Below are positions 1 to 64,000 of a stretch of 64,000 nucleotides of DNA, in pieces. A model generated the notes under the pieces. That model was not told the DNA's origin and made no database searches. It saw only the letters and a list, made by a program, of their open reading frames with translations. Origin of the DNA: Actinomycetota bacterium. GTDB taxonomy: Bacteria; Actinomycetota; Acidimicrobiia; Acidimicrobiales; Iamiaceae. The stretch spans positions 124,001-188,000 of the forward strand of contig JACPNX010000023.1 of NCBI GenBank assembly GCA_016185275.1, given 5' to 3'. Both the position numbers and the translations under genes were made by a program. How positions within the stretch are numbered: position 1 is the stretch's first letter; each line of letters opens with the position of its first letter.

Positions 1-784
1 AGGGCTTGTCGAACTGCTCCATCGCCTCGGCCCCGTCGTAGGAGACGTCGCCCAGAGTTCGGAGAAGTCGAACGAACTCCGGACCTCGGTGAGCCGGGAT
101 CAGAACGGGACCGCTGCCCCGCCCGGCGAGCTCTTCCTCGGCGATCCGGAGAAGCTCCCGCAGACGCGCCTCCCATTCCAGAAGGTCAGCGTGAACCTTC
201 ATGAACGCCGCCTCGGGATGCTGTGCTGCGGCCGCCTCGCGGGCGGCCTGACGAGCCTCCCTAACCCGGCGAGCTTCGCTCTGCTCGGCCTGCCGTGCAG
301 CCTTGCGGGCCTTGCGGGCTTCCGCTGATTCCCGCTCGATCGCGGCGACCGCGGCGCGCACGTCCGGATCAGCGAGGAGCCGCTCCACCTGCTCGGCGCG
401 CTCCTCCACCGTCTTGCGATGGTCGGCCTTCTGGTCGATCGATCTCCCGCGGGCCCGGGCGGCGTCACGAACGCTCATGCCGTCGTAGATCACCTCGAAG
501 CGGTCTGGCAGCTTGGCCAGATCGCGGTGCACCGTCCACGACACGGTAGGGCGACGCTCGGGCAACGGCCACTGCTTCGCGGTGAAGACGTAGCCCGCGA
601 GGTTGCTCTTATTGACTGCCATGGCCTCGGCGAGCTCGTCGCGGAGAGCTACGGGCACGTGCTCCAGCACGTAGTCCCCGAGGTGCCACTTCCAGTCATC
701 CCGGGAATCCTTGAGGTCAGAGCCGAGGGGTTGCGCGGATCGGATCCGCGCAGCGTCCTCGAGCCATCTCTGGTCGAGAGTCAT
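1..784 (-). CDS. Unrecognised HTH-like protein, 3' end outside the window
   Basis: The minus-strand frame is open from an ATG at 784 to the window edge, giving at least 261 residues with no stop, so the C-terminus is missing. The N-terminal third (about residues 45-70) reads like a helix-turn-helix, with a DELAEAMAVNKSNLAGYV stretch. From about residue 110 to 190 it is a long charged helical region rich in Ala, Arg and Glu, probably coiled coil. It starts 14 bases after the stop of the gene at 799-1464, so the two are likely co-transcribed. I do not recognise the family. A DNA-binding protein of a mobile element is a guess from the neighbours. Confidence 0.6.
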   Translation of the reverse strand, partial: MTLDQRWLEDAARIRSAQPLGSDLKDSRDDWKWHLGDYVLEHVPVALRDELAEAMAVNKSNLAGYVFTAKQWPLPERRPTVSWTVHRDLAKLPDRFEVIYDGMSVRDAARARGRSIDQKADHRKTVEERAEQVERLLADPDVRAAVAAIERESAEARKARKAARQAEQSEARRVREARQAAREAAAAQHPEAAFMKVHADLLEWEARLRELLRIAEEELAGRGSGPVLIPAHRGPEFVRLLRTLGDVSYDGAEAMEQFDKP

Positions 785-798
785 GTGTCGACGCCGAG

Positions 799-1464
799 TC
801 AGGCTGCAGGCTCGTCGCCGGCGGGCAACGATCGAACGCTCCCGGCTGAGACCTTCGCCGCCGTCAGCTGCGCAACGGCCTGCCTCACGGAGCTCCCGAG
901 CGCACGTGCGACCTTGGTCTCGAGCTGCGGCAGACGGGTGAGCACGACCTCGGCCCGCTTGTTGCTCTTGACGAAAGCGTTCACGAGCGTGTCCCCGATC
1001 GGGCGGACGTAGAAGTCCATGATCAGGTCTTCATCGTCCGTCAGGAACCTGCCGCGGACCAGTTTCGTGTTCCCGTTGTCATCGGTGCGAGCGACCTTGG
1101 CCTCGCAGAGCACCAAGCCGAGCGTCTCGGCGAGGGTCTGCCCGGTGGTCGTAGGGGCGGTTGCGACTGATCCCCAGACCTTCGTCTTGAGGAAATGGTG
1201 CGCCTCGTCCTCCACGCCCGCCTGTTCGATGACGTCGTCGGCGAACACACCCGGGAGCAACTCCTCGGCCGCGACGGCCTTCTGGTTGAGCTCCTCGCGG
1301 TTGCTGACGACGTGGTGATGGGACATCACGGCGAACGCCGCCTGACCCATCTTCTTGTAGTCCCGCTCCGGTTCGCCGCTACGGCTCTCGCACATGTAGC
1401 CGGCGATCTCAAAAGCAGCATCCACCTGGGCATCGGCCTCAGGGGACAGGGCTGAGTAAGCCAT
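799..1464 (-). CDS. Hypothetical protein of the accessory island
   Basis: This encodes 221 residues starting MAYSALSPEADAQ. It is mixed alpha/beta-looking and charged, with no signal peptide, membrane segment or motif that I recognise. A GAG-containing ribosome-binding stretch precedes the ATG. It lies 107 bases after the HicB stop and 14 bases before the HTH-like gene, all on the minus strand, so it may be the third gene of a hicA-hicB-led transcript. No function is proposed. Confidence 0.6.
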   Translation of the reverse strand: MAYSALSPEADAQVDAAFEIAGYMCESRSGEPERDYKKMGQAAFAVMSHHHVVSNREELNQKAVAAEELLPGVFADDVIEQAGVEDEAHHFLKTKVWGSVATAPTTTGQTLAETLGLVLCEAKVARTDDNGNTKLVRGRFLTDDEDLIMDFYVRPIGDTLVNAFVKSNKRAEVVLTRLPQLETKVARALGSSVRQAVAQLTAAKVSAGSVRSLPAGDEPAA

Positions 1465-1571
1465 GTCAGTCTCCTTTACGCCGGTTCGGCTCGGAGTGAG
1501 CGGAAGCGACGCTGTTGAACGTACGTGCCCGCATGGGCCGCGGCAAGAGGCTGAGTCTCGAGCGGCTCGTC

Positions 1572-2675
1572 CTAGACCTCGACCGAGGATGGCTCCTCGA
1601 CCGGCTCATGGTCTTCGTCCTCGACCTTCGACGCATCCTCGATTTCCTCGGCGCGAAGTGGCGGCCAGTTGGCGTTGCTGTTCGCGAAAGAGACGAGCTG
1701 CTCGATCTCTTCGCGAAATCGTGGGCCGAGGAGATACAAGCGCCGAACCTGACGGAGCCACGCCGATCGGTCTGTGCGAGAGGCGTAGGCGCACCACCGT
1801 CGCAGCGCGGCGATGACATCAGCGAGTCCGGAGTTCACGACCTCGTCGTTGCTCTCGGCGAGCCCGAGCTGCAGCCGGGACCATCCGAGGAACAGACGGG
1901 CGTAGTCATCGACATCTGCGACGGGGTCGAGATGTTCGACGGCCTCCTCATAGCGGCCCTGGTGGTGGAGCAACTGACCCAGGGAGGACCGCGACCGGAT
2001 GTTCGTGTAGTCGCGCCGCAGGCTCTGGCGCCACAGGGTCTCAGCGAGCCGTACCTTGCGTTCGCGGCGAGCGAGGGCGCCGGCGGTTCCGAACTCCTTC
2101 GCTGATTCTTGTGCGCCGCCTGCGCCTCCCGCGATTCGTTCGGCGGCGAAGCTGTACACAAGGCACGCGAGGTTCGTATCTCCGCGGTTCCGAAGGAAGG
2201 TTGCGATCCCCTTCAACGCGCCGATCGAGTCCGCCTCACCTCCGATGGCATCCGCCGTGACGTCCTCGTAGGCGTCCGTCGTCGTCGTTGTGTTCGTCTG
2301 GGCCGGTCCCTCCACGGCCTCGGCGAGGATCGTGGTGACGAGCTGGTTGAGAGAGCAGCCCTCGCTGTCAGCGCGAGTCGCGAGGCGCCGATGGAGCGAC
2401 TTGGGCACGCGGACTGAGAACCTGCCCGAGTATTCCTCGGGCTCGACCTCGCCGTGCGGCTGCGGGATCTCCAGTCCCGACTCGACGGCAGCCGACAGCC
2501 ACGACTGCAGAGCGCCTTCCAGATTCGCGAGCGCCTCGTCCAAGGTCGCGCCCTCGGCGAAGCAGCCCCGAAGTTCGGGCACGCTCGCCGCGATGACTCC
2601 TTCGTCCGGGACGAGGACGCGCGACCAGGGGCGCTGTGCCAGCTGCTCAGCCTTGTCGCTGTTCGTTTGAACCAT
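1572..2675 (-). CDS. hicB: HicB-type antitoxin fused to a TPR-like C-terminal region
   Basis: The first 70 residues form a HicB-like partial RNase H fold, with a segment resembling the family's typical VPELPGCFAEG-like strand (here VPELRGCFAEGATLDEAL). Residues about 80-125 form an Arc/MetJ-like ribbon-helix-helix (RFSVRVPKSLHRRLATRA...SLNQLV) that should bind DNA. HicB proteins usually stop near 110-150 residues. This one continues for about 220 more, with helical repeats that look like TPRs (for example LLHHQGRYEEAVEHLDPV near residue 240) and an acidic tail. The start chosen is the ATG at 2675 behind a GAGGAGG; a TTG at 2684 is possible. It overlaps the 3' end of hicA. Expected role: neutralise HicA and autorepress. 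The role of the tail is unknown. Confidence 0.8.
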   Translation of the reverse strand: MVQTNSDKAEQLAQRPWSRVLVPDEGVIAASVPELRGCFAEGATLDEALANLEGALQSWLSAAVESGLEIPQPHGEVEPEEYSGRFSVRVPKSLHRRLATRADSEGCSLNQLVTTILAEAVEGPAQTNTTTTTDAYEDVTADAIGGEADSIGALKGIATFLRNRGDTNLACLVYSFAAERIAGGAGGAQESAKEFGTAGALARRERKVRLAETLWRQSLRRDYTNIRSRSSLGQLLHHQGRYEEAVEHLDPVADVDDYARLFLGWSRLQLGLAESNDEVVNSGLADVIAALRRWCAYASRTDRSAWLRQVRRLYLLGPRFREEIEQLVSFANSNANWPPLRAEEIEDASKVEDEDHEPVEEPSSVEV

Positions 2676-2937
2676 CGCGTTCAAAAACCTCCTCGAGGGC
2701 AGTCAGCATGCCGGTGGCGGTCTTCAGTCCAAGAACCTTGTTGCCAGTCGGGATGGTCACCGGCGGCGCACCTTTGCGGACCGCGGCCCAATGCGAACCC
2801 TTCCCTCGCTTCTTGTCGATCTCGTATCCCAGAGCGGTACACACCGCCGCGACCGCCTCTGGGGTGGCGGACCGGCGCTTCAGTCGGAAGTCGGCGAGGG
2901 CCCGCTGAGCCTTCGCACGGTCGTACGAGGAAGCCAC
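2647..2937 (-). CDS. hicA: HicA-type mRNA interferase toxin
   Basis: This encodes 96 residues starting at a GTG preceded by AAGGAGA. The hallmark is KRGKGSHWAAV around residues 43-53, containing the Gly-Ser-His of the HicA double-stranded-RNA-binding-like fold. His is the catalytic residue in characterised HicA ribonucleases. A following VTIPTGNKVLGLKTATGML segment matches the second half of the family. It is somewhat longer than typical HicA (about 60-80 residues) because of an N-terminal extension (about 40 residues precede the motif). The gene overlaps hicB, consistent with translational coupling. Confidence 0.8.
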   Translation of the reverse strand: MASSYDRAKAQRALADFRLKRRSATPEAVAAVCTALGYEIDKKRGKGSHWAAVRKGAPPVTIPTGNKVLGLKTATGMLTALEEVFERDGSNEQRQG

Positions 2938-2963
2938 GCTAGCTTCTCCTTAGTCCTGTGTGA

Positions 2964-2977
2964 CACTATATATGGTG
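2964..2977. promoter_or_regulatory. AT-rich near-palindrome, candidate hicAB operator and -10 region
   Basis: CACTATATATGGTG is an almost perfect palindrome (one mismatched pair) in an otherwise GC-rich region, 27-40 bases upstream of the hicA GTG. It contains TATATA, suitable as a -10 element on the minus strand. Autoregulation by the ribbon-helix-helix of HicB is known for the family. Binding here is inferred. Confidence 0.45.
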
Positions 2978-3078
2978 CTAGTTGATGTCCTCATCCTGGC
3001 ATGGCACCGTGTTCGGTGTCAACTGCGACCGATGCTCCGCCCGTGGGCCGGACGTTGACCGACCTGTTCGAGCCGCAG

Positions 3079-4870
3079 TTAGAGGTCCAACGAGCGCAGC
3101 CGAGCCTCTGCATCCGGCGCCATAGCCACGACTGCGTCGCGCTCGGCGCGGAGCCGAGCAAGGAGGAGTGTGCTCTCGGCCTGGTGTGTGAGACTCGGTC
3201 GTCGAATCCGGTCGTCGACGGCGGGCTCGTCGACGTCGAAGATCCACCCCTGGCGCCGATCGGTCGACCATTCGATGGTGAGGTCTTCGACGGCCTGGTC
3301 GAGGTCGTCAGCGGCGACGTAGACGTGGCTGGTCTCGCGGGCACGGCTCATGGCGACGTAGGTGAGCTCTCGGCCGCCGCCGTCGGCGAAGACGTGTGCG
3401 CGGTCGACGGTCGCTCCGTGCATGCGATGGACCGTGACGGCGTAGGCGTGGTCGAGACGGTCCTGCCGAGCTGCTCGCCGATGAGGCTCTCCTGGCGGCC
3501 GTCGTCGAACCGGACGGTCAACTGCTCGTCGCCGACAGCGGTGACGGTGCCGCGTTCGCTCGTCACGAACCGGCCGTCGCCTGACGGCGCGAGCGTCACG
3601 ACCCGATCGCCGACCGCGTAGCGCTTGCCTCCAGACTCGATCTCGGGGCCGGTGATCGCGCCGGCTCGGATGCGGCGCTGGCGGGCTCGTTCGTTGAGGG
3701 CGGCCACGTCACGCCGTCGCCACGCCAGCAGGACGGTCTCGTGGCCGGCCCGTAGGTCGGCTTCCCACGCGGCGATGGCGACGTCGAGCGCATCATCACG
3801 GGTCGGCGCGGTGCGAAGCCGCTCGTTGTCGCGGTACCACTCGATGGCGTCGGTGACCTTGCCGTTGCGCAGCCGCTCGAGGGCGCCACGCTCGGCGGGT
3901 TCGTGCTGGCGGATGTTCTCGTCGAGGACGTGGACCGCGGGCCCGTGCCGGTTGATGGGGCTTCGAGCCCACCGCCCGCTTCGACGGCGTCCAGCTGGCG
4001 GTGGTCGCCGACGATGACGGCCTTGGCGCCGGCGACGTCGACGGCGGCGAGCAGTTGGAGCATGGCCTGGTCGTCGGCCATGCCGGCTTCGTCGATCAGG
4101 AGCGCGAGCCGCCGGTGCTCGAGCCGCCAGACGAGCGACGCGATGGTGCGGCTGTCAACGCCGGCTTCGTCGTGGAGGGTGCGCGCTGCTTGGCCGCTGA
4201 TGGCGGTGCCGGGGACGCGGTAGCCGTTGCCTTCGTAGCCGGCGCGCAGGACGTCGAGGGCGGTGGTCTTGCCGGAGCCGGCGACGCCGACGGTGAGGTC
4301 GAGACCTCGACCAGAGGCGAAGACGTGAGCGATTGCGTGCCGTTGGCTGTCCGTGAGTGACCGCCCGATGGCTCGCTGCTTGTCGGCGATGGCGAGGCCC
4401 GTAGCGAGCCGACCAACCTCGACACTGCTCTCGCGCCCCACCAGACGCTCGGCTACCGCCTCGACGGCGTGCTCGGTAGCGAGCACCGAGGCTGCGGCCC
4501 ACGCCCTACCACGGGGCGTCGGGCTGGCCGACGAGCCGCACGCACTCCCGGTGCTGCACGATGCCGGCGACGACCCGGTCGAGTTCGTCGGCCATGCAGC
4601 CGTAGAGCGCAGGAGCGACGACACGGATCACGTCGGCGCGGGTGAACGCCTTGCGCTTCGCCAGCGGGCCGTTCGGGCCGACCGTCTCGTAGACAAGCTG
4701 CTCGCGCTCGCGGTCGGTGAGGGTGCGCAGCGGTCGATGGTGGTGCTTCGTTGACGAGGTTGAGACGTTGGGCGCAGCTTGCGCGCCGGCCAGTCGGTGG
4801 CGACCAGCTCCTCGAGCCAGCGGCCGATCAGCGCCTCGGGCGTCTCGTCCTTCTTCGCCTCCCGTCTGTG
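3079..4870 (-). pseudogene. Decayed MobF/TraA-type relaxase-helicase (helicase part)
   Basis: Pieces of one protein lie in successive, different minus-strand frames. Near 4770-4870 there is an EALIGRWLEELVATDWPARKL piece. At 4506-4757 there is a stretch rich in TDREREQLVYETVGPNGPL. At 3970-4500 lie a Walker A (GVAGSGKTTALDVL) and a Walker B (LLIDEAGMAD) followed by VGDHRQL. At 3460-3970 an intact-looking helicase segment ends in a beta-rich region. At 3079-3440 lies the UvrD-C-like TVHRMHGATVDRAHV and VAMSRARE motif. At least four frame changes (near 4760, 4506, 3970, 3450) separate conserved pieces, so no full protein can be made. Such proteins nick and unwind DNA for conjugation. The N-terminal relaxase domain is not seen. 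Confidence 0.75.
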
Positions 4871-4985
4871 CAGGCGTGACGGAAGCGGTGGATCGTCGCC
4901 AGCTCGTGGGCGCGACCGGTGCAGCACAGCTCGTCGAACATGCCGCCGCGGCCGACGGCATGGAGCTGCCGAGGGTCGCCGACGT
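4862..4985 (-). pseudogene. Second relaxase-helicase fragment
   Basis: One minus-strand frame reads VGDPRQLHAVGRGGMFDEL followed by an AHELATIHRFRHA stretch. This is the region just after Walker B in TraA-like helicases. The equivalent region (VGDHRQLDAVEAGGGLEA) is already present near 3990, so this fragment is not simply the missing upstream part of that pseudogene. It comes either from a second helicase gene or from a rearrangement. It abuts the oppositely oriented integrase stub. Confidence 0.55.
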
Positions 4986-4994
4986 GGCCGGCAC

Positions 4995-5205
4995 CATGGA
5001 AACGGTGACCGGAGCGAGCACGAAGGAGCTGATGCATCGGCTCGGCCACGCGAGCCCGCGAGCTACGCCGCGCTACCAGCACGCAACGGCAAGGCGCGAC
5101 GAAGCGATCGCCGACGGCATCGACCGAATCCTCGAAGCCGCACAGCACGACGGTGAGACCGGCAGCAACGTGCTTCGGTTCCGAAGTAGCGCGGGCGACG
5201 GCTGA
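4995..5205 (+). pseudogene. C-terminal stub of a tyrosine recombinase (integrase)
   Basis: About 69 residues read GASTKELMHRLGHASPRAT and then RYQHAT. This is the LGH box and the nucleophilic Tyr at the very end of phage- or ICE-type integrases. The catalytic Arg, Lys and His-x-x-Arg boxes that should precede it are absent: upstream sequence switches to a helicase fragment on the other strand. It can therefore no longer recombine DNA. The stub ends 7 bases before the zeta-like gene and lies about 1.25 kb from tRNA-Ala, a usual integration target. Confidence 0.75.
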
Positions 5206-5211
5206 GCCGTC

Positions 5212-5790
5212 TCAGGCCAGGGCGCGCAGCTCCTTCGGTGTCCACCGTGGCCCGGCCGGCTTCGACACGGCGACCCCGCGATGGAACGACGCCACGACCC
5301 GGAACGGCTCGGACGCCGACGAGTTGTCGTAAAGGGTCGCCTCGTCGACGAGTTCGATCGCCTTCGCCACGAGTGACCACAGACGCGCATACCGGGACCG
5401 CACCTTCTCCTCGGGTACGTCGTGGCCGTCGTTCTCGACCCGGTTGCGCACGCGCGCCACGGCCAGGTCCTCGGGGACGAGTACCACGTGCAGGATCACG
5501 AGGTAGCCCGCTTCGGCTGCTGCCTTGACGAGGTCGACCTTCGAGTCGTGCGAGAAGACCGTCTCCGTAACGAACGACGTCCCCGCCGCGAGCAGCTCGT
5601 CACGGCGCTCGGCTGCCAGGCGGGAAGCGTCGTAGGCGTGGGCGGCAGCATCGTCGGGCCACTCGCTCGCGGCGATGACATCGGCGTTGACGAACTCGAG
5701 CTTGGTGACCGGTCCGATCACCCGGTCGTACAGCGTCGACTTCCCGGCACCGTTGGGGCCGGCGATGAGGTGGAGAACCGGGTCCGCCAT
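5212..5790 (-). CDS. Zeta-toxin-like P-loop kinase
   Basis: This encodes 192 residues starting MADPVLHLIAGPNGAGKST. The Walker A motif GPNGAGKST is followed by FVNADVIA and then TETVFSHDSKVDLV, the layout of zeta/AAA_33 proteins. These phosphorylate small substrates; UDP-N-acetylglucosamine is the target for characterised zeta toxins. The start is set by the TGATG overlap with the upstream ParD-like gene, which implies translational coupling. A longer frame upstream is the shadow of that gene. Toxicity is inferred from family and neighbour; some AAA_33 proteins are not toxins. Confidence 0.75.
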   Translation of the reverse strand: MADPVLHLIAGPNGAGKSTLYDRVIGPVTKLEFVNADVIAASEWPDDAAAHAYDASRLAAERRDELLAAGTSFVTETVFSHDSKVDLVKAAAEAGYLVILHVVLVPEDLAVARVRNRVENDGHDVPEEKVRSRYARLWSLVAKAIELVDEATLYDNSSASEPFRVVASFHRGVAVSKPAGPRWTPKELRALA

Positions 5791-6254
5791 CAGCCGGCGG
5801 CGCGCACCTTCGACTTCCCGGTCTTTGCCGTGGCACCGCTGGCCGGCCTCTTGGCTACCGCTGGCTTCGTCGCAGCCGGCTTCTTCGCTGCTCGTGACTC
5901 CGCTGGCCCGCTGCGTTCGACGATGCGGCCCCTCTCGTCGAGCTCGACCCAGGTGCGGCCTGCGCGGGCGAAGTCCTCGGCGAGGTCGAGCTCGGCCCGG
6001 GCTTCGTCCATGCGCGCCGACCACTCGGCCCGCACGACCGCCTGTTCCTTCGGATCGAGGCTGTCGTAGGAGCGGCTGCCGGCGAGGACCGCGGCGATCT
6101 CCTTGTGCGAGATGCTGGACGACGCCTCGATCTCCCGACCGATGCGCGCCCAGTGCGCAACCTGTTGAGACGCGCTACGGCTCTGCACGCTGCCGGCAAG
6201 CTTCGCCGAGGCGTACAGCTCGTCGTCGATCCGGGCCGGAGAGGTCGTCGCCAT
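5790..6254 (-). CDS. ParD-like antitoxin
   Basis: This encodes 154 residues. The N-terminal 45 (ARIDDELYASAKLAGSVQ, then SRSASQQVAHWARIGREIE) match the ParD-like ribbon-helix-helix antitoxin family that pairs with zeta-like kinases. The middle is acidic-helical, and the last 35 residues are a Lys/Ala/Pro-rich basic tail reminiscent of nucleic-acid-binding tails. The ATG at 6254 lies 7 bases beyond a likely -10 element, so the mRNA may be nearly leaderless. It overlaps the toxin gene by one base. It should neutralise the kinase and repress the operon. Confidence 0.75.
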   Translation of the reverse strand: MATTSPARIDDELYASAKLAGSVQSRSASQQVAHWARIGREIEASSSISHKEIAAVLAGSRSYDSLDPKEQAVVRAEWSARMDEARAELDLAEDFARAGRTWVELDERGRIVERSGPAESRAAKKPAATKPAVAKRPASGATAKTGKSKVRAAG

Positions 6255-6260
6255 GGCTCG

Positions 6261-6290
6261 ACTGTAGCAATCTGCAACAGTGCTGAACAA
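6261..6290 (-). promoter_or_regulatory. Promoter and operator palindrome of the ParD-like/zeta operon
   Basis: Reading the minus strand, TTGTTC (6290-6285) and TACAGT (6266-6261) are spaced by 18 bases, a good sigma-70-type pair, with the ATG only 7 bases further on. ACTGTaGCA-atc-TGCaACAGT at 6261-6281 is an inverted repeat with 9-base arms matching at 8 positions. It overlaps the -10, as expected for an autorepressor site. Confidence 0.5.
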
Positions 6291-6366
6291 TGCGGGCCCC
6301 GGCCTCAACACGCACCCATCACATCGACGGGGCGTGGTGCTCGGTGCTCAGCCGTGCTGATCTCAG

Positions 6367-6394
6367 GGTCACACTCAGGTCACATGAAGGTCAC
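6367..6394 (+). repeat. Three GGTCAC direct repeats at exact 11-base spacing
   Basis: GGTCAC occurs at 6367, 6378 and 6389, one per DNA helical turn, between the TA operon and the 3' end of tRNA-Ala. PhoP of Streptomyces and Mycobacterium recognises 11-base direct repeats with a TCA core, and integrase arm sites can look similar. Which applies here is not shown by the sequence. Confidence 0.6.
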
Positions 6395-6451
6395 GCCAGC
6401 CGCCGGCCGGTCCGGGAGCGGCGGGCGCCGACCTCGTGACCTGGACCTTCG

Positions 6452-6528
6452 TGGTGGAGACGATGGGACTCGAACCCACGACCCCCTGCTTGCAAAGCAG
6501 GTGCTCTAGCCAGCTGAGCTACGTCCCC
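6452..6528 (-). tRNA. tRNA-Ala (anticodon TGC)
   Basis: The minus strand gives acceptor GGGGACG pairing with CGTCTCC (one G-T pair), D-arm AGCTCAGCTGGCTAGAGC, anticodon loop CTTTGCAAG with TGC, and T-arm GGGTTCGAGTCCC. The discriminator is A and CCA is encoded. It marks the edge of the accessory island and is a plausible former attachment site. Confidence 0.95.
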
Positions 6529-6723
6529 GGAGGACGACGAGCGTAGGCCCGGCGGCCGCCGATCGACATCCGCCGACCGCGACGTCCCGGAACACGTCGC
6601 CCACAGCCCTTCCGCCTTGCGCAGCGCCACGCCGCCGGCTCCACCGGAAGACCGGCACCGCGACCAGGTCTCCGGTACCCTCTGCGGGTCCTGCACCACA
6701 GAAGGGGACAGGAGGGACCGCGG

Positions 6724-9525
6724 TTGAACCCGACCCGGGCGGCGGTCTGGAACGGCACCTGGCGCTTGGCCGCGGCCGGAGGGCCGCTCATCGAGGCCAG
6801 CGCGCCCTCGATGCCCTCGATGCCCTCGATGCCAGCGATGCCAGCGCTGGCCGGGCGCTCGGGTGACGCCCCTGAGCTGACCGAGACGGCCTTCGATCTC
6901 ACCCCCCTGCCGCCGGGGATCCACGCCACCGTGGCGGTGCTCCTCGGCGACGCGGGACCCGGCTTCGAGGCCACGTTGCGGATCCGCGACTCCCGGGATG
7001 AGCGCTGCGAGCTCAACGTCCGCTGGGAGGCCGCGGGCCCGGTCGTGACGGTCCGGGGTGCGGCAGACCCCCCGCCCTCCGACGATCCACGCCAGCCCGA
7101 CGGCCGAGCCCGCCGGCTCTCGACCGGGCCGGGCCTGTGGTTGCTCGATGGGTCGGGTCGCACCTCGTGGATCAACGAGCGTCTCGTGGAGCTGAGCGGG
7201 CGGCCGTTCGAGGACCTGCGTGAGCGGTCGCCGCTCGACCTGGTCGCACCCGAGGACCGCTGGCGCGTCGCCGAGCTCTTCACCGACGCGTCCCGGCCGA
7301 ACGAGGTCGGCGACGTGCGCCTCCGCCGGCCCGACGGCGTCGAGCGCTGGGTCATCGTCGCCACCACGCCGGTCGTCGACGACGACGGTGGCAACGACGG
7401 CACCTTCGTGGTCGTCACCGACGTGACGGACCGGCGCGCCCGCGAGCAGGCGCTGGCCGACGCCGAGGAGCGGTTCCGCCGGTCGTTCGCGGAGGCGTCA
7501 GGAGGGACGGCGCTCGTCTCGCCCGATGGTGGCACCCTGGAGGTGAACCGCGCCCTCAGCCGGCTTCTCGGCGAGCCGCCGGCCGAGCTCACCGGTCGGC
7601 CCTTCACCGACCTCCTGCACCCCGACGACCGCGCCGAGGAGCAGCACCTCCTGGCCAACGCGCTGGCCAGCGGCATCGAGGGCTACACCGTCGAGCGCCG
7701 GCTGGTCGGCCGGGACGGGCTGCCCATGTGGGCCGACCTCACCGCGTCGGTCGTGCGATCGGTCGGTGGCGACGTCCTCCACATCGTGTACCAGCTCGAC
7801 GACGTGACGGCCCGCCGGGCCACCGACGCCCTCACCCGTGAGGCCGTCGCGCGCTACCAGGCCGCCTTCGCCCACGCCCCTTGCGGCCTGGCCGTGCTCG
7901 ACCCCGACGGCACGATCTGCGAGGCCAACCAGTCGCTGTGCCGCCTCGTCGGTCTCGAACAGGGCCTGGTCCGCAACCAGCGACTCGGCGACCTCGTCGA
8001 CGACGACGACCGTTCGGTGCTGGAGTCGCACCTGGCCGACGTGGCCGGCGGGCGGACCTCCATGGCGCGCGTCGACGTCCGGCTGTGCGCGGCACCGGAA
8101 GCGCCCGCATGGGCCGCCGTCACGATCACCGCGATCGCCGGCGAGGACGGCCGCGCCGTGAACCTCGTCGCCCAGATCGAGGACATCACCGAGCAGCGCG
8201 CCGCCGAGCACGACCTCGTCCACCAGACCCTGCACGACCCGCTCACCGGGCTCGGTAACCGGCTGCTGCTGCGCGAGCGCCTGCAACACGCCATCGCCCG
8301 CAGCGGGCCGCGCGGCTTCGCCGTGATGTACCTCGACCTCGACCGCTTCAAGTCGGTCAACGACGCCCACGGCCACGACGTGGGCGACGGGCTGCTGGTG
8401 GCGGTGGCCGGCCGGCTCCGGCGCGCCGTCCGCACGGGCGACACCGTCACGCGCCTCGGAGGCGACGAGTTCGCCATCGTGGCACCGGGCGTGACCGACG
8501 AGGCCGCGGCCCTCGCGCTCGCCGAGAAGATGCGGGCCGCGCTCGCCGAGCCGTTCCGCGTCGGCGAGACGGACCTCGGCATCACCGCCAGCATCGGAGT
8601 GGTCCTCGCCGGCCCCGAGGTGGCGAGCGGCGACCAGCTCCTCCACGACGCCGACGTCGCCATGTACCGCGCCAAGGACGCCGGCCGCGACCGCTCGGAG
8701 GTCTTCGACGACGCGCTCCGGCTCGAGGAGATCACCCGGCACGAGACCGAGCGGACGCTGCGCGCCGCGCTCGACGACGAAGGCCTGCGCCTGCACTACC
8801 AACCGCTCGTCGACCTGCACACCGGCCGGGCCATCGGTGCCGAGGCCCTGCTGCGCGTCCTCGACCCGCAGCAGGGGCTGCTGCCGCCATCGCGCTTCCT
8901 CGGCATCGCGGAGGACACTCGCCTCATCGTCGAGGTGGGCGCCTGGGTGCTCGACGAGGCCTGCGCGCAGCTGGCCCGCTGGGACGTCGCCGGCTTCGGC
9001 CGGCTCGTGGTGGCGGTGAACGTCTCGGCCGCGGAGCTGAGCGCCACCGGCTTCGCCGACAAGGTGCGGGGCGCGCTCGAACGCCACCACGTCGACCCCC
9101 GCCGGCTGCGGCTCGAGCTCGGCGAGCACAGCGTCCTCATGGCCCCGGCCGACACGGTCGAGGAGCTGCAGGCGCTGGCCGAGACGGGCGTGTCCATCGG
9201 CCTCGACGACTTCGGCACCGGGTCGTCCTCGCTGGCGCTGCTGCGCGACGTGCCCGTGCGATTCGTGAAGATCGATCCGTCGTTCGTGCGCCGCATCGAG
9301 CAGCCGACAGGGGCCGCTCTGGTCGAGGCCATCGTCGCCCTCGCCCGCTCCACCGGGCTCCAGGTGGTGGCCGAGGGAGTCGAGACCGCCCGCCAGCTCG
9401 AGCTCCTCGCGCAGATGGGATGCGACGCCGCGCAGGGCCACCTCTTCGCGCCGGCGTCCCCTCCCGACGCGATACCTCGTGGCCTGGGGGTCGGTCGCCC
9501 GCCGGCGGGCGAGGTCGGTCCGTGA
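6724..9525 (+). CDS. PAS-PAS-PAS-GGDEF-EAL cyclic-di-GMP protein
   Basis: This encodes 933 residues, apparently cytoplasmic. It starts at a TTG behind a strong AGGAGG at 6710-6715. After a low-complexity N-terminus come three PAS-like domains (about 130-240, 250-365, 375-490). Then follows a diguanylate cyclase domain with intact GGDEF at 579-583 and an RTGD inhibitory-site motif five residues before it. An EAL phosphodiesterase domain has EAL at 707-709, DDFGTGSSSL, KIDPSFV and VVAEGVET. The usual ELTE-type Thr is Gly (LELGEH). Both catalytic halves may work, and the dominant activity cannot be read from sequence. It overlaps the next c-di-GMP gene by 4 bases (GTGA). Confidence 0.9.
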   Translation: MNPTRAAVWNGTWRLAAAGGPLIEASAPSMPSMPSMPAMPALAGRSGDAPELTETAFDLTPLPPGIHATVAVLLGDAGPGFEATLRIRDSRDERCELNVRWEAAGPVVTVRGAADPPPSDDPRQPDGRARRLSTGPGLWLLDGSGRTSWINERLVELSGRPFEDLRERSPLDLVAPEDRWRVAELFTDASRPNEVGDVRLRRPDGVERWVIVATTPVVDDDGGNDGTFVVVTDVTDRRAREQALADAEERFRRSFAEASGGTALVSPDGGTLEVNRALSRLLGEPPAELTGRPFTDLLHPDDRAEEQHLLANALASGIEGYTVERRLVGRDGLPMWADLTASVVRSVGGDVLHIVYQLDDVTARRATDALTREAVARYQAAFAHAPCGLAVLDPDGTICEANQSLCRLVGLEQGLVRNQRLGDLVDDDDRSVLESHLADVAGGRTSMARVDVRLCAAPEAPAWAAVTITAIAGEDGRAVNLVAQIEDITEQRAAEHDLVHQTLHDPLTGLGNRLLLRERLQHAIARSGPRGFAVMYLDLDRFKSVNDAHGHDVGDGLLVAVAGRLRRAVRTGDTVTRLGGDEFAIVAPGVTDEAAALALAEKMRAALAEPFRVGETDLGITASIGVVLAGPEVASGDQLLHDADVAMYRAKDAGRDRSEVFDDALRLEEITRHETERTLRAALDDEGLRLHYQPLVDLHTGRAIGAEALLRVLDPQQGLLPPSRFLGIAEDTRLIVEVGAWVLDEACAQLARWDVAGFGRLVVAVNVSAAELSATGFADKVRGALERHHVDPRRLRLELGEHSVLMAPADTVEELQALAETGVSIGLDDFGTGSSSLALLRDVPVRFVKIDPSFVRRIEQPTGAALVEAIVALARSTGLQVVAEGVETARQLELLAQMGCDAAQGHLFAPASPPDAIPRGLGVGRPPAGEVGP
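6802..6846 (+). repeat. Nine-base tandem repeat inside the PAS-GGDEF-EAL gene
   Basis: Five near-identical 9-base units (ATGCCCTCG or ATGCCAGCG, the first unit GCGCCCTCG) encode a Ser/Ala-Met-Pro ladder near residues 27-41. It is a slippage-prone tract close to the start; gain or loss of units would stay in frame. Confidence 0.8.
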
Positions 9526-12500
9526 CGGCCGGGCGTGAGCAGGCCCACGGCCGGCGTCGACTGGCCGCGGCTGGAGGATCGGCCAGCCTGAGATCGACGG
9601 CGGCACCACCACCGCGGCGGGCCCCGCGGTCGCGCTCGGCGGGACGGACCCAACGAGCCGATGGGACCGAAGGGGCCGCCTGGTCCCGGCACACCTGGGT
9701 GGCGTGCCTCGTCGTCGGGACGGCGGCAACGGCGATTGCAGCCGTCCTCGGGCCCGCGTCCTGGATGGTGGCCGCCCAAGCAGCCGGTTGGCTGGCGGTG
9801 CTCGCCGGGTACCGCGCGGCCCGCGTCGACCCTGCCGCAGCGCACCGGCCATGGATCAGCTTCGTCGGCGCGCTGGCACTCACGCTGCTCGCCGGCCTGC
9901 TGCACGCTGTCCTCGACCGGCTCGGCAGCCCTCTCGCGCGCTTCCCGGGGCCGGCGGAGGTGCTCTACGCCGCCGGTTACGCCCTCTTGCTGCGCGGCCT
10001 CGCCCGCCTGCGCCACCTGAGAGCCGGCGCCTCCGACGTCGACGGGCTGCTCGACGGGCTGCTCGCCGCGACCGCGGTCGGCTACCTGATCTGGGCGTTC
10101 GTGCTCGCCCCCTACGCCACCGACGCCACCGTCCCCCTCAGCGACCGGCTCACCAACGTCGCCTTCTCGACAATGGCTCTGCTCGTCCTCGCCGTCGCGG
10201 TGCGGGTCGCGGTGGGCCCAGGCGTGCGCAGCGTGCCCTACTGGCTCCTCATGTCGGCGGTCGTCGCGTTCATCGCCACCGACCTCGCCTCGACCGTGTC
10301 GATCAAGGTCGGCGGCGTGGACGCGGCCATGCTGGTGGCTCCCACGGTGTTCGCATTGTGGGGGGCGGCGCTCACCCATCCCGATCGCTGGCTGTTGACC
10401 GAGCCGCCCACCGGACCGAGCGGTGTGCTGCGCCCGGGCCGCATCGTGGCCTTCAGCGGCGCCCTGCTGCTCGTCCCGGTCGTCGTCCTCGTGCAGCACG
10501 CCGCCGGCCACCGCCATCGGCTGGTCGAGGCCGGTGTCGCCTCGGTGCTGCTGTCGGCGCTCGTGGTCGCCCGGCTGGCCCGGATCGTCGGCGCCAGCGC
10601 CCTCCACGCTCGCCACGAGCGGGCGCTCCGGCGCACCTCGGCGCGGCTCGTCGCGTCGACGTCGCGCGCCGACATGACCGCCACCGTGCTGCAAGCCGTC
10701 CACGCGCTGGCACCGAGCGTCCAGGACCTGCGGGTCAGCGCGATGACCGTGGCGCGCGACGGGACGCTCACCGTCGAGGACTCCGTCGGGCTGCATGCCG
10801 CGGCGTCGGTCGGCACGACCATGGCGGCCACCGCGCTTCCCCAACCGCTCAAGCGGGCCCTGGTCGAGCGCACCCCGGCCGCACTGCCCGCGTGCCCCGC
10901 CGTCGACCTTCCCCCCGGACCGGACCCTCGTCCCCGGGCGCTGCTGCTGGTACCGCTCGTCACGCAGGGGGCGCTGCGCGGCGCTCTCGTCGTGTCGAGC
11001 CGGGCGCCTCTGGCGGAAGAGGTCCACCAGAGCATCGAGTCGCTCGCCGCGGTGCTGTCGCTCGCACTCGAGAGCGCGACGCTGACCGAGGCCATCCACC
11101 GCACCCGCAACGAGCGCCGCTTCCGCCTGCTCGTCGAGCACGCCTCCGACCTCGTGCTCGTGCTGAGCGACCGCGGCGAGATCACCTTCGCCTCGCCGGC
11201 GAGCCACCGCCTGCTCGGTCTGCGGCCGGAGGAGCTGCTCGCCACCACGCCGCTCGAGCGCATCCACGCCGACGATCGCCCGTTGGCGGAGGCCGTGCTC
11301 GTGAAGCGCCGCGGCGAAGGCGACGTCCACGGCCCCCTCGAGCTGCGCATCCAGCACCGGGACGGATCGTGGCGCTGGTTCGAGGTGCTGGCGCGGGACG
11401 TCGGTCCCAGCGAGGACCTCCACGGCTCGATCGTGAACTGCCGGGACATCAGCGACCGCAAGGAGGCCGAGCTCGAGGTCGTCCGCTCCGAGGCCCGGTT
11501 CCGGGCGCTCGTGCAGAACGTCGGCGACGTGGTGGCCGTGCTCGACGACCGCGGCCGCTTCACCTACGTCAGCCCGGCCGTCACCGCCATGCTCGGCTTC
11601 CGGCCCGAGGAGCTCCTCGGGGTGCCCGTCACGCATCTCCTGCCGGCCGACCACCCGCGGCCGGGCATGCGCGCCAGCTCGGACCCCTTCGGGCTCGGGC
11701 GGCCAGCGGGGCTGCTCCCAGCCGGCAACATCGAGGTGCGGGTGCGGGCGGCCAGCGGTGAGTGGCGGACGCTCGACGTGATGGCCACCGACCTGCGCAC
11801 GGATCCCGCGGTGCACGGCGTCGTCCTCAACGTGCGGGACGTGACCCTGCGCCGCGAGCTCGAGCAGACCCTGCACCACCAGTCGCGCCACGACTCGCTC
11901 ACCGGCCTCGCCAACCGGCACCGCTTCGCCGAGCTCGTCGACGAGGCACTGGCCGGCCTCGCCGAGGAGGGCGCCGCACCGGCCGAGACCGGGGTGCTGT
12001 TCGTCGACCTCGACGACTTCAAGACCGTCAACGACAGCCTCGGACACGCGGTGGGCGACTCGCTGGTGCTGGCCGTCGCGGAGCGGCTGGCCGGGCTGCT
12101 CCCCCCGGAGTGCGCAGCGGCCCGCCTGGGCGGAGACGAGTTCGCCGTCCTGGCCGCCGCGGCGCCGGGCGACGAGCTCGGCCCGTTCGGCCTCGCCCTG
12201 CGCCTGCTGGACGAGCTGCGCCGGCCGTTCCCGATCGACGGCCACGAGATCTTTCTGACGGCGAGCATCGGCCTGGCCGCCCTGCACGATCCTGCGGCCA
12301 CCGCCGAGGTCGTGCTGCGCAACGCCGACACCGCGCTGCACCTGGCCAAGGAGCGGGGCAAGGACCGGGTCGAGCTCTTCGAGGAGCGCATGCACGCGAC
12401 CGCCTTCGAGCGCCTCGAGCTGCGGACCCACCTGTCCCGGGCGGTGGACGCCGGCCAGCTCCGCCTGCGCTACCAGCCGGTCGTGGACCTGGCCAGCGGT

Positions 12501-13214
12501 CGCATCACGGGCGTGGAGGCGCTGCTGCGCTGGAACCACCCCGAGCGCGGCCTGCTCGGACCCGACCTGTTCGTGCCGTTCGCCGAGGAGAGCGGCCTCA
12601 TCGTCGACCTCGGCAGCTGGGTGCTGGAGGAGGCCTGCCGGCAGCTCCGGTCGTGGCAGCGCACGCTTCCGGGCAGCCTGCCGGTGGGGCTGAGCGCCAA
12701 CCTGTCGGTCCGCCAGCTCGAGCGCGACACGCTCGTCGCGGAGGTGGCCCGGGTCATCGACGACACCGGAGTCGACCCGTCGTCGCTGACCCTCGAGATC
12801 ACCGAGTCCGTGGTGGTCGCCGACACCGAGCTGGCCGGCCGCCGGCTCCGGGAGCTGAAGGCGCTCGGGGTCCGGCTCGCCGTCGACGACTTCGGCACCG
12901 GGTACTCGTCCCTGCGCTACGTCGAGCACTTCCCCATCGACATCATCAAGATCGACCGCAGCTTCGTCGGGCGGGTCAGGGGCGGCCGGGCCACCCCCGT
13001 GGTCGAGTCGATGATCCAGCTCGGGCGTCGCCTGGGAACGCCGCTGGTGGCCGAGGGCATCGAGCGGCGTGACCAGCTCCAAGCGCTGCGCCGCCTCGGC
13101 TGCCAGTTCGGTCAGGGCTTCCTGTTCGCCGAGCCGCTCGAAGCCGACCAGGTCACGCACCTGTTGCGCACGGGTGGCCGGTCGCCCGAGACGTTCACGC
13201 CGGCCATCCGCTGA
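9522..13214 (+). CDS. Membrane-anchored PAS-PAS-GGDEF-EAL cyclic-di-GMP protein
   Basis: This encodes 1230 residues. The GTG start overlaps the previous stop (GTGA), so the pair is translationally coupled. Residues about 50-330 hold seven or eight hydrophobic segments resembling an integral-membrane sensor. A GAF-like region follows (about 360-510), then two PAS domains (about 525-640 and 645-770). A GGDEF domain has GGDEF at 870-874; an RxxD site in the usual place is not seen. An EAL domain has EAL at 999-1001, NLSVRQL, LEITES, DDFGTGYSSL, KIDRSF and VAEGIE, all the usual catalytic motifs. It likely senses an envelope or small-molecule signal and turns over c-di-GMP together with its partner. 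Confidence 0.9.
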   Translation: MTAGREQAHGRRRLAAAGGSASLRSTAAPPPRRAPRSRSAGRTQRADGTEGAAWSRHTWVACLVVGTAATAIAAVLGPASWMVAAQAAGWLAVLAGYRAARVDPAAAHRPWISFVGALALTLLAGLLHAVLDRLGSPLARFPGPAEVLYAAGYALLLRGLARLRHLRAGASDVDGLLDGLLAATAVGYLIWAFVLAPYATDATVPLSDRLTNVAFSTMALLVLAVAVRVAVGPGVRSVPYWLLMSAVVAFIATDLASTVSIKVGGVDAAMLVAPTVFALWGAALTHPDRWLLTEPPTGPSGVLRPGRIVAFSGALLLVPVVVLVQHAAGHRHRLVEAGVASVLLSALVVARLARIVGASALHARHERALRRTSARLVASTSRADMTATVLQAVHALAPSVQDLRVSAMTVARDGTLTVEDSVGLHAAASVGTTMAATALPQPLKRALVERTPAALPACPAVDLPPGPDPRPRALLLVPLVTQGALRGALVVSSRAPLAEEVHQSIESLAAVLSLALESATLTEAIHRTRNERRFRLLVEHASDLVLVLSDRGEITFASPASHRLLGLRPEELLATTPLERIHADDRPLAEAVLVKRRGEGDVHGPLELRIQHRDGSWRWFEVLARDVGPSEDLHGSIVNCRDISDRKEAELEVVRSEARFRALVQNVGDVVAVLDDRGRFTYVSPAVTAMLGFRPEELLGVPVTHLLPADHPRPGMRASSDPFGLGRPAGLLPAGNIEVRVRAASGEWRTLDVMATDLRTDPAVHGVVLNVRDVTLRRELEQTLHHQSRHDSLTGLANRHRFAELVDEALAGLAEEGAAPAETGVLFVDLDDFKTVNDSLGHAVGDSLVLAVAERLAGLLPPECAAARLGGDEFAVLAAAAPGDELGPFGLALRLLDELRRPFPIDGHEIFLTASIGLAALHDPAATAEVVLRNADTALHLAKERGKDRVELFEERMHATAFERLELRTHLSRAVDAGQLRLRYQPVVDLASGRITGVEALLRWNHPERGLLGPDLFVPFAEESGLIVDLGSWVLEEACRQLRSWQRTLPGSLPVGLSANLSVRQLERDTLVAEVARVIDDTGVDPSSLTLEITESVVVADTELAGRRLRELKALGVRLAVDDFGTGYSSLRYVEHFPIDIIKIDRSFVGRVRGGRATPVVESMIQLGRRLGTPLVAEGIERRDQLQALRRLGCQFGQGFLFAEPLEADQVTHLLRTGGRSPETFTPAIR

Positions 13215-13295
13215 CCGAGCGGCCCCGACCGTCGACCACCGGCGCGCCGGCCAGTGCCGCCGGGCCACCGCGCCGGACGACGTAGCGTCGGTGCG

Positions 13296-14498
13296 ATGAC
13301 GTCGGCTCCCGTCTACGTGTCGCGCCTGGTGCGACTGCCGCTCATCGACGCCGACGGCATGCCCCTCGGCCGCATCGACGACGCCGTGCTGGCGCCGTCG
13401 GGCGCCGACCCGGCCCGAGTGCTCGGCTTCGTCGCCGCCGTCCAGCGGCGGCACATCTTCGTCAACGCGGGGCGCGTGGCCGAGATCGAACCGACCGGCG
13501 TGCGGCTGCGCTCCGGCACCATCGACGTCCGCGCGTTCCGCAAGCGGGCCGGCGAGGTCCTGGTGATGCGCGAGCTCAGCGGCCGCCGGGTGCAGGACGC
13601 GTTCCTCACCGACGTGGCGCTGGAGCGCGACCCCGACAGGGCGGCGTGGTTCGCCACGACGGTGGCTCTCGGCGGCCGGGGACCGTTGCGGCGTCGACGG
13701 ACCCACACCGTGCCCTGGGCGGACGTCGCCAGCCTGTTCGACGCCGGGCCGGTCTACGCCGAGGTGGCCGAGCTGCGCGAGATGCACGCGGCCGACGTCG
13801 CCGACCGCGTCCGCCGGCTCCCGCTCGCCCGGCGACGCCAGCTGGCCGAGGCGATGGAGGACGAGCGCCTCGCCGACCTGCTCGAGGAGCTTCCCGAGGA
13901 CGAGCAGATCCGCATCATCGAGGGCCTCGACGCCGAGCGGGTCGCGCACGTCCTGGAGGAGATGGAGCCCGACGACGCCGCCGACCTCCTGGGCGAGCTT
14001 CCGGAGGAGGAGCGGCAGCGGCTCCTCGCAGCCATGGACGAGGAGGAGTCGGCCGGCCTTCGGCGCCTGCTGTCCTACGGCGAGGACACGGCGGGCGGCC
14101 TCATGACGCCCGAACCGGTCGTGCTGCCCCACACGGCCACCGTGGCCGAGGCACTCGCCGTGATCCGCCAGTCCGAGCTGCCCAGCGAGCTGGCTGCCCA
14201 GGTCTTCGTCACCCTGCCTCCGACCTCCACGCCCACCGGTCGCTACCTGGGTGCCGTGCCGTTCCAGCGCCTGCTGCGCGAGGCGCCCGGCACCGCGCTC
14301 GAGCACTGCACGTTCGACGAGCCCGAGGCGGTCCGCCCGGACCTGCCGCTGCGCCAGGTCGCCGAGCGCCTCGCGGCCTACGACTCGCTGGCGGTGCCCG
14401 TGTGCGACGAAGCCGGCCGGCTGATCGGCGCCGTCACCGTCGACGACGTCCTCGACCAGGTCCTCCCCGCCGACTGGCGCCAGCGGGTGCGCCGCTGA
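13296..14498 (+). CDS. MgtE N-terminal/CBS regulatory protein without channel domain
   Basis: This encodes 400 residues, fully soluble-looking. Residues 1-75 and about 90-160 look like PRC-barrel-type modules. Residues about 165-280 are the MgtE intracellular N-domain (repeated DLLEELPEDEQIRIIEGLD-type helices). About 280-400 form a CBS pair ending in VTVDDVLDQVL. The Mg2+ channel transmembrane domain of true MgtE is missing. It overlaps the DUF1003 gene by TGATG. The pairing suggests a Mg2+- or nucleotide-sensing unit acting on the membrane partner, but this is inference. Confidence 0.8.
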   Translation: MTSAPVYVSRLVRLPLIDADGMPLGRIDDAVLAPSGADPARVLGFVAAVQRRHIFVNAGRVAEIEPTGVRLRSGTIDVRAFRKRAGEVLVMRELSGRRVQDAFLTDVALERDPDRAAWFATTVALGGRGPLRRRRTHTVPWADVASLFDAGPVYAEVAELREMHAADVADRVRRLPLARRRQLAEAMEDERLADLLEELPEDEQIRIIEGLDAERVAHVLEEMEPDDAADLLGELPEEERQRLLAAMDEEESAGLRRLLSYGEDTAGGLMTPEPVVLPHTATVAEALAVIRQSELPSELAAQVFVTLPPTSTPTGRYLGAVPFQRLLREAPGTALEHCTFDEPEAVRPDLPLRQVAERLAAYDSLAVPVCDEAGRLIGAVTVDDVLDQVLPADWRQRVRR

Positions 14499-15037
14499 TG
14501 GTCCGCCGCCGCGTCGACGACCTCTCCCGTCCGAAGGCCGGCTTCGGCATCGGCGTCCACTACGACCCCGACGCCTTCGGACGGTTCTCCGAGGTGATCG
14601 CGCGGGCCCTCGGCACCGCCCGGTTCCTGGTCCTGCAGACCTTCATCGTGATCGGCTGGATCGGCTGGAACGTGCTGTTCCGGCACGACCTGCGATTCGA
14701 CCCGTACCCCTTCATCCTGTTGACGCTGGCCTTGTCGCTGCAGGCGTCGTACGCAGCCCCGTTGATCCTGCTCGCCCAGAACCGCCAGGACGACCGGGAT
14801 CGGTCCCAGGCCGAGCTCGACCGGGAGCTCAACTTCCGCACCCAGTCCGACACCGACTTCCTCGCCCGCGAGCTGGCATCGGTGCGGTTGGCCCTCGCCG
14901 ACGTGGTCAGCACCGAGGACCTCGCGGACGCGGTCGACCGGGTGACCGCCGCACTCGACCGGCTCGGCGAGCGCCTCGAGCGCCTCGAGCGCGGCGAACC
15001 GGACGAGGGGCCGGCCGGGAACGGCGCCCCGGCGTGA
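14498..15037 (+). CDS. DUF1003 membrane protein
   Basis: This encodes 179 residues. Two adjacent transmembrane helices (about 45-65 and 70-92, joined around FRHDLRFDPYPF) match DUF1003. They are followed by an RSQAELDRELNFRTQSDTDF segment and a C-terminal coiled coil with RLERLERG repeats. The start codon is shared with the stop of the MgtE-N/CBS gene. DUF1003 proteins commonly sit beside such genes. The biochemical function is unknown to me. Confidence 0.85.
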   Translation: MVRRRVDDLSRPKAGFGIGVHYDPDAFGRFSEVIARALGTARFLVLQTFIVIGWIGWNVLFRHDLRFDPYPFILLTLALSLQASYAAPLILLAQNRQDDRDRSQAELDRELNFRTQSDTDFLARELASVRLALADVVSTEDLADAVDRVTAALDRLGERLERLERGEPDEGPAGNGAPA

Positions 15038-15124
15038 TGCCGGCGCCGGCTCGCGACACCCGCGGGCGATGTGGGTAACGTCCCCGGCGACCCGTCCGAC
15101 GACCCCGCAGGAAGCGAGGAGCCG

Positions 15125-15709
15125 ATGGCCTTCGAGCTGCCCCCCCTCCCGTACGACTACGACGCCCTCGCGCCGCACGTCTCCAGGCAGACACTGGAGT
15201 TCCACCACGACAAGCACCACAAGACCTACGTCGACAAGCTGAACGAGCTGGTCGCCGGCAAGGCCGAGGAGGGGTCTTCGCTCGAAGACATCGTCCGCGG
15301 CGCCGAGGGCCCGCTGTTCAACAACGCGGGCCAGCACTGGAACCACAGCTTCTTCTGGCGCTGCCTGGCGCCGGGCGGCGGCGGGCAGCCCACCGGCGAG
15401 GTGGCCGACCGCATCGGCTCGTCGTTCGGTTCCTACGACGACTTCCGGGCCCAGTTCAAGGACGCGGCCGTCACGCAGTTCGGGTCCGGCTGGGCCTGGC
15501 TCACCGACGACGGCCAGGGCGGGCTGTCCGTCATGAAGACGCCCAACGCCGACCTGCCCCTCAAGCACGACGTCAAGGCCCTGCTCACCATCGACGTCTG
15601 GGAGCACGCGTACTACCTCGACTACCAGAACCGGCGCCCCGACTTCGTCGAGGCGTTCCTCGACCACCTCGTCAACTGGGACTTCGTGAACCAGAACCTG
15701 GCCGGCTGA
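15125..15709 (+). CDS. sodA: Fe/Mn superoxide dismutase
   Basis: This encodes 194 residues, the normal length for the family, starting MAFELPPLPYDYDAL behind GAGGAG. Metal ligands are visible: His27 in EFHHDKHH, His in WNHSFFW, and Asp and His in DVWEHAYYLDYQNRR. The QHWNH and GSGWAWL contexts fit the Fe/Mn family, but metal preference cannot be assigned safely. There is no signal peptide, so it is cytoplasmic. It converges with prfC across a shared hairpin. Confidence 0.95.
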   Translation: MAFELPPLPYDYDALAPHVSRQTLEFHHDKHHKTYVDKLNELVAGKAEEGSSLEDIVRGAEGPLFNNAGQHWNHSFFWRCLAPGGGGQPTGEVADRIGSSFGSYDDFRAQFKDAAVTQFGSGWAWLTDDGQGGLSVMKTPNADLPLKHDVKALLTIDVWEHAYYLDYQNRRPDFVEAFLDHLVNWDFVNQNLAG

Positions 15710-15722
15710 CGCACCTCAGCCG
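15703..15722. terminator. Bidirectional hairpin built from two stop codons
   Basis: CGGCTGA-cgcacc-TCAGCCG is a perfect 7-base inverted repeat. The left arm contains the sodA TGA and the right arm contains the prfC stop on the other strand, so both genes end inside the same stem. No T-run follows. It may terminate or stabilise both converging mRNAs. Confidence 0.5.
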
Positions 15723-17314
15723 CCGAGCCCGGCGCCCACGATGGGCTCCAGCGTGAGCCCGTCGTGGTCGGCGAGCACCCGGTCGAGCCAGTAGCGGCTC
15801 TCGAACAGCGCGTACCGCGAGCCGTCGGCCCGCTCGTACACGGCCACACCAGGCATGGCGCGCAGCGCCGGCGCGCTGGGCTCGTCGGTCCGGCGGGCCA
15901 CGGTGTACGCCGTGGGGCTGAGCGTGGCCGGCGCCCCGAACTCGTGCTCCAGCCGGTGTGCCGCCACCTCGAACTGCATGGGCCCGACGGCGGCGAGGAT
16001 CGGCGCCTGGTCACCGAGGTCGGGGTCGCGCAGCACCTGGACGACCCCCTCCTCGTCGAGCTGCGCGATGCCCTTGCGGAACTGCTTGAAGCGCCCCGTG
16101 TCGCGTGGTCGCGCCACCGAGAAGTGCTCGGGCGCGAAGCTCGGGATGGCCGGGAAGGCAACGTGCGGTTCGAGGTAGAGCGTGTCGCCGACCCGGACCT
16201 CCGTCGCGTTCACGAGGCCGACGACGTCCCCGGGCCACGCCTCTTCCACCGTCTCGCGCTCCTGGCCGAACACGGAGTGGGCGTACTTGGTGGCGAACGG
16301 GCGATGCGTCTGGGCGTGGGTGACGACCATCCCGCGCTCGAAGTGGCCCGAGCACACGCGCACGAAGGCGATCCGGTCACGATGGGCGGGATCCATGTTG
16401 GCCTGGACCTTGAACACGAACCCGGAGAACGGCGCATCGAGCGACCGCGGTTTGGCCGCCTCGTCCAGGCGCGGTGACGGCGCAGGGGCGAGGTCGATCA
16501 CCGCGTCGAGGAGGACGCGGACCCCGAAGTTGGTGAGCGCGGAGCCGAAGAACGTCGGCGACGACTCACCCCCGAGGAACAGCTCGCTGTCGTGGTCGGC
16601 CCCGACCTCGTCCAGCAGGGCCAGCTCCTCGGCCGCAACCTCCCAGGCGGTGCCCTCTTCGCGGGCGGCCCGCTCGCTGTCGACGACCTCCTCCGGCGCC
16701 ATGGTCGCGCCCCGAGCCACGCGGGTGAAGCGGACGTACTCACCCGTGCGCCGGTCCACCACGCCCCGGAAGTCGCCGGCCGGCCCGACCGGCCACGTCA
16801 CCGGAGTGGGGGTGACACCGATGCGGCCCTCGATCTCGTCGAGCAGGGCGAGGGGCTCGCGTCCGGGACGGTCCCACTTGTTGACGAAGGTCAGCAGCGG
16901 CACGCCTCGGGCGTGGCAGACCTCGAAGAGCTTCAACGTCTGGGGCTCGATGCCCTTTGCGGCGTCGAGGACCATGACGGCGGCGTCGGCCGCGGCGAGC
17001 ACGCGGTAGGTGTCCTCCGAGAAGTCCCGGTGGCCCGGCGTGTCCAGGAGGTTGACGACGTGCCCCCGGTAGCGGAATTGCAGGACGGTCGAGGTGATGG
17101 AGATACCGCGCTGGCGCTCCAGGGCCATCCAGTCCGAGGTCGCGGCCCGCCGGTCTCCTCGAGCCTTGACCGTGCCCGCCCCCGCGGTGAGCGCTCCGCC
17201 GTAGAGGAGGAACTTCTCGGTGAGCGTCGTCTTGCCTGCGTCGGGGTGGGAGATGATCGCGAACGTGCGCCGCCGAGTGGCCTCGGCGGCGGCGTCGCCG
17301 GGCATGGGCGGCAT
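15716..17314 (-). CDS. prfC: Peptide chain release factor 3 (translational GTPase)
   Basis: This encodes 532 residues from the ATG at 17314 (a GTG at 17368 would add 18). GTPase motifs are clear: AIISHPDAGKTTLTE (P-loop), ERQRGISIT (switch I), LDTPGHRDF (switch II) and FVNKWDR (NKxD). The downstream EF-Tu-like barrel and RF3 C-terminal region (QFEVAAHRLEHEFGAP) are full length. RF3 recycles RF1 and RF2 from ribosomes after peptide release. The gene stands alone, convergent with sodA and divergent from the M23 gene. Confidence 0.92.
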   Translation of the reverse strand: MPPMPGDAAAEATRRRTFAIISHPDAGKTTLTEKFLLYGGALTAGAGTVKARGDRRAATSDWMALERQRGISITSTVLQFRYRGHVVNLLDTPGHRDFSEDTYRVLAAADAAVMVLDAAKGIEPQTLKLFEVCHARGVPLLTFVNKWDRPGREPLALLDEIEGRIGVTPTPVTWPVGPAGDFRGVVDRRTGEYVRFTRVARGATMAPEEVVDSERAAREEGTAWEVAAEELALLDEVGADHDSELFLGGESSPTFFGSALTNFGVRVLLDAVIDLAPAPSPRLDEAAKPRSLDAPFSGFVFKVQANMDPAHRDRIAFVRVCSGHFERGMVVTHAQTHRPFATKYAHSVFGQERETVEEAWPGDVVGLVNATEVRVGDTLYLEPHVAFPAIPSFAPEHFSVARPRDTGRFKQFRKGIAQLDEEGVVQVLRDPDLGDQAPILAAVGPMQFEVAAHRLEHEFGAPATLSPTAYTVARRTDEPSAPALRAMPGVAVYERADGSRYALFESRYWLDRVLADHDGLTLEPIVGAGLGG

Positions 17315-17535
17315 GACCGTCGAGGGTACCGGCGCGCGGTCCGGGGCGACCGCGACGTCCTTGCGCACTCAAGGGTGCGGGCTGGCGGCCGACGGGAACA
17401 GCGTCGGCGCCGGGAGGCCACCCCGTTCTGGCCCATCCGGTCGCAACGGCGTAACGTCACCGCAACATTCGGCCACCACACCGCACCGCGCCCCACGCCG
17501 ACCACCCCGCCCCACTGCCGCAGGAGTTCGCGCCC

Positions 17536-18879
17536 ATGGAGCCGACCGGCCCCCAGGTCCACGCCCAACCCGGAGGTGCCGCTCGCCGGCGCTTCAGCCG
17601 TGCGTTGGCCGCCGTCCTCACGTTGGTCGTGACCGCGCTGGCCGCAGCCGGCCCGTCCGGCCGCCCGGCTGGTGCCGCGGTCGATTGCTCCGACCGCTAC
17701 TACTCGCCCGACCTCGCCACCCGAGTCGTGAAGCCGATGACGTATCCGGTCATCGGTGGTGGCACCCGGCTCCGCAACTACGGCGACGACCGGGGCGATC
17801 ACATCCACGCCGGGGAGGACATCCTCGGCAAGAAGCTCCAGAAGCTGGTCGCCGTCACCAGCGGCACCGTGGTCCGGGTCAAGTACGCGACCGACGGCAA
17901 CTACGTCTACATCCAGGGCGACGACGGCTGGATCTACGGCTACCTGCACATCAACAACGACACGCCGGGGACCGACGACGGCAAGAACCCGGCGCAATGG
18001 GCGTTCGGGCCGGGCATCGTGGTGGGGGCCCGGGTGAGCCGAGGGCAGCTGGTCGCCTACATGGGCGACAGCGGCAACGCCGAGTCGGTCGGGGCGATGG
18101 TCCACTTCGAGATCCGCAAGCCGAACTGCAAGTGGTACTGGGCCCAGGCCGTCGATCCCGCGCCGAGCCTCGACGCCGCGACCGTTCCCACCGACCGCGT
18201 CCCGGCCGACACCTTCCGCCCGTGGACGGCGCCCGACCCGCTCGTCAAGCGGCAGTACGCCGACTTCCTCGGGCGGCCTGTCTCCTCCAGTTCGCTCACG
18301 TCGTGGCGCGACAAGCTCGACTCGGGTGATCTGACGCCCGAGCAGTTCGTCGCCGCAGTTGTGGCCGGCAGCGAAGCGCAGTCCCGCAACGGTGCGCTCG
18401 TGCGCCTGTACAAGGCGGTGTTCCTGCGCCTTCCGGACCACACCGGCTACCAGTACTGGCTCGGCAAGGTCCGCTCGGGCATGAGCCTGCGGGACGTCGC
18501 CGAGGTGTTCGCTTCGTCCGGGGAGTTCCGGAGCCGGTACGGCGCCCTGTCGAACGGGGACTACGTCGACCTCGTCTACCAGAACGTCCTGGGCAGAGCG
18601 CCCGACGCCGGCGGACGGGCCTACTGGATCGGCCAGCTCCAGTCCGGGCTCACCCGCGGCGGCCTCATGGTGCAGTTCTCGGAGTCGACGGAGAACAAGG
18701 CCAGGACCGCGACGACGGCCGGGATCGTGGTCGTCCACGACGCCATGCTCGGTCGCATGATCTCGGACGACTCGGAGGCGACCTGGCGCTGGAAGGTGGC
18801 CGCGGGCTCCGCGACGATCGAGTCACTCGTCCGCCAGCTCCGCTACAGCGACGAGTACGCCGCCCGCGTCGGCGCCTGA
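17536..18879 (+). CDS. Secreted M23-like protein with DUF4214 repeats
   Basis: This encodes 447 residues. A signal peptide is likely (Arg-rich start, then ALAAVLTLVVTALAAAGP, cleavage near residue 48). Residues about 70-210 form an M23/LytM-like fold with HIHAGEDI, YLHIN and VHFEIR. In active LytM the last motif is HxHFE. Here the first His position is Met, so hydrolase activity is doubtful. Residues about 230-445 contain two or three DUF4214 units (QYADFLGRPVSSSSLTSW; YKAVFLRLPDHTGYQYWL; YQNVLGRAPDAGGRAYW). This domain is common in large secreted actinobacterial and S-layer-like proteins. It probably binds or remodels the envelope. Confidence 0.8.
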   Translation: MEPTGPQVHAQPGGAARRRFSRALAAVLTLVVTALAAAGPSGRPAGAAVDCSDRYYSPDLATRVVKPMTYPVIGGGTRLRNYGDDRGDHIHAGEDILGKKLQKLVAVTSGTVVRVKYATDGNYVYIQGDDGWIYGYLHINNDTPGTDDGKNPAQWAFGPGIVVGARVSRGQLVAYMGDSGNAESVGAMVHFEIRKPNCKWYWAQAVDPAPSLDAATVPTDRVPADTFRPWTAPDPLVKRQYADFLGRPVSSSSLTSWRDKLDSGDLTPEQFVAAVVAGSEAQSRNGALVRLYKAVFLRLPDHTGYQYWLGKVRSGMSLRDVAEVFASSGEFRSRYGALSNGDYVDLVYQNVLGRAPDAGGRAYWIGQLQSGLTRGGLMVQFSESTENKARTATTAGIVVVHDAMLGRMISDDSEATWRWKVAAGSATIESLVRQLRYSDEYAARVGA

Positions 18880-18909
18880 ACCGAGCGCGGCGCGCGCCAT
18901 GCTGGCGCG

Positions 18910-19713
18910 ATGACCATCGCCCCACCCGCCGACCCCGACCTGGTCGAGGAGGCCGTCGCGCTCGCCCGGCTCGCCGGTGAGCTCTCGCTGGGCTGGTTCC
19001 GGCGCCGCGATCTGTCGATCGACCACAAGGACGACGGCACCCCCGTGACCGCCGCCGACCGCGCCGCCGAACGGGCACTCCGGGAGGAGATCGGCGCTCG
19101 CCACCCCGACGACGGCGTGCTCGGTGAGGAGGAACCGGAAGCGGCCGGCACGAGCGGACGGCGCTGGATCGTCGATCCGATCGACGGAACGAAGGCCTTC
19201 ACCCATGGCGTGCCGCTGTACGCCAACCTCGTCGCGGTCGAAGACGAGCACGGCATCGCGGTCGGTGTGATCAACCTGCCGGCGCTCGGGGAGACGGTGT
19301 GGGCCGGGCGCGGCCGGGGCTGCTGGTGCGACGGTCGACCGGCTCGGGTCAGCGAACGCTCGGAGCTCGGCGGCGCCTACGTCTCGACGTCGGGGCTGTC
19401 GACGTGGTCCGACGGTGCGCTGGTCGCGGCCCGCGCCGCCGGCCTGAAGCTGCGCACCTGGGGCGACGGCTACGGCTACGCGCTGGTCGCCACGGGGCGG
19501 GTGGAGGCCATGGTCGATCCCGTTGCCGCCCTCTACGACCTCGCGCCGATGCCCGTCATCATCGGCGAGGCGGGCGGCCGATTCTCGAGCCTGAGCGGGG
19601 ACGCGCACCCCGGGCGAGGCAACGGGTTCGCCTCGAACGGGCGCCTGCACGCTCCGCTCCTCGATGCGCTGGGCGGGACGTCGACCGTACGTCCCGGGGC
19701 CGTGGTCCCGTAG
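18910..19713 (+). CDS. Inositol-monophosphatase-family phosphatase (HisN-like)
   Basis: This encodes 267 residues. Metal-binding motifs of the family are present: GEE at about residues 74-76, WIVDPIDGTKAFTHG, and the C-terminal DPVAALYDLAP in place of WD-A-P. The DGTKAF context is closer to histidinol-phosphatase HisN or fructose-bisphosphatase-like members than to SuhB. It starts 30 bases after the M23 gene, on the same strand, probably co-transcribed. The substrate is not certain: histidinol phosphate, inositol phosphate or PAP are all possible. Confidence 0.85.
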   Translation: MTIAPPADPDLVEEAVALARLAGELSLGWFRRRDLSIDHKDDGTPVTAADRAAERALREEIGARHPDDGVLGEEEPEAAGTSGRRWIVDPIDGTKAFTHGVPLYANLVAVEDEHGIAVGVINLPALGETVWAGRGRGCWCDGRPARVSERSELGGAYVSTSGLSTWSDGALVAARAAGLKLRTWGDGYGYALVATGRVEAMVDPVAALYDLAPMPVIIGEAGGRFSSLSGDAHPGRGNGFASNGRLHAPLLDALGGTSTVRPGAVVP

Positions 19714-19747
19714 CGGGCGTCAACCCGCTGCGGTCCCGTAGCGGGCG
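19704..19747 (+). repeat. 16-base direct repeat and hairpin at the hisN-like stop
   Basis: GGTCCCGTAGCGGGCG occurs at 19704-19719 and 19732-19747. The first copy contains the TAG stop. AGCGGG (19712-19717) and CCCGCT (19724-19729) form a short stem between them. It may act as a terminator or reflect a small duplication. Confidence 0.5.
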
Positions 19748-19871
19748 GCACCGGAAACCGGCCCGGCTCGTGCGGTCGCGCCGCCGGGCGCTTTGCCCAA
19801 CCGGCCGGGCGGCGCCCGAAACCTGGGAACGGTGCTCAACGGACCCTCACGCGAGCCGATTGGATGCGCTC

Positions 19872-20453
19872 ATGGCGCTCGACGAACTCGTGGCAGTGCT
19901 CCAGCGAGAGCGAGAGCTGCTCGACCAGCTGCGGTTTCGGTTCATCGAGACCCGCCTGCTCCTGGCCGCCCGCGAGGTGCGCTACCTCGGGTGGGCCACG
20001 GCCGAGGCGGAGCAGGCCCGCCGGCGAGCCCGAGAGACGGATCTGGTGCGGGCTGCGGCCGTCCAACGGTGGGGTTCGGCCGGCGTGCGCACCGGCGTTC
20101 CCACGTTGCGGGAGCTGGCCACGGCGGTCGGGGGGCCGGTCGCCGGCATCCTGCGGGACCACCACGACGGTCTCTGCACCACCGTGTCGGAGATCGAGGT
20201 GATCGGGCACCGCAATGCCGAGCTGGCCCGGGCCGGGATCCGCGAGCTGGCTGACCAGGCGGAATCCGTGCCCACGATGGCAGCTCGGGCCTCGCCGGCG
20301 GCCGCCTCGGTTGCGCTTTCCTTGCCGGACGCCCGAGAGCTGCTCGAGGACGGCATGGACCTCACCGCGCTGGCCACGGAGGGCGCCTACCAGGAGGTCA
20401 TCACGCTCGCCGGCCGGCTCCGGATGCCTGCCCTCCTCGCCTTCCTCCGCTGA
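19872..20453 (+). CDS. FlgN-like helical protein
   Basis: This encodes 193 residues, almost all helical, with an N-terminal coiled coil (LVAVLQRERELLDQLRFRF) and the TLRELATAVGGPVAGIL and NAELARAGIREL pattern seen in FlgN flagellar export chaperones. The ATG at 19872 is chosen; a TTG lies 12 bases upstream. It converges with the FliA/WhiG-type sigma gene, which supports a motility role. Similarity is by pattern only, so the identification is tentative. No other flagellar gene lies in the window. Confidence 0.5.
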   Translation: MALDELVAVLQRERELLDQLRFRFIETRLLLAAREVRYLGWATAEAEQARRRARETDLVRAAAVQRWGSAGVRTGVPTLRELATAVGGPVAGILRDHHDGLCTTVSEIEVIGHRNAELARAGIRELADQAESVPTMAARASPAAASVALSLPDARELLEDGMDLTALATEGAYQEVITLAGRLRMPALLAFLR

Positions 20454-20532
20454 CCCGCGTCTGGAGGCGGCGACCGCTCGCCCGCTCGGCCGCGCCGCCG
20501 CTCGCCCGCTCGGCCGCTCGGCGCCACGCGAC

Positions 20533-20562
20533 GCAGCCCCGGCCAGGGCCGGCCGGGGCTGC
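20533..20562. terminator. Strong 12-base hairpin between converging genes
   Basis: GCAGCCCCGGCC-AGGGCC-GGCCGGGGCTGC is a perfect inverted repeat with a 6-base loop in the 150-base spacer between the FlgN-like gene and the sigma gene. There is no T-run, but it is well placed to terminate both. The flanking 20465-20520 is a GCTCGGCCG-rich tandem tract. Confidence 0.7.
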
Positions 20563-20603
20563 GGAGGAGGGACCTGACGGCGAGCGGCCTCGCCCGCCGT
20601 CGA

Positions 20604-21443
20604 TCAGGACGAGACGAGCTCGCGCAGGCGGTCGTGCCAGTGGCTGGCGTCGCCGATGGCGGAGGCGTACCCGGCCTTGCGCCGGCCAACGCGCCCGCTG
20701 GGCTCGTCGCTCTCGTCGGCGGGCGGGCGGTACTGCGCCTCGATGCCGTCGCGCAGCATGACGAGCGCCTCGGAGCGCAGCTGGGAGATCCGCGACTCCG
20801 TGACATCGAGCAGCTCGGCGAGATCTTGGGACTTTCGGCCCTCGAGGAAGTAGCCGACGATCACGAGCCGGTGCCGCTCGGGCAGCAGGCTGACTGCGTC
20901 GCGCAGGTAGGCGTGCAACTCGCGCATCTCGAGCTCCTCGGACGGCTCGCGGTTCGCCTGGTCGGACAAGACGTCGACCAGTGTGAGGTCCTCGTCCGCG
21001 TCGTTGACCTCGTACTCGAGCGCCAGCACGACCGAGCGGAACATGCGGTCCTGCAATCGGCTGAGCTCTTCGCGCTTCATGCCCAGCGCCAGGGCCGTCT
21101 CGTCCACGGAGGGCGTGCGCCCGAGCTGCGTCGCAAGCTGCTGCTCGACGTTCTCGAGCCGGCGGGCGAGCGTGCGGACCGATCGAGGCGCCCAGTCGGC
21201 GGCCCGTACGGCATCGAGGATCGCGCCCCGGATGCGCTGAGCGGCGAACCGATCGAACGGGACCCCGCGGGACTCGTCGTACCGCCGGGCCGCCTCCACC
21301 AGGCCGAGGGCGCCCGCGGTCGCGAGCTCCTCCCGGTCGACGTGGCGCGGGAAGTGCACGGCCACCTGGAAGACCACGTGCCGCACCAGCGGCAGATGCT
21401 CTTCGATCAGCCGGTGCAACTCCTGCTCGTCACGCTGCGTCAT
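20604..21443 (-). CDS. FliA/WhiG-family sigma factor
   Basis: This encodes 279 residues from an ATG preceded by GGGGAG. Region 2 (LPLVRHVVFQVAVHFPRHVDREEL; GLVEAARRYDESRGVPFDRFA) is followed by region 3 and then region 4 with LPERHRLVIVGYFLEGRKSQ and LDVTESRISQLRSEAL. This sigma-28-type architecture lacks region 1.1. Such factors direct flagellar genes or, in Streptomyces, sporulation (WhiG). The FlgN-like neighbour favours motility. A 450-base untranslated spacer precedes it. Confidence 0.88.
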   Translation of the reverse strand: MTQRDEQELHRLIEEHLPLVRHVVFQVAVHFPRHVDREELATAGALGLVEAARRYDESRGVPFDRFAAQRIRGAILDAVRAADWAPRSVRTLARRLENVEQQLATQLGRTPSVDETALALGMKREELSRLQDRMFRSVVLALEYEVNDADEDLTLVDVLSDQANREPSEELEMRELHAYLRDAVSLLPERHRLVIVGYFLEGRKSQDLAELLDVTESRISQLRSEALVMLRDGIEAQYRPPADESDEPSGRVGRRKAGYASAIGDASHWHDRLRELVSS

Positions 21444-21893
21444 TGCGACTCCCCTTTTCTCGCCATCGCTTCGGCTCCCCCTGGTGTCGCGCCCGGTGAG
21501 ATGCCCCGTGTGCCGATCTCGGTCCTCCACCCGGCTGACCAGCGAGAGTCACTGTACGAACACGGAGCGCGGGAAGTATACGGGCCGAACGGCTCATCTG
21601 CCCGACCGTCAGCGGCGGTGCACCGGTACGGGGAAACGGCGGAACCGCACGACGTGACGCGATACGGCCCCTCATCGCGTCCCGTTGCGCGTCCTCCGGG
21701 CCACAGACGGTTGCCGCCCCGGCATCCGCTTTGCTACCCCGTCTTCCGCCTCCTGGTCGCGGCGCGGCCGGGCGGTAGCCAGGTGCTTCTTCGGTTGTCG
21801 GGGCGCACGCGACGCTCGCGAGCGGAATGGGCGTGTGGCCACGCGGCCCGGCGGCCGGCACGCAGCGTGGCCAGGGGCGCGGGCCGCCGTCAG
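21444..21893. other. 450-base gene-free spacer upstream of the sigma gene
   Basis: No convincing coding frame is seen. It contains the promoter and leader of the sigma gene on the minus strand. A 6-base stem AGACGG/CCGTCT at 21705-21710 and 21739-21744 encloses a smaller GCC/GGC hairpin and a GTAGCAAAGC loop segment (minus strand). This could be a structured RNA, but I could not match it to a known riboswitch. CCGTATAC near 21575-21583 is relatively AT-rich and could be part of a promoter. Confidence 0.4.
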
Positions 21894-22883
21894 TCAGGCC
21901 GCCTGCCGACCGTCGAAGACCGCGGCCTTCACGCCCCGGCCTGCGAGGTCGGTCAGGAACGACACCGGGTCGACGAGCTCGGCCAGGCCGGCCGCGCCCG
22001 TGCGCTCGAGGTTCCTGTTCGCGGCGCGCACCGCTACCAACGCGGCGACGGCTCCGGCCGCCACGGCCGGACGGTCCATCGCGCCGTAGACGACGACCTC
22101 GCTGCGACCGTCCCGTTGCCCGCGGATCTCGACCCGAACCGCCCCGGAGGCACCCTCGGGGTGGGGCGGCCGCAGCATCGGTAGCCATGCGGTCAGCCGG
22201 TCGCGCCGGTTAGCCGCCACGCGGGCGGTGACGCGACCGACGCCCGGCAGGGCGTTGGTCAGCAGCACGGCGTCGGGCAACGACGCGCGGTAGCAATCCG
22301 CGGGCCCGACCGGGTCCGGGAACCAGCACAGCTCGCGGCCCGAGCCACCCGCGCGCTGTTGCCAACCGCCATCGCGCCAGTCGATGGCCACGTCGCCGAG
22401 GGCCCGATGATGCTGTCGGGCGCAGGCCGGTCCGCCCGTGCCCGACTTCGCGACGTGGATCTCGTCCACCCGGTCGAACAGCGCGGCGCCATGGCGCGCC
22501 AGCACGCACGTCAGCCCCGGTGAGAACCCCGCCCCGACGGCCACGACGGTGCTGCGAGCCTCAGCCAGAGGACCGAGGTCGAGCAGCGCACGCACGTCAC
22601 CCACGGAGTCGGAGGTGGAGACGACGGCTACGCCTGCGGCGACGAGGGCGCGGGCGGTGTCGGCGTGCTCCCCAGCGGGCCCGGCGAGCACCACGGCGTC
22701 GACCTCGGCCGCTCCCGGAGGAGACGAGGCGATCGTCGCCACGGGGCCCAGCGATGCTGCGACCTCGCGAGCCCGATCGAGCTGCGGCGCAAAGAGGACG
22801 ACGCCTTCCATTCCCGCCGTCGAAGCCAGTTGGCGGGCCGCCCTAGCTCCGACGGCACCAAGACCCACCACGCCGATGCGCAT
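21894..22883 (-). CDS. NAD(P)-binding oxidoreductase, saccharopine-dehydrogenase-like
   Basis: This encodes 329 residues. It begins MRIGVVGLGAVGARAARQL, a Rossmann GxGxxG nucleotide-binding motif, with a second conserved stretch AVVLAGPAGEHADTARALV around residues 70-90 typical of dehydrogenases that test for a prior residue or sugar ring. The substrate is unknown. The start codon overlaps the stop of a 45-residue ORF (TGATG), so the two are coupled. Confidence 0.75.
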   Translation of the reverse strand: MRIGVVGLGAVGARAARQLASTAGMEGVVLFAPQLDRAREVAASLGPVATIASSPPGAAEVDAVVLAGPAGEHADTARALVAAGVAVVSTSDSVGDVRALLDLGPLAEARSTVVAVGAGFSPGLTCVLARHGAALFDRVDEIHVAKSGTGGPACARQHHRALGDVAIDWRDGGWQQRAGGSGRELCWFPDPVGPADCYRASLPDAVLLTNALPGVGRVTARVAANRRDRLTAWLPMLRPPHPEGASGAVRVEIRGQRDGRSEVVVYGAMDRPAVAAGAVAALVAVRAANRNLERTGAAGLAELVDPVSFLTDLAGRGVKAAVFDGRQAA

Positions 22884-23020
22884 CAGCGCAGGTCGTCTCC
22901 GGCGAGCTCGCGCCATCCCCCGGTCTGCGGAGGGGTGCCCCCGCTTCCTCGGAGCCGAAGCGCGGCGGCCACGATCCCGGCCGCTCCGAGAGCGACGAGC
23001 GCGCGTCGCAGCATGGTCAT
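22883..23020 (-). CDS. 45-residue microprotein with one hydrophobic segment
   Basis: The ATG at 23020 follows AAGGAG at good spacing. The frame reads MTMLRRALVALGAAGIVAAA, then a basic RLRG stretch and a short soluble tail ending DDLR. Its TGA overlaps the oxidoreductase ATG. The positive start and hydrophobic core of about 15 residues look like a small membrane anchor. It is too short to classify. Coupling and a good ribosome-binding site argue that it is translated. Confidence 0.6.
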   Translation of the reverse strand: MTMLRRALVALGAAGIVAAALRLRGSGGTPPQTGGWRELAGDDLR

Positions 23021-23076
23021 GAGCCGGACTCCTTCGATGGGCGGGCTCCCGGTCCGACGAACAGGCCGTGGAGTCG

Positions 23077-23150
<74 letters not shown>

Positions 23151-23224
23151 GAGGGCTGGTGGGGCCGGCCCGGGAGGGGTCACGGTAGCGGACGGGTACC
23201 CCGGCGGCGAGCCGGTCGGAGGGG

Positions 23225-23839
23225 TCAGCTGCGGCCGGACGAGCCATCCCCGACCGGGTCGTACCGGCGATCTTCGAGCCCCGGCGAGCCGTTGCTCGAG
23301 GCGAGAATCGGCCGCGGTCCGGCGGGCGCATCGACGAGCTCTTCTTCGATGATGATCACGCGGATGCCGCCGGTGAGCTCGCTGATTAGGTTCACGAGTG
23401 CGGTCGCGAGGACCGTGAGCATCGTGATGGCGACGACGAGGATGGCCCCGATGGCCGCCACCCGCCGGAACATGTCCTCCCCGTTGAAGGTGAAGTTCTC
23501 GAAACCGACGTCACCGAGGAAACCCGTGAGCGAGTCGACCAGACCTGTGCTGTTGGCCACGCCCCAGAGCAGCACCGTGGCGCCGAGAGCGATGACGTAG
23601 GCGCACGTGTTGAGGATGAGCGCGATCTTGAGGACCGACCACAGCTCGACACGGCGGATGACCCGGGTGACGCGTCGCGCTCGGCGCACCTGCGCGGGCC
23701 GCGCCGCCCGCGATGCGCGACGGTGCGCCGCCGGTGCGGGAGCCCCCGGGCGGTCCCCGGTGGAGTCGGTGCCCGCCAGTGGTGGCGGCGCGGGAGCCGC
23801 GCCCATCTCGGTTGTGCTCTCGAGCGCGTCCCGAGTCAT
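23225..23839 (-). CDS. DUF3566 membrane protein
   Basis: This encodes 204 residues. A long disordered Pro/Ala/Arg N-terminus (1-60) precedes two transmembrane helices (about 70-95, IALILNTCAYVIALGATVLL, and about 130-155) and a conserved VNLISELTGGIRVIIIEEEL end, the DUF3566 signature. It lies between gyrA and tRNA-Ile as in Mycobacterium (Rv0007 position). It overlaps the TadE-like gene by ATGA. Function unknown. Confidence 0.9.
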   Translation of the reverse strand: MTRDALESTTEMGAAPAPPPLAGTDSTGDRPGAPAPAAHRRASRAARPAQVRRARRVTRVIRRVELWSVLKIALILNTCAYVIALGATVLLWGVANSTGLVDSLTGFLGDVGFENFTFNGEDMFRRVAAIGAILVVAITMLTVLATALVNLISELTGGIRVIIIEEELVDAPAGPRPILASSNGSPGLEDRRYDPVGDGSSGRS

Positions 23840-24300
23840 GGTGGCAGTGTACGGGACGCCGGCCGGCGGACCCGAGCGGGAGCGCCGTGCGTGCCCACCC
23901 GGTCGGGGACGGTCGCGGTCGCCGGCGGGCAGGCGGTCGAGGTCGAGTTCGGTACGGGAGCGGCGGGCACGGCGAGGGCGCGGGCGCGCGCTGTCGCCGT
24001 CCGATCCCCGACCCGTACCGAGACCAGCACGTCACCGCCGCTCACGGTGTAGCGGTCGAGACGCCCGCCGTTCGCGACGGCCAGCCGCTCCGCCTCGGCG
24101 CGCCCCCCTTCGACACCGGCGAGGGCTGCGGCGTCCGCGGCGGTTCGGGCGCGCGCGCCTTCGATGATCCGTTGACCGCCGTGCACCACGGCCAAGGCGA
24201 CCATGGCAGCCAGGACCGCCGTGGCGGCGGTCAGAACTGTGGCCGCGCCGCGCTGGCGACCGACCCGAGGCACACAGGCGTGCAGATCGTGCACCGCCAC
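23836..24300 (-). CDS. TadE/TadG-like pseudopilin-type protein
   Basis: This encodes 154 residues. An N-terminal RQRGAATVLTAATAVLAAMV leader and single membrane helix is followed by GARARTAADAAALAGV, the hallmark of TadE-like proteins in actinobacteria (membrane anchor, then an A-rich helix). The C-terminal third is low-complexity Pro/Thr. Its stop overlaps the DUF3566 start. Placement of such a gene inside the gyrA-DUF3566 block is unusual compared with Mycobacterium. No tad ATPase or other pilus genes are nearby. Confidence 0.65.
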   Translation of the reverse strand: MAVHDLHACVPRVGRQRGAATVLTAATAVLAAMVALAVVHGGQRIIEGARARTAADAAALAGVEGGRAEAERLAVANGGRLDRYTVSGGDVLVSVRVGDRTATARARALAVPAAPVPNSTSTACPPATATVPDRVGTHGAPARVRRPASRTLPP

Positions 24301-24359
24301 CTCCCGGAAGCGAGGATGAGAGGCGCCGCAGACACGGCGCCGAACGCGGCGAAGGAGGG

Positions 24360-24375
24360 GGCGCCGCGGGGCGCC
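24360..24375. terminator. Short GC hairpin after gyrA
   Basis: GGCGCC-GCGG-GGCGCC lies 7 bases beyond the gyrA stop (minus strand) and before the TadE-like gene. It has 6-base arms and no T-run. It may attenuate rather than end transcription. Confidence 0.3.
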
Positions 24376-24381
24376 GACGGG

Positions 24382-26838
24382 TCAGGCGTCGTCGGCCGAC
24401 AAGACCGGCGCCACCGAGGCGACCACCTGGTCGCCGTCGAGGCTCATCACCCGCACCCCGGTCGCGTCGCGCCCTTGCGACGAGATGTTGCGGACGGCCA
24501 TCCGGATGACAGTGCCGGCCGAGCCGATCACGAAGATCTCGTCGTCCAGGTTCACCATGAACGCGGCAACCACGTGACCCCGGCGCGCGGTGAGCTTGAT
24601 GCCCTTCACGCCCTGGATGCCTCGGCTCTTGCGGGTGAAGTGCTCCAGCTTCGTGCGCTTGCCGTAGCCCTGGTCGGTGACCATCAGGATCGTCGCATCG
24701 TCGCGCGCGACGTCGCACGAGACGACCTCGTCCTCAGCCCTGAGCTTCATGCCGCGCACACCGGCTGCAGAGCGACCCATCGGCCGAACCTCGGCATGCG
24801 AGAAGCGGACCGTCATGCCCGATCGGCTGACCATGAAGATGTCGTCGCCGTCGTTGCAGGGGATGACCCGGACCAGCTCGTCGTCGCCACGCAGGTTGAT
24901 GGCGATGATCCCCGCACGAAGCGACGAGTCGTACTCCGTGAACCGGGTCTTCTTGACCTGTCCCTGCTTGGTGGCGAAGAACAGGTACTGCTGAGACTCG
25001 TAGTCACGTGTGTCGATGACCGCTTGGATGTGCTCACCGGGCTGGAGCGGGAGCAGGTTCACGATCGCCGTCCCGCGAGCCGTGCGGTCCTTCTTCGGGA
25101 TCTCGTGGGCCTTGAGCCGGTAGACGCGACCCAGGTTGGAGAAGAACAGCAAGTACGCGTGGGCTGTCGTCGTGAGGATGTGGGTGATGTAGTCCTCGTC
25201 GCGGAGCTTTCCGCCGGCGACACCTCGACCGCCCCGCGCCTGTGATCGGAAGGTGTCGGCGGGAACGGTCTTCGTATAGCCCTTGCGGGAGAGCGTGACG
25301 ACGAGCTCTTCGTCGTCGATGAGATCCTCGATGTCCATGTCACCGGAGTCGTAGGTGATCTGCGACCGGCGCGGCGTCGCGAACTTCTGGCGGACGTCGG
25401 CCAGCTCGTCTCGGATGACGGCGCGCAGGCGCGCGGGGTCGGCGAGGATCGCCTCGAGATCGGCGATGGTCGCATGCTTCTCGGCGAGCTCCGTTTCGAG
25501 ATCGACGCGAGCGAGGCGGGTGAGCTGGCCCAGCCGCATGTCGAGGATGTGCTCGGCTTGATCGTCCGAGAACGAAAAGGGCTCGGTCATCAGGCCCTGT
25601 TTGGCGTCACCTCGGTTCTCGGAGCCACGGATCAAGGCGATGATCTCGTCGATGACGTTGATGGCCTTGAGGAGGCCCTCGAGGATGTGGGCCCGCTCGC
25701 GGGCCTTGCGCAGGCGGTGCTCCGAGCGGCGCGTGATCACCTCGACCTGATGGTCGAGGTAGGCCTGCAGCGCCTGCACCAGGTTCAGCGTCCGGGGGAC
25801 GCCGTCGACGAGCGCGACGGTGTTGACCGCGAAGTTCGTCTGCAGCGGGGTGTGCTTGTAGAGGTTGTTCAGCACGACCAGCGCCGGCGCTTCGCGCTTG
25901 AGGCGTATCACCAGACGCGTCTTGCCCCGAGCGGACTCGTCGTTGACGTCGGCGATGCCCTCGATCTGGCGTGTCTCCACCAGCTCCTTGATCTTCGCCG
26001 CGGTGGCCGAGATGGACGTCTGGTACGGCATCTCGGTGACGACAATGGAGTCGCTGCGCTGGCCTTCGACGATCTCGGCCACGGCCCGCAGGCGGATCGA
26101 GCCCTTCCCCGTGCGGAACGCGTCGAGGATGCCTTGGCGGCCCATGATCAACGCACCCGTCGGGAAGTCGGGTCCCTTGACGAACTGCATGAGGTCGTCG
26201 GGACTGGCGTCGGGGTGCTCGATGAGGTGGATGGTCGCGTCGATCACCTCCCCCAGATTGTGAGGAGGGATGTTCGTGGCCATGCCGACGGCGATGCCCT
26301 GGCTGCCGTTGACCAACAGGTTGGGGAAGCGGGACGGCAGGACCCGCGGCTCCTGGAACTCGCCGGAGTAGTTGTCCCCGAAGTCGACGGTGTCCTCGTC
26401 GATCCCCTCGATCATGCGCAGGGCCAGGGCCGCGAGGCGACACTCTGTGTAGCGGGAGGCCGCGGGGCCGAAGTCGGGTGAACCGAAGTTGCCGTGGCCG
26501 TCCACCAACGGGTGGCGCAGGGAGAAGTCCTGGGCCATCCGGACGAGCGCGTCGTAGATAGCGCCCTCGCCGTGCGGGTGGTACTTGCCCATGACGTCGC
26601 CGGTGACGCGGGCGCATTTCATGTGGCTGCGGTCCGGACGGGCACCGATGTCGTACATGCCCCAGAGAATCCGCCGGTGCACGGGCTTCAGGCCGTCGCG
26701 CACATCGGGCAGCGCCCGCTGCGTGATAACGGACATGGAGTAGTCGAGGAACGACCGCTCCATCTCTTCTTGGATCTCGACGGGTTCGACCGGTGCCGGT
26801 TCCTCGAGTCCTGTATCAGTTGGCGGTGTGTCGCTCAT
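24382..26838 (-). CDS. gyrA: DNA gyrase subunit A
   Basis: This encodes 818 residues, full length. The breakage-reunion domain has catalytic Tyr130 in AASRYTE. The quinolone-determining region reads [10 protein letters not shown] (87-96): the position equal to E. coli Ser83 is Gly92, while Asp87 is kept as Asp96. The GyrA-box is QARGGRG near residue 540, followed by six beta-pinwheel blades, confirming GyrA rather than ParC. With GyrB it introduces negative supercoils. It is downstream of gyrB (17-base gap) in the replication cluster. Confidence 0.97.
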
Positions 26839-26855
26839 ACCGTCGCCTGCCGCAT

Positions 26856-28784
26856 TCAGATGTCCAGGAACCGGACGTCACCGGCGTTGGTCACGATGAA
26901 CTGCTTGCGACTCTCCACGTCGTCACCCATGAGGATCGACATGACCTCGTCGGCCAGAGCCGCCTGCTCGACCGTCACCTGCAACAGCGTGCGGTGCCCG
27001 GGATCCATGGTGGTGACGTGGAGCTCGTCCGAGTCCATCTCGCCGAGGCCCTTCAGACGAGAGAAGTCCTTGCGGTGCCCCGGGCGCTCAGCGAGGAACC
27101 GCGCGCGCGCCGCATCGTCCTTCAGGTACACCTTCTCCCGGCCGACCTCGGTCGAATACAGCGGCGGTTGGGCGATGTACACGCAACCGGCCTCGACGAG
27201 CGGCTTCATCTGCCGGAAGAAGAACGTGAGCAGCAACGTGCGGATGTGGGAGCCGTCGACGTCGGCGTCGCACATGGCGATCACCTTGTCGTATCGACGC
27301 TTGTCCACGTCGAACTCCTCACCCACCCCCGCCCCGATGGCCGAGATGAGCGCCTGGATCTCCAGGTTCTTCAACATGCGGTCGATGCGGGCGCGCTCGA
27401 CGTTCAAGATCTTGCCCCGGATCGGCAGGATCGCCTGGGTCCGCGGGTCACGAGCGTCCACTGCGGAGCCGCCCGCCGAGTCACCTTCGACGATGAACAG
27501 CTCGCGCTCGGCGCGGTCCTTGGCCGAGCAGTCCTTGAGCTTGTCCGGCATGCCGGCGCCGTCGAGCAGCGTCTTGTTGCGGATCACGTCGCGCGCCTTG
27601 CGTGCGGCTTGGCGGGCCTGCGCGGCGGCCAAGGCCTTCTTCACGACCTTGTTCGCCTCGGTCGGATGCTCTTCGAGCCAGTCGTTGAGCTTTTCGTTGG
27701 TGGCCTTCTGGACCAGCGTCTTCATCGACGTGTTGCCGAGCTTGGCCTTGGTCTGCCCTTCGAACTGAGGATCTCGCAGCCGCACGCTGATGATGCCGGT
27801 GAGCCCCTCCCGGATGTCTTCTCCCTGGAAGTTGGGGTCCTTTTCCTTCAGCAGGTTCTTGGCCCGTGCGTACTTGTTGACGACGGTCGTGAGCGCGGCT
27901 TTGAAGCCCTCCTCGTGGCTGCCCCCCTCGACCGTGTTGATGCCGTTGGCGAAGGAATGCAGGCCGTCGGTCTGGTAGCCGGTGTTCCACTGGAACGCCA
28001 CCTCGACCTCCTGGTCCTCCTCCACCTGCTCGAGGTAGCCGACCCGGGAGAAGAGCGGCTCCTTCGATGCGTTGACGTGCTTGACGAAGTCGACGATGCC
28101 GCCGGCGTAGCGGTACACGACCGGTTCGGCGGTGGCATGTCCCGGACGCTGATCTGCGAAGCGGATCTCGAGGCCCTTGTTCAGGAAGGCCATCATCTGG
28201 AAGCGCTCCAAGATGGTGCGCGCCGAGAACTCGACCGTCTCGAAGACCGTCTCGTCCGGCCAGAACGTGACCGTCGTGCCGGTTCGGCCCCGGGGGGCCT
28301 CGCCGGTGACGATCAGCTTCCCTTGGGGCACGCCGCCTTTGGCGAATTCCATGACGTGGTGCTTGCCCGCTCGGTCGACCTCGACCACGAGCCGGCTCGA
28401 CAAGGCGTTCACCACTGACACGCCGACGCCGTGCAGGCCGCCCGACACCTTGTAGCCGTCACCGCCGAACTTGCCGCCGCCGTGGAGTTTGGTGAGGGCG
28501 ATCTCGACCCCGGAGATCTTGTGGACGGGATGGAGGTCGGTCGGGATCCCGCGGCCGTCGTCGGCCACGCGGCAGCCGCCGTCGGGCAGGATCGTCACCT
28601 CGATCCGCGTGCAGAATCCGGCCATCGCCTCGTCGACCGAGTTGTCCACCACTTCCCACACGAGGTGGTGGAGGCCGGACGGCCCGGTGGATCCGATGTA
28701 CATGCCCGGGCGCTTGCGGACCGGCTCGAGGCCCTCGAGCACGGTCATGTCCTTGGCTCCGTACGACTGGGTCTGCTGCGCCAC
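26856..28784 (-). CDS. gyrB: DNA gyrase subunit B
   Basis: This encodes 642 residues from a GTG at 28784 with AGAGG seven bases upstream; a GTG at 28799 would add five residues. ATPase motifs are VDNSVDEAM, DDGRGIPTD and GLHGVGVSVVNALS. The TOPRIM region shows EGDSAGGSA and DADVDGSHIRTLLLTFF. The C-terminal KGLGEMD and YIAQPPLY motifs complete the protein. It forms A2B2 gyrase with GyrA. Confidence 0.97.
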   Translation of the reverse strand: MAQQTQSYGAKDMTVLEGLEPVRKRPGMYIGSTGPSGLHHLVWEVVDNSVDEAMAGFCTRIEVTILPDGGCRVADDGRGIPTDLHPVHKISGVEIALTKLHGGGKFGGDGYKVSGGLHGVGVSVVNALSSRLVVEVDRAGKHHVMEFAKGGVPQGKLIVTGEAPRGRTGTTVTFWPDETVFETVEFSARTILERFQMMAFLNKGLEIRFADQRPGHATAEPVVYRYAGGIVDFVKHVNASKEPLFSRVGYLEQVEEDQEVEVAFQWNTGYQTDGLHSFANGINTVEGGSHEEGFKAALTTVVNKYARAKNLLKEKDPNFQGEDIREGLTGIISVRLRDPQFEGQTKAKLGNTSMKTLVQKATNEKLNDWLEEHPTEANKVVKKALAAAQARQAARKARDVIRNKTLLDGAGMPDKLKDCSAKDRAERELFIVEGDSAGGSAVDARDPRTQAILPIRGKILNVERARIDRMLKNLEIQALISAIGAGVGEEFDVDKRRYDKVIAMCDADVDGSHIRTLLLTFFFRQMKPLVEAGCVYIAQPPLYSTEVGREKVYLKDDAARARFLAERPGHRKDFSRLKGLGEMDSDELHVTTMDPGHRTLLQVTVEQAALADEVMSILMGDDVESRKQFIVTNAGDVRFLDI

Positions 28785-28976
28785 GAACGCGCCTCTCACG
28801 AGCAGGAGAACAGGGGGTGACCGAGCACGACGCCAGAGACGAAGCCGAGGCGCCAGCCGCTCGGCGAAGGCGGCTCACCTGCTCGGATCACGATGGCTGC
28901 AGCCTACCAGCCGGGGGTGACATCTCCCGACACCGCGACGCCCGCGCGAGATCGTTCGCGCGCACGAAACCCCAGG

Positions 28977-29318
28977 TCAGGGCGCCCAGTTGCGATCGAC
29001 GCGCACCACGACCTCGTCGATCACGCCCTCACCCAGGCGGGCCGCAGCCGCCGCGAGGATGGCCGGCGCGAGCCAGCGCACCTGGCTGGCCCAGGCCGGC
29101 TCTGCGGTGCGCACGAGGAGCCGGCGCTGCTCGATGGCGATCGGCTCCAGCGCCTGTGCGGCCTCCGGCCCGACGAGGTCCGGCCACGCCGACACGACGG
29201 CCGAGAACGAGTCCGCCGGAGGCGCCCCCAGGGAGGCGAGGACCTGGTCGAGCGCCTCACCGACCCGGTGCACCCGGCGCTGAGGGCCGTCGGGAGTGGT
29301 CAGCGGCGACCAGGGCAT
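28977..29318 (-). CDS. dciA: DciA-type (DUF721) helicase-loading factor
   Basis: This encodes 113 residues. The DUF721 fold shows SAVVSAWPDLVGPEAAQALEP and a LLVRTAEPAWASQVRWLAP stretch. DciA proteins assist loading of DnaB where DnaC/DnaI is absent. Its location between recF and gyrB is the classic actinobacterial one (Rv0004 position). The start at MPWSPLT is preferred; six residues upstream are possible. Confidence 0.85.
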   Translation of the reverse strand: MPWSPLTTPDGPQRRVHRVGEALDQVLASLGAPPADSFSAVVSAWPDLVGPEAAQALEPIAIEQRRLLVRTAEPAWASQVRWLAPAILAAAAARLGEGVIDEVVVRVDRNWAP

Positions 29319-29352
29319 GGACCCATCCTGTCTCACCCGGCTCCGTCCGCGG

Positions 29353-30438
29353 TCACCGCCCGGCGGGCAGCACGCGGCCGGCGTCGATCCGCAGGACGGC
29401 CTCGGGCGCGGCGCCGGCGGGGAGGCGGCCTGCGGTGGTCAGCAGCGTCTGGCCGGGCGGCAGAGCGCCCAAGAGGGCGGCGCTGCGGCGCTCGTCGAGC
29501 TCCGAGAACACGTCGTCGAGGAGCAGGACAGGGGGCTCTCCCGCGGCGGTCGTCACCACCGAGTGCGCGGCGAGCCGCAGGGCGAGAGCCAGCGACCGTT
29601 GCTCCCCCTGCGAGGCATGCGTGCGAGCCGGTAGCCCGTGGAGCTCGAGGACCAGGTCGTCCCGGTGCGGGCCCACCGTCGTCACGCCTCTCCGGAGGTC
29701 GTCACGCCTCGCGGCCCTCAAGGCTGCGTCGAGGCCGGCCGCTGCCCATTCTGGCTCGTAGACGGCGGTCACCGGCGTGCAGGACTCCGACACGGAGCCA
29801 TAGGCCTCGCTCAGCTGCGGAGCGAGGCGCGTGACGAGCTGCGCCCGCGCCCGACCCAGCGCCTCGCCTGCCTCTGCCAGCTTGGTGTCCCAGACGTCGA
29901 GGGTGAGCTCCACCTCGGCGCTGAGCCGCCCGCCCGATTGCTTCAGCAGCGACGCGCGCTGGCGGAGGATGCGTTCGACGTCGCTTCGCAGCGCGTCATG
30001 AGCCGGGTGCTCGGCCACAAGGACGTCGTCGAGCCAGCGTCGCCGAGCGCCGGGACCGCCCTTCACCAGCTCCAGGTCGTCGGGCGAGAACACACTCACG
30101 CGGAGCGCACCCAGCAGGTCTCGGGTACGCCTCAGCGGTTGTCGGTTGATCAGCGCCCGGCCCCGACCCCCGGTGGCGATCTCCGCCTCGAGTAGCAGGT
30201 CGCGCCCACCGCGCTCACCCTCACCGCGCACCACCGCCCGCTCCGCACCGGTGCGGACGAGCGCCTCGCCCGGTGCGCCCCGCAGCGAGGACAGAGTCGC
30301 AAGGTACCCAACCGCTTCGAGCAGGTTCGTCTTGCCGTGCCCGTTCCGACCGATCACCGCGGTGAGTCCCGGAGCCAGATCCACCTCGGCCGACTCGTAG
30401 TTCCGAAAGTCCGCGAGCCAGAGCCGGCGCAGCCTCAC
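29353..30438 (-). CDS. recF: DNA replication and repair protein RecF
   Basis: This encodes 361 residues. Walker A GRNGHGKTN sits at about residues 31-39. The ABC-type signature region and Walker B LLLDDVFSELDERR lie near the C-terminus. RecF loads RecA at single-strand gaps with RecO and RecR. The GTG start overlaps the dnaN stop (GTGA), so it is coupled to dnaN. Confidence 0.95.
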   Translation of the reverse strand: MRLRRLWLADFRNYESAEVDLAPGLTAVIGRNGHGKTNLLEAVGYLATLSSLRGAPGEALVRTGAERAVVRGEGERGGRDLLLEAEIATGGRGRALINRQPLRRTRDLLGALRVSVFSPDDLELVKGGPGARRRWLDDVLVAEHPAHDALRSDVERILRQRASLLKQSGGRLSAEVELTLDVWDTKLAEAGEALGRARAQLVTRLAPQLSEAYGSVSESCTPVTAVYEPEWAAAGLDAALRAARRDDLRRGVTTVGPHRDDLVLELHGLPARTHASQGEQRSLALALRLAAHSVVTTAAGEPPVLLLDDVFSELDERRSAALLGALPPGQTLLTTAGRLPAGAAPEAVLRIDAGRVLPAGR

Positions 30439-31529
30439 ACGCGGACGGGCATCAGCAGGTAGAGGAACTCCTCGCCGTCCGTCGCCGAGCGGATCACGGC
30501 CGGCTTCTGGTGATCGATGGTCTCCAGGACGATCTCGTCGCCCGGGGTCACCTCGACGCCGTCGAGGAGGTACTCGGGGTTGAACGCGACCGTGAGCTCC
30601 GTACCGTCGAAGCTGGCGTCGACCTGCTCGTGAGCCTGGCCCACGTCCTGCGTGACGGCGACGAGCTCGAGTCCATCAGTGCCCATGGACAGCCGCACGG
30701 GCGTGGCCTCGCGGGCCATGAGCTTGACCCGGCGCACGGCGTCCAGCAGTCCCTCGCGGCCCACGGTGAGCCGGTTCGGGTAGCCGCTCGGGATGAGGCC
30801 GCGGTAGTTCGGGAACTCACCTTCGATCAGGCGGGTGGTGAGCTGAACCGTGCCGACCTCGAACGTCGCTTCGCGCTCGCCGAGTCGCAGGGTCACCTCG
30901 TCCGAGCCCCCGAGGATGCGCTCGAGCTCCCGAAGGGCACGACTCGGTACGAGCACGGTCTGATCCTGTGAGAGCACGGACGTGCCCGGCAGGTCCCGCA
31001 CCGCCAACCGGTACGAGTCCGTGGCCACCAGGCGCAGGCCGTTGCCCTCGGCCGCCATCAGGACCCCGGTCAGGATCGGCCGGGCGTCGTCTGCGCTCGC
31101 GGCGGGAACGACCTGGCGAAGAGCCGCGGCGAACGCCTTGGCGGACAGCGTGACGGCGTCGGGCGGAGGGCCCGCGAGCCGGGGAAACTCCTCGGCGGGC
31201 AAGAGGCGGATCGTCGACTCGAACCGGCCGGCGGAGATGCGCGCCTCGTCGCCTTCGACCGCCACGTCGACCCGGCCGGACGCCAACGAGCGCACCATCT
31301 CGTTCGTGATGCGGGAGGGCACGACGGCCACCCCGTCCGCGGCGCCGGTCACCGACGTCTCGACCCCGATGGTCAGGTCGAGATCGCTGCCGGTGAGGTG
31401 GAGCTGGTCGCCCCGCAGCTCGATCCGAATCCCCGCCAGGACCGGAAGTGAACCGCCGCGACTGGCGACGGCTCGCCCTGCGGCCCCGAGTGCTTCCACG
31501 AGGACATCTCGCTCGCAGCGGAACTTCAC
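30435..31529 (-). CDS. dnaN: DNA polymerase III beta sliding clamp
   Basis: This encodes 364 residues from GTG at 31529 (KFRCERDVLVEALG). Three clamp repeats are recognisable, with PVLAGIRIELRGDQLHLTGSD in the first and the conserved C-terminal LLMPVRV end. The open frame extends upstream, but homology begins here. It tethers the replicase to DNA. It is in an operon-like row dnaA > dnaN > recF > dciA > gyrB > gyrA. Confidence 0.96.
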   Translation of the reverse strand: MKFRCERDVLVEALGAAGRAVASRGGSLPVLAGIRIELRGDQLHLTGSDLDLTIGVETSVTGAADGVAVVPSRITNEMVRSLASGRVDVAVEGDEARISAGRFESTIRLLPAEEFPRLAGPPPDAVTLSAKAFAAALRQVVPAASADDARPILTGVLMAAEGNGLRLVATDSYRLAVRDLPGTSVLSQDQTVLVPSRALRELERILGGSDEVTLRLGEREATFEVGTVQLTTRLIEGEFPNYRGLIPSGYPNRLTVGREGLLDAVRRVKLMAREATPVRLSMGTDGLELVAVTQDVGQAHEQVDASFDGTELTVAFNPEYLLDGVEVTPGDEIVLETIDHQKPAVIRSATDGEEFLYLLMPVRV

Positions 31530-31832
31530 GATCGGTGCTCGCTTTCTGCCGGCGTCGACCAGCGCGTCATGACGCAGGCGGTGGGGTGTCCCCACCAACC
31601 CGATGGGATCTTCATGTTCGAATCGTCGGCGTAGTAGGCGCTGTGGATTGTGGACGACGCCGCTCGGGGGCTGGTGAGCGCTCTGGCGAAACAGCCCCGT
31701 CGTCCCCAGCGTCGCGCGCCCGGGCGCCGTCCGAGCGCATCCCGGTCGTAGGGGTCCACCGGCGCACCGGCGCCGCCCACAGGTGGGCCACAGCCGATCC
31801 ACCGGTCTTGCTCACTTGCGGGAGCACCCACC
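31530..31832. other. dnaA-dnaN spacer with two DnaA-box-like sites and a hairpin
   Basis: In actinobacteria oriC usually lies here. TGTGGATTG and TGTGGACGA overlap at 31642-31657; each matches 7 of 9 bases of the consensus TGTGGATAA. GGTGGGG-tgt-CCCCACC at 31580-31596 is a perfect 7-base hairpin in the dnaN leader. No clear AT-rich unwinding element is seen and consensus boxes are few, so origin assignment is tentative. No coding frame is convincing. Confidence 0.45.
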
Positions 31833-33215
31833 TCAGCCCTTCTTGATGTCCTGGATGAGCGCCTGCACCTGGTTGAGGATCTGGCGCCGCTCCATGATCA
31901 GCGCGCTGATCTTCTCCACGGCGTGCATGACGGTCGTGTGATCACGGCCGCCGAACTCCTTGGCGATGCCAGGGAAGCTGAGGTCGGTGAGCTCGCGCAT
32001 GACGTACATGGCGATCTGGCGAGCGGTGACGAGGGGCCGCCGGCGGCTGCGACCCTGGATGTCCTCCACCGTGAAGCCGAAGCGGGCCGCGGTGGCATCG
32101 AGGATCATCTGCGGCGTGATGACGCGCGCTTCCGTCTCGCCGACGATGTCCGACAACACGCGCTCGGCCAGCTCAACGGTGAGGTCCTGCTCGTAGAGGC
32201 TTGCGTAGGCGGTGACCCGGGTGAGCGCGCCTTCCAGCTCTCGGATGTTGTCCGTGACGTGCTGGGCGATGAAGTCGAGAACACCGTCGGGCACGGCAGC
32301 CGTTGCCAGCTCCGCCTTCTTGCGCAGGATCGCCGTGCGGGTCTCGACGTCCGGCGGCTGGATGTCCGTGATCAGCCCCATCATGAACCGGCTGCGCAGC
32401 CGCTTCTCGAGCTTCGCGATGGCGTCGGGCGGCCGGTCGGACGTCAGCACGATCTGGCACCGCCGATCGTGCAGCTCGTTGAAGGTGTGGAAGAACTCCT
32501 CCTGGAACTGCTCGCCCCGCTCGATGAACTGGATGTCGTCGACGAGAAGCACGTCGACCTCTCGCCAGCGCTTCCGGAAGTCGTTGGGGCTGTCGAACCG
32601 GATGGAGTTGACGAAGTCGTTGAGGAAGTTCTCGGTGGAGATGTAGCGCACGACCTTGTCGGGATACGTCTCGCAGACGTAGTGGCGGATCGCCTGGAGA
32701 AGGTGCGTCTTGCCCAGACCGGCCTCGCCGTAGATGAACAGCGGGTTGTACGACCGGCCCGGTCGCTCGGCGACCGCCAGCGCGGCCGCGTGCGCGAACC
32801 GGTTGGACGGCCCGATCACGAAAGCCTCGAAGGTGTAGAGGGGTTCGTCCGGCCGCGACGTCGTCCCGGTGGACGACGGTGGTTCAGGTGCGATCTCGCG
32901 TACGCCCCGATCGGGGCCGAGGACGGCGTCCAGGCGGTCCTCACCTGGGGGCGCATCGGGCGCAGGTGCGCTCGGCGCGATCTCGACGCGCAGGTCCGCG
33001 CCCGATCCGCTGGCCCGCAGCGCGTCCGCTACCAGAGAGCGGTAGCGGCCTTCGATGCGGTCCTTGACCAGGGTGCTGGGCACCATGAGCACCAGCTCGT
33101 CCCGGTCGAGCGCGACCGGCAGGACGCCCGCGAACGTGGACAGCCAGACGCCGTCGTTGACCTGGTCTCGGAGCCGGTTGCAACAGTCGATCCAGAGTCG
33201 CTGTGCCTCAGCCAC
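31833..33215 (-). CDS. dnaA: Chromosomal replication initiator DnaA
   Basis: This encodes 460 residues from GTG at 33215 preceded by GAAGGA. Domain I (EAQRLWIDCCNRLRDQVNDGVW) is followed by a short linker, then AAA+ with GEAGLGKTHLL (Walker A), VLLVDDIQF (Walker B) and the arginine-finger region. Domain IV has GRDHTTVMHAVEK, the DnaA-box-binding signature. The linker is short (about 60 residues) compared with Streptomyces. It binds DnaA boxes and opens oriC. Confidence 0.97.
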   Translation of the reverse strand: MAEAQRLWIDCCNRLRDQVNDGVWLSTFAGVLPVALDRDELVLMVPSTLVKDRIEGRYRSLVADALRASGSGADLRVEIAPSAPAPDAPPGEDRLDAVLGPDRGVREIAPEPPSSTGTTSRPDEPLYTFEAFVIGPSNRFAHAAALAVAERPGRSYNPLFIYGEAGLGKTHLLQAIRHYVCETYPDKVVRYISTENFLNDFVNSIRFDSPNDFRKRWREVDVLLVDDIQFIERGEQFQEEFFHTFNELHDRRCQIVLTSDRPPDAIAKLEKRLRSRFMMGLITDIQPPDVETRTAILRKKAELATAAVPDGVLDFIAQHVTDNIRELEGALTRVTAYASLYEQDLTVELAERVLSDIVGETEARVITPQMILDATAARFGFTVEDIQGRSRRRPLVTARQIAMYVMRELTDLSFPGIAKEFGGRDHTTVMHAVEKISALIMERRQILNQVQALIQDIKKG

Positions 33216-33631
33216 CGGCTTGGTCCTTCTCGTTGTCCTCGACGACTTCCACAACAGCGTCCACACCTGTGGAAATGGCGGCGCGCCAAAGTCACACCGA
33301 CGTAAGGCCGGCTTGGAGTACGGGACCGTTGCCCGCTTCGACCCCCCGAACTTCCTAAGGCGTGGACTTGGGACCGTAGCACCCGACCAGTCGAGCGGCG
33401 CAAGGGCTCGGCGGGCGGGATCGGCGCCCGGCGCCGATCCCGACTGGCCAGCCGGCGGCCAGGCCCGGCTACGCTGCGGGTCCGAACGCGGCTGGCCCGA
33501 ACTGCCGCCGCGACGCCCGCCGCACGGCCGCGTGCGAACCCCACCGGGGCGGGTGTCCGAGCAACGTCAGCCCTCGCCTCGAACGGCGAGCTCCGTGCGC
33601 CGGTGACGGCTGCGGCCGAGGAGGCCTCCGA
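33216..33631. other. Divergent dnaA/rpmH spacer with clustered DnaA-box cores
   Basis: About 415 bases between diverging dnaA (minus) and rpmH (plus). TCCACA at 33248, TCCACA at 33260 and TGTGGA at 33268 fall within 26 bases, 35-60 bases upstream of dnaA, consistent with DnaA autoregulation or an origin part. TCGGCGCC-CG-GCGCCGA at 33421-33438 is an inverted repeat. Promoters for both directions must lie here, but I cannot place them reliably. No gene is seen. Confidence 0.45.
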
Positions 33632-33766
33632 GTGAAGCGAACCTACCAGCCCAACGTCCGCAAGCGAGCGAAGCGGCACGGCTTCCGCAAGAGGATGTCG
33701 ACGCGCGCCGGCCGTGCCGTCCTTCGGGCGCGGCGGCTCAAGGGCCGGACCCGTCTGTCCGCCTGA
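33632..33766 (+). CDS. rpmH: Ribosomal protein L34
   Basis: This encodes 44 residues from a GTG, beginning [20 protein letters not shown] and extremely basic, diagnostic for bL34. The ribosome-binding GAGGAGG lies at 33618-33624. It overlaps the CTG start of rnpA by 4 bases. First gene of the rpmH-rnpA-yidD-yidC-jag-rsmG row. Confidence 0.97.
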
Positions 33767-34119
33767 GCAAGGTCCAGCGAGTCCGTGGTCGACGTGCGTT
33801 CGACGCTTTCCACCAGCCGCAGCGCCGCGCCGCGGCTGGTGTCGTCCAGGTCCGGTGGGCGCCGGGCGGGCTCGCCCCGGCGGTCGCCTACGCCATCAGC
33901 CGGCGGATCGGTGGAGCCGTGACCCGAAATCGCGTCCGGCGCCGATTGCGGGCGGCATTCGATGAGATCGCGGACCGATCTCCCCAGCTCCTTCCGGCGG
34001 GTCGGTATCTGGTCACGGTGTCTCCGGCTGCGGCGCTCGCTCCGTACACCACGATCGTCGGCGACCTCGACGGCGCGCTCCGGTCGTTGGCCGTCGCGCG
34101 TCCCCGTGGGGCAAAGTGA
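33763..34119 (+). CDS. rnpA: Ribonuclease P protein component, CTG start
   Basis: The frame reads from CTG at 33763 (overlapping the rpmH TGA as CTGA) through [10 protein letters not shown] and the signature [20 protein letters not shown], the RNR motif that binds P RNA, to a stop at 34119 (118 residues). No ATG, GTG or TTG occurs in this frame before the RNR motif, so a normal start would delete the conserved N-terminal half. The NTGA-type overlap supports CTG initiation by coupling. It processes tRNA 5' ends with the RNA subunit. Confidence 0.88.
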
Positions 34120-34403
34120 TGCGCGAATCGCCCAACGATCCGCCGTGTTCTCGCTCGGTTCGTTTCATGTCGGCCGTGATCCGTTGGTACCAAACGGTCC
34201 GTGCGGGTCGTCCCTCTCCCTGCCGGTTCACCCCGACGTGCTCTTCCTACGCGCTCGAAGCTCTAGCCACGCACGGCTCCGTGCGGGGAACCTGGCTGGC
34301 GGCCCGGCGCCTACTGCGCTGCCGGCCGTTCGGCGCGTCGGGATGGGACCCGGTGCCGCCGGCCCGGACTTCCCTCCCGGCTGACCGGCCCTTCGCCCCC
34401 TGA
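34116..34403 (+). CDS. yidD: Membrane protein insertion efficiency factor YidD
   Basis: This encodes 95 residues from a GTG overlapping the rnpA stop (GTGA), or ATG at 34119. The conserved core is [20 protein letters not shown] and CSSYALEAL, with [14 protein letters not shown] near the end, matching YidD. It is a small amphipathic cytoplasmic-face protein that aids YidC. The gene is in its standard place between rnpA and yidC. Confidence 0.93.
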
Positions 34404-34417
34404 CAGAAGGCACGGCA

Positions 34418-35647
34418 ATGTCCCTGTTCAACCTCCTGGCAAAGATCCTGAGCGGTGCCTATTCGCTGACCGGCAACTACGGGTTGGCGATCATGCTGTT
34501 CACCCTGGCGGTGATGCTTCTGGTCACGCCGCTGACCCTCAAGGGCACCAAGTCCATGCTGGCGATGCAGAAGCTTCAGCCAGAGATCAAGAAGATCCAG
34601 ACGCGCTACAAGGACGACGTCACGAAGCGCAACGAAGAGATGATGCGCTTCTACAAGGAGAACAACATCAACCCGGTGGGCGGGTGCCTTCCTCTCGTCA
34701 TCCAGATGCCCATCTTCTTCGTGCTCTACCGAGTCCTCATCGGGCTGACGCAGCGCGCGCCGTACGGCTCCGACATGGGCCACGCCGCCGCCCGCGCACT
34801 GGGCAACCGGTCCGCCACGTTCGAGGCCTTCGGCCGGTTCAAGCCGTCGCACCTCGACAGCGGAAAGCTCTACGACGCGCTGCGCGGCTCACGCACCATG
34901 ACCTCGTTCGGGGTCAACCTCGCGGACAGCGCGTCGCAGACGCTGTCCCGTGGCGTCGGGAAGGCGCTTCCCTTTCTCATCCTCATCGGGGTCGTCGCCG
35001 CCTCCGGCTGGTACCAGCAGCGTCAGCTCCAGGCGCGGACGCCGGCAAGCGCCCAGAACCCGCAGCAGCAGATGATCATGAAGGTGATGCCCTTCTTCCT
35101 GCCGGTCATCTCGTTCGGCCTGCCCGCCGGAGTCGTCCTCTACTTCGTGGTCTCCAACCTCTACCGCATCGGTCAGCAGGGCTTCATCACACGAACGCTC
35201 TATGCCGACTCGTCCGGAGGCGCCATCTCGACCAAGGCCGTGGACACGACGGCGAAGGGCGCCGGTAACGCGTTGTCCAAGAAGACGATGCGGCAACAGA
35301 TAGCGGACCTCAAGGAACAGGCCGAACTGCCTCAACTAGGCCGGGCCGCGCGTGGCAAGCGCAGTGCGGAGCGCGAGAAGGCCACGTCGTCGAGCTCTCG
35401 GAGGTCTGCGGCCACCAGGCCGACCGGGAGCAAGGCGCGTAGCAGTGTGGCGACCGCGGCCTCGTCGGCCGGCGGTGCGGTGGCCCGCCCCACTCGGTCG
35501 TCGGGCGCCGGCGCGAAGATCGCCAAACCCGTCGACGCGGACGAGCAGCCGGTGCCGAGTCGGACCCCCCCGCCGCGAGCCGGCGCTCCGTCCCGCAAGC
35601 CGCCCACGACCGGTGCGAACCGGTCCAAGAAGAAGAAGCGGAGCTGA
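34418..35647 (+). CDS. yidC: Membrane protein insertase YidC/OxaI
   Basis: This encodes 409 residues with ATG and an AGAAGG site. Membrane helices are seen near residues 22-42, 88-112 and 180-200, plus the conserved QMPIFFVLYRVL and the FGLPAGVVLYFVVSNLYRIGQQ pair. The gram-positive type lacks the large periplasmic domain. The C-terminal 130 residues are a disordered Ser/Lys/Arg-rich tail, unusually long, probably contacting ribosomes. It inserts membrane proteins alone or with Sec. Confidence 0.94.
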   Translation: MSLFNLLAKILSGAYSLTGNYGLAIMLFTLAVMLLVTPLTLKGTKSMLAMQKLQPEIKKIQTRYKDDVTKRNEEMMRFYKENNINPVGGCLPLVIQMPIFFVLYRVLIGLTQRAPYGSDMGHAAARALGNRSATFEAFGRFKPSHLDSGKLYDALRGSRTMTSFGVNLADSASQTLSRGVGKALPFLILIGVVAASGWYQQRQLQARTPASAQNPQQQMIMKVMPFFLPVISFGLPAGVVLYFVVSNLYRIGQQGFITRTLYADSSGGAISTKAVDTTAKGAGNALSKKTMRQQIADLKEQAELPQLGRAARGKRSAEREKATSSSSRRSAATRPTGSKARSSVATAASSAGGAVARPTRSSGAGAKIAKPVDADEQPVPSRTPPPRAGAPSRKPPTTGANRSKKKKRS

Positions 35648-35651
35648 AGCC

Positions 35652-36572
35652 GTGGAGTGGGTTCAGACCACTGGTCGCACGCTCGACGAGGCCAAGACCG
35701 CTGCGTTGGACCAGCTGGGCGTCGAGGAAGCAGACGCCGAGTTCGAGATCCTCGCGGAGCCCAAGGCTGGGCTGTTCGGCCGGCTCCGGGGCGAGGCTCG
35801 ATTGCGGGCACGCATCCGGCCCCGGCAGCACCGACCCAAGCTCGAGCGGTGCGACCGGCGCCGCCGCAACGCTGAGCCGGCCGGCGAGACGCCATCAGCG
35901 TCGGACCCCGCGACGCCGTCGGTTTCAACCTCGGGCGCCAAGCGGCATGCACCTGCCGCACCTGCCGCCGAAGCCCAGCCCCGCCGGCGCAGCCCCCGAG
36001 CGAAGCCTTCCTCGCCGGTGCCGCCGAGCGCGACACGGGCCTCAGGCTCGGTAGCCCCGGCCGCCGAATCTCTCGATCACCGCCCCAAGGAGTCGACCAT
36101 GAGCGCCACCACCCCGACGTTGGATGAGCAAGCGTCACAGGTCGAGCAGTTCCTGCAGGGCCTGGTCGACGCCTTCGGTCTCGTAGGTACGGTCGAGCGC
36201 CGAGCGGTCGACGAGGAGACGGTCGAGTTGGCCGTTCTCGGAGACGACCTGGGTCTGCTCATCGGGCCGAAGGGCCAGACCATCCAGGCGTTGCACGAGC
36301 TCGCCCGCACGGTTCTGTACCGAGGTGGTGCGTTGGAGGGTCGGATCCGGATCGACGTCGGCGGATACCGTGAGCGCCGCCGGGCGGCGCTCGAGCGTTT
36401 CGCGACGCAGGTGGCCGAGTCGGTCCTCGCGTCGGGCCAAGCCAAGGCGCTCGAGCCGATGGCACCGCCCGACCGCAAGGTCGTCCACGACGTCATCAAC
36501 GGCATCGACGGCGTCGTCACGACCTCGGAGGGCGAAGAGCCGCGGCGCCGCGTCGTGGTGAGGCCGGCCTGA
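35652..36572 (+). CDS. jag: Jag/KhpB RNA-binding protein
   Basis: This encodes 306 residues from GTG at 35652. The Jag-N motif (VEWVQTTGRTLDEAKTAALD) with GLFGRLRGEARLRARIRP is followed by a disordered Pro/Ala linker (about 70-140). A KH domain has GLLIGPKGQTIQALHELART, and an R3H domain has APPDRKVVHDVINGIDGV. KhpB with KhpA binds RNA and influences cell elongation in Firmicutes. It sits directly after yidC, as usual. Confidence 0.92.
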   Translation: MEWVQTTGRTLDEAKTAALDQLGVEEADAEFEILAEPKAGLFGRLRGEARLRARIRPRQHRPKLERCDRRRRNAEPAGETPSASDPATPSVSTSGAKRHAPAAPAAEAQPRRRSPRAKPSSPVPPSATRASGSVAPAAESLDHRPKESTMSATTPTLDEQASQVEQFLQGLVDAFGLVGTVERRAVDEETVELAVLGDDLGLLIGPKGQTIQALHELARTVLYRGGALEGRIRIDVGGYRERRRAALERFATQVAESVLASGQAKALEPMAPPDRKVVHDVINGIDGVVTTSEGEEPRRRVVVRPA

Positions 36573-36651
36573 AGGTGGACCGGGCTGAGGTGGCGGCTGA
36601 TCTGGCGGCCGGCCGTGCAGGAAGAGCGGGCTCGGGGCCGTCGAAGGAACC

Positions 36652-37272
36652 GTGACGCCGAGGGCTGACGTGGCTCGGATCCTGCGTCGCAGTGCTGAGC
36701 TGGGATTGCTCGGACCCGCGGCGATCGAGGACCACATCGAGCGCTCCGCGGCCTTTGCCAGCGCCGTCGGCCAAGAGCCCGAACATGCTCTGGACCTCGG
36801 TGCAGGAGGGGGTGTGCCCGGGCTCGTGCTCGCGGCGCTCGCCTGGCGGCGATGCCACGTCGTGCTGGTCGACGCCGGATTGCGCCGAACGGTGTTCCTG
36901 CGGGACGCCGTTCGGGCGCTGGACCTCGAGCCCCGTGTTGCCGTTGTGCGCGGCAGAGCGGAGGAGGTGGGCCGGGATGGCGGGCACCGAGGTCACTATG
37001 ACGTTGTTGTCGCCAGGGCCTTCGGTCCCCCCGCCGTCGTGGCCGAATGCGGTGCGCCGCTGCTCGACGTCGGCGGCCGCCTCGTGGTCAGCGAACCGCC
37101 CGGATCCCCCGACCTGTCCCGCTGGCCGGAGCCCGGCTTGGCCCGCCTGGGTCTCGTCCCGATGTTCTCCATCGCTGACGGTCGGCGATTCGTGGAGCTA
37201 CGCCTCGTCACCCCGGTCTCCGAGAGGTTCCCCCGCCGAACGGGCGTCCCGGCCAAACGCCCGTTGTTTTGA
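36652..37272 (+). CDS. rsmG: 16S rRNA m7G527 methyltransferase
   Basis: This encodes 206 residues, GTG start. The SAM-binding motif is ALDLGAGGGVPGLVLA (about 45-60); then VLVDAGLRRTVFLRDAV and DVVVARAFGPP follow, typical of RsmG/GidB. It methylates G527 of 16S rRNA; loss gives low-level streptomycin resistance in relatives. It precedes parS and parA. Confidence 0.94.
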   Translation: MTPRADVARILRRSAELGLLGPAAIEDHIERSAAFASAVGQEPEHALDLGAGGGVPGLVLAALAWRRCHVVLVDAGLRRTVFLRDAVRALDLEPRVAVVRGRAEEVGRDGGHRGHYDVVVARAFGPPAVVAECGAPLLDVGGRLVVSEPPGSPDLSRWPEPGLARLGLVPMFSIADGRRFVELRLVTPVSERFPRRTGVPAKRPLF

Positions 37273-37278
37273 CCGGCC

Positions 37279-37294
37279 CGTTTCACGTGGAACA
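37279..37294 (+). promoter_or_regulatory. parS: parS site
   Basis: CGTTTCACGTGGAACA matches the parS consensus TGTTTCACGTGAAACA at 14 of 16 bases, and the GTTTCACGTGGAAC core is the common actinobacterial variant. It lies between rsmG and parA, near the origin, where ParB would load and spread. Confidence 0.85.
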
Positions 37295-37474
37295 TGCGGC
37301 AGGGGAGGTGCGGGGCAACCGGGACGATGCGGCGGAGGGCCGCAATGCGACGCCTTCCTGACGGCGTGGCCTACGGACCGCGCCGTCCCGCACAGGGACG
37401 AGCCGTTGCGTCGACCGGAGCGCGCGGGTGCCCGGCGCTTGACCGCCGCTCGCCGGGACGGCGAGGATGCCCCC

Positions 37475-38764
37475 GTGGCGCTTCCTCCTCGCGACGATCG
37501 GGCCCTGTGGGGCGACATCGTCCACGAGGGACAGCCCGAGGAATCGACCCCAGGCCGTGAGCTGATGCGGGCCGATGCCGCCGATCGGGCCGATCGGGCC
37601 GATGCCGAGCACGAGACCGGACCGGCCCCGGAATGTGGGACGTGGCCGGCGGCGGCGGCGAACGAGCCATATGCGGACGGCTGGCGGGCCCCGAGCGCGC
37701 CGCCTCCGGTCGCGCCGGCAGACGAGACGCCCGAGGGCGCTCCGGCCAGCTCGGTCCAGCGGTTCGGCGCGCCAGGCGCCCCACCCCGCCGAGGGGGTGA
37801 CGGCTCCGTGGTGCTCGGCACCCTCCAAGCCGGGGGCTCGGCCTCGGCGCAGCCCGGAGCGCCAGGACGCGACAGCGGCCTGGCCGTCGCTCCGGTCGCT
37901 GGCGGTGCGAGCGTCGCCGAGCCCGAGGACGCTGCGACACAAACCTCGGTGGCGGACGTGGCCGCCGAGCGTCCCAGCGCTCGTGCCCTTCCCAGGGTGA
38001 TCGCAGTAGCGAACCAGAAGGGCGGTGTGGGCAAGACGACGACCGCCATCAATCTCGGCGCTTGCCTGGCCGACCTCGGCTACCGAGTGCTCGTGGTCGA
38101 TCTCGACCCCCAGGGCAACGCCAGCACCGGCCTGGGCATCAACATCCGTGATCTTCAGACGTCGATGTACGACGTGGTCGTGAACGAGGTGGCGCTGGAC
38201 GACTGCATCGAGGCGACCTCGGTCCGAAACCTCTTCGTCGCTCCCGCCTGCCTCGAGCTGGCCGGGGCCGAGATCGAGCTGGTTCCCGCGTTCAGTCGTG
38301 AGCTTCGGCTACGCACGGCGCTGACCGAAGCGCTCGAGGACTACGACTTCGTGTTCATCGACTGCCCTCCCTCACTCGGCCTGCTCAGCGTCAACGGCTT
38401 GGCGGCGGCTTCGGAGGTGCTCGTCCCGATCCAGTGCGAGTACTTCGCACTGGAAGGGCTGGGGCAGCTCTTGAAGCACGTCGGCCTGGTCCAGAAGGGA
38501 CTCAACCCGACGCTCGAAGTCTCCACGATCGTCCTCGTCATGTACGACGCGAGGACCAACCTGTCGGACCAGGTTGTGCGCGAGGTGCGCGACCACTTCG
38601 GCGACAAGGTCTGTCGGCAAGTGGTCCCGCGTACCGTTCGGTTGTCCGAGGCGCCGTCGTTCGGGCAGCCGATTATCGCGTTCGATGCGACGTCCCGGGG
38701 AGCCATCGCCTACCGGGAGCTGGCCAAGGAGGTGAGCGGTGGTGCGCCGCAGCGGGCTAGGTAG
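37475..38764 (+). CDS. parA: Chromosome-partitioning ATPase ParA
   Basis: This encodes 429 residues from GTG at 37475 behind GCGAGGA; an ATG at 37565 is an alternative. About 175 N-terminal residues are disordered, with an acidic tandem tract (ADRADRADAEHE, from a GATCGGGCC repeat). The conserved ATPase then begins VIAVANQKGGVGKTTTAINL (deviant Walker A), with VLVVDLDPQGNASTG and FVFIDCPPSLGLLSVN. ParA with ParB-parS segregates origins. The long N-terminal tail may contact a polar scaffold; that is inference. Confidence 0.93.
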   Translation: MALPPRDDRALWGDIVHEGQPEESTPGRELMRADAADRADRADAEHETGPAPECGTWPAAAANEPYADGWRAPSAPPPVAPADETPEGAPASSVQRFGAPGAPPRRGGDGSVVLGTLQAGGSASAQPGAPGRDSGLAVAPVAGGASVAEPEDAATQTSVADVAAERPSARALPRVIAVANQKGGVGKTTTAINLGACLADLGYRVLVVDLDPQGNASTGLGINIRDLQTSMYDVVVNEVALDDCIEATSVRNLFVAPACLELAGAEIELVPAFSRELRLRTALTEALEDYDFVFIDCPPSLGLLSVNGLAAASEVLVPIQCEYFALEGLGQLLKHVGLVQKGLNPTLEVSTIVLVMYDARTNLSDQVVREVRDHFGDKVCRQVVPRTVRLSEAPSFGQPIIAFDATSRGAIAYRELAKEVSGGAPQRAR

Positions 38765-39647
38765 GGGCCTGGGAGCGCTCATCCCGGACGCCGCCGTCAC
38801 GGAGGCGGCCGAGGGCGAGGAGCTGGTCCTGCGGGACATTCCCGTGGGTCAGATCGGGCCGAATCCGCATCAACCGCGCAAGGCCTTCGACGAGGAGGCT
38901 CTCGGCTCGTTGACCGCGTCGGTCCGGGAGCTCGGTGTGCTGCAGCCGATCCTCGTGCGCCAAGCGGGCGTGGAGCGCTACGAGATCGTCGCCGGTGAGC
39001 GTCGGTGGCGGGCCGCGAAGCGGGCGGGCCTGCCGACCGTGCCCGCTCTGGTTCGGGCGGTGGACGACGACACCGCTCTCGAACACGCGCTGGTGGAGAA
39101 CCTGCATCGTGAGGATCTGAACCCGATGGAAGAGGCGGCCGCCTACCAGCAGCTGCTCGAGGACTTCGGGTTCACTCACGACGATCTGGCTCGCCGCGTG
39201 GGACGTAGCCGGTCGGCGGTGTCGAACACCCTGCGGCTCTTTCAGCTCCCTCCGACGATCCAGAGGATGGTCGCCGAGGGCCGGCTTTCGGCGGGCCACG
39301 CGCGAGCCCTGCTGGCCACGCCAGACCGGGCGTACCAGGAAGCCCTGGCTCGGCGGGCCGTGGTCGAGGACCTGTCGGTCCGCCAGGTCGAGGAGGCCGT
39401 GCGGGCGCGCAGCGCCGACGCCTCGTCGTCGGAGGAGGCCAGCGCAGCCGTCCCACCCGGACGCGAGCCCGCCCTACGAGCGCCCGGGCTCCTCGAGCTC
39501 GAAGAAGTGCTCTCGGATCGCTTGGAGACGCGCGTGAAGGTGATGATGGGCGCCAAGCGAGGTCGGGTCACGATCGAGTTCGCCGGTCTCGAGGACCTCG
39601 AGCGGATCTACCGGGCAATGACGGGTGCGTCAACTCCCAGGCGCTGA
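38739..39647 (+). CDS. parB: Chromosome-partitioning protein ParB
   Basis: This encodes 302 residues from GTG, overlapping parA by 26 bases. The N-terminal [12 protein letters not shown] box (ParA-stimulating) is followed by the CTP-binding region with [18 protein letters not shown] and [14 protein letters not shown], then a helix-turn-helix ([18 protein letters not shown]) and a C-terminal dimerisation domain. It binds parS and forms sliding clamps. Confidence 0.95.
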
Positions 39648-39675
39648 CGGACTCCGCCGCGAAGCGGCAAGTCCG
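39648..39675. terminator. Nested hairpin just after parB
   Basis: CGGACT pairs with AGTCCG, and inside it GCCGC-GAA-GCGGC forms a second stem (28 bases total), beginning the base after the parB stop. It is well placed as a terminator of the parAB transcript. No T-run is present. Confidence 0.6.
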
Positions 39676-39828
39676 GGTCTGCCGGTGAGGGCGCCGCTCA
39701 TCGCTTGCGTCCACCGATGAGCCGTTCCGCCCGACCCCCGTGGGAGCGTGTCCACGACGGTGATCCGGCTCGTACGGCCGCAGTCGCCCGGCCCAAGGCT
39801 GTGAAGGTGAGGGCCATGTCCATTGCAC

Positions 39829-39849
39829 ACAGGTTGTGGACAAACCTGT
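39829..39849. promoter_or_regulatory. Inverted repeat enclosing a consensus DnaA box
   Basis: ACAGGTT-gtggaca-AACCTGT has perfect 7-base arms. The centre carries TGTGGACAA (39835-39843), reverse complement TTGTCCACA, the best DnaA box in the window. It lies 25 bases beyond the cwlM-like stop, over 6 kb from dnaA, and could titrate DnaA or bind another dimeric regulator. Confidence 0.5.
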
Positions 39850-39873
39850 GGTGAACGGTCGACAGGCTGGACG

Positions 39874-40854
39874 TCAACCCTCGAGAGGATCGGCGACCCA
39901 CTCGATGAACGCTCGCCGGAGCATCTCGGCCAGCGCCGGGGTGGCCAGCACGACCTTGGCCGGCGGCCCGATCTCGCAGACGACGGACGGCATCCGGGTC
40001 TCACGCAGAACCGGCAGTCGCATGGGCAGGACCGCTCCCGCGCCGCCGAGCACTCCGCTCAGCGCGGTTGCCGTCACCTCCGCCAGGTGCGCTCCCCCAG
40101 CGGAGGCGAAGACGGCCGTGCCGTAGTACGCGCACCGGCAGCCGGGCTCGTCCCACAGCTGCAGGCCGATGTAGGCGTCGGCCCCGAACTCATTCGCCTC
40201 CGATGCGTGCTGCGAACCGTCCGGGTGCTGGCAGAGGATGACTCTGGCCCCCGCTTCGGTGACCGCCCTGCCGGTGGCGGAGGCCAGGGCGGCCAAGCCT
40301 CCGTACTCGCCGACCACCAACCGCCTGCCCGCAAGCTCGCGCGGAGCCGTGCGCAGCCGCTCCCTCTCGACGACGCCGCCCTTCACCTGGCCGGGCGCCC
40401 GGTCCCCGAGCCGGCCCAGGCTGGCGACGGTCTCGGGGCCGCATATTCCGTCCGTCGTCAGCCCGGTGTTGCGCTGGAAGTCGAGGAGCGCGTTCGCCGT
40501 TCGGGGCCCGAAGATTCCGTCGACCCGGTCTGCGAAGAAGCCGAGCCGGCCGAGCGCCTCCTGCAGTGCGGCGACGTCATCCCCGCGCAGCATCGGCGTC
40601 CGGTTGTAGAGCAGGCGCTCCCCCGGCCGGTATCCGGCCTCGACCAGCGCAGCCCACGTCTGGCGCCCGCAGATGCCGTCACTCCGCAACCCGCGGGCGG
40701 CCTGGAACCGCCGCACCGCTTCGACCGTGGCCTCGCCGAAGCAGTTGCCATCGGCCAGGCAGCCGGCGTATCCCGCGCGCGCGAGGCGTCGTTGGAGGTC
40801 CGCGACGGCCTCTCCGTCGTCACCGGCCCTGAGCGGCAGAGTGACGCGATCCAT
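39874..40854 (-). CDS. CwlM-like protein: two PG-binding domains plus pseudo-amidase
   Basis: This encodes 326 residues from the ATG at 40854. Two peptidoglycan_binding_1 domains (AVADLQRRLARAGYAG, about 12-75; DVAALQEALGRLGFFADRVDG, about 90-150) precede an Amidase_3 fold. Active amidases carry Zn ligands in DPGHGG and SIHANA motifs. Here these positions read VGEYGG and GLQLWD, while the C-terminal CEIGP Glu is kept. It is therefore probably catalytically dead. Its place beside trxA, trxB and parB matches mycobacterial CwlM, a non-enzymatic regulator of MurA. No signal peptide is present, in keeping with cytoplasmic action. Confidence 0.85.
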   Translation of the reverse strand: MDRVTLPLRAGDDGEAVADLQRRLARAGYAGCLADGNCFGEATVEAVRRFQAARGLRSDGICGRQTWAALVEAGYRPGERLLYNRTPMLRGDDVAALQEALGRLGFFADRVDGIFGPRTANALLDFQRNTGLTTDGICGPETVASLGRLGDRAPGQVKGGVVERERLRTAPRELAGRRLVVGEYGGLAALASATGRAVTEAGARVILCQHPDGSQHASEANEFGADAYIGLQLWDEPGCRCAYYGTAVFASAGGAHLAEVTATALSGVLGGAGAVLPMRLPVLRETRMPSVVCEIGPPAKVVLATPALAEMLRRAFIEWVADPLEG

Positions 40855-40952
40855 GGTGCGCCATCCTCCCACGCGCGATGCGGGGCGCCCGCACAGCGAG
40901 CGCCCCGCAATCGCATCCCGTGCCGAGTGGGTTGGTGGCTCCGGCCCGGCGG

Positions 40953-41279
40953 TTAGAGGACGTCGTCCAGCTCGGCGAGGAGCTGCTGCTTGCCCTTGGC
41001 ACCGACCAGCCGCTTCTGGGGGGCACCGTCCTTGAACACGATCAGCGTCGGGATGCTCATGACGTCGAAGCGGCGAGCGAGGTCAGGACTCTCGTCGACG
41101 TTGACCTTCGCCACCCTGAGCTTGCCTGCCCGCTCCTGCGCGATGTCTTCCAGGATGGGTGCGATCATCTTGCAGGGCCCGCACCACTCGGCCCAGAAGT
41201 CGACGATGACGGGCTCCGCGGAGCTGCCGATCGTCTCGTCGAACGTGGTGTCGCTCAAGGTGCTGATGCCCTCGGCCAT
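40953..41279 (-). CDS. trxA: Thioredoxin
   Basis: This encodes 108 residues starting MAEGISTLSDTTF behind AGGAGG. The active site FWAEWCGPCKMIAPIL and the cis-Pro SIPTLIVFKDG are standard. It reduces protein disulfides using TrxB. It lies 65 bases downstream of trxB on the same strand. Confidence 0.95.
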   Translation of the reverse strand: MAEGISTLSDTTFDETIGSSAEPVIVDFWAEWCGPCKMIAPILEDIAQERAGKLRVAKVNVDESPDLARRFDVMSIPTLIVFKDGAPQKRLVGAKGKQQLLAELDDVL

Positions 41280-41344
41280 GGTCTGTCCTCCTGTGGGGTT
41301 CGGCGTGGTCAACCCATGGGAGTGGGACAACCTTCCCGCCACGG

Positions 41345-42304
41345 TCAGGCGGTGCCTGCCTCGAGCCACCGCTCGGCGTCGATCGCGGCGGCGCACCCGG
41401 ATCCGGCAGCGGTGATGGCCTGGCGGTACACGTGATCCTGCACGTCGCCGCAGGCGAACACGCCGTCGACGTTCGTACGGGTGCCCGGGCCGGTGATGAG
41501 GTAGCCGCCGCCGTCCATCTCGAGCTGCCCCTTGAAGATGTCGGTGTTGGGCCGGTGGCCGATGGCCACGAACAAGCCGGTGGCCGCAAGCGGTGTGCGC
41601 TCACCGGTGAGGACGTCGCGCAGCGTGACCCCTTCGAGCTTGGTGTCGCCGTGGAGAGCCTCGACCACGGAGTTCCAGCGGAAGCGGATCTTGTCGTGAG
41701 CGAGGGCTCGGGCCTGCATGATCTTCGACGCCCGTAGCTCGTCTCGGCGGTGGACGATGGTGACGGAACGGGCGAACTTGGTGAGGAACAGCGCCTCCTC
41801 GACCGCCGAGTCGCCTCCGCCCACCACCACGATGTCGTGGTCACGGAAGAAGAAGCCATCGCAGGTCGCGCAGGTCGACACCCCATGGCCGACCAGCTCC
41901 TGCTCGCCCTCGAGGCCGAGCATCACGGGCTTCGCGCCGGTCGCGACGATGAGCGCTCGAGCCAGGTGGGTCGGCTCGTCGGCATGAGGGTCGCCGACCC
42001 AGAGGCCGAACGGAGACCGGGCCAGATCCACCCGCTCGACGCGGGCCATCTCGTAGGTCGTTCCGAAGCGTGCGGCCTGGTCCCGAAAGCGGGCCATCAG
42101 GTCGGGACCGAGAACCCCGTCGGGGAACCCCGGGAAGTTCTCCACCTCCGTGGTGGTCATGAGCGCGCCGCCGGGTTGGTCCGTCGTGGACGAGGGTTCG
42201 CCCTCGATCACCAGTGGCCCGAGGTCGGCCCGGGCTGCGTACAGCGCGGCAGTCAGGCCCGCCGGCCCCGAGCCGACGATGATCAGGTTCCTGACCTCGC
42301 TCAC
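41345..42304 (-). CDS. trxB: Thioredoxin reductase
   Basis: This encodes 319 residues. FAD-binding [17 protein letters not shown], redox centre CATCDG (residues near 140), NADPH-binding [15 protein letters not shown], and C-terminal [16 protein letters not shown] are all present. It regenerates thioredoxin with NADPH. It forms the trxB-trxA-cwlM row seen in mycobacteria. Confidence 0.96.
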
Positions 42305-42368
42305 ATGCCCTCCGTGTGGTTCGTCCGGGCTGGCGCAACCGCAAACCCCGAAGGGCTATTCCGGGGCC

Positions 42369-42797
42369 TCAGGCGCGCCGGGGCCGTGCGGCACGCCGAA
42401 GCGCCACCAGACCGGCGGTGCTGGCCATGGCGCCGACGAGTGCCTCGGCGATCCACAGGCCCCGCCCGGGCCGGTTCAGGTCGACGACACCGAGCAGGTC
42501 GGCGATGGCGATGCTCAGGCCCCGCACGAGGAGGATGGTGACCAGCACGAGAGCGGTCGTCCCGAGGATGGCCGCCAGCGCGCCGTAGACGAGGGCGCGG
42601 GTTGCGGTGATCGCCGGACCCGTCGTCTTGTCGCGGACCTGACCGACGACGCGGACGATGGTGTCCGCCGCCTGGGCGGGCCAGGCTTCACCGCCCGATG
42701 GGCCGCTCGGCTGAGGAGCGGTCGTCCCGGGCCGCGGCGGCGCGCCCAGATCGGGGCGACCGGTGCGGTGGGAGTGGTCGGCAAGTGGCTCGGCCAT
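42369..42797 (-). CDS. Small two-helix membrane protein
   Basis: This encodes 142 residues from the ATG at 42797. A disordered Pro/Gly N-terminus is followed by two hydrophobic segments (about 70-95, ALVYGALAAILGTTALVLVT, and about 110-130). The KTTGPAITATRALVYG stretch resembles phage-holin-superfamily or Pro-rich membrane proteins of actinobacteria. Function unknown. It lies between trxB and the anti-sigma gene. Confidence 0.65.
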   Translation of the reverse strand: MAEPLADHSHRTGRPDLGAPPRPGTTAPQPSGPSGGEAWPAQAADTIVRVVGQVRDKTTGPAITATRALVYGALAAILGTTALVLVTILLVRGLSIAIADLLGVVDLNRPGRGLWIAEALVGAMASTAGLVALRRAARPRRA

Positions 42798-42881
42798 GGG
42801 CGGCGAGCCTAGCCACGGGTGCCGGCGCACGGTGCCTCGTAGCTGCGACAACGCCACCGGCTCAGCGCCGACGGCCTCGGG

Positions 42882-43745
42882 TCAGCGCTCGATGGCGAAC
42901 TGGACGACGCACGAGGTCGGGTCCACGACCGACAGCTGGGTCTTCGGCGGGCGGCTGCCTTGAACCGGATTGCTCAGGATCAGCACCGGCCGGCCGGACA
43001 ACGTGGCCGAGGCGGCGGCGAGGGCGGGACCGAGGGCTCGCCCCGGCGATGAGCGCAAGACCTGGTCACAACGGGTGATCGCGCGGGGCAGCTGGGCGGT
43101 ACCGCTTCCCTCGGGGGTTGTGGTGCTGCCTGGCGCGTTGCGCCGCGCGAGCGTGCCGGGCTCCACCGAGGCCAGCGCCCGCGTGAGCTCCTGGCGGCCA
43201 CCGAACCGGCCGAGGTCCGGCAGTTCCGGCACGTTGCTCGGAGGAGCGTTCTGCTGGCGTCCGGCCGGCGTGGTCGGAGGACCTCCGGCGGACCGCTCGG
43301 TGGAGCCCGCCCCGCCAGCCCGGCCGGCCGCGCGCAGGTCGCCCCGCCCATCGCCCCGCCCTCTGCCGGTTGCGATCAGCGCGATGCCCGTGACCATCAG
43401 GATGACGAGCACCGCCGCCGCAATCGCCGGCGGCGGTAGCCAGCGGGGTCGTCCGCGGGTGCGCCGGCGCTCAGCGGCGAGGGCGGTGAGGGGCCGGGCG
43501 ATGGTTCTGTCGTCCTCGCCGGTGGCCTCGCGGTCAGCCGCGGCGAGCGCGGCCGCGAGCAGGCGCTGTCGATCCGCGTCGGTGAGGATCGGCTGCTCGC
43601 CCGCGAGCCGCTCGGACACCGACTGCAGCTCGGCCACGCGCCCCAGCAGCCTCGGGCTCGACTCCACCCGCGCCCGCTCGTCAGCGTCCGTCTCGCCGTC
43701 CAGGTAGGCCGACGCCAGCTCATCGTCGGGAAGGTGATCGTTCAT
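42882..43745 (-). CDS. Anti-sigma factor-like single-pass membrane protein
   Basis: This encodes 287 residues from an ATG overlapping the ECF sigma stop (ATGA). The N-terminal LPDDELASAYLDGETDADE is an anti-sigma-like helix bundle, but the His-x-x-x-Cys-x-x-Cys zinc motif is absent. One membrane helix lies near residues 95-118, followed by an exported Pro/Gly-rich linker and a folded domain. By position it equals the anti-SigM gene of mycobacteria. It should hold the sigma factor until an envelope signal is sensed. Confidence 0.75.
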   Translation of the reverse strand: MNDHLPDDELASAYLDGETDADERARVESSPRLLGRVAELQSVSERLAGEQPILTDADRQRLLAAALAAADREATGEDDRTIARPLTALAAERRRTRGRPRWLPPPAIAAAVLVILMVTGIALIATGRGRGDGRGDLRAAGRAGGAGSTERSAGGPPTTPAGRQQNAPPSNVPELPDLGRFGGRQELTRALASVEPGTLARRNAPGSTTTPEGSGTAQLPRAITRCDQVLRSSPGRALGPALAAASATLSGRPVLILSNPVQGSRPPKTQLSVVDPTSCVVQFAIER

Positions 43746-44395
43746 GCGGTGGGCCCTGGGTCGGCGCCTGGGATCGGCAGGTTCGTGCCCGTCAGACGTA
43801 GATCGGTGCGGCGCTGGTTCCCGCGGCCGTGCCCGGGGCCGGCCAGGGCGTCGGCGAGGGCCGCGCGTCCCCGGGCGATGCGAGACCTGACCGTGCCGGG
43901 GGGGATGGCGAGCACCTCTGCGATCTCTGCGTAGTCGAGGCGGCAGACGTCCCGGAGGATGACGGCTACCCGGAAGCTCTCGGGCAGCGAAGCGAGAGCG
44001 GCATCGAGGTCGACCCGGTCCGCGATCACGTCGTCCACGGGGCGGGCCGCCGAGGGCGTGACCTGCGCCGCGGCACGCGGTTCGTCGAGGTCGTCGGGAA
44101 GGGGGTCGGCCGCCCGCCGCCGCCGGCGGCGAAGGTCGTCGAGGCACGCGTTGGTGGCGACGCGGTAGGCCCACGTGGTGAAGCTCGACCGCCGGTCGAA
44201 GGCCGGCAGCCCGCGCACGATGGCGATCAGCGCCTCCTGCGTCGCGTCGAGGGCGTCGGTGTCGTTGCCCGCGATCCGCCGGCACACGGCGTACAGCAGG
44301 GTCTGGTGGCGGCGCAGCAACGTCTCGAGAGCAGCCCGGTCACCGGTCTGTGCGGCCGCGACGAGCTCGGCGTCGGGGTCGGCGTCGATGGGCAT
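43742..44395 (-). CDS. ECF-type sigma factor (SigM position)
   Basis: This encodes 217 residues. Region 2 (QTLLYAVCRRIAGNDTDALD, then ATQEALIAIVRGLPAFDRRSS) and region 4 (SLPESFRVAVILRDVCRLDY, then AEIAEVLAIPPGTVRSRIARGR) are clear, without region 1 or 3. The stop overlaps the anti-sigma start. Its place before anti-sigma and trxB matches mycobacterial sigM, linked to envelope and thiol stress. Confidence 0.88.
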   Translation of the reverse strand: MPIDADPDAELVAAAQTGDRAALETLLRRHQTLLYAVCRRIAGNDTDALDATQEALIAIVRGLPAFDRRSSFTTWAYRVATNACLDDLRRRRRRAADPLPDDLDEPRAAAQVTPSAARPVDDVIADRVDLDAALASLPESFRVAVILRDVCRLDYAEIAEVLAIPPGTVRSRIARGRAALADALAGPGHGRGNQRRTDLRLTGTNLPIPGADPGPTA

Positions 44396-44443
44396 GACAG
44401 TACCGTTGGCGGCGCGCCCCGCCCGGTGTGGCCTTGCCCGCGC

Positions 44444-45985
44444 TCAGGAGAGGGTCACTTCCTCGATCCGCACCTCATGGTCTGGCCCGGTGCGGGTGAT
44501 CCAGATCAGCAGCGCTCCCAGATCACGGTCGACCGGGACGGTCATGGTGCCGCCCGGCGCGACCCGGACCGGGGTGATCGGCTGCGCCCAGCCTGGCAGG
44601 CCGGGCGGCGCCGCCCCCGTGTCGGCGGTGCCGTAGAGCGAGAAGGACCACCCGGGGGTCGACGACGTCATGCGCACGGTGTTGACCCTGCCCGTGGCCC
44701 GCAGCCGGATCACGAGTCCGACGCCCGGCTTGAGGTTCGTGATGTCGGTGTCGCGGTACCGCTCGGTGGTCCATGCGGTCCGGTTGTTGCCGTCCACGGC
44801 CAGGCGGGCCTCAGCGTTGTGCTCCTGGCCGGGAGCCGGCTTGCCGTACGGGTCGTAGGCGGCGGCGCCGGCGATCGACACGGACGCCTGGGCGACGTTG
44901 CGGTCTCGACCCGCGGTCGACAGGAGGGTGGCGAGGACGAGCGCGCCAGCGACGACGAGCGCACCGACGAGCACCGGCAGCCGGCGCCGGCGCGTGCGGC
45001 GTCGGTGTGGCGCCGGCGGACCCTGGTGGCTGGCATCCGGGTCGGCGCTCGCGTCGCCGGACGGGCCACGGGCCGATCGGCCGGCGCCGGGATCCTCCCC
45101 GGCGTCGCCGGTCCGCGCGAAGGGAACCGGTCCCGCTGGCCCGACGTGGCGCGTCGCCTCCAGCGAGGTGTCCGCAGCCAGCAGGGCGGTGCGCACATTG
45201 GCGGCGGTGGGCGGCCGATCGCCCGGATACCGCTCGAGGCAGCGGGTCACGATCGAGTCGAGTGACGCCGACAGCTCGGGCCGAACCGAGCGCAGCGGGC
45301 GCGGCGGACGATGCAGGCGCGCCAGCGCGGTTGCCGTCTCCGAGTCACCGGTGAACGGCGGCTCGCCGGTGAGTGCCTCGTAGAGGACCACGCCGAGGGC
45401 GTAGACGTCGGTCCGGGCATCGACCGTCGCGCCTTCGACCTGTTCGGGAGCGAGGTACTTCGCGGTGCCCAGCATCGACCGTTCGGTCGTCAGGTCAGCT
45501 CCTTCGGTCGCCTTCGCGATGCCGAAGTCGGTGACCAGCACGCGCCCCTCGTCGGACAGCAGGATGTTGGCCGGCTTGACGTCGCGGTGGATGATGCCGG
45601 CGGTGTGGGCGTGGTCGAGCGCGGCGGCGACCTGCGCTCCGACGGCCACGACGTCGTCCGGGTCCAACCGTCTCCGACGGTCGAGGTGGCGACGGAGCGT
45701 CGTTCCCCGGACGAGCTCCATGACGATGGCGTCGATTCCGCCCTCACTGCACGTGTCGTAGACCGACACGATTGCCGGGTGGGACAGGCGGGCGGCGTTG
45801 ATGGCTTCGGCGCGGAACCGGGCGACAAAGCCCTCGTCGGCGGCCAGGTTGGCGTGCAGGACCTTGACCGCGACCGGCCGGGTGAGCGTCTCGTCGAGGG
45901 CCTCCCACACCTGGGCCATGCCCCCGGACGCGATGGGCGCCCGCAGGCGGTACCGCCCGCCGATCAGCGCGCCTGCGCCCACCAT
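44444..45985 (-). CDS. Membrane Ser/Thr protein kinase with discoidin-like exported domain
   Basis: This encodes 513 residues from the ATG at 45985. The kinase domain is intact: glycine loop IASGGMAQVW, Lys41 in VAVKVL, HRDVKPANILL, VTDFGIAK and YLAPEQ. A basic juxtamembrane stretch precedes one membrane helix (about 370-390). The exported part has AYDPYGKPAPGQEHNAEARL followed by an AVDGNNRTAWTTERY stretch, the discoidin-like domain found at the C-terminus of mycobacterial MviN/MurJ-kinase fusions. There it is joined to MurJ and the kinase is degenerate; here it is a stand-alone, apparently active kinase. It is next to the SigM-like pair. Confidence 0.88.
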   Translation of the reverse strand: MVGAGALIGGRYRLRAPIASGGMAQVWEALDETLTRPVAVKVLHANLAADEGFVARFRAEAINAARLSHPAIVSVYDTCSEGGIDAIVMELVRGTTLRRHLDRRRRLDPDDVVAVGAQVAAALDHAHTAGIIHRDVKPANILLSDEGRVLVTDFGIAKATEGADLTTERSMLGTAKYLAPEQVEGATVDARTDVYALGVVLYEALTGEPPFTGDSETATALARLHRPPRPLRSVRPELSASLDSIVTRCLERYPGDRPPTAANVRTALLAADTSLEATRHVGPAGPVPFARTGDAGEDPGAGRSARGPSGDASADPDASHQGPPAPHRRRTRRRRLPVLVGALVVAGALVLATLLSTAGRDRNVAQASVSIAGAAAYDPYGKPAPGQEHNAEARLAVDGNNRTAWTTERYRDTDITNLKPGVGLVIRLRATGRVNTVRMTSSTPGWSFSLYGTADTGAAPPGLPGWAQPITPVRVAPGGTMTVPVDRDLGALLIWITRTGPDHEVRIEEVTLS

Positions 45986-46040
45986 CGGAGCGACCGTACG
46001 CCACACGAACGAGTGGCGGGCTCCGGTCGCTCCGGTCCGG

Positions 46041-46883
46041 TCAGGCAGGGTCCTGCCAGGTGAGCCCGATGATGCGGGGTCCCCCATGGGTGCCGATGAC
46101 CGGGCCGATCGGAGTCACGGTGATCTGGTCCCGGGGGTGGCGCTCGGCGATCAGGTCGAGGAACTCGTCGAGATCGGGCGCGAAGCCGTGCACGACGGCG
46201 AGGCGCTCGACGGCGCTCTGCTCGAACAGCCGGTCCCGCAGCCACCGCAGCGCCTTGCCGCGGGTGCGTTGCTTGCCCGCCTCCTTTACCTCGCCGGTCG
46301 AGAGGTCGACCAGCGGTTTGATGGACAGCATGCCCCCCAACAAGGCCTGCGCGTTCCCGATGCGACCGCCCTTCTTGAGGTTCTCGAGCGTGTCGAGGGC
46401 ACCCACGACGTGGGTTCGTGCCCGCTCGGCCTCCACCCGGGCGACGACCTCGTCCGCGCTCGCGCCGGCCTCGGCCGCTTCGGCGGCGGAGACCACGAGG
46501 CTGCCGAGGCCCATCGTGATCGACTTCGAGTCGAGGACGCGCACGTCGAGATCGCCCTGGAGCTCGCGGGCGGCGTTCTCTGCCGACTGCATCGTGGCCG
46601 ACAGAGCGGCCGAGAGGTTGATGCACACGACCGCATCTGCTCCGTCGGCAGCTGCCTTGTGGAAGGCCTCCGCGAACCGGCCGGGAGCAGGTGCGGCCGT
46701 CGACGGCAGGGTCGGGCTCGTGGCCATCCGGTCGTAGAACTCCTGCACCGACAGCTGCTCGCGGTCCACCAGCTCCTCGTCGCCGAAGCGAATGGCGAGC
46801 GGAACGATCTCGATCCGGTGCGCTCGGACCAGGTCCTCGGGCAGATCGCAGGCGCTGTCGGTGACGATCCGGACTCCGGCCAT
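46041..46883 (-). CDS. DegV family fatty-acid-binding protein
   Basis: This encodes 280 residues, ATG at 46883 behind GGAGGAA. It begins VRIVTDSACDLPEDL; KSITMGLGSLVVSAAEAA and NLKKGGRIGNAQALLG follow, the DegV/FakB signature. These proteins hold a fatty acid for FakA kinase. It occupies the spot where mycobacteria have murJ. No fakA-like gene is visible nearby. Confidence 0.9.
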   Translation of the reverse strand: MAGVRIVTDSACDLPEDLVRAHRIEIVPLAIRFGDEELVDREQLSVQEFYDRMATSPTLPSTAAPAPGRFAEAFHKAAADGADAVVCINLSAALSATMQSAENAARELQGDLDVRVLDSKSITMGLGSLVVSAAEAAEAGASADEVVARVEAERARTHVVGALDTLENLKKGGRIGNAQALLGGMLSIKPLVDLSTGEVKEAGKQRTRGKALRWLRDRLFEQSAVERLAVVHGFAPDLDEFLDLIAERHPRDQITVTPIGPVIGTHGGPRIIGLTWQDPA

Positions 46884-46983
46884 GCGTGTTCCTCCGGTGG
46901 CGGTGCGGGCGGCCGCAGCCGCCCGGTGCGGGACCTGCTGTGACCCTGCCCCGCTCGGGAGCGTTACGTGCCGGTCAGGACGG

Positions 46984-49179
46984 CTACCGGCCGGCCGGGA
47001 TCTCTGCGGCGGCCGGGCCGGTCCCCGCGGGCGCCGCCCGAGGCTCCCCGTCGCCGCCGGTCGGTGCCTGCGGGCCGGCTCGGCGGGTCCGCCGGCTGCG
47101 GCGCCAGTGCCGGGCCCACCACAGCAACAGGAAGAGCAGGGCCCCGATCGACAGCGCGGCACCCAGGCCGGACACCGCCGTGGAGCGGACCGTGTACCGG
47201 GTGGTGGCCAGCACGATCCCGCCGTCGGGTGAGGTCACCCGCACGAGCAGCGGAGACGTACCGGGGCTTCGGGCTCTGACCCGGATGCGGAACCGCTGGG
47301 TACCCGGCTCCAACCGCTCGGAGACGGTCGCGCCCAGCGGGAACTCGAGACGTGACCCCGCCTCGAGGGTGACGACCACGTCGATGGGTCGGCTCAGGCG
47401 GTTGCGAACGACGACAGGCAGGTCGGTGTCGCGGGCGGTCAGGGTGACGGTCTGGCGGGCCGGAGCGTCGATGGCAGCGGTCCGCCGCCCGATGGCTGCG
47501 AGCACGGCCGCGGGGTACGCCAGGCGCTGAGCCGGCCGGAGGTCGTCGGCCGCCGAGACATCCAGGCGCTGGTCGAGAGCCGCCGGCAGCGGATCTGCCT
47601 TCGGGAGCAGGGAGGCGAACGAGGCAACCTGGCGCCGCGCCGCCTGGACGGAGGCGGGGTAGCCGTCGAGGTCGTTGCCGGATGGTCGTGGTCTGCGGGC
47701 TCCTTCGGAGCGCAGGCCATCGAACAGCCCGGCCAGGGTGGTCGGCCGTACGACCCGGCCGCCGGCGGTCAAGCCGGCCAGGACGGCCTCGAGATCGGGC
47801 CCTGCGACCTGCCAGTCGGGGCCCGGCGCGACGACCACACCCCGGGCCGCACCGGGGTCGCTCTGCCAGATCGTCACCAGATCGGCCAGTAGACGATGGG
47901 CGGCCAGGACCGGATCGGCCCGCTGGGTCAGCAGTGCTCCTTCGCTGCTGTCGATCACGACCAGAGGTGTCGCCAGGCCGGTTTCCACGGAGTAGGGCAG
48001 CCGAGCGGGCGGGGCGCCGCCGGTGGAGCGGCTGTCAGGACTGGTTGCCCCCGGGTCCGCGACGACCTGGTCCACCCCGGTGAGGCGCATGAGGCGGGCG
48101 GCGTCGCGTGTCAGCGGCCCACGCAGCAGGAAGGTCCGCCCGTCCGGCCGCTTCAGTCGCGCCGTCAGCGCCGCGGTGCCGCGATCGCGCAAGCGCGTGA
48201 GCTCCTCGGAGAGGCCCGCGTCCACCCAGTCGCTGAGGCGGACGTCGACGTACGGCTCCGCGATGAGCTGCCGTCCCGCCAGCGCGCGGCGGAGGCTGTC
48301 GAGGGCCGACGCCGCATCGCCGCCCTGGCGGGCGAGCGCGTCGACGGTCTCGGGAGTGGCGGCCACGGAGACCGGCACGCTGGGGTGCGCTCGCAGCGCG
48401 AGGGCGGTGGCGGCCACGGACCGCACGACCCGCGCCGGCAGCCGCGACGTCGCGCCGCCGGGCGACGTGGTGGGCGGCGCGTGGACCGGCACCACGAGGG
48501 CGACGCGGAGCGGGGCCACTTCGGCGTCCGGCGCAGGCAACCGGACGAGATGGGTGACGATCTGGTTCAGGCTGCTGCCCTTGGCGTCGACCAGATCGAC
48601 GGCGAGGGGGTAGGCCCCCGCGCCACCCAGACCCCTGGACAGGCCGAGGTTTCCGGGACCGGTCACGTTGTGCGACAGGAGCCCGACGGTAAGGGTCGCC
48701 CGCTTCGTGCCGGCGCCGGCGTTGTTGTTGCCCGCGCTCGCCGGGAGGAGGTCGAGGGCAACCGGCGGCACTGAGGCGAGGCTCTCGCCGAGGTCGGCGC
48801 CGAACAAGGTCCGGAGGAAGGTGGGTTGGTCCTCGACCCGCTGGTACAGCCGAGCCTGGATCCGTGCGCCCCGGGGAGCGCCGGTCACGTCGAGGACGAG
48901 ACGGAAGACGCCGTCGCGGGCGACCCAGGCCGACTGCTCGACGACGCGAAGCCCCGGCCGCGGGGTCGGGCTCGCAGTCGCGGCCCGAGGGTTCGCTCGG
49001 GCGGCGGGGGCCGGGACCGCTCCGGCCACTCCGACTGCTCCTGCGGCGGCCGCGGCTCCCGGCAGCGTGGAGGGCTGCGGTGCGGACGTGAGTGCGAGCG
49101 ACGCAGCCAGGGCCGCCAGCAGCGACCGCGCGCACCGCCGCCGCCGGACCACGGCCCGGGGCCCCCGGTGTGCCGTCAT
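46984..49179 (-). CDS. DUF6049 secreted/membrane protein (Rv3909-like position)
   Basis: This encodes 731 residues. An Arg-rich start followed by SLLAALAASLALTSAP indicates a signal peptide. A beta-rich exported region spans most of the protein. One C-terminal membrane helix (GAALSIGALLFLLLWWA) lies near residue 680, with a cytoplasmic Pro/Gly tail. Synteny with Rv3909, upstream of the murJ/sigM block in mycobacteria, supports DUF6049. Function unknown; peptidoglycan-related transport is a guess. Its start overlaps the GNAT stop by ATGA. Confidence 0.75.
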   Translation of the reverse strand: MTAHRGPRAVVRRRRCARSLLAALAASLALTSAPQPSTLPGAAAAAGAVGVAGAVPAPAARANPRAATASPTPRPGLRVVEQSAWVARDGVFRLVLDVTGAPRGARIQARLYQRVEDQPTFLRTLFGADLGESLASVPPVALDLLPASAGNNNAGAGTKRATLTVGLLSHNVTGPGNLGLSRGLGGAGAYPLAVDLVDAKGSSLNQIVTHLVRLPAPDAEVAPLRVALVVPVHAPPTTSPGGATSRLPARVVRSVAATALALRAHPSVPVSVAATPETVDALARQGGDAASALDSLRRALAGRQLIAEPYVDVRLSDWVDAGLSEELTRLRDRGTAALTARLKRPDGRTFLLRGPLTRDAARLMRLTGVDQVVADPGATSPDSRSTGGAPPARLPYSVETGLATPLVVIDSSEGALLTQRADPVLAAHRLLADLVTIWQSDPGAARGVVVAPGPDWQVAGPDLEAVLAGLTAGGRVVRPTTLAGLFDGLRSEGARRPRPSGNDLDGYPASVQAARRQVASFASLLPKADPLPAALDQRLDVSAADDLRPAQRLAYPAAVLAAIGRRTAAIDAPARQTVTLTARDTDLPVVVRNRLSRPIDVVVTLEAGSRLEFPLGATVSERLEPGTQRFRIRVRARSPGTSPLLVRVTSPDGGIVLATTRYTVRSTAVSGLGAALSIGALLFLLLWWARHWRRSRRTRRAGPQAPTGGDGEPRAAPAGTGPAAAEIPAGR

Positions 49180-49928
49180 CGGCTTCCACCGACGTCGCGG
49201 GACAGGACCACGAGGCCGTGAGGCAGGTGGCGGAACCCGAGGCGCTCGTAGAGGGCGAGCGCACCGGAGTTGCCGTGTTGGGTGTTGACCAGGGCCTGGG
49301 CGGCACCGTGGCGGCGCAGCCAGCGCAGACCGTCGGCCGCGAGCCCCGCGCCGAGACCCTGGTGGCGGTGGCGAGGGTGCACGGCGAGGCGCTGCAGGTA
49401 GCCGCGCCGCCCCGACCGGCCCGTTATGGCGTAGGCGTGGATCGCCTCCCCGGCGACGACCCTGAACCGGGCCGCCGGGGTGGCCCGGATGGCGTCGTCC
49501 AACCCCGGGGCGTCGAGCCACCAGAACTCGTCGAACGCCAGTCGGTCCAGGGCGAGGACGTCCACGCGATCGCCGCGCCGGCCTCGCCGGTGCCCAGGTG
49601 CGGACGCGCGGGGAACGTCGACGAGGTCGTGCGCCAGCAGGTGCAGCCGCTCGCGCAGCTCGAAGCCCGCCCGCTCGAACGGCTCGCGCTCGGGCGGAGC
49701 GAGGGCGCCGGTGACGACCCGCCGCACGCCTCGGTCGCCGAGGTCGTCGACGCATCGGCGCACCACCTCGGCCGTCGGCAGAGGCGCGCCGGGCAGCGGG
49801 GCCACCAGGGCCACGGCCGCGTCTCCCCTCCACGGAACGATGCGGAGCCGGGCGGCACCGGGTCGCAGAAGGGAACCGCCGGTCACGGCCGGCGACCGGA
49901 GCAACGGGGCAGGAGCACTCGACGCCAC
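49176..49928 (-). CDS. GNAT acetyltransferase
   Basis: This encodes 250 residues from GTG at 49928; the start is uncertain because the frame is open further up. The C-terminal half is a GNAT fold with acetyl-CoA-binding VHPRHRHQGLGAGLAADGL and the NSGALALYERLGFRHLPHG beta4-beta5 region. The N-terminal 120 residues may be a degenerate second GNAT. The substrate is unknown. It is coupled to DUF6049 by ATGA, so possibly one envelope function. Confidence 0.8.
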   Translation of the reverse strand: MASSAPAPLLRSPAVTGGSLLRPGAARLRIVPWRGDAAVALVAPLPGAPLPTAEVVRRCVDDLGDRGVRRVVTGALAPPEREPFERAGFELRERLHLLAHDLVDVPRASAPGHRRGRRGDRVDVLALDRLAFDEFWWLDAPGLDDAIRATPAARFRVVAGEAIHAYAITGRSGRRGYLQRLAVHPRHRHQGLGAGLAADGLRWLRRHGAAQALVNTQHGNSGALALYERLGFRHLPHGLVVLSRDVGGSR

Positions 49929-50053
49929 GATACGGCCGGGCCGCGCATCGCTGGGGCCGGGTGGCGCGACGACGGGTGCCCGGTGGGCGGGCGCGTCGCG
50001 GGCAGGCGTCGGGGCCGGATCGTCGCGCCGGGCCACCGCTAGCCTCCGGCCCG

Positions 50054-51067
50054 GTGACCCTGCTCTACCTGACCGACCCACGGTTCCTGGACCACGACAC
50101 GGGTCGCGGGCACCCCGAGCGCCCCGCTCGGCTGGGCGCGGTGGCCCAGGGGATCGATGCCGCCGGGTTGCGCGAGGCGATCGTGCCGGCGGAGCCGCGG
50201 CGGGCCACCCGCGACGACTTGGAACGCGTCCATCCGGGCGCGTTCGTGGACGCCATCGAGCGCTTCTGCTCGGCCGGCGGCGGCGCCATCGACCCGGACA
50301 CGCACGCCGGTCCCGGCTCCTTCGAGGCCGCCCTGCTGGCCGCCGGTGCGGGCCTCGAGGCCATCGATCGGCTGGACCGGGGTGAGGCCGACGCCGCCTT
50401 CTGCGCCGTCCGGCCTCCGGGGCACCACGCCACCAGCACACGGGCCATGGGGTTCTGCCTGTTCAACAACGTCGCGGTGTGCGCCGCGGCGCTGGCGGCC
50501 CGAGGCGAGCGCGTCGCCATCGTCGACTACGACGTCCACCACGGCAACGGCACGCAGGCGGTGTTCTGGAAGCGGCCCGACGTCCTGTACGTGTCGTTCC
50601 ACGAGTGGCCGCTGTACCCCGGGACCGGCGGATTGCGCGAGGTGGGCGAGGCGGCGGGGCACGGCACGACGATCAACCTCCCGTTGCCGGCCGGCGCCAC
50701 CGGCGATGTGTACCGAGACGCGGCCGATCGGGTCGTCCTGCCCGCCCTCGCCGACTTCGGCGCGACCTGGCTGCTCGTCTCCGCCGGGTTCGACGCCCAC
50801 CGGGCCGATCCGCTCTCCGGCATGGGCCTCAGCGCAGGTGACTTCGCCGATCTCACCGGCGATCTGCTCGGCGCCGTGGCGCCCGGGCGTCGGATCCTCC
50901 ACCTCGAGGGCGGGTACGACCTCGACAGCCTCGCCCTGTCCTGCGGTGCCGCCATGGCCGTGGCGGCGGGCGAACGGTTCAGGCCCGAAGCACCCACGTC
51001 GGGAGGACCGGGCGGCGACGTTGTGGCCGGCGCGCTCAAGGTCCGGACCGTGGCGGCCGACGGATAG
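50054..51067 (+). CDS. Histone-deacetylase-family (AcuC-like) deacetylase
   Basis: This encodes 337 residues from GTG at 50054. Family motifs: RPPGHHA, GFCLFNNVAV, IVDYDVHHGNGTQAVF (Zn Asp and His), VSAGFDAHRADPL (Zn Asp) and LEGGYDL with the catalytic Tyr. All metal ligands are present, so activity is expected. Substrates in bacteria include acetylated enzymes, polyamines or acetoin-linked AcsA. It is the first of a plus-strand trio with the PilT-like gene and pcnA. Confidence 0.9.
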   Translation: MTLLYLTDPRFLDHDTGRGHPERPARLGAVAQGIDAAGLREAIVPAEPRRATRDDLERVHPGAFVDAIERFCSAGGGAIDPDTHAGPGSFEAALLAAGAGLEAIDRLDRGEADAAFCAVRPPGHHATSTRAMGFCLFNNVAVCAAALAARGERVAIVDYDVHHGNGTQAVFWKRPDVLYVSFHEWPLYPGTGGLREVGEAAGHGTTINLPLPAGATGDVYRDAADRVVLPALADFGATWLLVSAGFDAHRADPLSGMGLSAGDFADLTGDLLGAVAPGRRILHLEGGYDLDSLALSCGAAMAVAAGERFRPEAPTSGGPGGDVVAGALKVRTVAADG

Positions 51068-51106
51068 GGGTGGCGCCCGCTGTCGTAGCACCGCCGGGAG
51101 GATGAC

Positions 51107-52189
51107 GTGGCCCAGCTTTCCCACCTGCTTCATTTCCTCGTGGAGCAGCGAGGCTCCGACCTGATCGTCAAGGTGGGCTCCGTCCCCCACGTTCGCCGCG
51201 ACGGTCGCCTGCACGCGACGAGCATCTCGGCGATGGGGCCGGCCGAGATCGAGGCCCTCGTGGCCGAGCTGATCCCGATCGAGAAGGCCGAGGAGCTGGC
51301 CGAGCGCGGAGAGGCCGACATCGCGCACAGCGTCTCGGGTGTCGGCCGGTTCCGCGTCAACGTGTACCGCCAGCGGGGTTCGCTCGGCATGGCCATCCGC
51401 CGGGTCCTGCCGGGCGCGCCGTCCATCGCCGACCTGAACCTTCCGCCGGTCGTGGAGCGCATCGCATCCGAGGAGCACGGACTGATCCTCGTGACCGGCC
51501 CGGCTTCGTCGGGCAAGACCACGACGGTCTCGGGCATCGTCGACCACATCAACGCCAGCCGGTCGGCGCACATCGTGACGCTCGAGGACCCGATCGAGGT
51601 CCTGCACTCGGACAAGCAGTCGATGGTCAGCCAGCGGGAGCTGGGCAGCGACGCGGCGGATCTGGCCACTTCGCTGCGGCGCGTCGGCCGCCAGGACGCC
51701 GACGTGGTGTACGTGACCGAGGTGAACGACCCGGCGGTCGCGGCCGCCGCTCTCCACGAGGCCGCGGCCGGGCGGCTCGTCATCTCGACCATGACCACCT
51801 TGACCGCCGCCCAGTCCGTCACCCGGTTCGTCGAGTTCTTCCCGCCGCACCAGCAGCGCCAGGCGCGCCGTGAGCTCGGAGCGGTGCTGCGCGGTGTGGT
51901 GACGCAACGGCTGCTCGACCGGGCCGACGGCCGCGGGCGCATCCCCGCGGTGGAGGTGCTGGTCGGAACCCAGAAGGTGATGGACACGCTCATCGCCGGG
52001 ACCGACGAGGAGGCCCTCGAGCAGCTCATCACCGAGGGCGAGTACCACGGCATGCAGTCGTTCGACCAGGCGCTGTTCCAGCTCTACAAGCAGAACCTGA
52101 TCGCGGTGCGCGAGGCGCTGGCCGCGGCGTCCCGACCGGAGGACCTGCGCATCACGCTGGGCCAGGCGGGCTACTCCGCCGCGCACTGA
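51107..52189 (+). CDS. Divergent PilT-like ATPase
   Basis: This encodes 360 residues from GTG behind GGGAGG. It has a PilT N-domain (HFLVEQRGSDLIVKVGSVPH), Walker A GPASSGKTTT, and an Asp box with LEDPIEVLHSDK. Walker B reads VVYVTEVND where PilT has VILVGEMRD. The His box reads STMTTLTA where PilT has GTLHTTSA, so the conserved His is lost. The C-terminal EYHGMQSFDQAL is retained. PilT powers pilus retraction. No other pilus genes are adjacent, so its partner is unknown. It may be a regulatory or alternative member of the GspE superfamily. Confidence 0.8.
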   Translation: MAQLSHLLHFLVEQRGSDLIVKVGSVPHVRRDGRLHATSISAMGPAEIEALVAELIPIEKAEELAERGEADIAHSVSGVGRFRVNVYRQRGSLGMAIRRVLPGAPSIADLNLPPVVERIASEEHGLILVTGPASSGKTTTVSGIVDHINASRSAHIVTLEDPIEVLHSDKQSMVSQRELGSDAADLATSLRRVGRQDADVVYVTEVNDPAVAAAALHEAAAGRLVISTMTTLTAAQSVTRFVEFFPPHQQRQARRELGAVLRGVVTQRLLDRADGRGRIPAVEVLVGTQKVMDTLIAGTDEEALEQLITEGEYHGMQSFDQALFQLYKQNLIAVREALAAASRPEDLRITLGQAGYSAAH

Positions 52190-52293
52190 CGGTCGACGGG
52201 GCCAGCCGAGCGTCGGCAGGAACCGGCTCGGGGACTGCGACCGGCCCGCATCTCGGTGCGTGGCGGGCGGGGTCGCGTCGGTACGTTGGCGGG

Positions 52294-53709
52294 ATGGTCC
52301 CGGAGCGGCTGCGCGAGGTGCTGGCCGAGGTGCGCCCGCTCGCCGACGCCTTCGCGGCATCGGGCCGGTCGCTGTACCTGGTGGGCGGGATCGTCCGGGA
52401 CCAGCTGCTCCGCGTACCCCTCGCCCCCGGGGTCGACATCGACCTGACGACCGACGCCCGGCCTCCCGACATCAAGCGGATCGTCGGACCGGTGGCCGAG
52501 GCCATGTGGGCGCAGGGCGAGCGCTTCGGCACCATCGGCTGCAAGGTCGGCGGGCGCGCCTTCGAGATCACGACGCACCGGGCGGAGGCCTACCAGCCCG
52601 GCTCGCGCAAGCCGGACGTCCGGTTCGGTGACGACATCGAGGTCGATCTGTCGCGCCGGGACTTCACGGTCAACGCGATGGCGCTGACCCTTCCGGGTGC
52701 CGGCGAGCCTCAGCTCGTCGACCCCTTCGACGGCGCGGCCGACCTGGCCGCCCGCAGGTTGCGGACCCCGCTCGATCCCGAGGTGTCCTTCACGGACGAC
52801 CCACTCCGGATGCTGCGCGCGGCCCGGTTCCTCGCCGGCTACGGCCTCGTGCCCGACGAGCCGCTCGTGCGCGCCGTCGAGCGCCTCGCGACCCGGCTCG
52901 AGATCGTGTCCCCCGAGCGGATCCGCGACGAGCTCGACCGGCTCGTCGTCGTGGAGGACCCCGCTGACGGCCTGTGGTTCCTGGTCGACACCGGCCTGGC
53001 CGAGCAGTTCCTCCCGGAGCTGCCGGCCATGCGCCTGGAGCAGGACCCGGTCCACCATCACAAGGACGTGCTCGCCCACACCATCGCGGTCGTGGGGAAC
53101 GTCCGTGCCCGCACGGACGACGGCTCGCCGAACCGGGTGGTGCGGCTCGCCGCGCTGCTGCACGACGTCGGCAAGCCCAAGACCCGCTCGTTCCAGGCGG
53201 GCAAGGGAGCCACCTTCCACCACCACGAGGTCGTGGGTGCGCGCATGGCGCGGGACCGCATGCAGGCCCTGCGCTACCCGAACGAGGTGGTCGACCAGGT
53301 GACGCGCCTCGTGTTCCTCCACCTGCGGTTCCACACGTACCGGCTCGGCTGGACGGACTCCGCCGTCCGCCGCTTCGTGCGCGACGCGGACGGCCTGTTG
53401 GCCGAGCTCATCGAGCTGACCCGCTGCGACTGCACGACCCGCAACGTGCGCAAGGCCCGCATGCTCGGCCGGCGGATGGACGAGCTGGAGGAGCGCATCG
53501 CCGAGTTGCAGGAGCGGGAGGAGCTGGCCGCCATCCGTCCCGACCTCGACGGACGCCAGGTGATGGAGCACCTCGGCGTGCCGCCCGGGCCGGTGGTCGG
53601 GCGCGCCCTGGACCACCTGCTCGAGTTGCGCCTCGAGGAGGGGCCGCTGGGTGAGCAGGAGGCCCTTCACCGCCTCGACCGGTGGTGGGCCGAGCAGTCC
53701 CCGGCCTGA
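52294..53709 (+). CDS. pcnA: CCA-adding tRNA nucleotidyltransferase
   Basis: This encodes 471 residues. Polymerase-beta head LYLVGGIVRDQLL with DIDLTTDA (catalytic Asp pair), RRDFTVNAMAL, DPLRMLRAARFLAGYG and an HD domain with LLHDVGKPKT match actinobacterial CCA enzymes (Rv3907c position). It adds or repairs CCA on tRNAs; tRNA-Ile in this window lacks an encoded CCA. Confidence 0.95.
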   Translation: MVPERLREVLAEVRPLADAFAASGRSLYLVGGIVRDQLLRVPLAPGVDIDLTTDARPPDIKRIVGPVAEAMWAQGERFGTIGCKVGGRAFEITTHRAEAYQPGSRKPDVRFGDDIEVDLSRRDFTVNAMALTLPGAGEPQLVDPFDGAADLAARRLRTPLDPEVSFTDDPLRMLRAARFLAGYGLVPDEPLVRAVERLATRLEIVSPERIRDELDRLVVVEDPADGLWFLVDTGLAEQFLPELPAMRLEQDPVHHHKDVLAHTIAVVGNVRARTDDGSPNRVVRLAALLHDVGKPKTRSFQAGKGATFHHHEVVGARMARDRMQALRYPNEVVDQVTRLVFLHLRFHTYRLGWTDSAVRRFVRDADGLLAELIELTRCDCTTRNVRKARMLGRRMDELEERIAELQEREELAAIRPDLDGRQVMEHLGVPPGPVVGRALDHLLELRLEEGPLGEQEALHRLDRWWAEQSPA

Positions 53710-53793
53710 CGGATGGGCGGGGGCACGCCCTTCGCCGCCCGTGGCCGAGGTCAGCTCGACTCGCCGACCTCGCCGCGGTCCGCGCCGGCGCCG

Positions 53794-53832
53794 GGATCGC
53801 CGCGATTGGATCGCCGGGCCCCGGGATCGCCG
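53794..53832 (+). repeat. Three GGATCGCCG direct repeats after pcnA
   Basis: GGATCGCCG occurs at 53794, 53808 and 53824 in the 130-base spacer between convergent pcnA and the methyltransferase gene. It is probably a simple duplicated tract. No strong terminator hairpin is obvious. Confidence 0.5.
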
Positions 53833-53838
53833 GGGTTC

Positions 53839-54594
53839 CTAGGAGCCCTGCTTGCGCGCCCGGAAGACGACGGTCGCGGGGACGACGGCGTCGAGGCTGC
53901 CCGCCGGAGCGCCGGTCGGGATCGGCTCGAGGAGCGTGTCGACCCGGAACCCCGTGTTCAACAGCGCCCGGAAGACGGCCGCGACGGTGCGCGGGTGGTC
54001 CTCGACCTCCTCACCGTCGCGCACCCAGGTGATCGGCTCCTCGTCGGCGTAGCCCCGCACGACGCGCGGTTCCGCGGTGCCCGTGCTCAGCATCAGCCGG
54101 GCGGGATGCGGCAACGAGAAGGCGAAGGCGTGCTCCGGCTTGAGGACACGGTGGACCTGGCGGAAGACGCGCGGCAGGTCCGACACCTCCGCCAGCGCGT
54201 ACGAGCTGAACACCGCGTCGATGGCGTCGGCGCGGACGAAGGCCAGTTCGGCCAGACCGGTGGCCCGCTGGAGCTCGACCTTGACGCCGGCTGCTTCGGC
54301 CGCCCGGCGGGCCAGCTCCAGCTGGGCCGCGTCGGCATCGACGGCGATCACCTTGGCCCCCTGGCGGGCGAACGCCACGGACGCGTGCCCGGCGCCGCAC
54401 CCGAGGTCGAGCACGCGGCGCCCGTCGAGAGGACCGAGCAGGCGCAGCCGCCCCTCGTCGGGGATGCCGTCGCCGTAGACGGCCGCCTCCGTCCCCAGGC
54501 TGGCGCCCGCCCGGCCGGCTGCCGTGAACCGGGTGCGCTCGGGGGGTTCAGGCGAGGGGCTGTCGGGCGGGGGCGCGCTGCGTCGAGTGGCCAT
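53839..54594 (-). CDS. SAM-dependent methyltransferase
   Basis: This encodes 251 residues. Class I motif VLDLGCGAGHASVAFARQG (about 60-80), acidic VIAVDADAAQLELARRA, and DAVFSSYALAEVSDLP are typical of small-molecule methyltransferases. Substrate unknown. It stands alone between convergent pcnA and an ABC exporter pair on the same strand. Confidence 0.85.
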   Translation of the reverse strand: MATRRSAPPPDSPSPEPPERTRFTAAGRAGASLGTEAAVYGDGIPDEGRLRLLGPLDGRRVLDLGCGAGHASVAFARQGAKVIAVDADAAQLELARRAAEAAGVKVELQRATGLAELAFVRADAIDAVFSSYALAEVSDLPRVFRQVHRVLKPEHAFAFSLPHPARLMLSTGTAEPRVVRGYADEEPITWVRDGEEVEDHPRTVAAVFRALLNTGFRVDTLLEPIPTGAPAGSLDAVVPATVVFRARKQGS

Positions 54595-54687
54595 GGCTCC
54601 CACGATCCCATGCGGGTGACCATCCGGCGCGAACCTGGTGGGTGATGCGGCTGACGCCGGCGCGGATCGACGACCTCGACTGCGATC

Positions 54688-56460
54688 TCAGCGCTCGCGG
54701 ACCTCCACGACGCGGCCGCGCTGCACGACGAGCACGCGGTCCGCGCGCCGGTGGACCGCGGGCCGGTGCGACACGGCCAGCACCGTGGCCCCGGTCCGGC
54801 CGAGGACCCGTCGCCACAGCTCGGCCTCCGTGGCCGTGTCCAGCGCGCTCGAGAGGTCGTCCACGACCAGCAGGTCCGGTTCGCGGACGAGGGCCCGGGC
54901 TGCCGCGGCCCGCTGCACCTGGCCGCCGGACAGCCGCACCCCTCGGGTCCCCACCACCGTGGCGAGACCCTCCGGCATGGCGGTCACGTCGGCGTCGAGG
55001 CAGGCGAGGCGGACGGCCTCCCAGAGCGAGCCTCCGTCCGGCCAGCCGAGCAGGATCGCGTCGGCCAGGGGCTCGCTGAACAGGCGAGGCACCTGGGGCA
55101 CGTAGGCGGCGCGGGGCGGAACGAGGAACTCCGACGGCTCGTCGACGGGGCGACCGTTCCAACTGACAGTGCCGGCGCTGGCGGCGACGAGCCCCAAGAC
55201 GGCGCGCAGCAGCGTGCTCTTGCCGGCTCCCACCTCACCGGTCACGACCACGACCTCGCCGCGCCGCACGACGAGGTCGACGCGGTCGATCCCGCCACCC
55301 TGCTCGTGGCGGGCGGTGAGGCCTTCGGCCCGCAGCTCCACCAGGGCATGCCCGTCGCGGACCGGTGGCGCCTCGAGCGGTGGTGGCCCGGTCCGGAGGT
55401 GGATCGGCACCGGAGCGGCCGGCGCGAGCGGGTCGTCGCCCGGTGTGAGCTCGGCGAGGCGGGCGACCGACACGTCGGCCTGGCGCTGGTAGGTGCCGAG
55501 CGAGGCGACCCACCGGGGGAGCGAGCCGATCACGGTCACGTAGGACGCGAACAGCGCGACCTCCCCGACCGAGACCGCCCGCCGCCGAGCGGAGAAGGCC
55601 AGTGCCAGCAGGACCAGTCCGATCCCTGCCTCGCCCACCGCGGAGGCGAGCGAGCGCATGACCGCGGTGGCGACCTGGTCACGGTGGGCCCGGACGGCGC
55701 GATGGCGGTTGAGCGCCCGGAAGCGTTCCAGGACGGCATCTTCCGCCCCTGCGGTCCGCAGAGCGAGGATCCCGCCGAAGGTGTCGCCGACGAACCCCGT
55801 GACGGCCGCCGTCGCCCGCCGGGCAGCCAGGCGCCAGGCTCTGAGGCGCGGAGCCATCGCCCGCACCGCCCAGGCCGTGACGGCGACCGGCAGCGCGGCC
55901 ACCAGCGTGGCCCGCAAGTCGACGGTGGACAGCACGGCGAGGCCGATCACCGACGCGACGCCGGCGCCGGTCACGTCCAGCCAGACGTCGCACACGAGCG
56001 CTAGATCGAAGGTGTCGTCGCGGAAGCGGCTGACCGCCTCGCCCGAGGACGAGGGGAGCCGCCCCGTGGCGGGACCGGGCCGCAACAGCACCGACCGGAG
56101 CATGTTCACCCGGGGGACCGTGTTCCAGCCGACCCAGGCGCCGTTCCATTGCACGACGCCGAGGAGCAGACCGAGCCAGCGGACCGCCTCGACCGCGCCC
56201 ATGGCGACGAGCGCGTGCCACACCGTGAACCCGCCTCGGGGATCGACGTCGACGCGGGAGAGGGCGACGGTGAGGAACCAACCGGCCGCCAGTGGCACCG
56301 ACCAGAAGATCGTCCACCACACCAGCCCGATCAGGAAGGCCGCAGGGTCTCCTCGGACGAGCCGGAGCGCCGCGCCCACGGAACGCCGGGGCGCGTCGCG
56401 GTCCTCGAGGTCGTCCCGGCCAGCGCTGGTGGCGGGTGGAGCCGGCGTGTCCTGGCTCAC
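54688..56460 (-). CDS. ABC exporter half (permease-ATPase) with degenerate Walker B
   Basis: This encodes 590 residues, with a GTG start overlapping the partner stop (GTGA). Six hydrophobic segments (about 40-320) are followed by an ATPase with GEVGAGKSTLLRAV, signature LSGGQVQRAAAARALV, and Walker B LLVVDDLSSALD, where the catalytic Glu is Asp. With the canonical partner it should form a heterodimeric exporter with one weak ATP site. Substrate unknown. Confidence 0.9.
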   Translation of the reverse strand: MSQDTPAPPATSAGRDDLEDRDAPRRSVGAALRLVRGDPAAFLIGLVWWTIFWSVPLAAGWFLTVALSRVDVDPRGGFTVWHALVAMGAVEAVRWLGLLLGVVQWNGAWVGWNTVPRVNMLRSVLLRPGPATGRLPSSSGEAVSRFRDDTFDLALVCDVWLDVTGAGVASVIGLAVLSTVDLRATLVAALPVAVTAWAVRAMAPRLRAWRLAARRATAAVTGFVGDTFGGILALRTAGAEDAVLERFRALNRHRAVRAHRDQVATAVMRSLASAVGEAGIGLVLLALAFSARRRAVSVGEVALFASYVTVIGSLPRWVASLGTYQRQADVSVARLAELTPGDDPLAPAAPVPIHLRTGPPPLEAPPVRDGHALVELRAEGLTARHEQGGGIDRVDLVVRRGEVVVVTGEVGAGKSTLLRAVLGLVAASAGTVSWNGRPVDEPSEFLVPPRAAYVPQVPRLFSEPLADAILLGWPDGGSLWEAVRLACLDADVTAMPEGLATVVGTRGVRLSGGQVQRAAAARALVREPDLLVVDDLSSALDTATEAELWRRVLGRTGATVLAVSHRPAVHRRADRVLVVQRGRVVEVRER

Positions 56461-58211
56461 GGGTGGTCTCCGAGCAGGGCCGTGCCGGCGCTGGCCCGCG
56501 CCGCGAACCGTGAGGAGGGGTCGGCTGCGAGCGCCTCGCGCGGGCCCCACTCCACGACGGCGCCGTCGTCGACCACGGCGATGAGGTCGGCCCGATCCAG
56601 CGTGGCCAGCCGGTGCGCCACCACGACGGCGGTCCGGCCGGACAGCAGGCGGTCCGTCGCCTCGACGAGGCGCGCTTCGGTGGCCGGATCGAGCCGGCTC
56701 GAGGCTTCGTCGAGGACGACCACCCCCGGGTCGGCCAGGAAGGCCCGCGCCAAGGCGAGCAGCTGGGCCTGGCCGGCGGACAACCGGTCGGCTCCCGCAA
56801 GGTCCTCGTCGAGACCACCGGGCAGGCGGGCGAGCCACTCGCCGAGACCGACGTCGCCCAGGACGGTCCGCAGGCGCTCGTCGTCGGCGACGAGGGCACC
56901 GAACAGCGTGACGTTGTCGCGCACGCTGGCCCGGAACAGCTCGACGTCCTGGGTGACGACGGCGATGTGCCGGCGCAGATCGGCGAGCGGCACGTCGCGC
57001 ACGTCCACGCCGCCGAGGCGAACGGCACCGTCGTCGACGTCCCAGAGGCGGGCCATCAGGCGCCCCAGGGTGGTCTTGCCGCTGCCGGTGCGACCCACCA
57101 CTCCGAGCACTGCGCCAGCGGGGATGCGCAGCGTGACGTCGCGCATGGCCGGCTTGCCGCCCCGTTCGTAGGCGAACGTGACGCCGTCGAGCTCGACGGT
57201 GAGGGCGCCGGCCCCCGGCGCCGGCCCGGGGCCGTCGACGATGCTCGGCCGTTCGCCGAGGAGGCGGGCGGTGCGGCGCAGCCCGGCGGCCGCCTTCTGC
57301 ATCTCCTGCAGCTGCTCGGCGACCTGCTCGAGCGGGCGGCGCACGAGCTGGACGTAGCGGGCCAGGGCGAGGATCGACCCGAGGGAGATGGCGCCCCGAC
57401 GCTCCAGCGCGACCGCGAGGCCGACCACCGCCGCGGTGCCGAGGGCGTGGACGACACCAGCCACCGCGTACCCGGCGTCGATGCGGACGGCCTCCCTGCG
57501 CTGGGCCCGCCACAGCGCGGCCGAGTGCACCAGCAGACGGTGGACGCCGTAGCCCCCGGCGCCGTTGGCGCGCAGGTCCTCGATGCCGCCGAGTCGCTCC
57601 TCGACGTCGCCGTAGAGCTTCGACTCCACCTCCCGGCGGGCATCGCTGGCCGGAACGCCGAGCGACCGCAGGCCGGCCAGCGCGGCGACGGCCGACGCGG
57701 TGACCAGCACCACCGCGGCGCCGGCGCGCCAGTCGATGGCCACGGACACCACGAGCGCGCCGGCCACCAGCACCGCGTTGCCGACGAGGTCGGCCACCGC
57801 GCTCCCGGTGAACCTGGTGACCGCTTCGACGTCGCCATCGACCCGCTCGATCAGCACGCCGGGCGCGTGGGAGGCGTGCCAAGGCAGGTCGAGCCGGAGG
57901 GCGTGGGCGGCGAGCCGCTCTCGCAGGCGGTTACCGGCTCTCCAAGCCACCTCGACCGCGCCCCACGTGACCGCGAGCAGCAACACCTCGGCGACGACCG
58001 CGATCGCCAGGTAGGCGCCGGCGAGGCCCAGCAGCACGCCGGTGGGCCGGCGTGAGGCGGCGGAGTCCACGAACCGGGCCAGCACCAGGGGCCCGGCGAG
58101 GGGCAGCAGGCGAGCGATCACGAGCAGGGTCACGAGCGCGCCGACCTTGCGCCGCTCGGGGCGCAGGAAGCCGGCGAGGAGCCGCAGGTCGGAGGTGGGA
58201 GCGTCAGGCAT
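56457..58211 (-). CDS. ABC exporter half with canonical ATPase
   Basis: This encodes 584 residues from ATG at 58211. A six-helix membrane domain is followed by an ATPase with GRTGSGKTTLGRLMARLWD, signature LSAGQAQLLALARAFL, and Walker B VVVLDEASSRLD with Glu present. It is the functional partner of the downstream gene. Confidence 0.9.
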   Translation of the reverse strand: MPDAPTSDLRLLAGFLRPERRKVGALVTLLVIARLLPLAGPLVLARFVDSAASRRPTGVLLGLAGAYLAIAVVAEVLLLAVTWGAVEVAWRAGNRLRERLAAHALRLDLPWHASHAPGVLIERVDGDVEAVTRFTGSAVADLVGNAVLVAGALVVSVAIDWRAGAAVVLVTASAVAALAGLRSLGVPASDARREVESKLYGDVEERLGGIEDLRANGAGGYGVHRLLVHSAALWRAQRREAVRIDAGYAVAGVVHALGTAAVVGLAVALERRGAISLGSILALARYVQLVRRPLEQVAEQLQEMQKAAAGLRRTARLLGERPSIVDGPGPAPGAGALTVELDGVTFAYERGGKPAMRDVTLRIPAGAVLGVVGRTGSGKTTLGRLMARLWDVDDGAVRLGGVDVRDVPLADLRRHIAVVTQDVELFRASVRDNVTLFGALVADDERLRTVLGDVGLGEWLARLPGGLDEDLAGADRLSAGQAQLLALARAFLADPGVVVLDEASSRLDPATEARLVEATDRLLSGRTAVVVAHRLATLDRADLIAVVDDGAVVEWGPREALAADPSSRFAARASAGTALLGDHP

Positions 58212-58442
58212 CAGCGGTCGGCGGGGGCCGGGGTGGGCCGGGGTGGCGTGCCGGCTCCCGGCCGAGCTCGCCGACGAAGTGCCGGCGGAGCGCCGGCCGA
58301 GCGTCGGCCGGCGCGGCGGCTCCTGACGGTACGGCTGCGCCGGTACGAGGCCACCAACCATTTTCGATGGCCTCGACCGCCGACGGGCGAATTGTCCGCC
58401 GGCACGTCCCCCGGCGCGGTCCGCCCACTAGCCTGCGCAGCC

Positions 58443-58859
58443 GTGCCGTTCAGGCCCGACGCGGTTCGGGGGGCCGGGTTCCGAGGCCCCGGCGAGATCG
58501 ACTACCGCCTCGCGCGCCAGGCCGTGCTGTCGGAGTTCCGCAAGGGCAGGCTGGCCCGCCACGAGGTGTGCGACGCACATCCCGAGCTGCGCCGAGCGGC
58601 TCGCGAGGTGGGTGACGTCACGTCGCAGGACTGCCCGATCTGTGAAGCGGAGCCGGTGGTGCTCGTGTCGTACGTGTTCGGGCCCCGCCTGCCCGCGCAC
58701 GGCCGCTGCCTGACCGCCAAGGGCGAGCTGCGCCGCCTGGCCAGCCGGGGAGGGCCGTACGCCTGCTACGTCGTCGAGGTCTGCAGGGCGTGTGGCTGGA
58801 ACCACCTGGCCCGCACCTTCGTCGTCGACCCCGCCACCCGTCGCGCCGCCGCACGCTGA
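58443..58859 (+). CDS. DUF5318 zinc-ribbon-like protein
   Basis: This encodes 138 residues from GTG at 58443. After IDYRLARQAVLSEFRKGRLA come CPIC and CRAC pairs about 50 residues apart, suggesting one bound Zn. This matches DUF5318, which lies before ponA1 in mycobacteria (Rv0049 position). Function unknown. Confidence 0.8.
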   Translation: MPFRPDAVRGAGFRGPGEIDYRLARQAVLSEFRKGRLARHEVCDAHPELRRAAREVGDVTSQDCPICEAEPVVLVSYVFGPRLPAHGRCLTAKGELRRLASRGGPYACYVVEVCRACGWNHLARTFVVDPATRRAAAR

Positions 58860-58961
58860 GGGCTTCGGCGCCGAGCCCAGCGGGGCGGAGCGGCTGGGGC
58901 CGGTGCTGTCCCGCCCGGTACCCTCCCGGGCGTCCGGTCCGCCTACCGTCCGCGCTCCGAC

Positions 58962-61208
58962 ATGCCCCGCACCCGTTCGATCCGCGCCTCCGACCTGACC
59001 ACGACCCGTTCCGGCGAGGTCCGCAGGCGCAGCTTCCTGTGGCGCTGGCGGCGGTTCCTGTTCGGGGCCGGCCTGTTCCTGCTCACCCTCCTCGCCGGCC
59101 TGGCCGTCGTGCTGTCACGCATCCAGTTGCCGGGGCCGCCGCCCGTGGAGGCGCAGACCACGTTCGTGTGCGCGGCCGACGTGCCCCTCGGCCGGTGCGG
59201 AGCGGCCAACGCGCTGGCCGTCCTCCACGGCCAGGAGGACCGCTCGTCGGTGTCGCTGGCGCGCGTGCCGCTCGTGATGCAACGGGCGCTGCTGGCCGCC
59301 GAGGACCGCAAGTTCTTCGATCACGGTGGGGTCGACCCGCTGGGCATCACCCGGGCCGCGTGGGCGGACATCCGCAACAAGGGCGCCATCCAGGGCGGGT
59401 CGACGTTGACCCAACAGCTCGTGAAGAACCTGTACCTCGGGCACGAGCGCACGCTGACGCGCAAGCTCAAAGAGGCGGTGATGGCGGTGAAGTTCGAGCA
59501 GAAGTACTCGAAGCGCCAGATCCTCGAGCTCTACTTGAACACCGTCTACTTCGGCCGCGGTGCGTACGGCATCCAGGCCGCGTCGCAGGCCTACTTCGGC
59601 AAGGACGTCGGGGCTCTGACGCTTCCCGAGGCGGCGCTGCTCGCCGGGTTGGTGCGCTCGCCTCAGACCGGTGAGCCCTACCGGTTCCCGCAGGAGGCGA
59701 AGCGCCGGCGGCTGTCGGTGCTCGAGAACATGCGCAAGGCCGGGTGGATCACCCCTGCGGAGCTCCGAGCCGCCGACGCCGTCCCCTTCGACATCTTCAA
59801 CGGGCTGCGCCTGTGGGCGCCCTCCCAGGGTGTGGAGATCCGCAAGGGCGGTTCGCCCGGTACGCCGGAGTACGCAGCGACGCAGTACTTCGTCGAGTAC
59901 GTCCGCCAGCAGCTCGTGCGCCGCTACGGCACCGACGCCGTCTACGGCGGTGGGCTGCGCGTGTACACGACGCTCGACCTTCGCATGCAGCGGGCCGCGT
60001 ACGAGGCGGTGACGGAGACGCTCGACCAGCCCGGGGACCCGGCGGGTTCGATCGTGGCGCTCGACGACCAGGGCCAGATCAAGGCGATGATGGGCGGGAC
60101 CGACTACAAGGCGTCGAACGTGAACCTGGCCACCGGCCGGCAGGGCGGCGGCAGCGGTCGCCAGCCCGGGTCCACGTTCAAGCCGTTCGCCCTGGCCGAG
60201 GCCGTCCGCGAGGGCTATTCGCTGCAGTCGGTCTTCTCGTCTCCACCACAGCTCGAGTTCCCGCAGTTCCCCCAGCCCGACGGCGGGCCCTGGGTGGTGC
60301 GCGGTGGGTGCTGCGGTGGCCGGGCCACGCTGCTCCAGGGCACGCAGAACTCGGTGAACACGGTCTTCGCGCAGCTGATGGTCAAGCTCGGGCCGCCCGC
60401 CGTCATCGACATGGCGCGCCGGCTCGGGATCACGTCCACGGGAGCGGACCTGCCGCCGGTCCCGTCGCTGGTGCTCGGGTCGGGGTCGGTGTCGGTGCTC
60501 GACATGGCCTCGGCGTACTCGACGTTCGCCGACCGGGGCGTGCACGTCGAGCCGCGCGCCGTGGTGCGCGTCGACCGGGCGGACGGATCACTGCTCGACC
60601 GGTTCGAACCGAAGCGCACGCCCGTCCTCACCAGCGAGCAGGCCGGGCTGGTCACCTACGCGCTCCAGCAGGTCGTCAAGTACGGCACCGGCCGCGCCGC
60701 CGCCTTCGGGCCCGACATGGCGGGCAAGACCGGTACCACGCAGAACAACAAGGACGCCTGGTTCCTCGGGTTCACCCCGAAGCTCACGGCTGCGGCATGG
60801 ATGGGCTACCCGGGCAAGCCGGGGCAGCCGGTGCCCGAGATGAGCTCGGTCCACGGTCTGACGGTGCAGGGCGGCAACCTGCCCGCGCAGATGTGGCGAC
60901 GGTTCATGCAGAAGGCCACGGCCGGCATGGACACGGGCACGTTCGCGCTGCCGGCCGACCCGACCCAGGGCCGCCAGGTCAACCCGGAGCTGGCGACGAC
61001 GGTCCCGCCGCGCCCCAGCACGACCCGGCCGCCGAGCTCGCTGCCGCCGACGACGGCTCCGGGCACGGCCACCTCGCTGCCGCCCACGACCCCGCCGACG
61101 CATCCGCCCACCACCCCGCCGCGGACGACGGCTCCGCCGATCACGATCCTGCCGCCGCCGACGTCACCGGATCGCGGTGGCGGTGGCGGGCAGCCCGGCC
61201 GCGGCTGA
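58962..61208 (+). CDS. ponA: Bifunctional class A penicillin-binding protein
   Basis: This encodes 748 residues. A short cytoplasmic tail and one membrane helix (about 30-50) precede a transglycosylase (GT51) domain with ALLAAEDRKFFDHGG (catalytic Glu), QGGSTLTQQLVKN and RKLKEAVMAVKFE. The transpeptidase domain has GSTFKP (Ser nucleophile), SVN and KTGTT. A Pro/Thr-rich tail of about 70 residues resembles that of PonA1. It polymerises and cross-links peptidoglycan outside the membrane. Confidence 0.95.
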   Translation: MPRTRSIRASDLTTTRSGEVRRRSFLWRWRRFLFGAGLFLLTLLAGLAVVLSRIQLPGPPPVEAQTTFVCAADVPLGRCGAANALAVLHGQEDRSSVSLARVPLVMQRALLAAEDRKFFDHGGVDPLGITRAAWADIRNKGAIQGGSTLTQQLVKNLYLGHERTLTRKLKEAVMAVKFEQKYSKRQILELYLNTVYFGRGAYGIQAASQAYFGKDVGALTLPEAALLAGLVRSPQTGEPYRFPQEAKRRRLSVLENMRKAGWITPAELRAADAVPFDIFNGLRLWAPSQGVEIRKGGSPGTPEYAATQYFVEYVRQQLVRRYGTDAVYGGGLRVYTTLDLRMQRAAYEAVTETLDQPGDPAGSIVALDDQGQIKAMMGGTDYKASNVNLATGRQGGGSGRQPGSTFKPFALAEAVREGYSLQSVFSSPPQLEFPQFPQPDGGPWVVRGGCCGGRATLLQGTQNSVNTVFAQLMVKLGPPAVIDMARRLGITSTGADLPPVPSLVLGSGSVSVLDMASAYSTFADRGVHVEPRAVVRVDRADGSLLDRFEPKRTPVLTSEQAGLVTYALQQVVKYGTGRAAAFGPDMAGKTGTTQNNKDAWFLGFTPKLTAAAWMGYPGKPGQPVPEMSSVHGLTVQGGNLPAQMWRRFMQKATAGMDTGTFALPADPTQGRQVNPELATTVPPRPSTTRPPSSLPPTTAPGTATSLPPTTPPTHPPTTPPRTTAPPITILPPPTSPDRGGGGGQPGRG

Positions 61209-61226
61209 GCCGCGGCTGAGCTGCGG

Positions 61227-61427
61227 CTACGCCCGCTGCTCACCCGCGCCGTCGCCCAACACCTCGTGCGGATAGTGCGAGCGGCACGGCAGGCACCACC
61301 GCTCGACGTCGGCATCCACGTCGACCCGGCCCGCAGCGTCCCATGAGGCCGGGGTGACGTAGTGCCGGTGGACGTGCACGAGGTCGTCACGCTCGTCGCC
61401 GCAGCTGTCACAGGTCCCGGACTCCAC
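61227..61427 (-). CDS. Small four-cysteine zinc-ribbon protein
   Basis: This encodes 66 residues from a GTG. CDSC near the start and CLPC near residue 45 form a likely zinc ribbon; the remainder is acidic with several His. It is short but has a consistent frame between oppositely oriented ponA and panB. Function unknown; possibly nucleic-acid-binding. Confidence 0.6.
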   Translation of the reverse strand: MESGTCDSCGDERDDLVHVHRHYVTPASWDAAGRVDVDADVERWCLPCRSHYPHEVLGDGAGEQRA

Positions 61428-61582
61428 CGGCGCCGACGCTACCCACCTCGGCGGCCGTCAGCGGGGTGGGGACGCCGCCGGTCGCCCCGGTCCGGCCGTC
61501 TGGGACGCCCGGCGGCGCGGCGGGTAGGTTGGCGGCACCGCCGGCAGCCGAGTGGCGCTGGACGGAACGAGGAGGTGCCCCG

Positions 61583-62491
61583 ATGGGCTCGACCGACCTG
61601 CGCAGCGCGCCGCCCACGGCGCCGGCCTTGCGTGCCCCGCTGACCGTGCCGGCGCTGCGTGCCCGCAAGGTGATCGGAGGGGCCGAGCCGCTCGTGATGG
61701 TCACCGCGTACGACGCGCCGGGAGCCCGGATCGCCGACGAGGCCGGCGTGGACCTGATCCTCGTCGGCGACAGCGTGGCCATGGTCGTGCTCGGCTACGA
61801 CGACACGCTGTCGGTCACGGTCGACGACATCGCGCACCACGTGGCTGCGGTGGCCCGTCCCAAGCCGCGGCCCCTCATCGTCGGCGACATGCCGTGGATG
61901 AGCTACCACGTGTCGGTGGAGGACACGGTGCGCAACGCGGCCCGGCTCGTGCGCGCCGGCGCCGAGGCGGTGAAGCTCGAAGGCGGTCGCAAGCGGCTGC
62001 CGATGGTCGAGGCGCTCATCGACGCGGAGATTCCCGTGATGGGCCACCTCGGTCTCACGCCGCAGTCGGTGCACGCGATGGGCGGTTTCCGGGTGCAGGG
62101 TCGCACGACCGAGGCGGCGCGCAGCCTGGTCCAGGACGCGAAGGCGCTCGCGCACGCCGGCTGCTTCTCGATCGTCCTCGAAGGCGTCCCCGCCGAGGTG
62201 GCGGCGATCGTGACCGACTCGATCGACGTGCCGACGATCGGCATCGGCGCAGGGCCCGGTTGCGACGGCCAGGTGCTCGTGTTCCACGATCTGCTCGGCA
62301 TCGAGGACCGCGTCGCGCCGAAGTTCGTCCGTCGCTACGCCTCCCTCAAGGAGGACGCGGTGGCCGCGGTCTCGGCCTTCGCCGGCGACGTGCGCGCCCG
62401 GCGTTTCCCCGGCGAGACGGAGAGCTACCACCTGTCGGGCGAGGTCGCCGAGACGCTGGGTCTGTACGGGAGCGGTGGCGCCCGGGGCTGA
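61583..62491 (+). CDS. panB: Ketopantoate hydroxymethyltransferase
   Basis: This encodes 302 residues from ATG at 61583 behind GGAGG. Signatures: VMVTAYDAPGARIADEAG, LILVGDSVAMVVLGYDDTL, VGDMPWMSY, AVKLEGG, and GHLGLTPQS with the metal ligands. First step of pantothenate (CoA) synthesis from ketoisovalerate and methylene-THF. The other pan genes are not in this window. Confidence 0.95.
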   Translation: MGSTDLRSAPPTAPALRAPLTVPALRARKVIGGAEPLVMVTAYDAPGARIADEAGVDLILVGDSVAMVVLGYDDTLSVTVDDIAHHVAAVARPKPRPLIVGDMPWMSYHVSVEDTVRNAARLVRAGAEAVKLEGGRKRLPMVEALIDAEIPVMGHLGLTPQSVHAMGGFRVQGRTTEAARSLVQDAKALAHAGCFSIVLEGVPAEVAAIVTDSIDVPTIGIGAGPGCDGQVLVFHDLLGIEDRVAPKFVRRYASLKEDAVAAVSAFAGDVRARRFPGETESYHLSGEVAETLGLYGSGGARG

Positions 62492-63158
62492 TGCCGCGGC
62501 GGGCGGCGGGCGTGGCCGCCTGCTGCTCGCGCTCGGCATCGCGGCTGCGCTCGCCGGGGTCGTCCTCGTGGCCGGTGTGGCGCTGGCCGTCGCCCGCCGA
62601 GACGGCGGGCGGGCGGCTCCGTCGTCGCTGTCCACGACATCTCCAACCCCGGGCTCTGGATCGGCGGTCCCCCCGGTTCCGCCCACCTCGGCTCTGCCCC
62701 CGGCGCGCGGCCCGTTCGCGCCGGGACGCGCCCCGATCCGCGGCTTCGACGAGGTGCGGGTCGTGGCGATCTCGCGTTCGGGGCGGCGCACCGTGCTGTG
62801 CGTCCTGGCGGCCCGCACCGAGGCACAGCGCGAGCGGGGCCTGATGGAGGTGCTGGACGCCCGGCTCGGTGGCTACGACGGGATGGTCTTCGTGTTCGAC
62901 GACGACCAGCCCGCGTCCGGTGGGTTCTGGATGCGCAACACGAGGCTGCCGCTGTCCATCGTCTGGTTCGACGCCTCGGGGCGCCGTGTCGGTGGGACCG
63001 ACATGGCACCGTGCCCGGACGGTTCGCCGTGCCCGACGTATCCCGCGGGCAAGCCGTTCCGATCCGCCCTGGAGGTTCCGGTGGACAACCCGCGGCACGG
63101 CGTCGTCGGCGGGCTCGCTCGCATCGACGTCGGCGGAGGGTGCGACCCGGCGGGGTGA
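62475..63158 (+). CDS. Membrane-anchored DUF192 protein
   Basis: This encodes 227 residues from GTG overlapping panB by 17 bases. One membrane helix (about 15-40, LLLALGIAAALAGVVLVAGV) and a Ser/Pro linker precede a DUF192 domain with QRERGLMEVLDARLGGYDGM, then WMRNTRLPLSIVWFD and a Cys-x-x-Cys-like CPDGSPC. DUF192 is a small beta-fold of unknown role, often exported. Coupling to panB may be incidental. Confidence 0.85.
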   Translation: MAPGADAAAGGGRGRLLLALGIAAALAGVVLVAGVALAVARRDGGRAAPSSLSTTSPTPGSGSAVPPVPPTSALPPARGPFAPGRAPIRGFDEVRVVAISRSGRRTVLCVLAARTEAQRERGLMEVLDARLGGYDGMVFVFDDDQPASGGFWMRNTRLPLSIVWFDASGRRVGGTDMAPCPDGSPCPTYPAGKPFRSALEVPVDNPRHGVVGGLARIDVGGGCDPAG

Positions 63159-63388
63159 GTCGAAGGGCATGGCGTCCGCAGGTGCGCTCGTCGCCGCCGC
63201 CGCCGCCCCCGTCGACCGCACGAGCCGGCGGCCGGCCCCACCCAGGTCGGACTGAACCCAGCCCCGGTGGACCCTTCGATGAAGCTGTCACACCCCCCGA
63301 GCATGATGGGCGCCATGACGAAGTGGTGCCTCGAAGGCCCGGCCGGTACGGTTGCCCGGTCCAATCGAACCCTGCCCCGGTCAGGGGT

Positions 63389-63404
63389 CCCGGCCGAGGC
63401 CGGG
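63389..63404 (+). promoter_or_regulatory. Hairpin in the rpsF leader
   Basis: CCCGGCC-GA-GGCCGGG, 7-base arms, lies just upstream of the AGGGAGG of rpsF. It could be part of an S6:S18 autoregulatory leader or a simple mRNA stem. The spacer 63159-63424 otherwise shows no gene. Confidence 0.3.
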
Positions 63405-63424
63405 TCCAGAGGGAGGTGCGGCCC

Positions 63425-63772
63425 ATGAGGGCCTACGAGTTGATGGTCATATTCGACGGCGATCTCGACGAGTCGACCGTCGCCGGTGTGATGAACCGCA
63501 TCGGCGGTGAGGTGGAGTCCGTCGGTGGGCGCATCGTCACCACCGACAAGTGGGGCAAGCGCCGCTTCGCCTACGAGATCGACCACAAGCACGACGGGTT
63601 CTACGTGGTGTTCGAGGTGCTGGCGGAACCCGGCGCCCTCGATCACCTCGAGACCACCCTTCGGCTCGCGGACGAGGTGGTCCGCCACAAACTGATCCGC
63701 CTGCCTGAGCGCGAGGCCGCCCGCCGCGGCCTCGGCGAGGGTGAGGCTAGCCCGGCCGCCGCGGCCGGGTGA
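63425..63772 (+). CDS. rpsF: Ribosomal protein S6
   Basis: This encodes 115 residues with a good AGGGAGG site. It begins MRAYELMVIFDGDLDESTV; KWGKRRFAYEI and the LRLADEVVRHKLIR helix are typical of bS6. It starts the rpsF-ssb-(rpsR) operon. Confidence 0.95.
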   Translation: MRAYELMVIFDGDLDESTVAGVMNRIGGEVESVGGRIVTTDKWGKRRFAYEIDHKHDGFYVVFEVLAEPGALDHLETTLRLADEVVRHKLIRLPEREAARRGLGEGEASPAAAAG

Positions 63773-63790
63773 CCTGGGAGGACCCCTGCC

Positions 63791-64000
63791 ATGCCTGACA
63801 ACACCGTCACCCTCGTGGGCAACGTCACCCGCGACCCCGAACTGCGCTTCACGCCATCCGGCCAGGCCAAGGTCACGATCGGCCTCGCCGTCAGCCGGCG
63901 CTGGCAGAACCGCTCCACCAACGATTGGGAGGAGCAGACCTCCTTCTTCAACGTGATCGCCTGGCGCGACCTCGCCGAGAACGCCGCCGAGTCCGTCGAG
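63791..64000 (+). CDS. ssb: Single-stranded DNA-binding protein (5' part)
   Basis: This gives 70 residues to the window edge with no stop. MPDNTVTLVGNVTRDPELRF and VTIGLAVSRRWQNRS are the OB-fold start of SSB. It lies 18 bases after rpsF, as in the standard operon. It coats single-stranded DNA in replication. Confidence 0.93.
   Translation, partial: MPDNTVTLVGNVTRDPELRFTPSGQAKVTIGLAVSRRWQNRSTNDWEEQTSFFNVIAWRDLAENAAESVE

Follow-up and report, generated by a model that had tools for sequence, protein, structure and literature searches.

Why should a HicB antitoxin, a protein that usually ends after its DNA-binding domain, continue for a further 242 residues? The question is raised by a gene pair on the reverse strand of the window, by which we mean the whole 64-kb stretch of DNA that was analysed. 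Judged by its sequence, the locus appears to be a HicAB type II toxin-antitoxin system, real but rare, in which an RHH-type HicB variant carries a TPR tail; with its promoter and two operator boxes counted in, the feature reaches about position 3022 (Table 1).

A HicAB pair with an extended antitoxin

The GKGSH motif that the preliminary description had picked out in HicA does occupy residues 45-49, and as G[KR]GSH it is invariant across the three intact loci, so that the conserved catalytic His of G-x-G-S-H (His49 here) is present. In Pfam, the family that all three intact copies match is HicA (best E 0.0057); the window protein scores 14.2 bits against a PF07927 cut-off of 27, which is a threshold of detection and no biological property, and a Pfam HicA search of the window's own genome missed the gene because it is divergent. 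It bears, in addition, a conserved extra N-terminal helix at residues 7-19 (YDRAxAxRALxDFR). The fold predicted for the protein is alpha-alpha-beta3-alpha (mean pLDDT 80) and contains the dsRBD-like alpha-beta-beta-beta-alpha arrangement of HicA. When this model was compared with the PDB by Foldseek, the top two matches were the HicA chains 5yrz_B (TMt 0.82, probability 1.00) and 6g26_F (TMt 0.75, probability 0.99), at 1.6-2.1 A and with E values of only 0.09-0.12, and HicA was alone among PDB folds in matching with high probability. Sequence motif and predicted fold thus both identify the window toxin as a divergent HicA, and family knowledge makes it a probable mRNA-cleaving toxin.

The HicB core and the RHH domain likewise turned out as described, both exceeding the curated Pfam cut-offs. 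The UPF0150 core is matched by PF21748 (residues 22-71, 8e-9, 35.7 bits against a cut-off of 27.3) and by PF15919 (7e-8, 33.1 bits against 27), and it also matches TTHA0281 (2dsy) at 6e-6; the RHH is matched by PF05534 (residues 81-117, 1e-11, 45 bits against 21). By these measures both domains appear ordinary, and from what is known of the family HicB would be expected to neutralise HicA.

It is beyond the RHH that the protein departs from the ordinary, with about 23 residues of linker, about 190 of solenoid and 27 of acidic end, 12 of which are D or E. TPR models match residues ~200-256 of HicB (TPR_12, 2e-6 to 5e-6); the TPR score of the window protein, 28.2 bits, falls just under the cut-off of 30.1, and the best relative matches TPR_19 at 1e-8. 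A profile of four tail sequences searched against the PDB found consensus or designed TPR proteins (best 1.6e-14), and AlphaFold2, given the four sequences, predicted ten helices over residues 149-333 (pLDDT about 65-95) that form five hairpins in a solenoid of antiparallel helix pairs. The best Foldseek matches of this tail model were all TPR structures, such as 1na0 (TMt 0.79 at 2.9 A), with a best E of only 1.4e-3 and no specific relative. The earlier recognition of a TPR-like extension with an acidic tail therefore stands, and no SEL1 model occurred among the Pfam matches, so that its suggestion of the SEL1 family must be dropped. The HicB core has a pLDDT under 50 in the AlphaFold2 model (the alignment is shallow), and the seating of the tail on the RHH and core is unseen in it.

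Table 1. Features of the hicA-hicB locus in the window and of two incomplete relatives in other genomes.
Feature	Position	Strand	Description
hicA toxin gene	2647..2937	(-)	96 aa, GTG start, conserved in three loci
hicB-TPR gene	1572..2675	(-)	367 aa, ATG at 2675, stop 1572-1574
HicB core (partial RNase H-like, UPF0150)	2454..2612	(-)	residues 22-74
RHH DNA-binding domain of HicB	2313..2435	(-)	residues 81-121
Variable linker of HicB	2232..2300	(-)	residues 126-148, omega 0.6-0.9
TPR-type alpha-solenoid tail (predicted)	1656..2231	(-)	residues 149-340, five helical hairpins, omega 0.07
Acidic C-terminal end of HicB	1575..1655	(-)	residues 341-367, poorly conserved
Candidate operator box 1, in promoter	3004..3022	(-)	TTGACACCGAACACGGTGC; -35 TTGACA 3017-3022, -10-like CAGGAT 2993-2998
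Candidate operator box 2, promoter-hicA interval	2961..2979	(-)	AGCACCATATATAGTGTCA, second CAC-N8-GTG
HicA-like piece, L041 (genome G1004)	831-977		
HicB-RHH-like piece, L041	951-1139		
Tail-like piece, L041	1270-1593		
Tail-only ORF, L040 (genome G884)	8048-8818		near-consensus TTGACA-17-TATGAT, hic-type promoter/operator in front

Where does such a pair belong among the known systems? Gerdes 2024 lists 14 HicA contexts, none of them with a HicB-RHH-TPR protein (PMC10865869), and a literature search that fell short of most subscription journals found no HicB/TPR fusion. With Class 4 of that scheme the window locus shares the order hicA-hicB, overlapping genes, a partial RNase H-like core followed by an RHH, palindromic (here candidate) promoter operators and a HicA fold with GKGSH; it differs in that the RHH, C-terminal in Class 4 HicB, is followed by 242 residues with a TPR solenoid, and in that HicA carries an additional helix at its N-terminus and lies under the Pfam cut-off (PMC10865869). 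Classes 7 and 8 also have long HicBs (216-233 or 331-356 aa), and the Class 8 HicA is of ~95 aa, but their order is hicBA and they have no recognisable DNA-binding domain; moreover, the HicB fold of Class 8 is C-terminal, behind unrelated domains, whereas here it comes first in the protein and what is added is TPR (PMC10865869). On sequence grounds, then, we would place HicB-RHH-TPR as an RHH-type HicAB variant outside the Gerdes 2024 classes.

Conservation, mobility and decay of the tail

A search of 23 relatives within the family found no other copies of hicB-TPR. The order-wide search returned a full-length homologue in a genome of another family (G308; residues 5-356, 69% identity, no stops), and GTDB contigs yielded this copy (JAJYNS010000047.1; locus L003/L031) together with a second (JAKACA010000058.1; L034), both in MAGs of Actinomycetes; it was alignment with the tail that gave the two loci, the whole-protein scan having given none. 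The full-length copy carried by G1065, in the same family as G308, probably comes from the same genome as L034. There are thus intact hicA/hicB-TPR pairs in two genera of another family, at 67-69% identity, with hicA directly upstream and the 29-nt overlap of the window genes kept exactly at L003 and L034, as a single-gene fusion rather than a frame error would predict. The block that L031 and L034 have in common (1.6 kb, 87%) runs from the promoter to ~125 nt past hicB, and outside it the two contigs are unrelated. These limits indicate that hicA-hicB-TPR moves as one unit, the tail travelling with HicAB.

The HicBs of 148 genomes of the order bear out the premise that such proteins normally end after the DNA-binding domain: the other stop-to-stop frames measure 102-230 aa against 376 aa for the window HicB, the only one above 230 aa, and the HicB of locus L011 terminates directly behind its RHH, exactly where the tail starts in the window protein. 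Its open frame had made L011 a candidate long HicB, as it had L009, which has no tail. Two further candidates matched by the tail profile, a thioredoxin with TPR (L038) and a TPR protein (L039), were set aside as generic TPR proteins and not relatives. Searches of phage, plasmid and viral-contig records gave HicB cores only, or nothing, and HicB-TPR is rare, only a few copies having turned up in ~1,500 genome searches whose first-look step is of limited sensitivity.

Of the protein segments compared, the tail has changed least. Between the window and L003, dN is 0.153 for the tail (residues 149-340), 0.306 for the HicB core region (1-125) and 0.263 for HicA, and omega is 0.071, 0.214 and 0.229, respectively, against near 0.9 for the linker and near 0.5 for the acidic end, all omega values being approximate because synonymous sites are near saturation. 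Identity is 78% in the tail versus 64% in residues 20-123 (Fisher p = 0.013), and the last 27 residues vary freely. From these comparisons the tail appears to be under strong purifying selection and to be better conserved than either the antitoxin core or the toxin. Within it, helices A1, A3 and A4, whose counterparts in TPR folds face the groove, show 87-94% invariance among the intact copies, and B1, B3 and B4 64-69%; a conserved groove is only suggested, however, because A2/B2 and A5/B5 run the opposite way.

Two incomplete relatives bear on the history of the architecture. Genome G1004, from outside the window's class, has HicA-like, HicB-RHH-like and tail-like pieces in that order with broken frames, which by sequence is an old, decayed copy of the same arrangement. 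Genome G884 has an open tail frame of about 50-55% identity directly behind TTGACACCGTATATGGTGCTCGCTATGAT, and HicB models found no match in this genome. The first in-frame candidate starts past its -10 are TTG/GTG at 8138-8153, where no ribosome site is clearly recognisable, and no in-frame ATG follows the -10 until well inside the tail. Because of this start region and the hic promoter/operator in front, the frame is most likely an operon relic left after hicA and the HicB core were deleted, although a tail without hicA or HicB could also mean that it has a use of its own. An independent tail protein, which would have counted against the fusion, is thus found in name only: G884 apart, ~1,500 genome searches and the phage and plasmid records yielded no tail gene standing on its own.

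Upstream of hicA, TTGACAC-N8-GTGC embeds the -35 box in a palindrome, and a second CAC-N8-GTG sits close to where transcription is expected to begin. The first box, the one within the promoter, is present at each of the four comparable loci and is unique in the 64-kb window, where the two boxes are also the sole CAC-N8-GTG pair within 60 nt; the two-box arrangement is found at L031 and L034 as well. Since RHH HicBs are known to repress their own operons from palindromes (PMC10865869), and palindromes stand here in the promoter, HicB likely autorepresses the operon at these predicted operators.

The surroundings of the intact copies differ. The hicA-hicB-TPR unit of L031 is flanked by tRNA-Ser on one side and chromosomal genes on the other; that of L034 has an integrase-like gene next to it and is followed by a GmrSD_N-HNH gene; and that of the window belongs to an island which also holds a broken TraA-type helicase, a ParD/zeta pair, tRNA-Ala and a type II methyltransferase. 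The survey that had been proposed for the fusion and its conserved neighbours recovered the fusion intact at L003/L031 and L034 and no neighbour gene common to all hicA-hicB-TPR loci, which makes it likely that the role of the tail is tied to HicAB itself. The loci also revealed no partner gene or small-peptide gene.

Possible roles of the tail

What, then, could the tail do? The reading that we favour, with slightly better than even confidence, is that of a HicAB operon in which the TPR domain, by binding a partner (protein or peptide), governs when HicB holds HicA and when it lets go. The HicB core would bind HicA, and an RHH oligomer would repress the operon at the two promoter palindromes; a HicB of this kind would have acquired the five-hairpin TPR domain, which would bind its protein or peptide partner; and binding would alter the stability or oligomerisation of HicB, or its grip on HicA or DNA. 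It is the nature of TPR domains, and this only, that suggests the partner and its effect on HicA. The earlier idea of the tail as a sensor that would free HicA is plausible and compatible with everything seen. What makes type II antitoxins let go of their toxins has long been asked, and since the tail evolves more slowly than the core or the toxin, its ligand should be findable and could be a natural trigger of HicA.

TPR domains frequently self-associate, and the main rival to partner binding, possible although we think it unlikely, is that the tail is structural, dimerising or stabilising HicB or the HicA-HicB-DNA complex and sensing nothing. Conservation together with HicAB in unrelated neighbourhoods is what an internal function predicts, and the core and RHH are ordinary; yet ordinary HicBs, including the others of the order, function without a tail, and the location of the best-conserved helices along the groove fits ligand binding at least equally well.

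Could partner binding take the more specific form of a repressor, antitoxin and receptor in one protein, whose groove recognises a foreign or stress-made protein or peptide (a phage protein, for example) and whose binding frees HicA? We regard this as rather doubtful, but if true it would make this a HicAB triggered by infection or by a peptide, comparable to CapRel but with HicA as its toxin, and with the build of an RRNPP receptor. A role in phage defence has been suggested for HicA domains and, for one of them, recently validated (PMC10865869, PMC13092281). With CapRel-type systems the likeness is an antitoxin module that doubles as infection sensor, although in CapRel toxin and antitoxin are fused in a single protein and the toxin is unrelated (PMC10865869). 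RRNPP receptors likewise join a DNA-binding domain to a C-terminal TPR sensor (PMC7376267, PMC7425212, PMC7430634), and here the likeness is one of logic only: the window protein has an RHH and not an HTH, it has a toxin-binding core, no conserved small peptide gene lies downstream, and no specific RRNPP match was among the fold matches listed for the tail.

An improbable alternative to partner sensing is that the tail makes HicB dependent on a chaperone or protease, HicB needing a host factor on its tail to remain stable, as in the TAC systems, which include a HicAB type. C-terminal HicB extensions that confer SecB dependence are known (PMC5105189), and they share with the tail both position and logic, namely an antitoxin extension that could couple the antitoxin to a partner. 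The ChADs described are, however, short (about 30-47 residues) and variable (PMC5105189), whereas the tail is large, folded and the best-conserved part of the protein, and no SecB-like gene was found among the neighbours in the window, L031 or L034.

Still less probable is a tail with its own function that merely shares a gene with HicB, HicAB then serving as an addiction module that keeps the tail in the genome. That the tail is better conserved than its carrier, and that G884 keeps it open without HicA or HicB core, would agree with this, but the G884 frame has the look of a deletion relic, behind a hic promoter/operator and lacking a good start, and free-standing genes were absent from the other genomes searched and from phage and plasmid records. 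Finally, that the extension is a read-through fusion of neutral or accidental origin, or an artefact of assembly or frame, which the window protein alone would be insufficient to exclude, is scarcely credible, since full-length intact homologues with a tail under purifying selection (omega 0.07-0.1) exclude chance and rule out a frame error or chimera, and the decayed G1004 locus retains the order HicA-HicB-tail.

Genes around the intact loci

Restriction genes are found near two of the three intact copies. At L034 the GmrSD_N-HNH gene (8723-10027; restriction of a type IV-like kind, padloc NsnA 5e-25) has a start that overlaps the stop codon of hicB-TPR, and L031 retains only about the first 125 nt of such a gene (9220-9346); given this remnant, the operon may once have held three genes, with GmrSD_N-HNH as the third. 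Just outside the window (L032 16803-19475; contig 120803-123475) are genes for a 64-aa RHH protein (PF05534), an M.Eco57I-type methyltransferase and a 244-aa partner, possibly the restriction enzyme of the methyltransferase, and these possibly form a type II restriction-modification set that includes an RHH regulator.

Downstream of hicB in the window are two genes on the same strand (799-1464 and 2-784) that have no confident Pfam match, the second matching DUF6192 at 4e-4, below the cut-off; both are absent from the other hic loci. Upstream of hicA, a TraA/RecD-type relaxase-helicase with broken frames (3079-5021, reverse strand; AAA_30 7e-38) is either left over from a conjugative element or reflects frame errors. 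Another toxin-antitoxin pair, 3 kb from hicA-hicB, consists of a ParD-like antitoxin and a zeta-toxin-like kinase (5212-6311) and adjoins tRNA-Ala (6452-6528), and at L034 a TacA1-type antitoxin and GNAT toxin (TacAT; 10924-11804) are encoded 2 kb from the hicAB-TPR unit.

Follow-up and report, generated by a model that had tools for sequence, protein, structure and literature searches.

MviN (Rv3910) of M. tuberculosis is a well-known dead kinase that controls cell wall synthesis through PknB and FhaA. The kinase analyzed here resembles MviN in the neighbourhood running from DUF6049 to TrxB (as compared in family f59, see below), in its kinase fold, in its one transmembrane segment and in the family of its ectodomain. 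However, it is encoded by its own gene, keeps its catalytic motifs, and has MurJ elsewhere in the genome. Because it stands alone and its active site is complete, this kinase helps to establish the sequence of steps behind the MurJ-fused regulator.

The split state of the kinase is already in print: for Actinobacteria whose mviN is unfused, the S6 Fig legend of a 2023 paper (PMC10166564) places a gene of the protein kinase family after it. That gene is separate, follows mviN and lies in the same kind of locus as ours, but the relevant parts of that paper do not discuss catalytic residues, the ectodomain, Acidimicrobiia, DegV or loss of mviN from the locus. The ActPs3 pseudokinases, as described in the relevant sections of PMC12599244, are likewise actinobacterial, have a C-terminal transmembrane segment and include MviN, yet their motifs are degraded while those of our kinase are intact. 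ActPs3 members other than MviN are described there as having no carbohydrate-binding domain, contrary to the separate relatives found here, which carry an ectodomain of carbohydrate-binding type. The PASTA kinases PknB and StkP are closest in the kinase domain by PDB and NCBIfam searches, but our kinase has a CBM32-like ectodomain in place of PASTA repeats. Finally, in the ECF43 pairs (EcfP/PknT and EcfK/PknS) a Ser/Thr kinase gene adjoins an ECF sigma gene as it does here, although our sigma factor has not lost the acidic stretch, and an anti-sigma-like gene lies next to it. Our literature search, which did not cover Gee et al. 2012, found no description of an active kinase of this locus and nothing on the shared ectodomain, on DegV or on loss of MurJ from the locus. 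Apparently new are intact catalysis in many deep lineages and, as proposed below, its repeated loss, its death before fusion and the departure of MurJ.

The locus and its transmembrane kinase

The window, the whole stretch of 64,000 nucleotides that was analyzed, carries on its minus strand, in this order, genes for DUF6049, DegV, the kinase, an ECF sigma factor, an anti-sigma-like protein, a small frame, TrxB, TrxA and a CwlM-like protein (Table 1), with ParA/ParB beyond on the opposite strand. TrxB is taken as the end of the syntenic block in all locus comparisons. The DUF6049, DegV, kinase and sigma genes named in the original prediction are backed by open reading frames and Pfam matches, and the interval from DUF6049 to the sigma gene holds no MurJ. 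For the ECF sigma factor, the SigM equivalog NF007225 is the best match of 89 families, yet at 138.5 bits it stays below the cut-off of 190. By hydropathy, DUF6049 has a hydrophobic N-terminal segment and a single C-terminal transmembrane segment, and the anti-sigma-like protein, whose gene overlaps the end of the sigma gene, has a transmembrane peak at residues 107–125. The DegV protein belongs to the DegV/FakB domain family, exceeding the TIGR00762 cut-off of 99.7 bits, and reaches 172.7 bits against a cut-off of 350 for the FakB1 equivalog (NF038249). The closest named relative of the neighbouring protein PcnA is Aquihabitans sp. G128 (74%), followed by metagenome-assembled genomes, many of them named Acidimicrobiales or Acidimicrobiia. 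We take the genome to be of the Acidimicrobiia type.

Table 1. Positions of the genes and domains in the window
Feature	Position	Strand	Evidence or remark
GNAT-like frame	ends 49176	−	First in transcription order; no match in Pfam search
DUF6049 protein, 731 aa	46984..49179	−	PF19516 48.3 bits (cut-off 30.1)
DegV (FakB-type fatty-acid-binding fold), 280 aa	46041..46883	−	PF02645 269.1 bits; TIGR00762 283.8 bits
Transmembrane Ser/Thr kinase, 513 aa	44444..45985	−	PF00069 164.7 bits; catalytic motifs; transmembrane peak
Kinase ectodomain, CBM32 / F5-8 type C (discoidin-like)	44444..44899	−	Model, fold comparison, profile match
SigM-like ECF sigma factor, 217 aa	43742..44395	−	PF04542 and PF08281; NF007225 best, below cut-off
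Anti-sigma-like membrane protein, 287 aa	42882..43745	−	zf-HC2 weak, 20.2 bits (cut-off 22.2)
Small frame	42369..42857	−	No Pfam match
Thioredoxin reductase TrxB	41345..42304	−	Open reading frame; position conserved across loci

As had been predicted, the kinase is separate and complete in its active site. Its open reading frame contains no MurJ and holds an intact GGMAQV loop and the VAVK, HRDVKPAN, DFG and APE motifs, so that the catalytic Lys/Asp/Asn/Asp set, degraded in MviN-type proteins, is kept in full. The ActPs3 combination of degraded motifs with a deletion in the activation loop is likewise absent. A transmembrane peak at residues 338–356 is followed by an outer domain of 151 residues. 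A further open ATG lies upstream at 46087. From this layout the protein would be a single-pass membrane sensor with an outer glycan-type module and an inner kinase.

We considered whether this could be a stray PknB-type kinase that sits at the locus by chance and has no link to MviN. The kinase domain is indeed PknB-like: its best solved matches are PknB, and it reaches 376.5 bits to the PASTA kinase model NF033483. However, this is under the curated cut-off of 450, a Pfam search finds no PASTA repeats in the protein, and PASTA open reading frames and PASTA-type kinases are present elsewhere in the genome. We therefore rejected the protein as the PknB orthologue; it would be an additional envelope kinase. 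A chance arrival is contradicted already by its conserved position and by an ectodomain that is common to fused MurJ and nearly single-copy (see below), and we consider it hardly credible.

The C-terminus had been called discoidin-like, which a structure model and fold comparison bear out. The AlphaFold2 model of the ectodomain, built from 35 aligned sequences, has a mean pLDDT of 94.2. Among solved structures, Foldseek and VIA-align match it best to discoidin-like folds, including CBM32 and chitosan-binding modules (for 4zy9_A, VIA-align Z 15.8, rmsd 2.2, 126 aligned). It thus has the CBM32 / F5-8 type C jelly-roll fold, and may bind an envelope glycan, a function that the fold alone does not show. 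Searched by sequence against the PDB, the ectodomain by itself returned no relative (best E 0.24).

The same domain connects the kinase to MviN. By profile and alignment searches the window kinase ends in the MviN-type ectodomain: a profile made from ectodomains of the class loci matches the C-termini of the fused f59 MurJ proteins at 67–90 bits, and the fused MurJ reading frame ends in this domain in 4/4 f59 loci. Orthology is favoured because the domain is mostly single-copy: of 25 genomes, 20 have a match, 17 of these a single one and 3 two (the second match in genome G000 is weak). Thus, the window kinase is best read as a free relative of the regulatory half of MviN. At the level of sequence, the two proteins have a common ectodomain and gene position, the window motifs are intact, and MurJ is separate and encoded elsewhere. 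A free, motif-intact relative of the MurJ-fused pseudokinase and ectodomain, with the sensing role and history that we propose for it, is our best explanation overall, and we consider it likely.

MurJ and DegV in the window genome and its class

Two MurJ genes are encoded in the window genome (92.7% complete, 50 contigs), one on contig C11 (588 aa) and the other on C26 (566 aa), so loss of MurJ from the genome was rejected. Pfam finds MurJ alone in both. A kinase tail, which would have refuted the original prediction, is therefore absent from 2/2 copies. MurJ is present in 28/28 genomes searched; 21 of these had been selected for having no MurJ at the locus.

For the class we recovered DUF6049 in 77 of 148 genomes and fetched 40 neighbourhoods, making 41 with the window, of which 37 were complete from DUF6049 to TrxB. 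Complete counts here and below leave out loci cut by contig ends or without a DUF6049 or TrxB match (4/41 class, 12/40 phylum and 24/80 named loci). Among the 37, MurJ is found in 22, DegV in 33, the kinase in 27 and the sigma factor in 25, and the maps have the order DUF6049-MurJ-DegV-kinase-sigma, with parts missing in some. Of the 77 class genomes, 66 carry DegV no more than 7 kb from DUF6049, 2 carry it at another site and 9 gave no DegV match. In the wider phylum DegV occurs in only 1/28 complete loci. DegV is thus a locus neighbour typical of the class. The DegV at the locus is the sole DegV gene found in the window genome, which also has a FakA-like gene on contig C9; this suggests that the one FakB-type fatty-acid-binding protein of the genome may belong to the envelope locus. 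Extra DegV copies are common among other class members.

These maps bear on the proposal that DegV took the place of MurJ and that the window locus represents the state of the mycobacterial system before fusion. That proposal accounts for a locus without MurJ and for a separate kinase with intact motifs. However, since MurJ stands between DUF6049 and DegV in relatives, DegV is native to the locus and no substitute, and MurJ is the missing part. This order already contradicts the proposal, against which the wide spread of DegV in the class and its rarity beyond it also count, and we regard it as very improbable. Nor does the absence of MurJ look ancestral, given its presence in 22 of the 37 complete class loci and the placement of C11 among locus MurJs. 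Instead, MurJ appears to have left the locus in the window lineage while DegV, the kinase and SigM stayed.

The placement of C11 comes from a quick MurJ tree of 109 rows, without bootstraps, from which duplicates and 22 Streptomyces rows had been dropped. In this tree C11 falls in a supported set of 31 rows from the class, 20 of them MurJs in the locus and 11 MurJs outside it, and C26 falls in a separate off-locus group. The neighbourhood of C11 is partly common to G110 of the same family and to G083 and G071 of the same order. Most simply, the MurJ of the locus would have moved away long ago in the window lineage. Replacement through transfer is the alternative to a move, and it has in its favour that in-locus MurJs of the same-order families f3, f5, f6, f8 and f10 form another branch. 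Four loci with weak MurJ profile scores (L187, L193, L088 and L109) were considered as carrying decaying genes; this was rejected, as the tree places them in another MurJ subtype.

Fusion and loss of catalysis across the phylum

PF19516 matched 136 of 296 phylum genomes, and of 40 neighbourhoods fetched 28 were complete. MurJ and kinase share one open reading frame only in four loci (L084–L087), all of family f59. Of 27 loci checked, these 4 are single reading frames and 23 have separate genes, including those of named Streptomyces and Nonomuraea. The f59 motifs agree with those that PMC12599244 prints for MviN of M. tuberculosis (VALT, LSIDHP) and of Nocardia, and we therefore take f59 for Mycobacteriaceae, broadly defined. 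Outside this one family, the kinase as a rule has a gene of its own.

The catalytic Lys/Asp/Asn/Asp set is fully intact in 59 of 89 locus kinases. By motif lists, 27/28 class kinases are intact, the exception being L062 (L045, broken over two frames, was excluded). The 30 degenerate kinases comprise all Streptomyces rows, the four fused proteins and scattered others, with L079 and L107 partly degraded. On the ectodomain tree the intact or degenerate label needs 8 changes (7–9 over bootstraps), and supported branches force 2 to 3. Catalysis thus appears to have been lost several times at the locus.

A quick kinase tree of 93 rows joined long branches. The careful tree therefore used 59 of the 93, after removal of L062, L075, L239, L246, some near-copies and some distant unlinked kinases. 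Here a branch (99/92) separates the 4 fused kinases and 7 separate dead ones (Streptomyces, Nonomuraea, f63 and f66) from the other rows, and within this set the 7 separate dead kinases are one group (99/90). If the root falls outside this set, the most parsimonious account has catalysis dying before fusion. On the ectodomain tree, too, f63 joins the fused rows (100/90), but Streptomyces is placed far from them, with weak deep support, and the window itself has no supported neighbour. A single clade of all locus kinases is neither rejected nor supported (p-AU 0.12), and those of G006, G012 and G010 are placed apart from the main clade.

In the phylogeny suggested with the original prediction, of the kinase against MviN C-termini, the separate dead kinases are thus the nearer ones to the fused set. 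The window can be called pre-fusion broadly, as any unfused locus can; this grouping is a further point against a window locus preserving the pre-fusion state. The state nearest to fusion is probably a separate dead kinase beside MurJ, as in Streptomyces and others.

We tentatively propose, at somewhat short of even confidence, that the regulatory half of mycobacterial MurJ is the remnant of an ancient envelope-sensing kinase of the SigM locus, still active in Acidimicrobiia and other deep actinobacterial lineages. Catalysis would have disappeared repeatedly at this single locus and before fusion, so that the dead kinase would have served as a scaffold even before it was joined to MurJ. In the history that forms part of our best explanation, an active separate kinase would have come first, with several later losses of catalysis. 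The dead kinase of Actinomycetes would have stayed beside MurJ and been fused to it later in one family; in the window lineage MurJ would have left and DegV, kinase and SigM remained. Should a live relative persist in Acidimicrobiia, its first signal and substrates would be open to direct assay, and live sensor, dead scaffold and fusion could be compared across living species.

The kinase, its sigma factor and candidate targets

In the mechanism that we propose, the outer CBM32-like domain would bind an envelope glycan, either a wall polymer or a lipid-linked precursor, and the inner kinase would phosphorylate envelope-control proteins in trans. The likeliest targets would be products of its own cluster (the anti-sigma protein, SigM and the CwlM-like protein), MurJ, or both. 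A narrower explanation is that the kinase phosphorylates the neighbouring SigM or its anti-sigma protein, on the model of known kinase-sigma pairs, with no link to MurJ at all.

Gene content bears on both. We counted co-occurrence in 101 of 121 complete loci, without 17 Streptomyces loci and 3 rows whose TrxB was short. The sigma factor is present in 60 of 72 kinase-bearing loci versus 5 of 29 without the kinase (Fisher p 6e-10), while in-locus MurJ is present in 35/72 loci with the kinase versus 24/29 without it; related rows inflate these raw counts. Thus kinase and in-locus MurJ do not travel together, and gene order here does not speak for a direct link between kinase and MurJ. These loci also show that kinase, SigM and MurJ are separable, a warning against assigning the function of MurJ to the entire cluster.

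The narrower explanation gains from the sigma counts and from retention of the kinase where MurJ left the locus. However, independent gains and losses are too few for a test: among 5 independent pairs the sigma factor changes in the same way in 2.5/5 on average and in the other way in 0.3. Additionally, the sigma profile was built on the window type and may miss divergent sigma factors. Because the sigma factor travels with the kinase and MurJ does not, with few independent pairs, we infer that signalling to the local SigM branch together with envelope proteins is favoured. We consider a target confined to the sigma pair unlikely, though the strongest of the alternatives that we graded.

The sigma factor itself counts against the narrower explanation. 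ECF43 sigma factors are described, in the relevant part of PMC8999054, as being without the acidic DAED, and the type has no anti-sigma factor. The window sigma keeps a DALD stretch, as judged by eye, and is accompanied by the anti-sigma-like gene, itself a weak match. An ECF43-type mechanism is less likely for this reason.

Apparent exchange and relocation of MurJ

In two MAG relatives (L187 and L193), a MurJ of another subtype fills the slot between DUF6049 and DegV. Both proteins cluster with the off-locus MurJs of other lineages in a quick MurJ tree (109 rows, without bootstraps), and one MurJ appears to have been swapped for another in place. The apparently moved MurJ of the window's genome is adjoined by a putative PspA/IM30-like gene, as judged by eye, and this neighbor is shared with two relatives.

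Degenerate and additional kinases

Outside the Actinomycetes group, further degenerate locus kinases occur at five loci (L062, L075, L078, L111 and L107), where degradation is partial (half) in some. These kinases apparently lost catalysis separately. One genome also encodes, away from the locus, an additional kinase that bears the ectodomain of the locus kinases (L185).

CwlM-like and anti-sigma-like proteins

For the CwlM-like protein, a Pfam search returned peptidoglycan-binding models as the sole matches, with no match to an amidase model; the protein may be a CwlM-type regulator without catalysis. Inspection of the anti-sigma-like protein showed that its N-terminal zinc-finger-like part contains no cysteine, and it is therefore unlikely to be a zinc anti-sigma factor.

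Coordinates of the features discussed
Feature	Position	Strand	Basis or source
CwlM-like protein	39874-40872	-	window; peptidoglycan-binding models (Pfam)
Anti-sigma-like protein	42882-43745	-	window
MurJ of other subtype, L187	5132-6925		MAG relative
MurJ of other subtype, L193	4157-6361		MAG relative
Second kinase, L185	G194:C1:1567826-1569568		
Moved MurJ region, L151	G000:C11:14000-26000		

Public records

The locus or its PcnA, with Acidimicrobiia-like identity, is present in six public MAG records whose titles give Bifidobacterium breve or Acidobacteria/Acidobacteriota as the organism (L215, L223, L196, L202, L235 and L246); these organism names look wrong. Additionally, several frames were needed for DUF6049 and the kinase-ectodomain in the Aquihabitans sp. 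G128 record (L186), where the frame breaks are perhaps sequencing errors.
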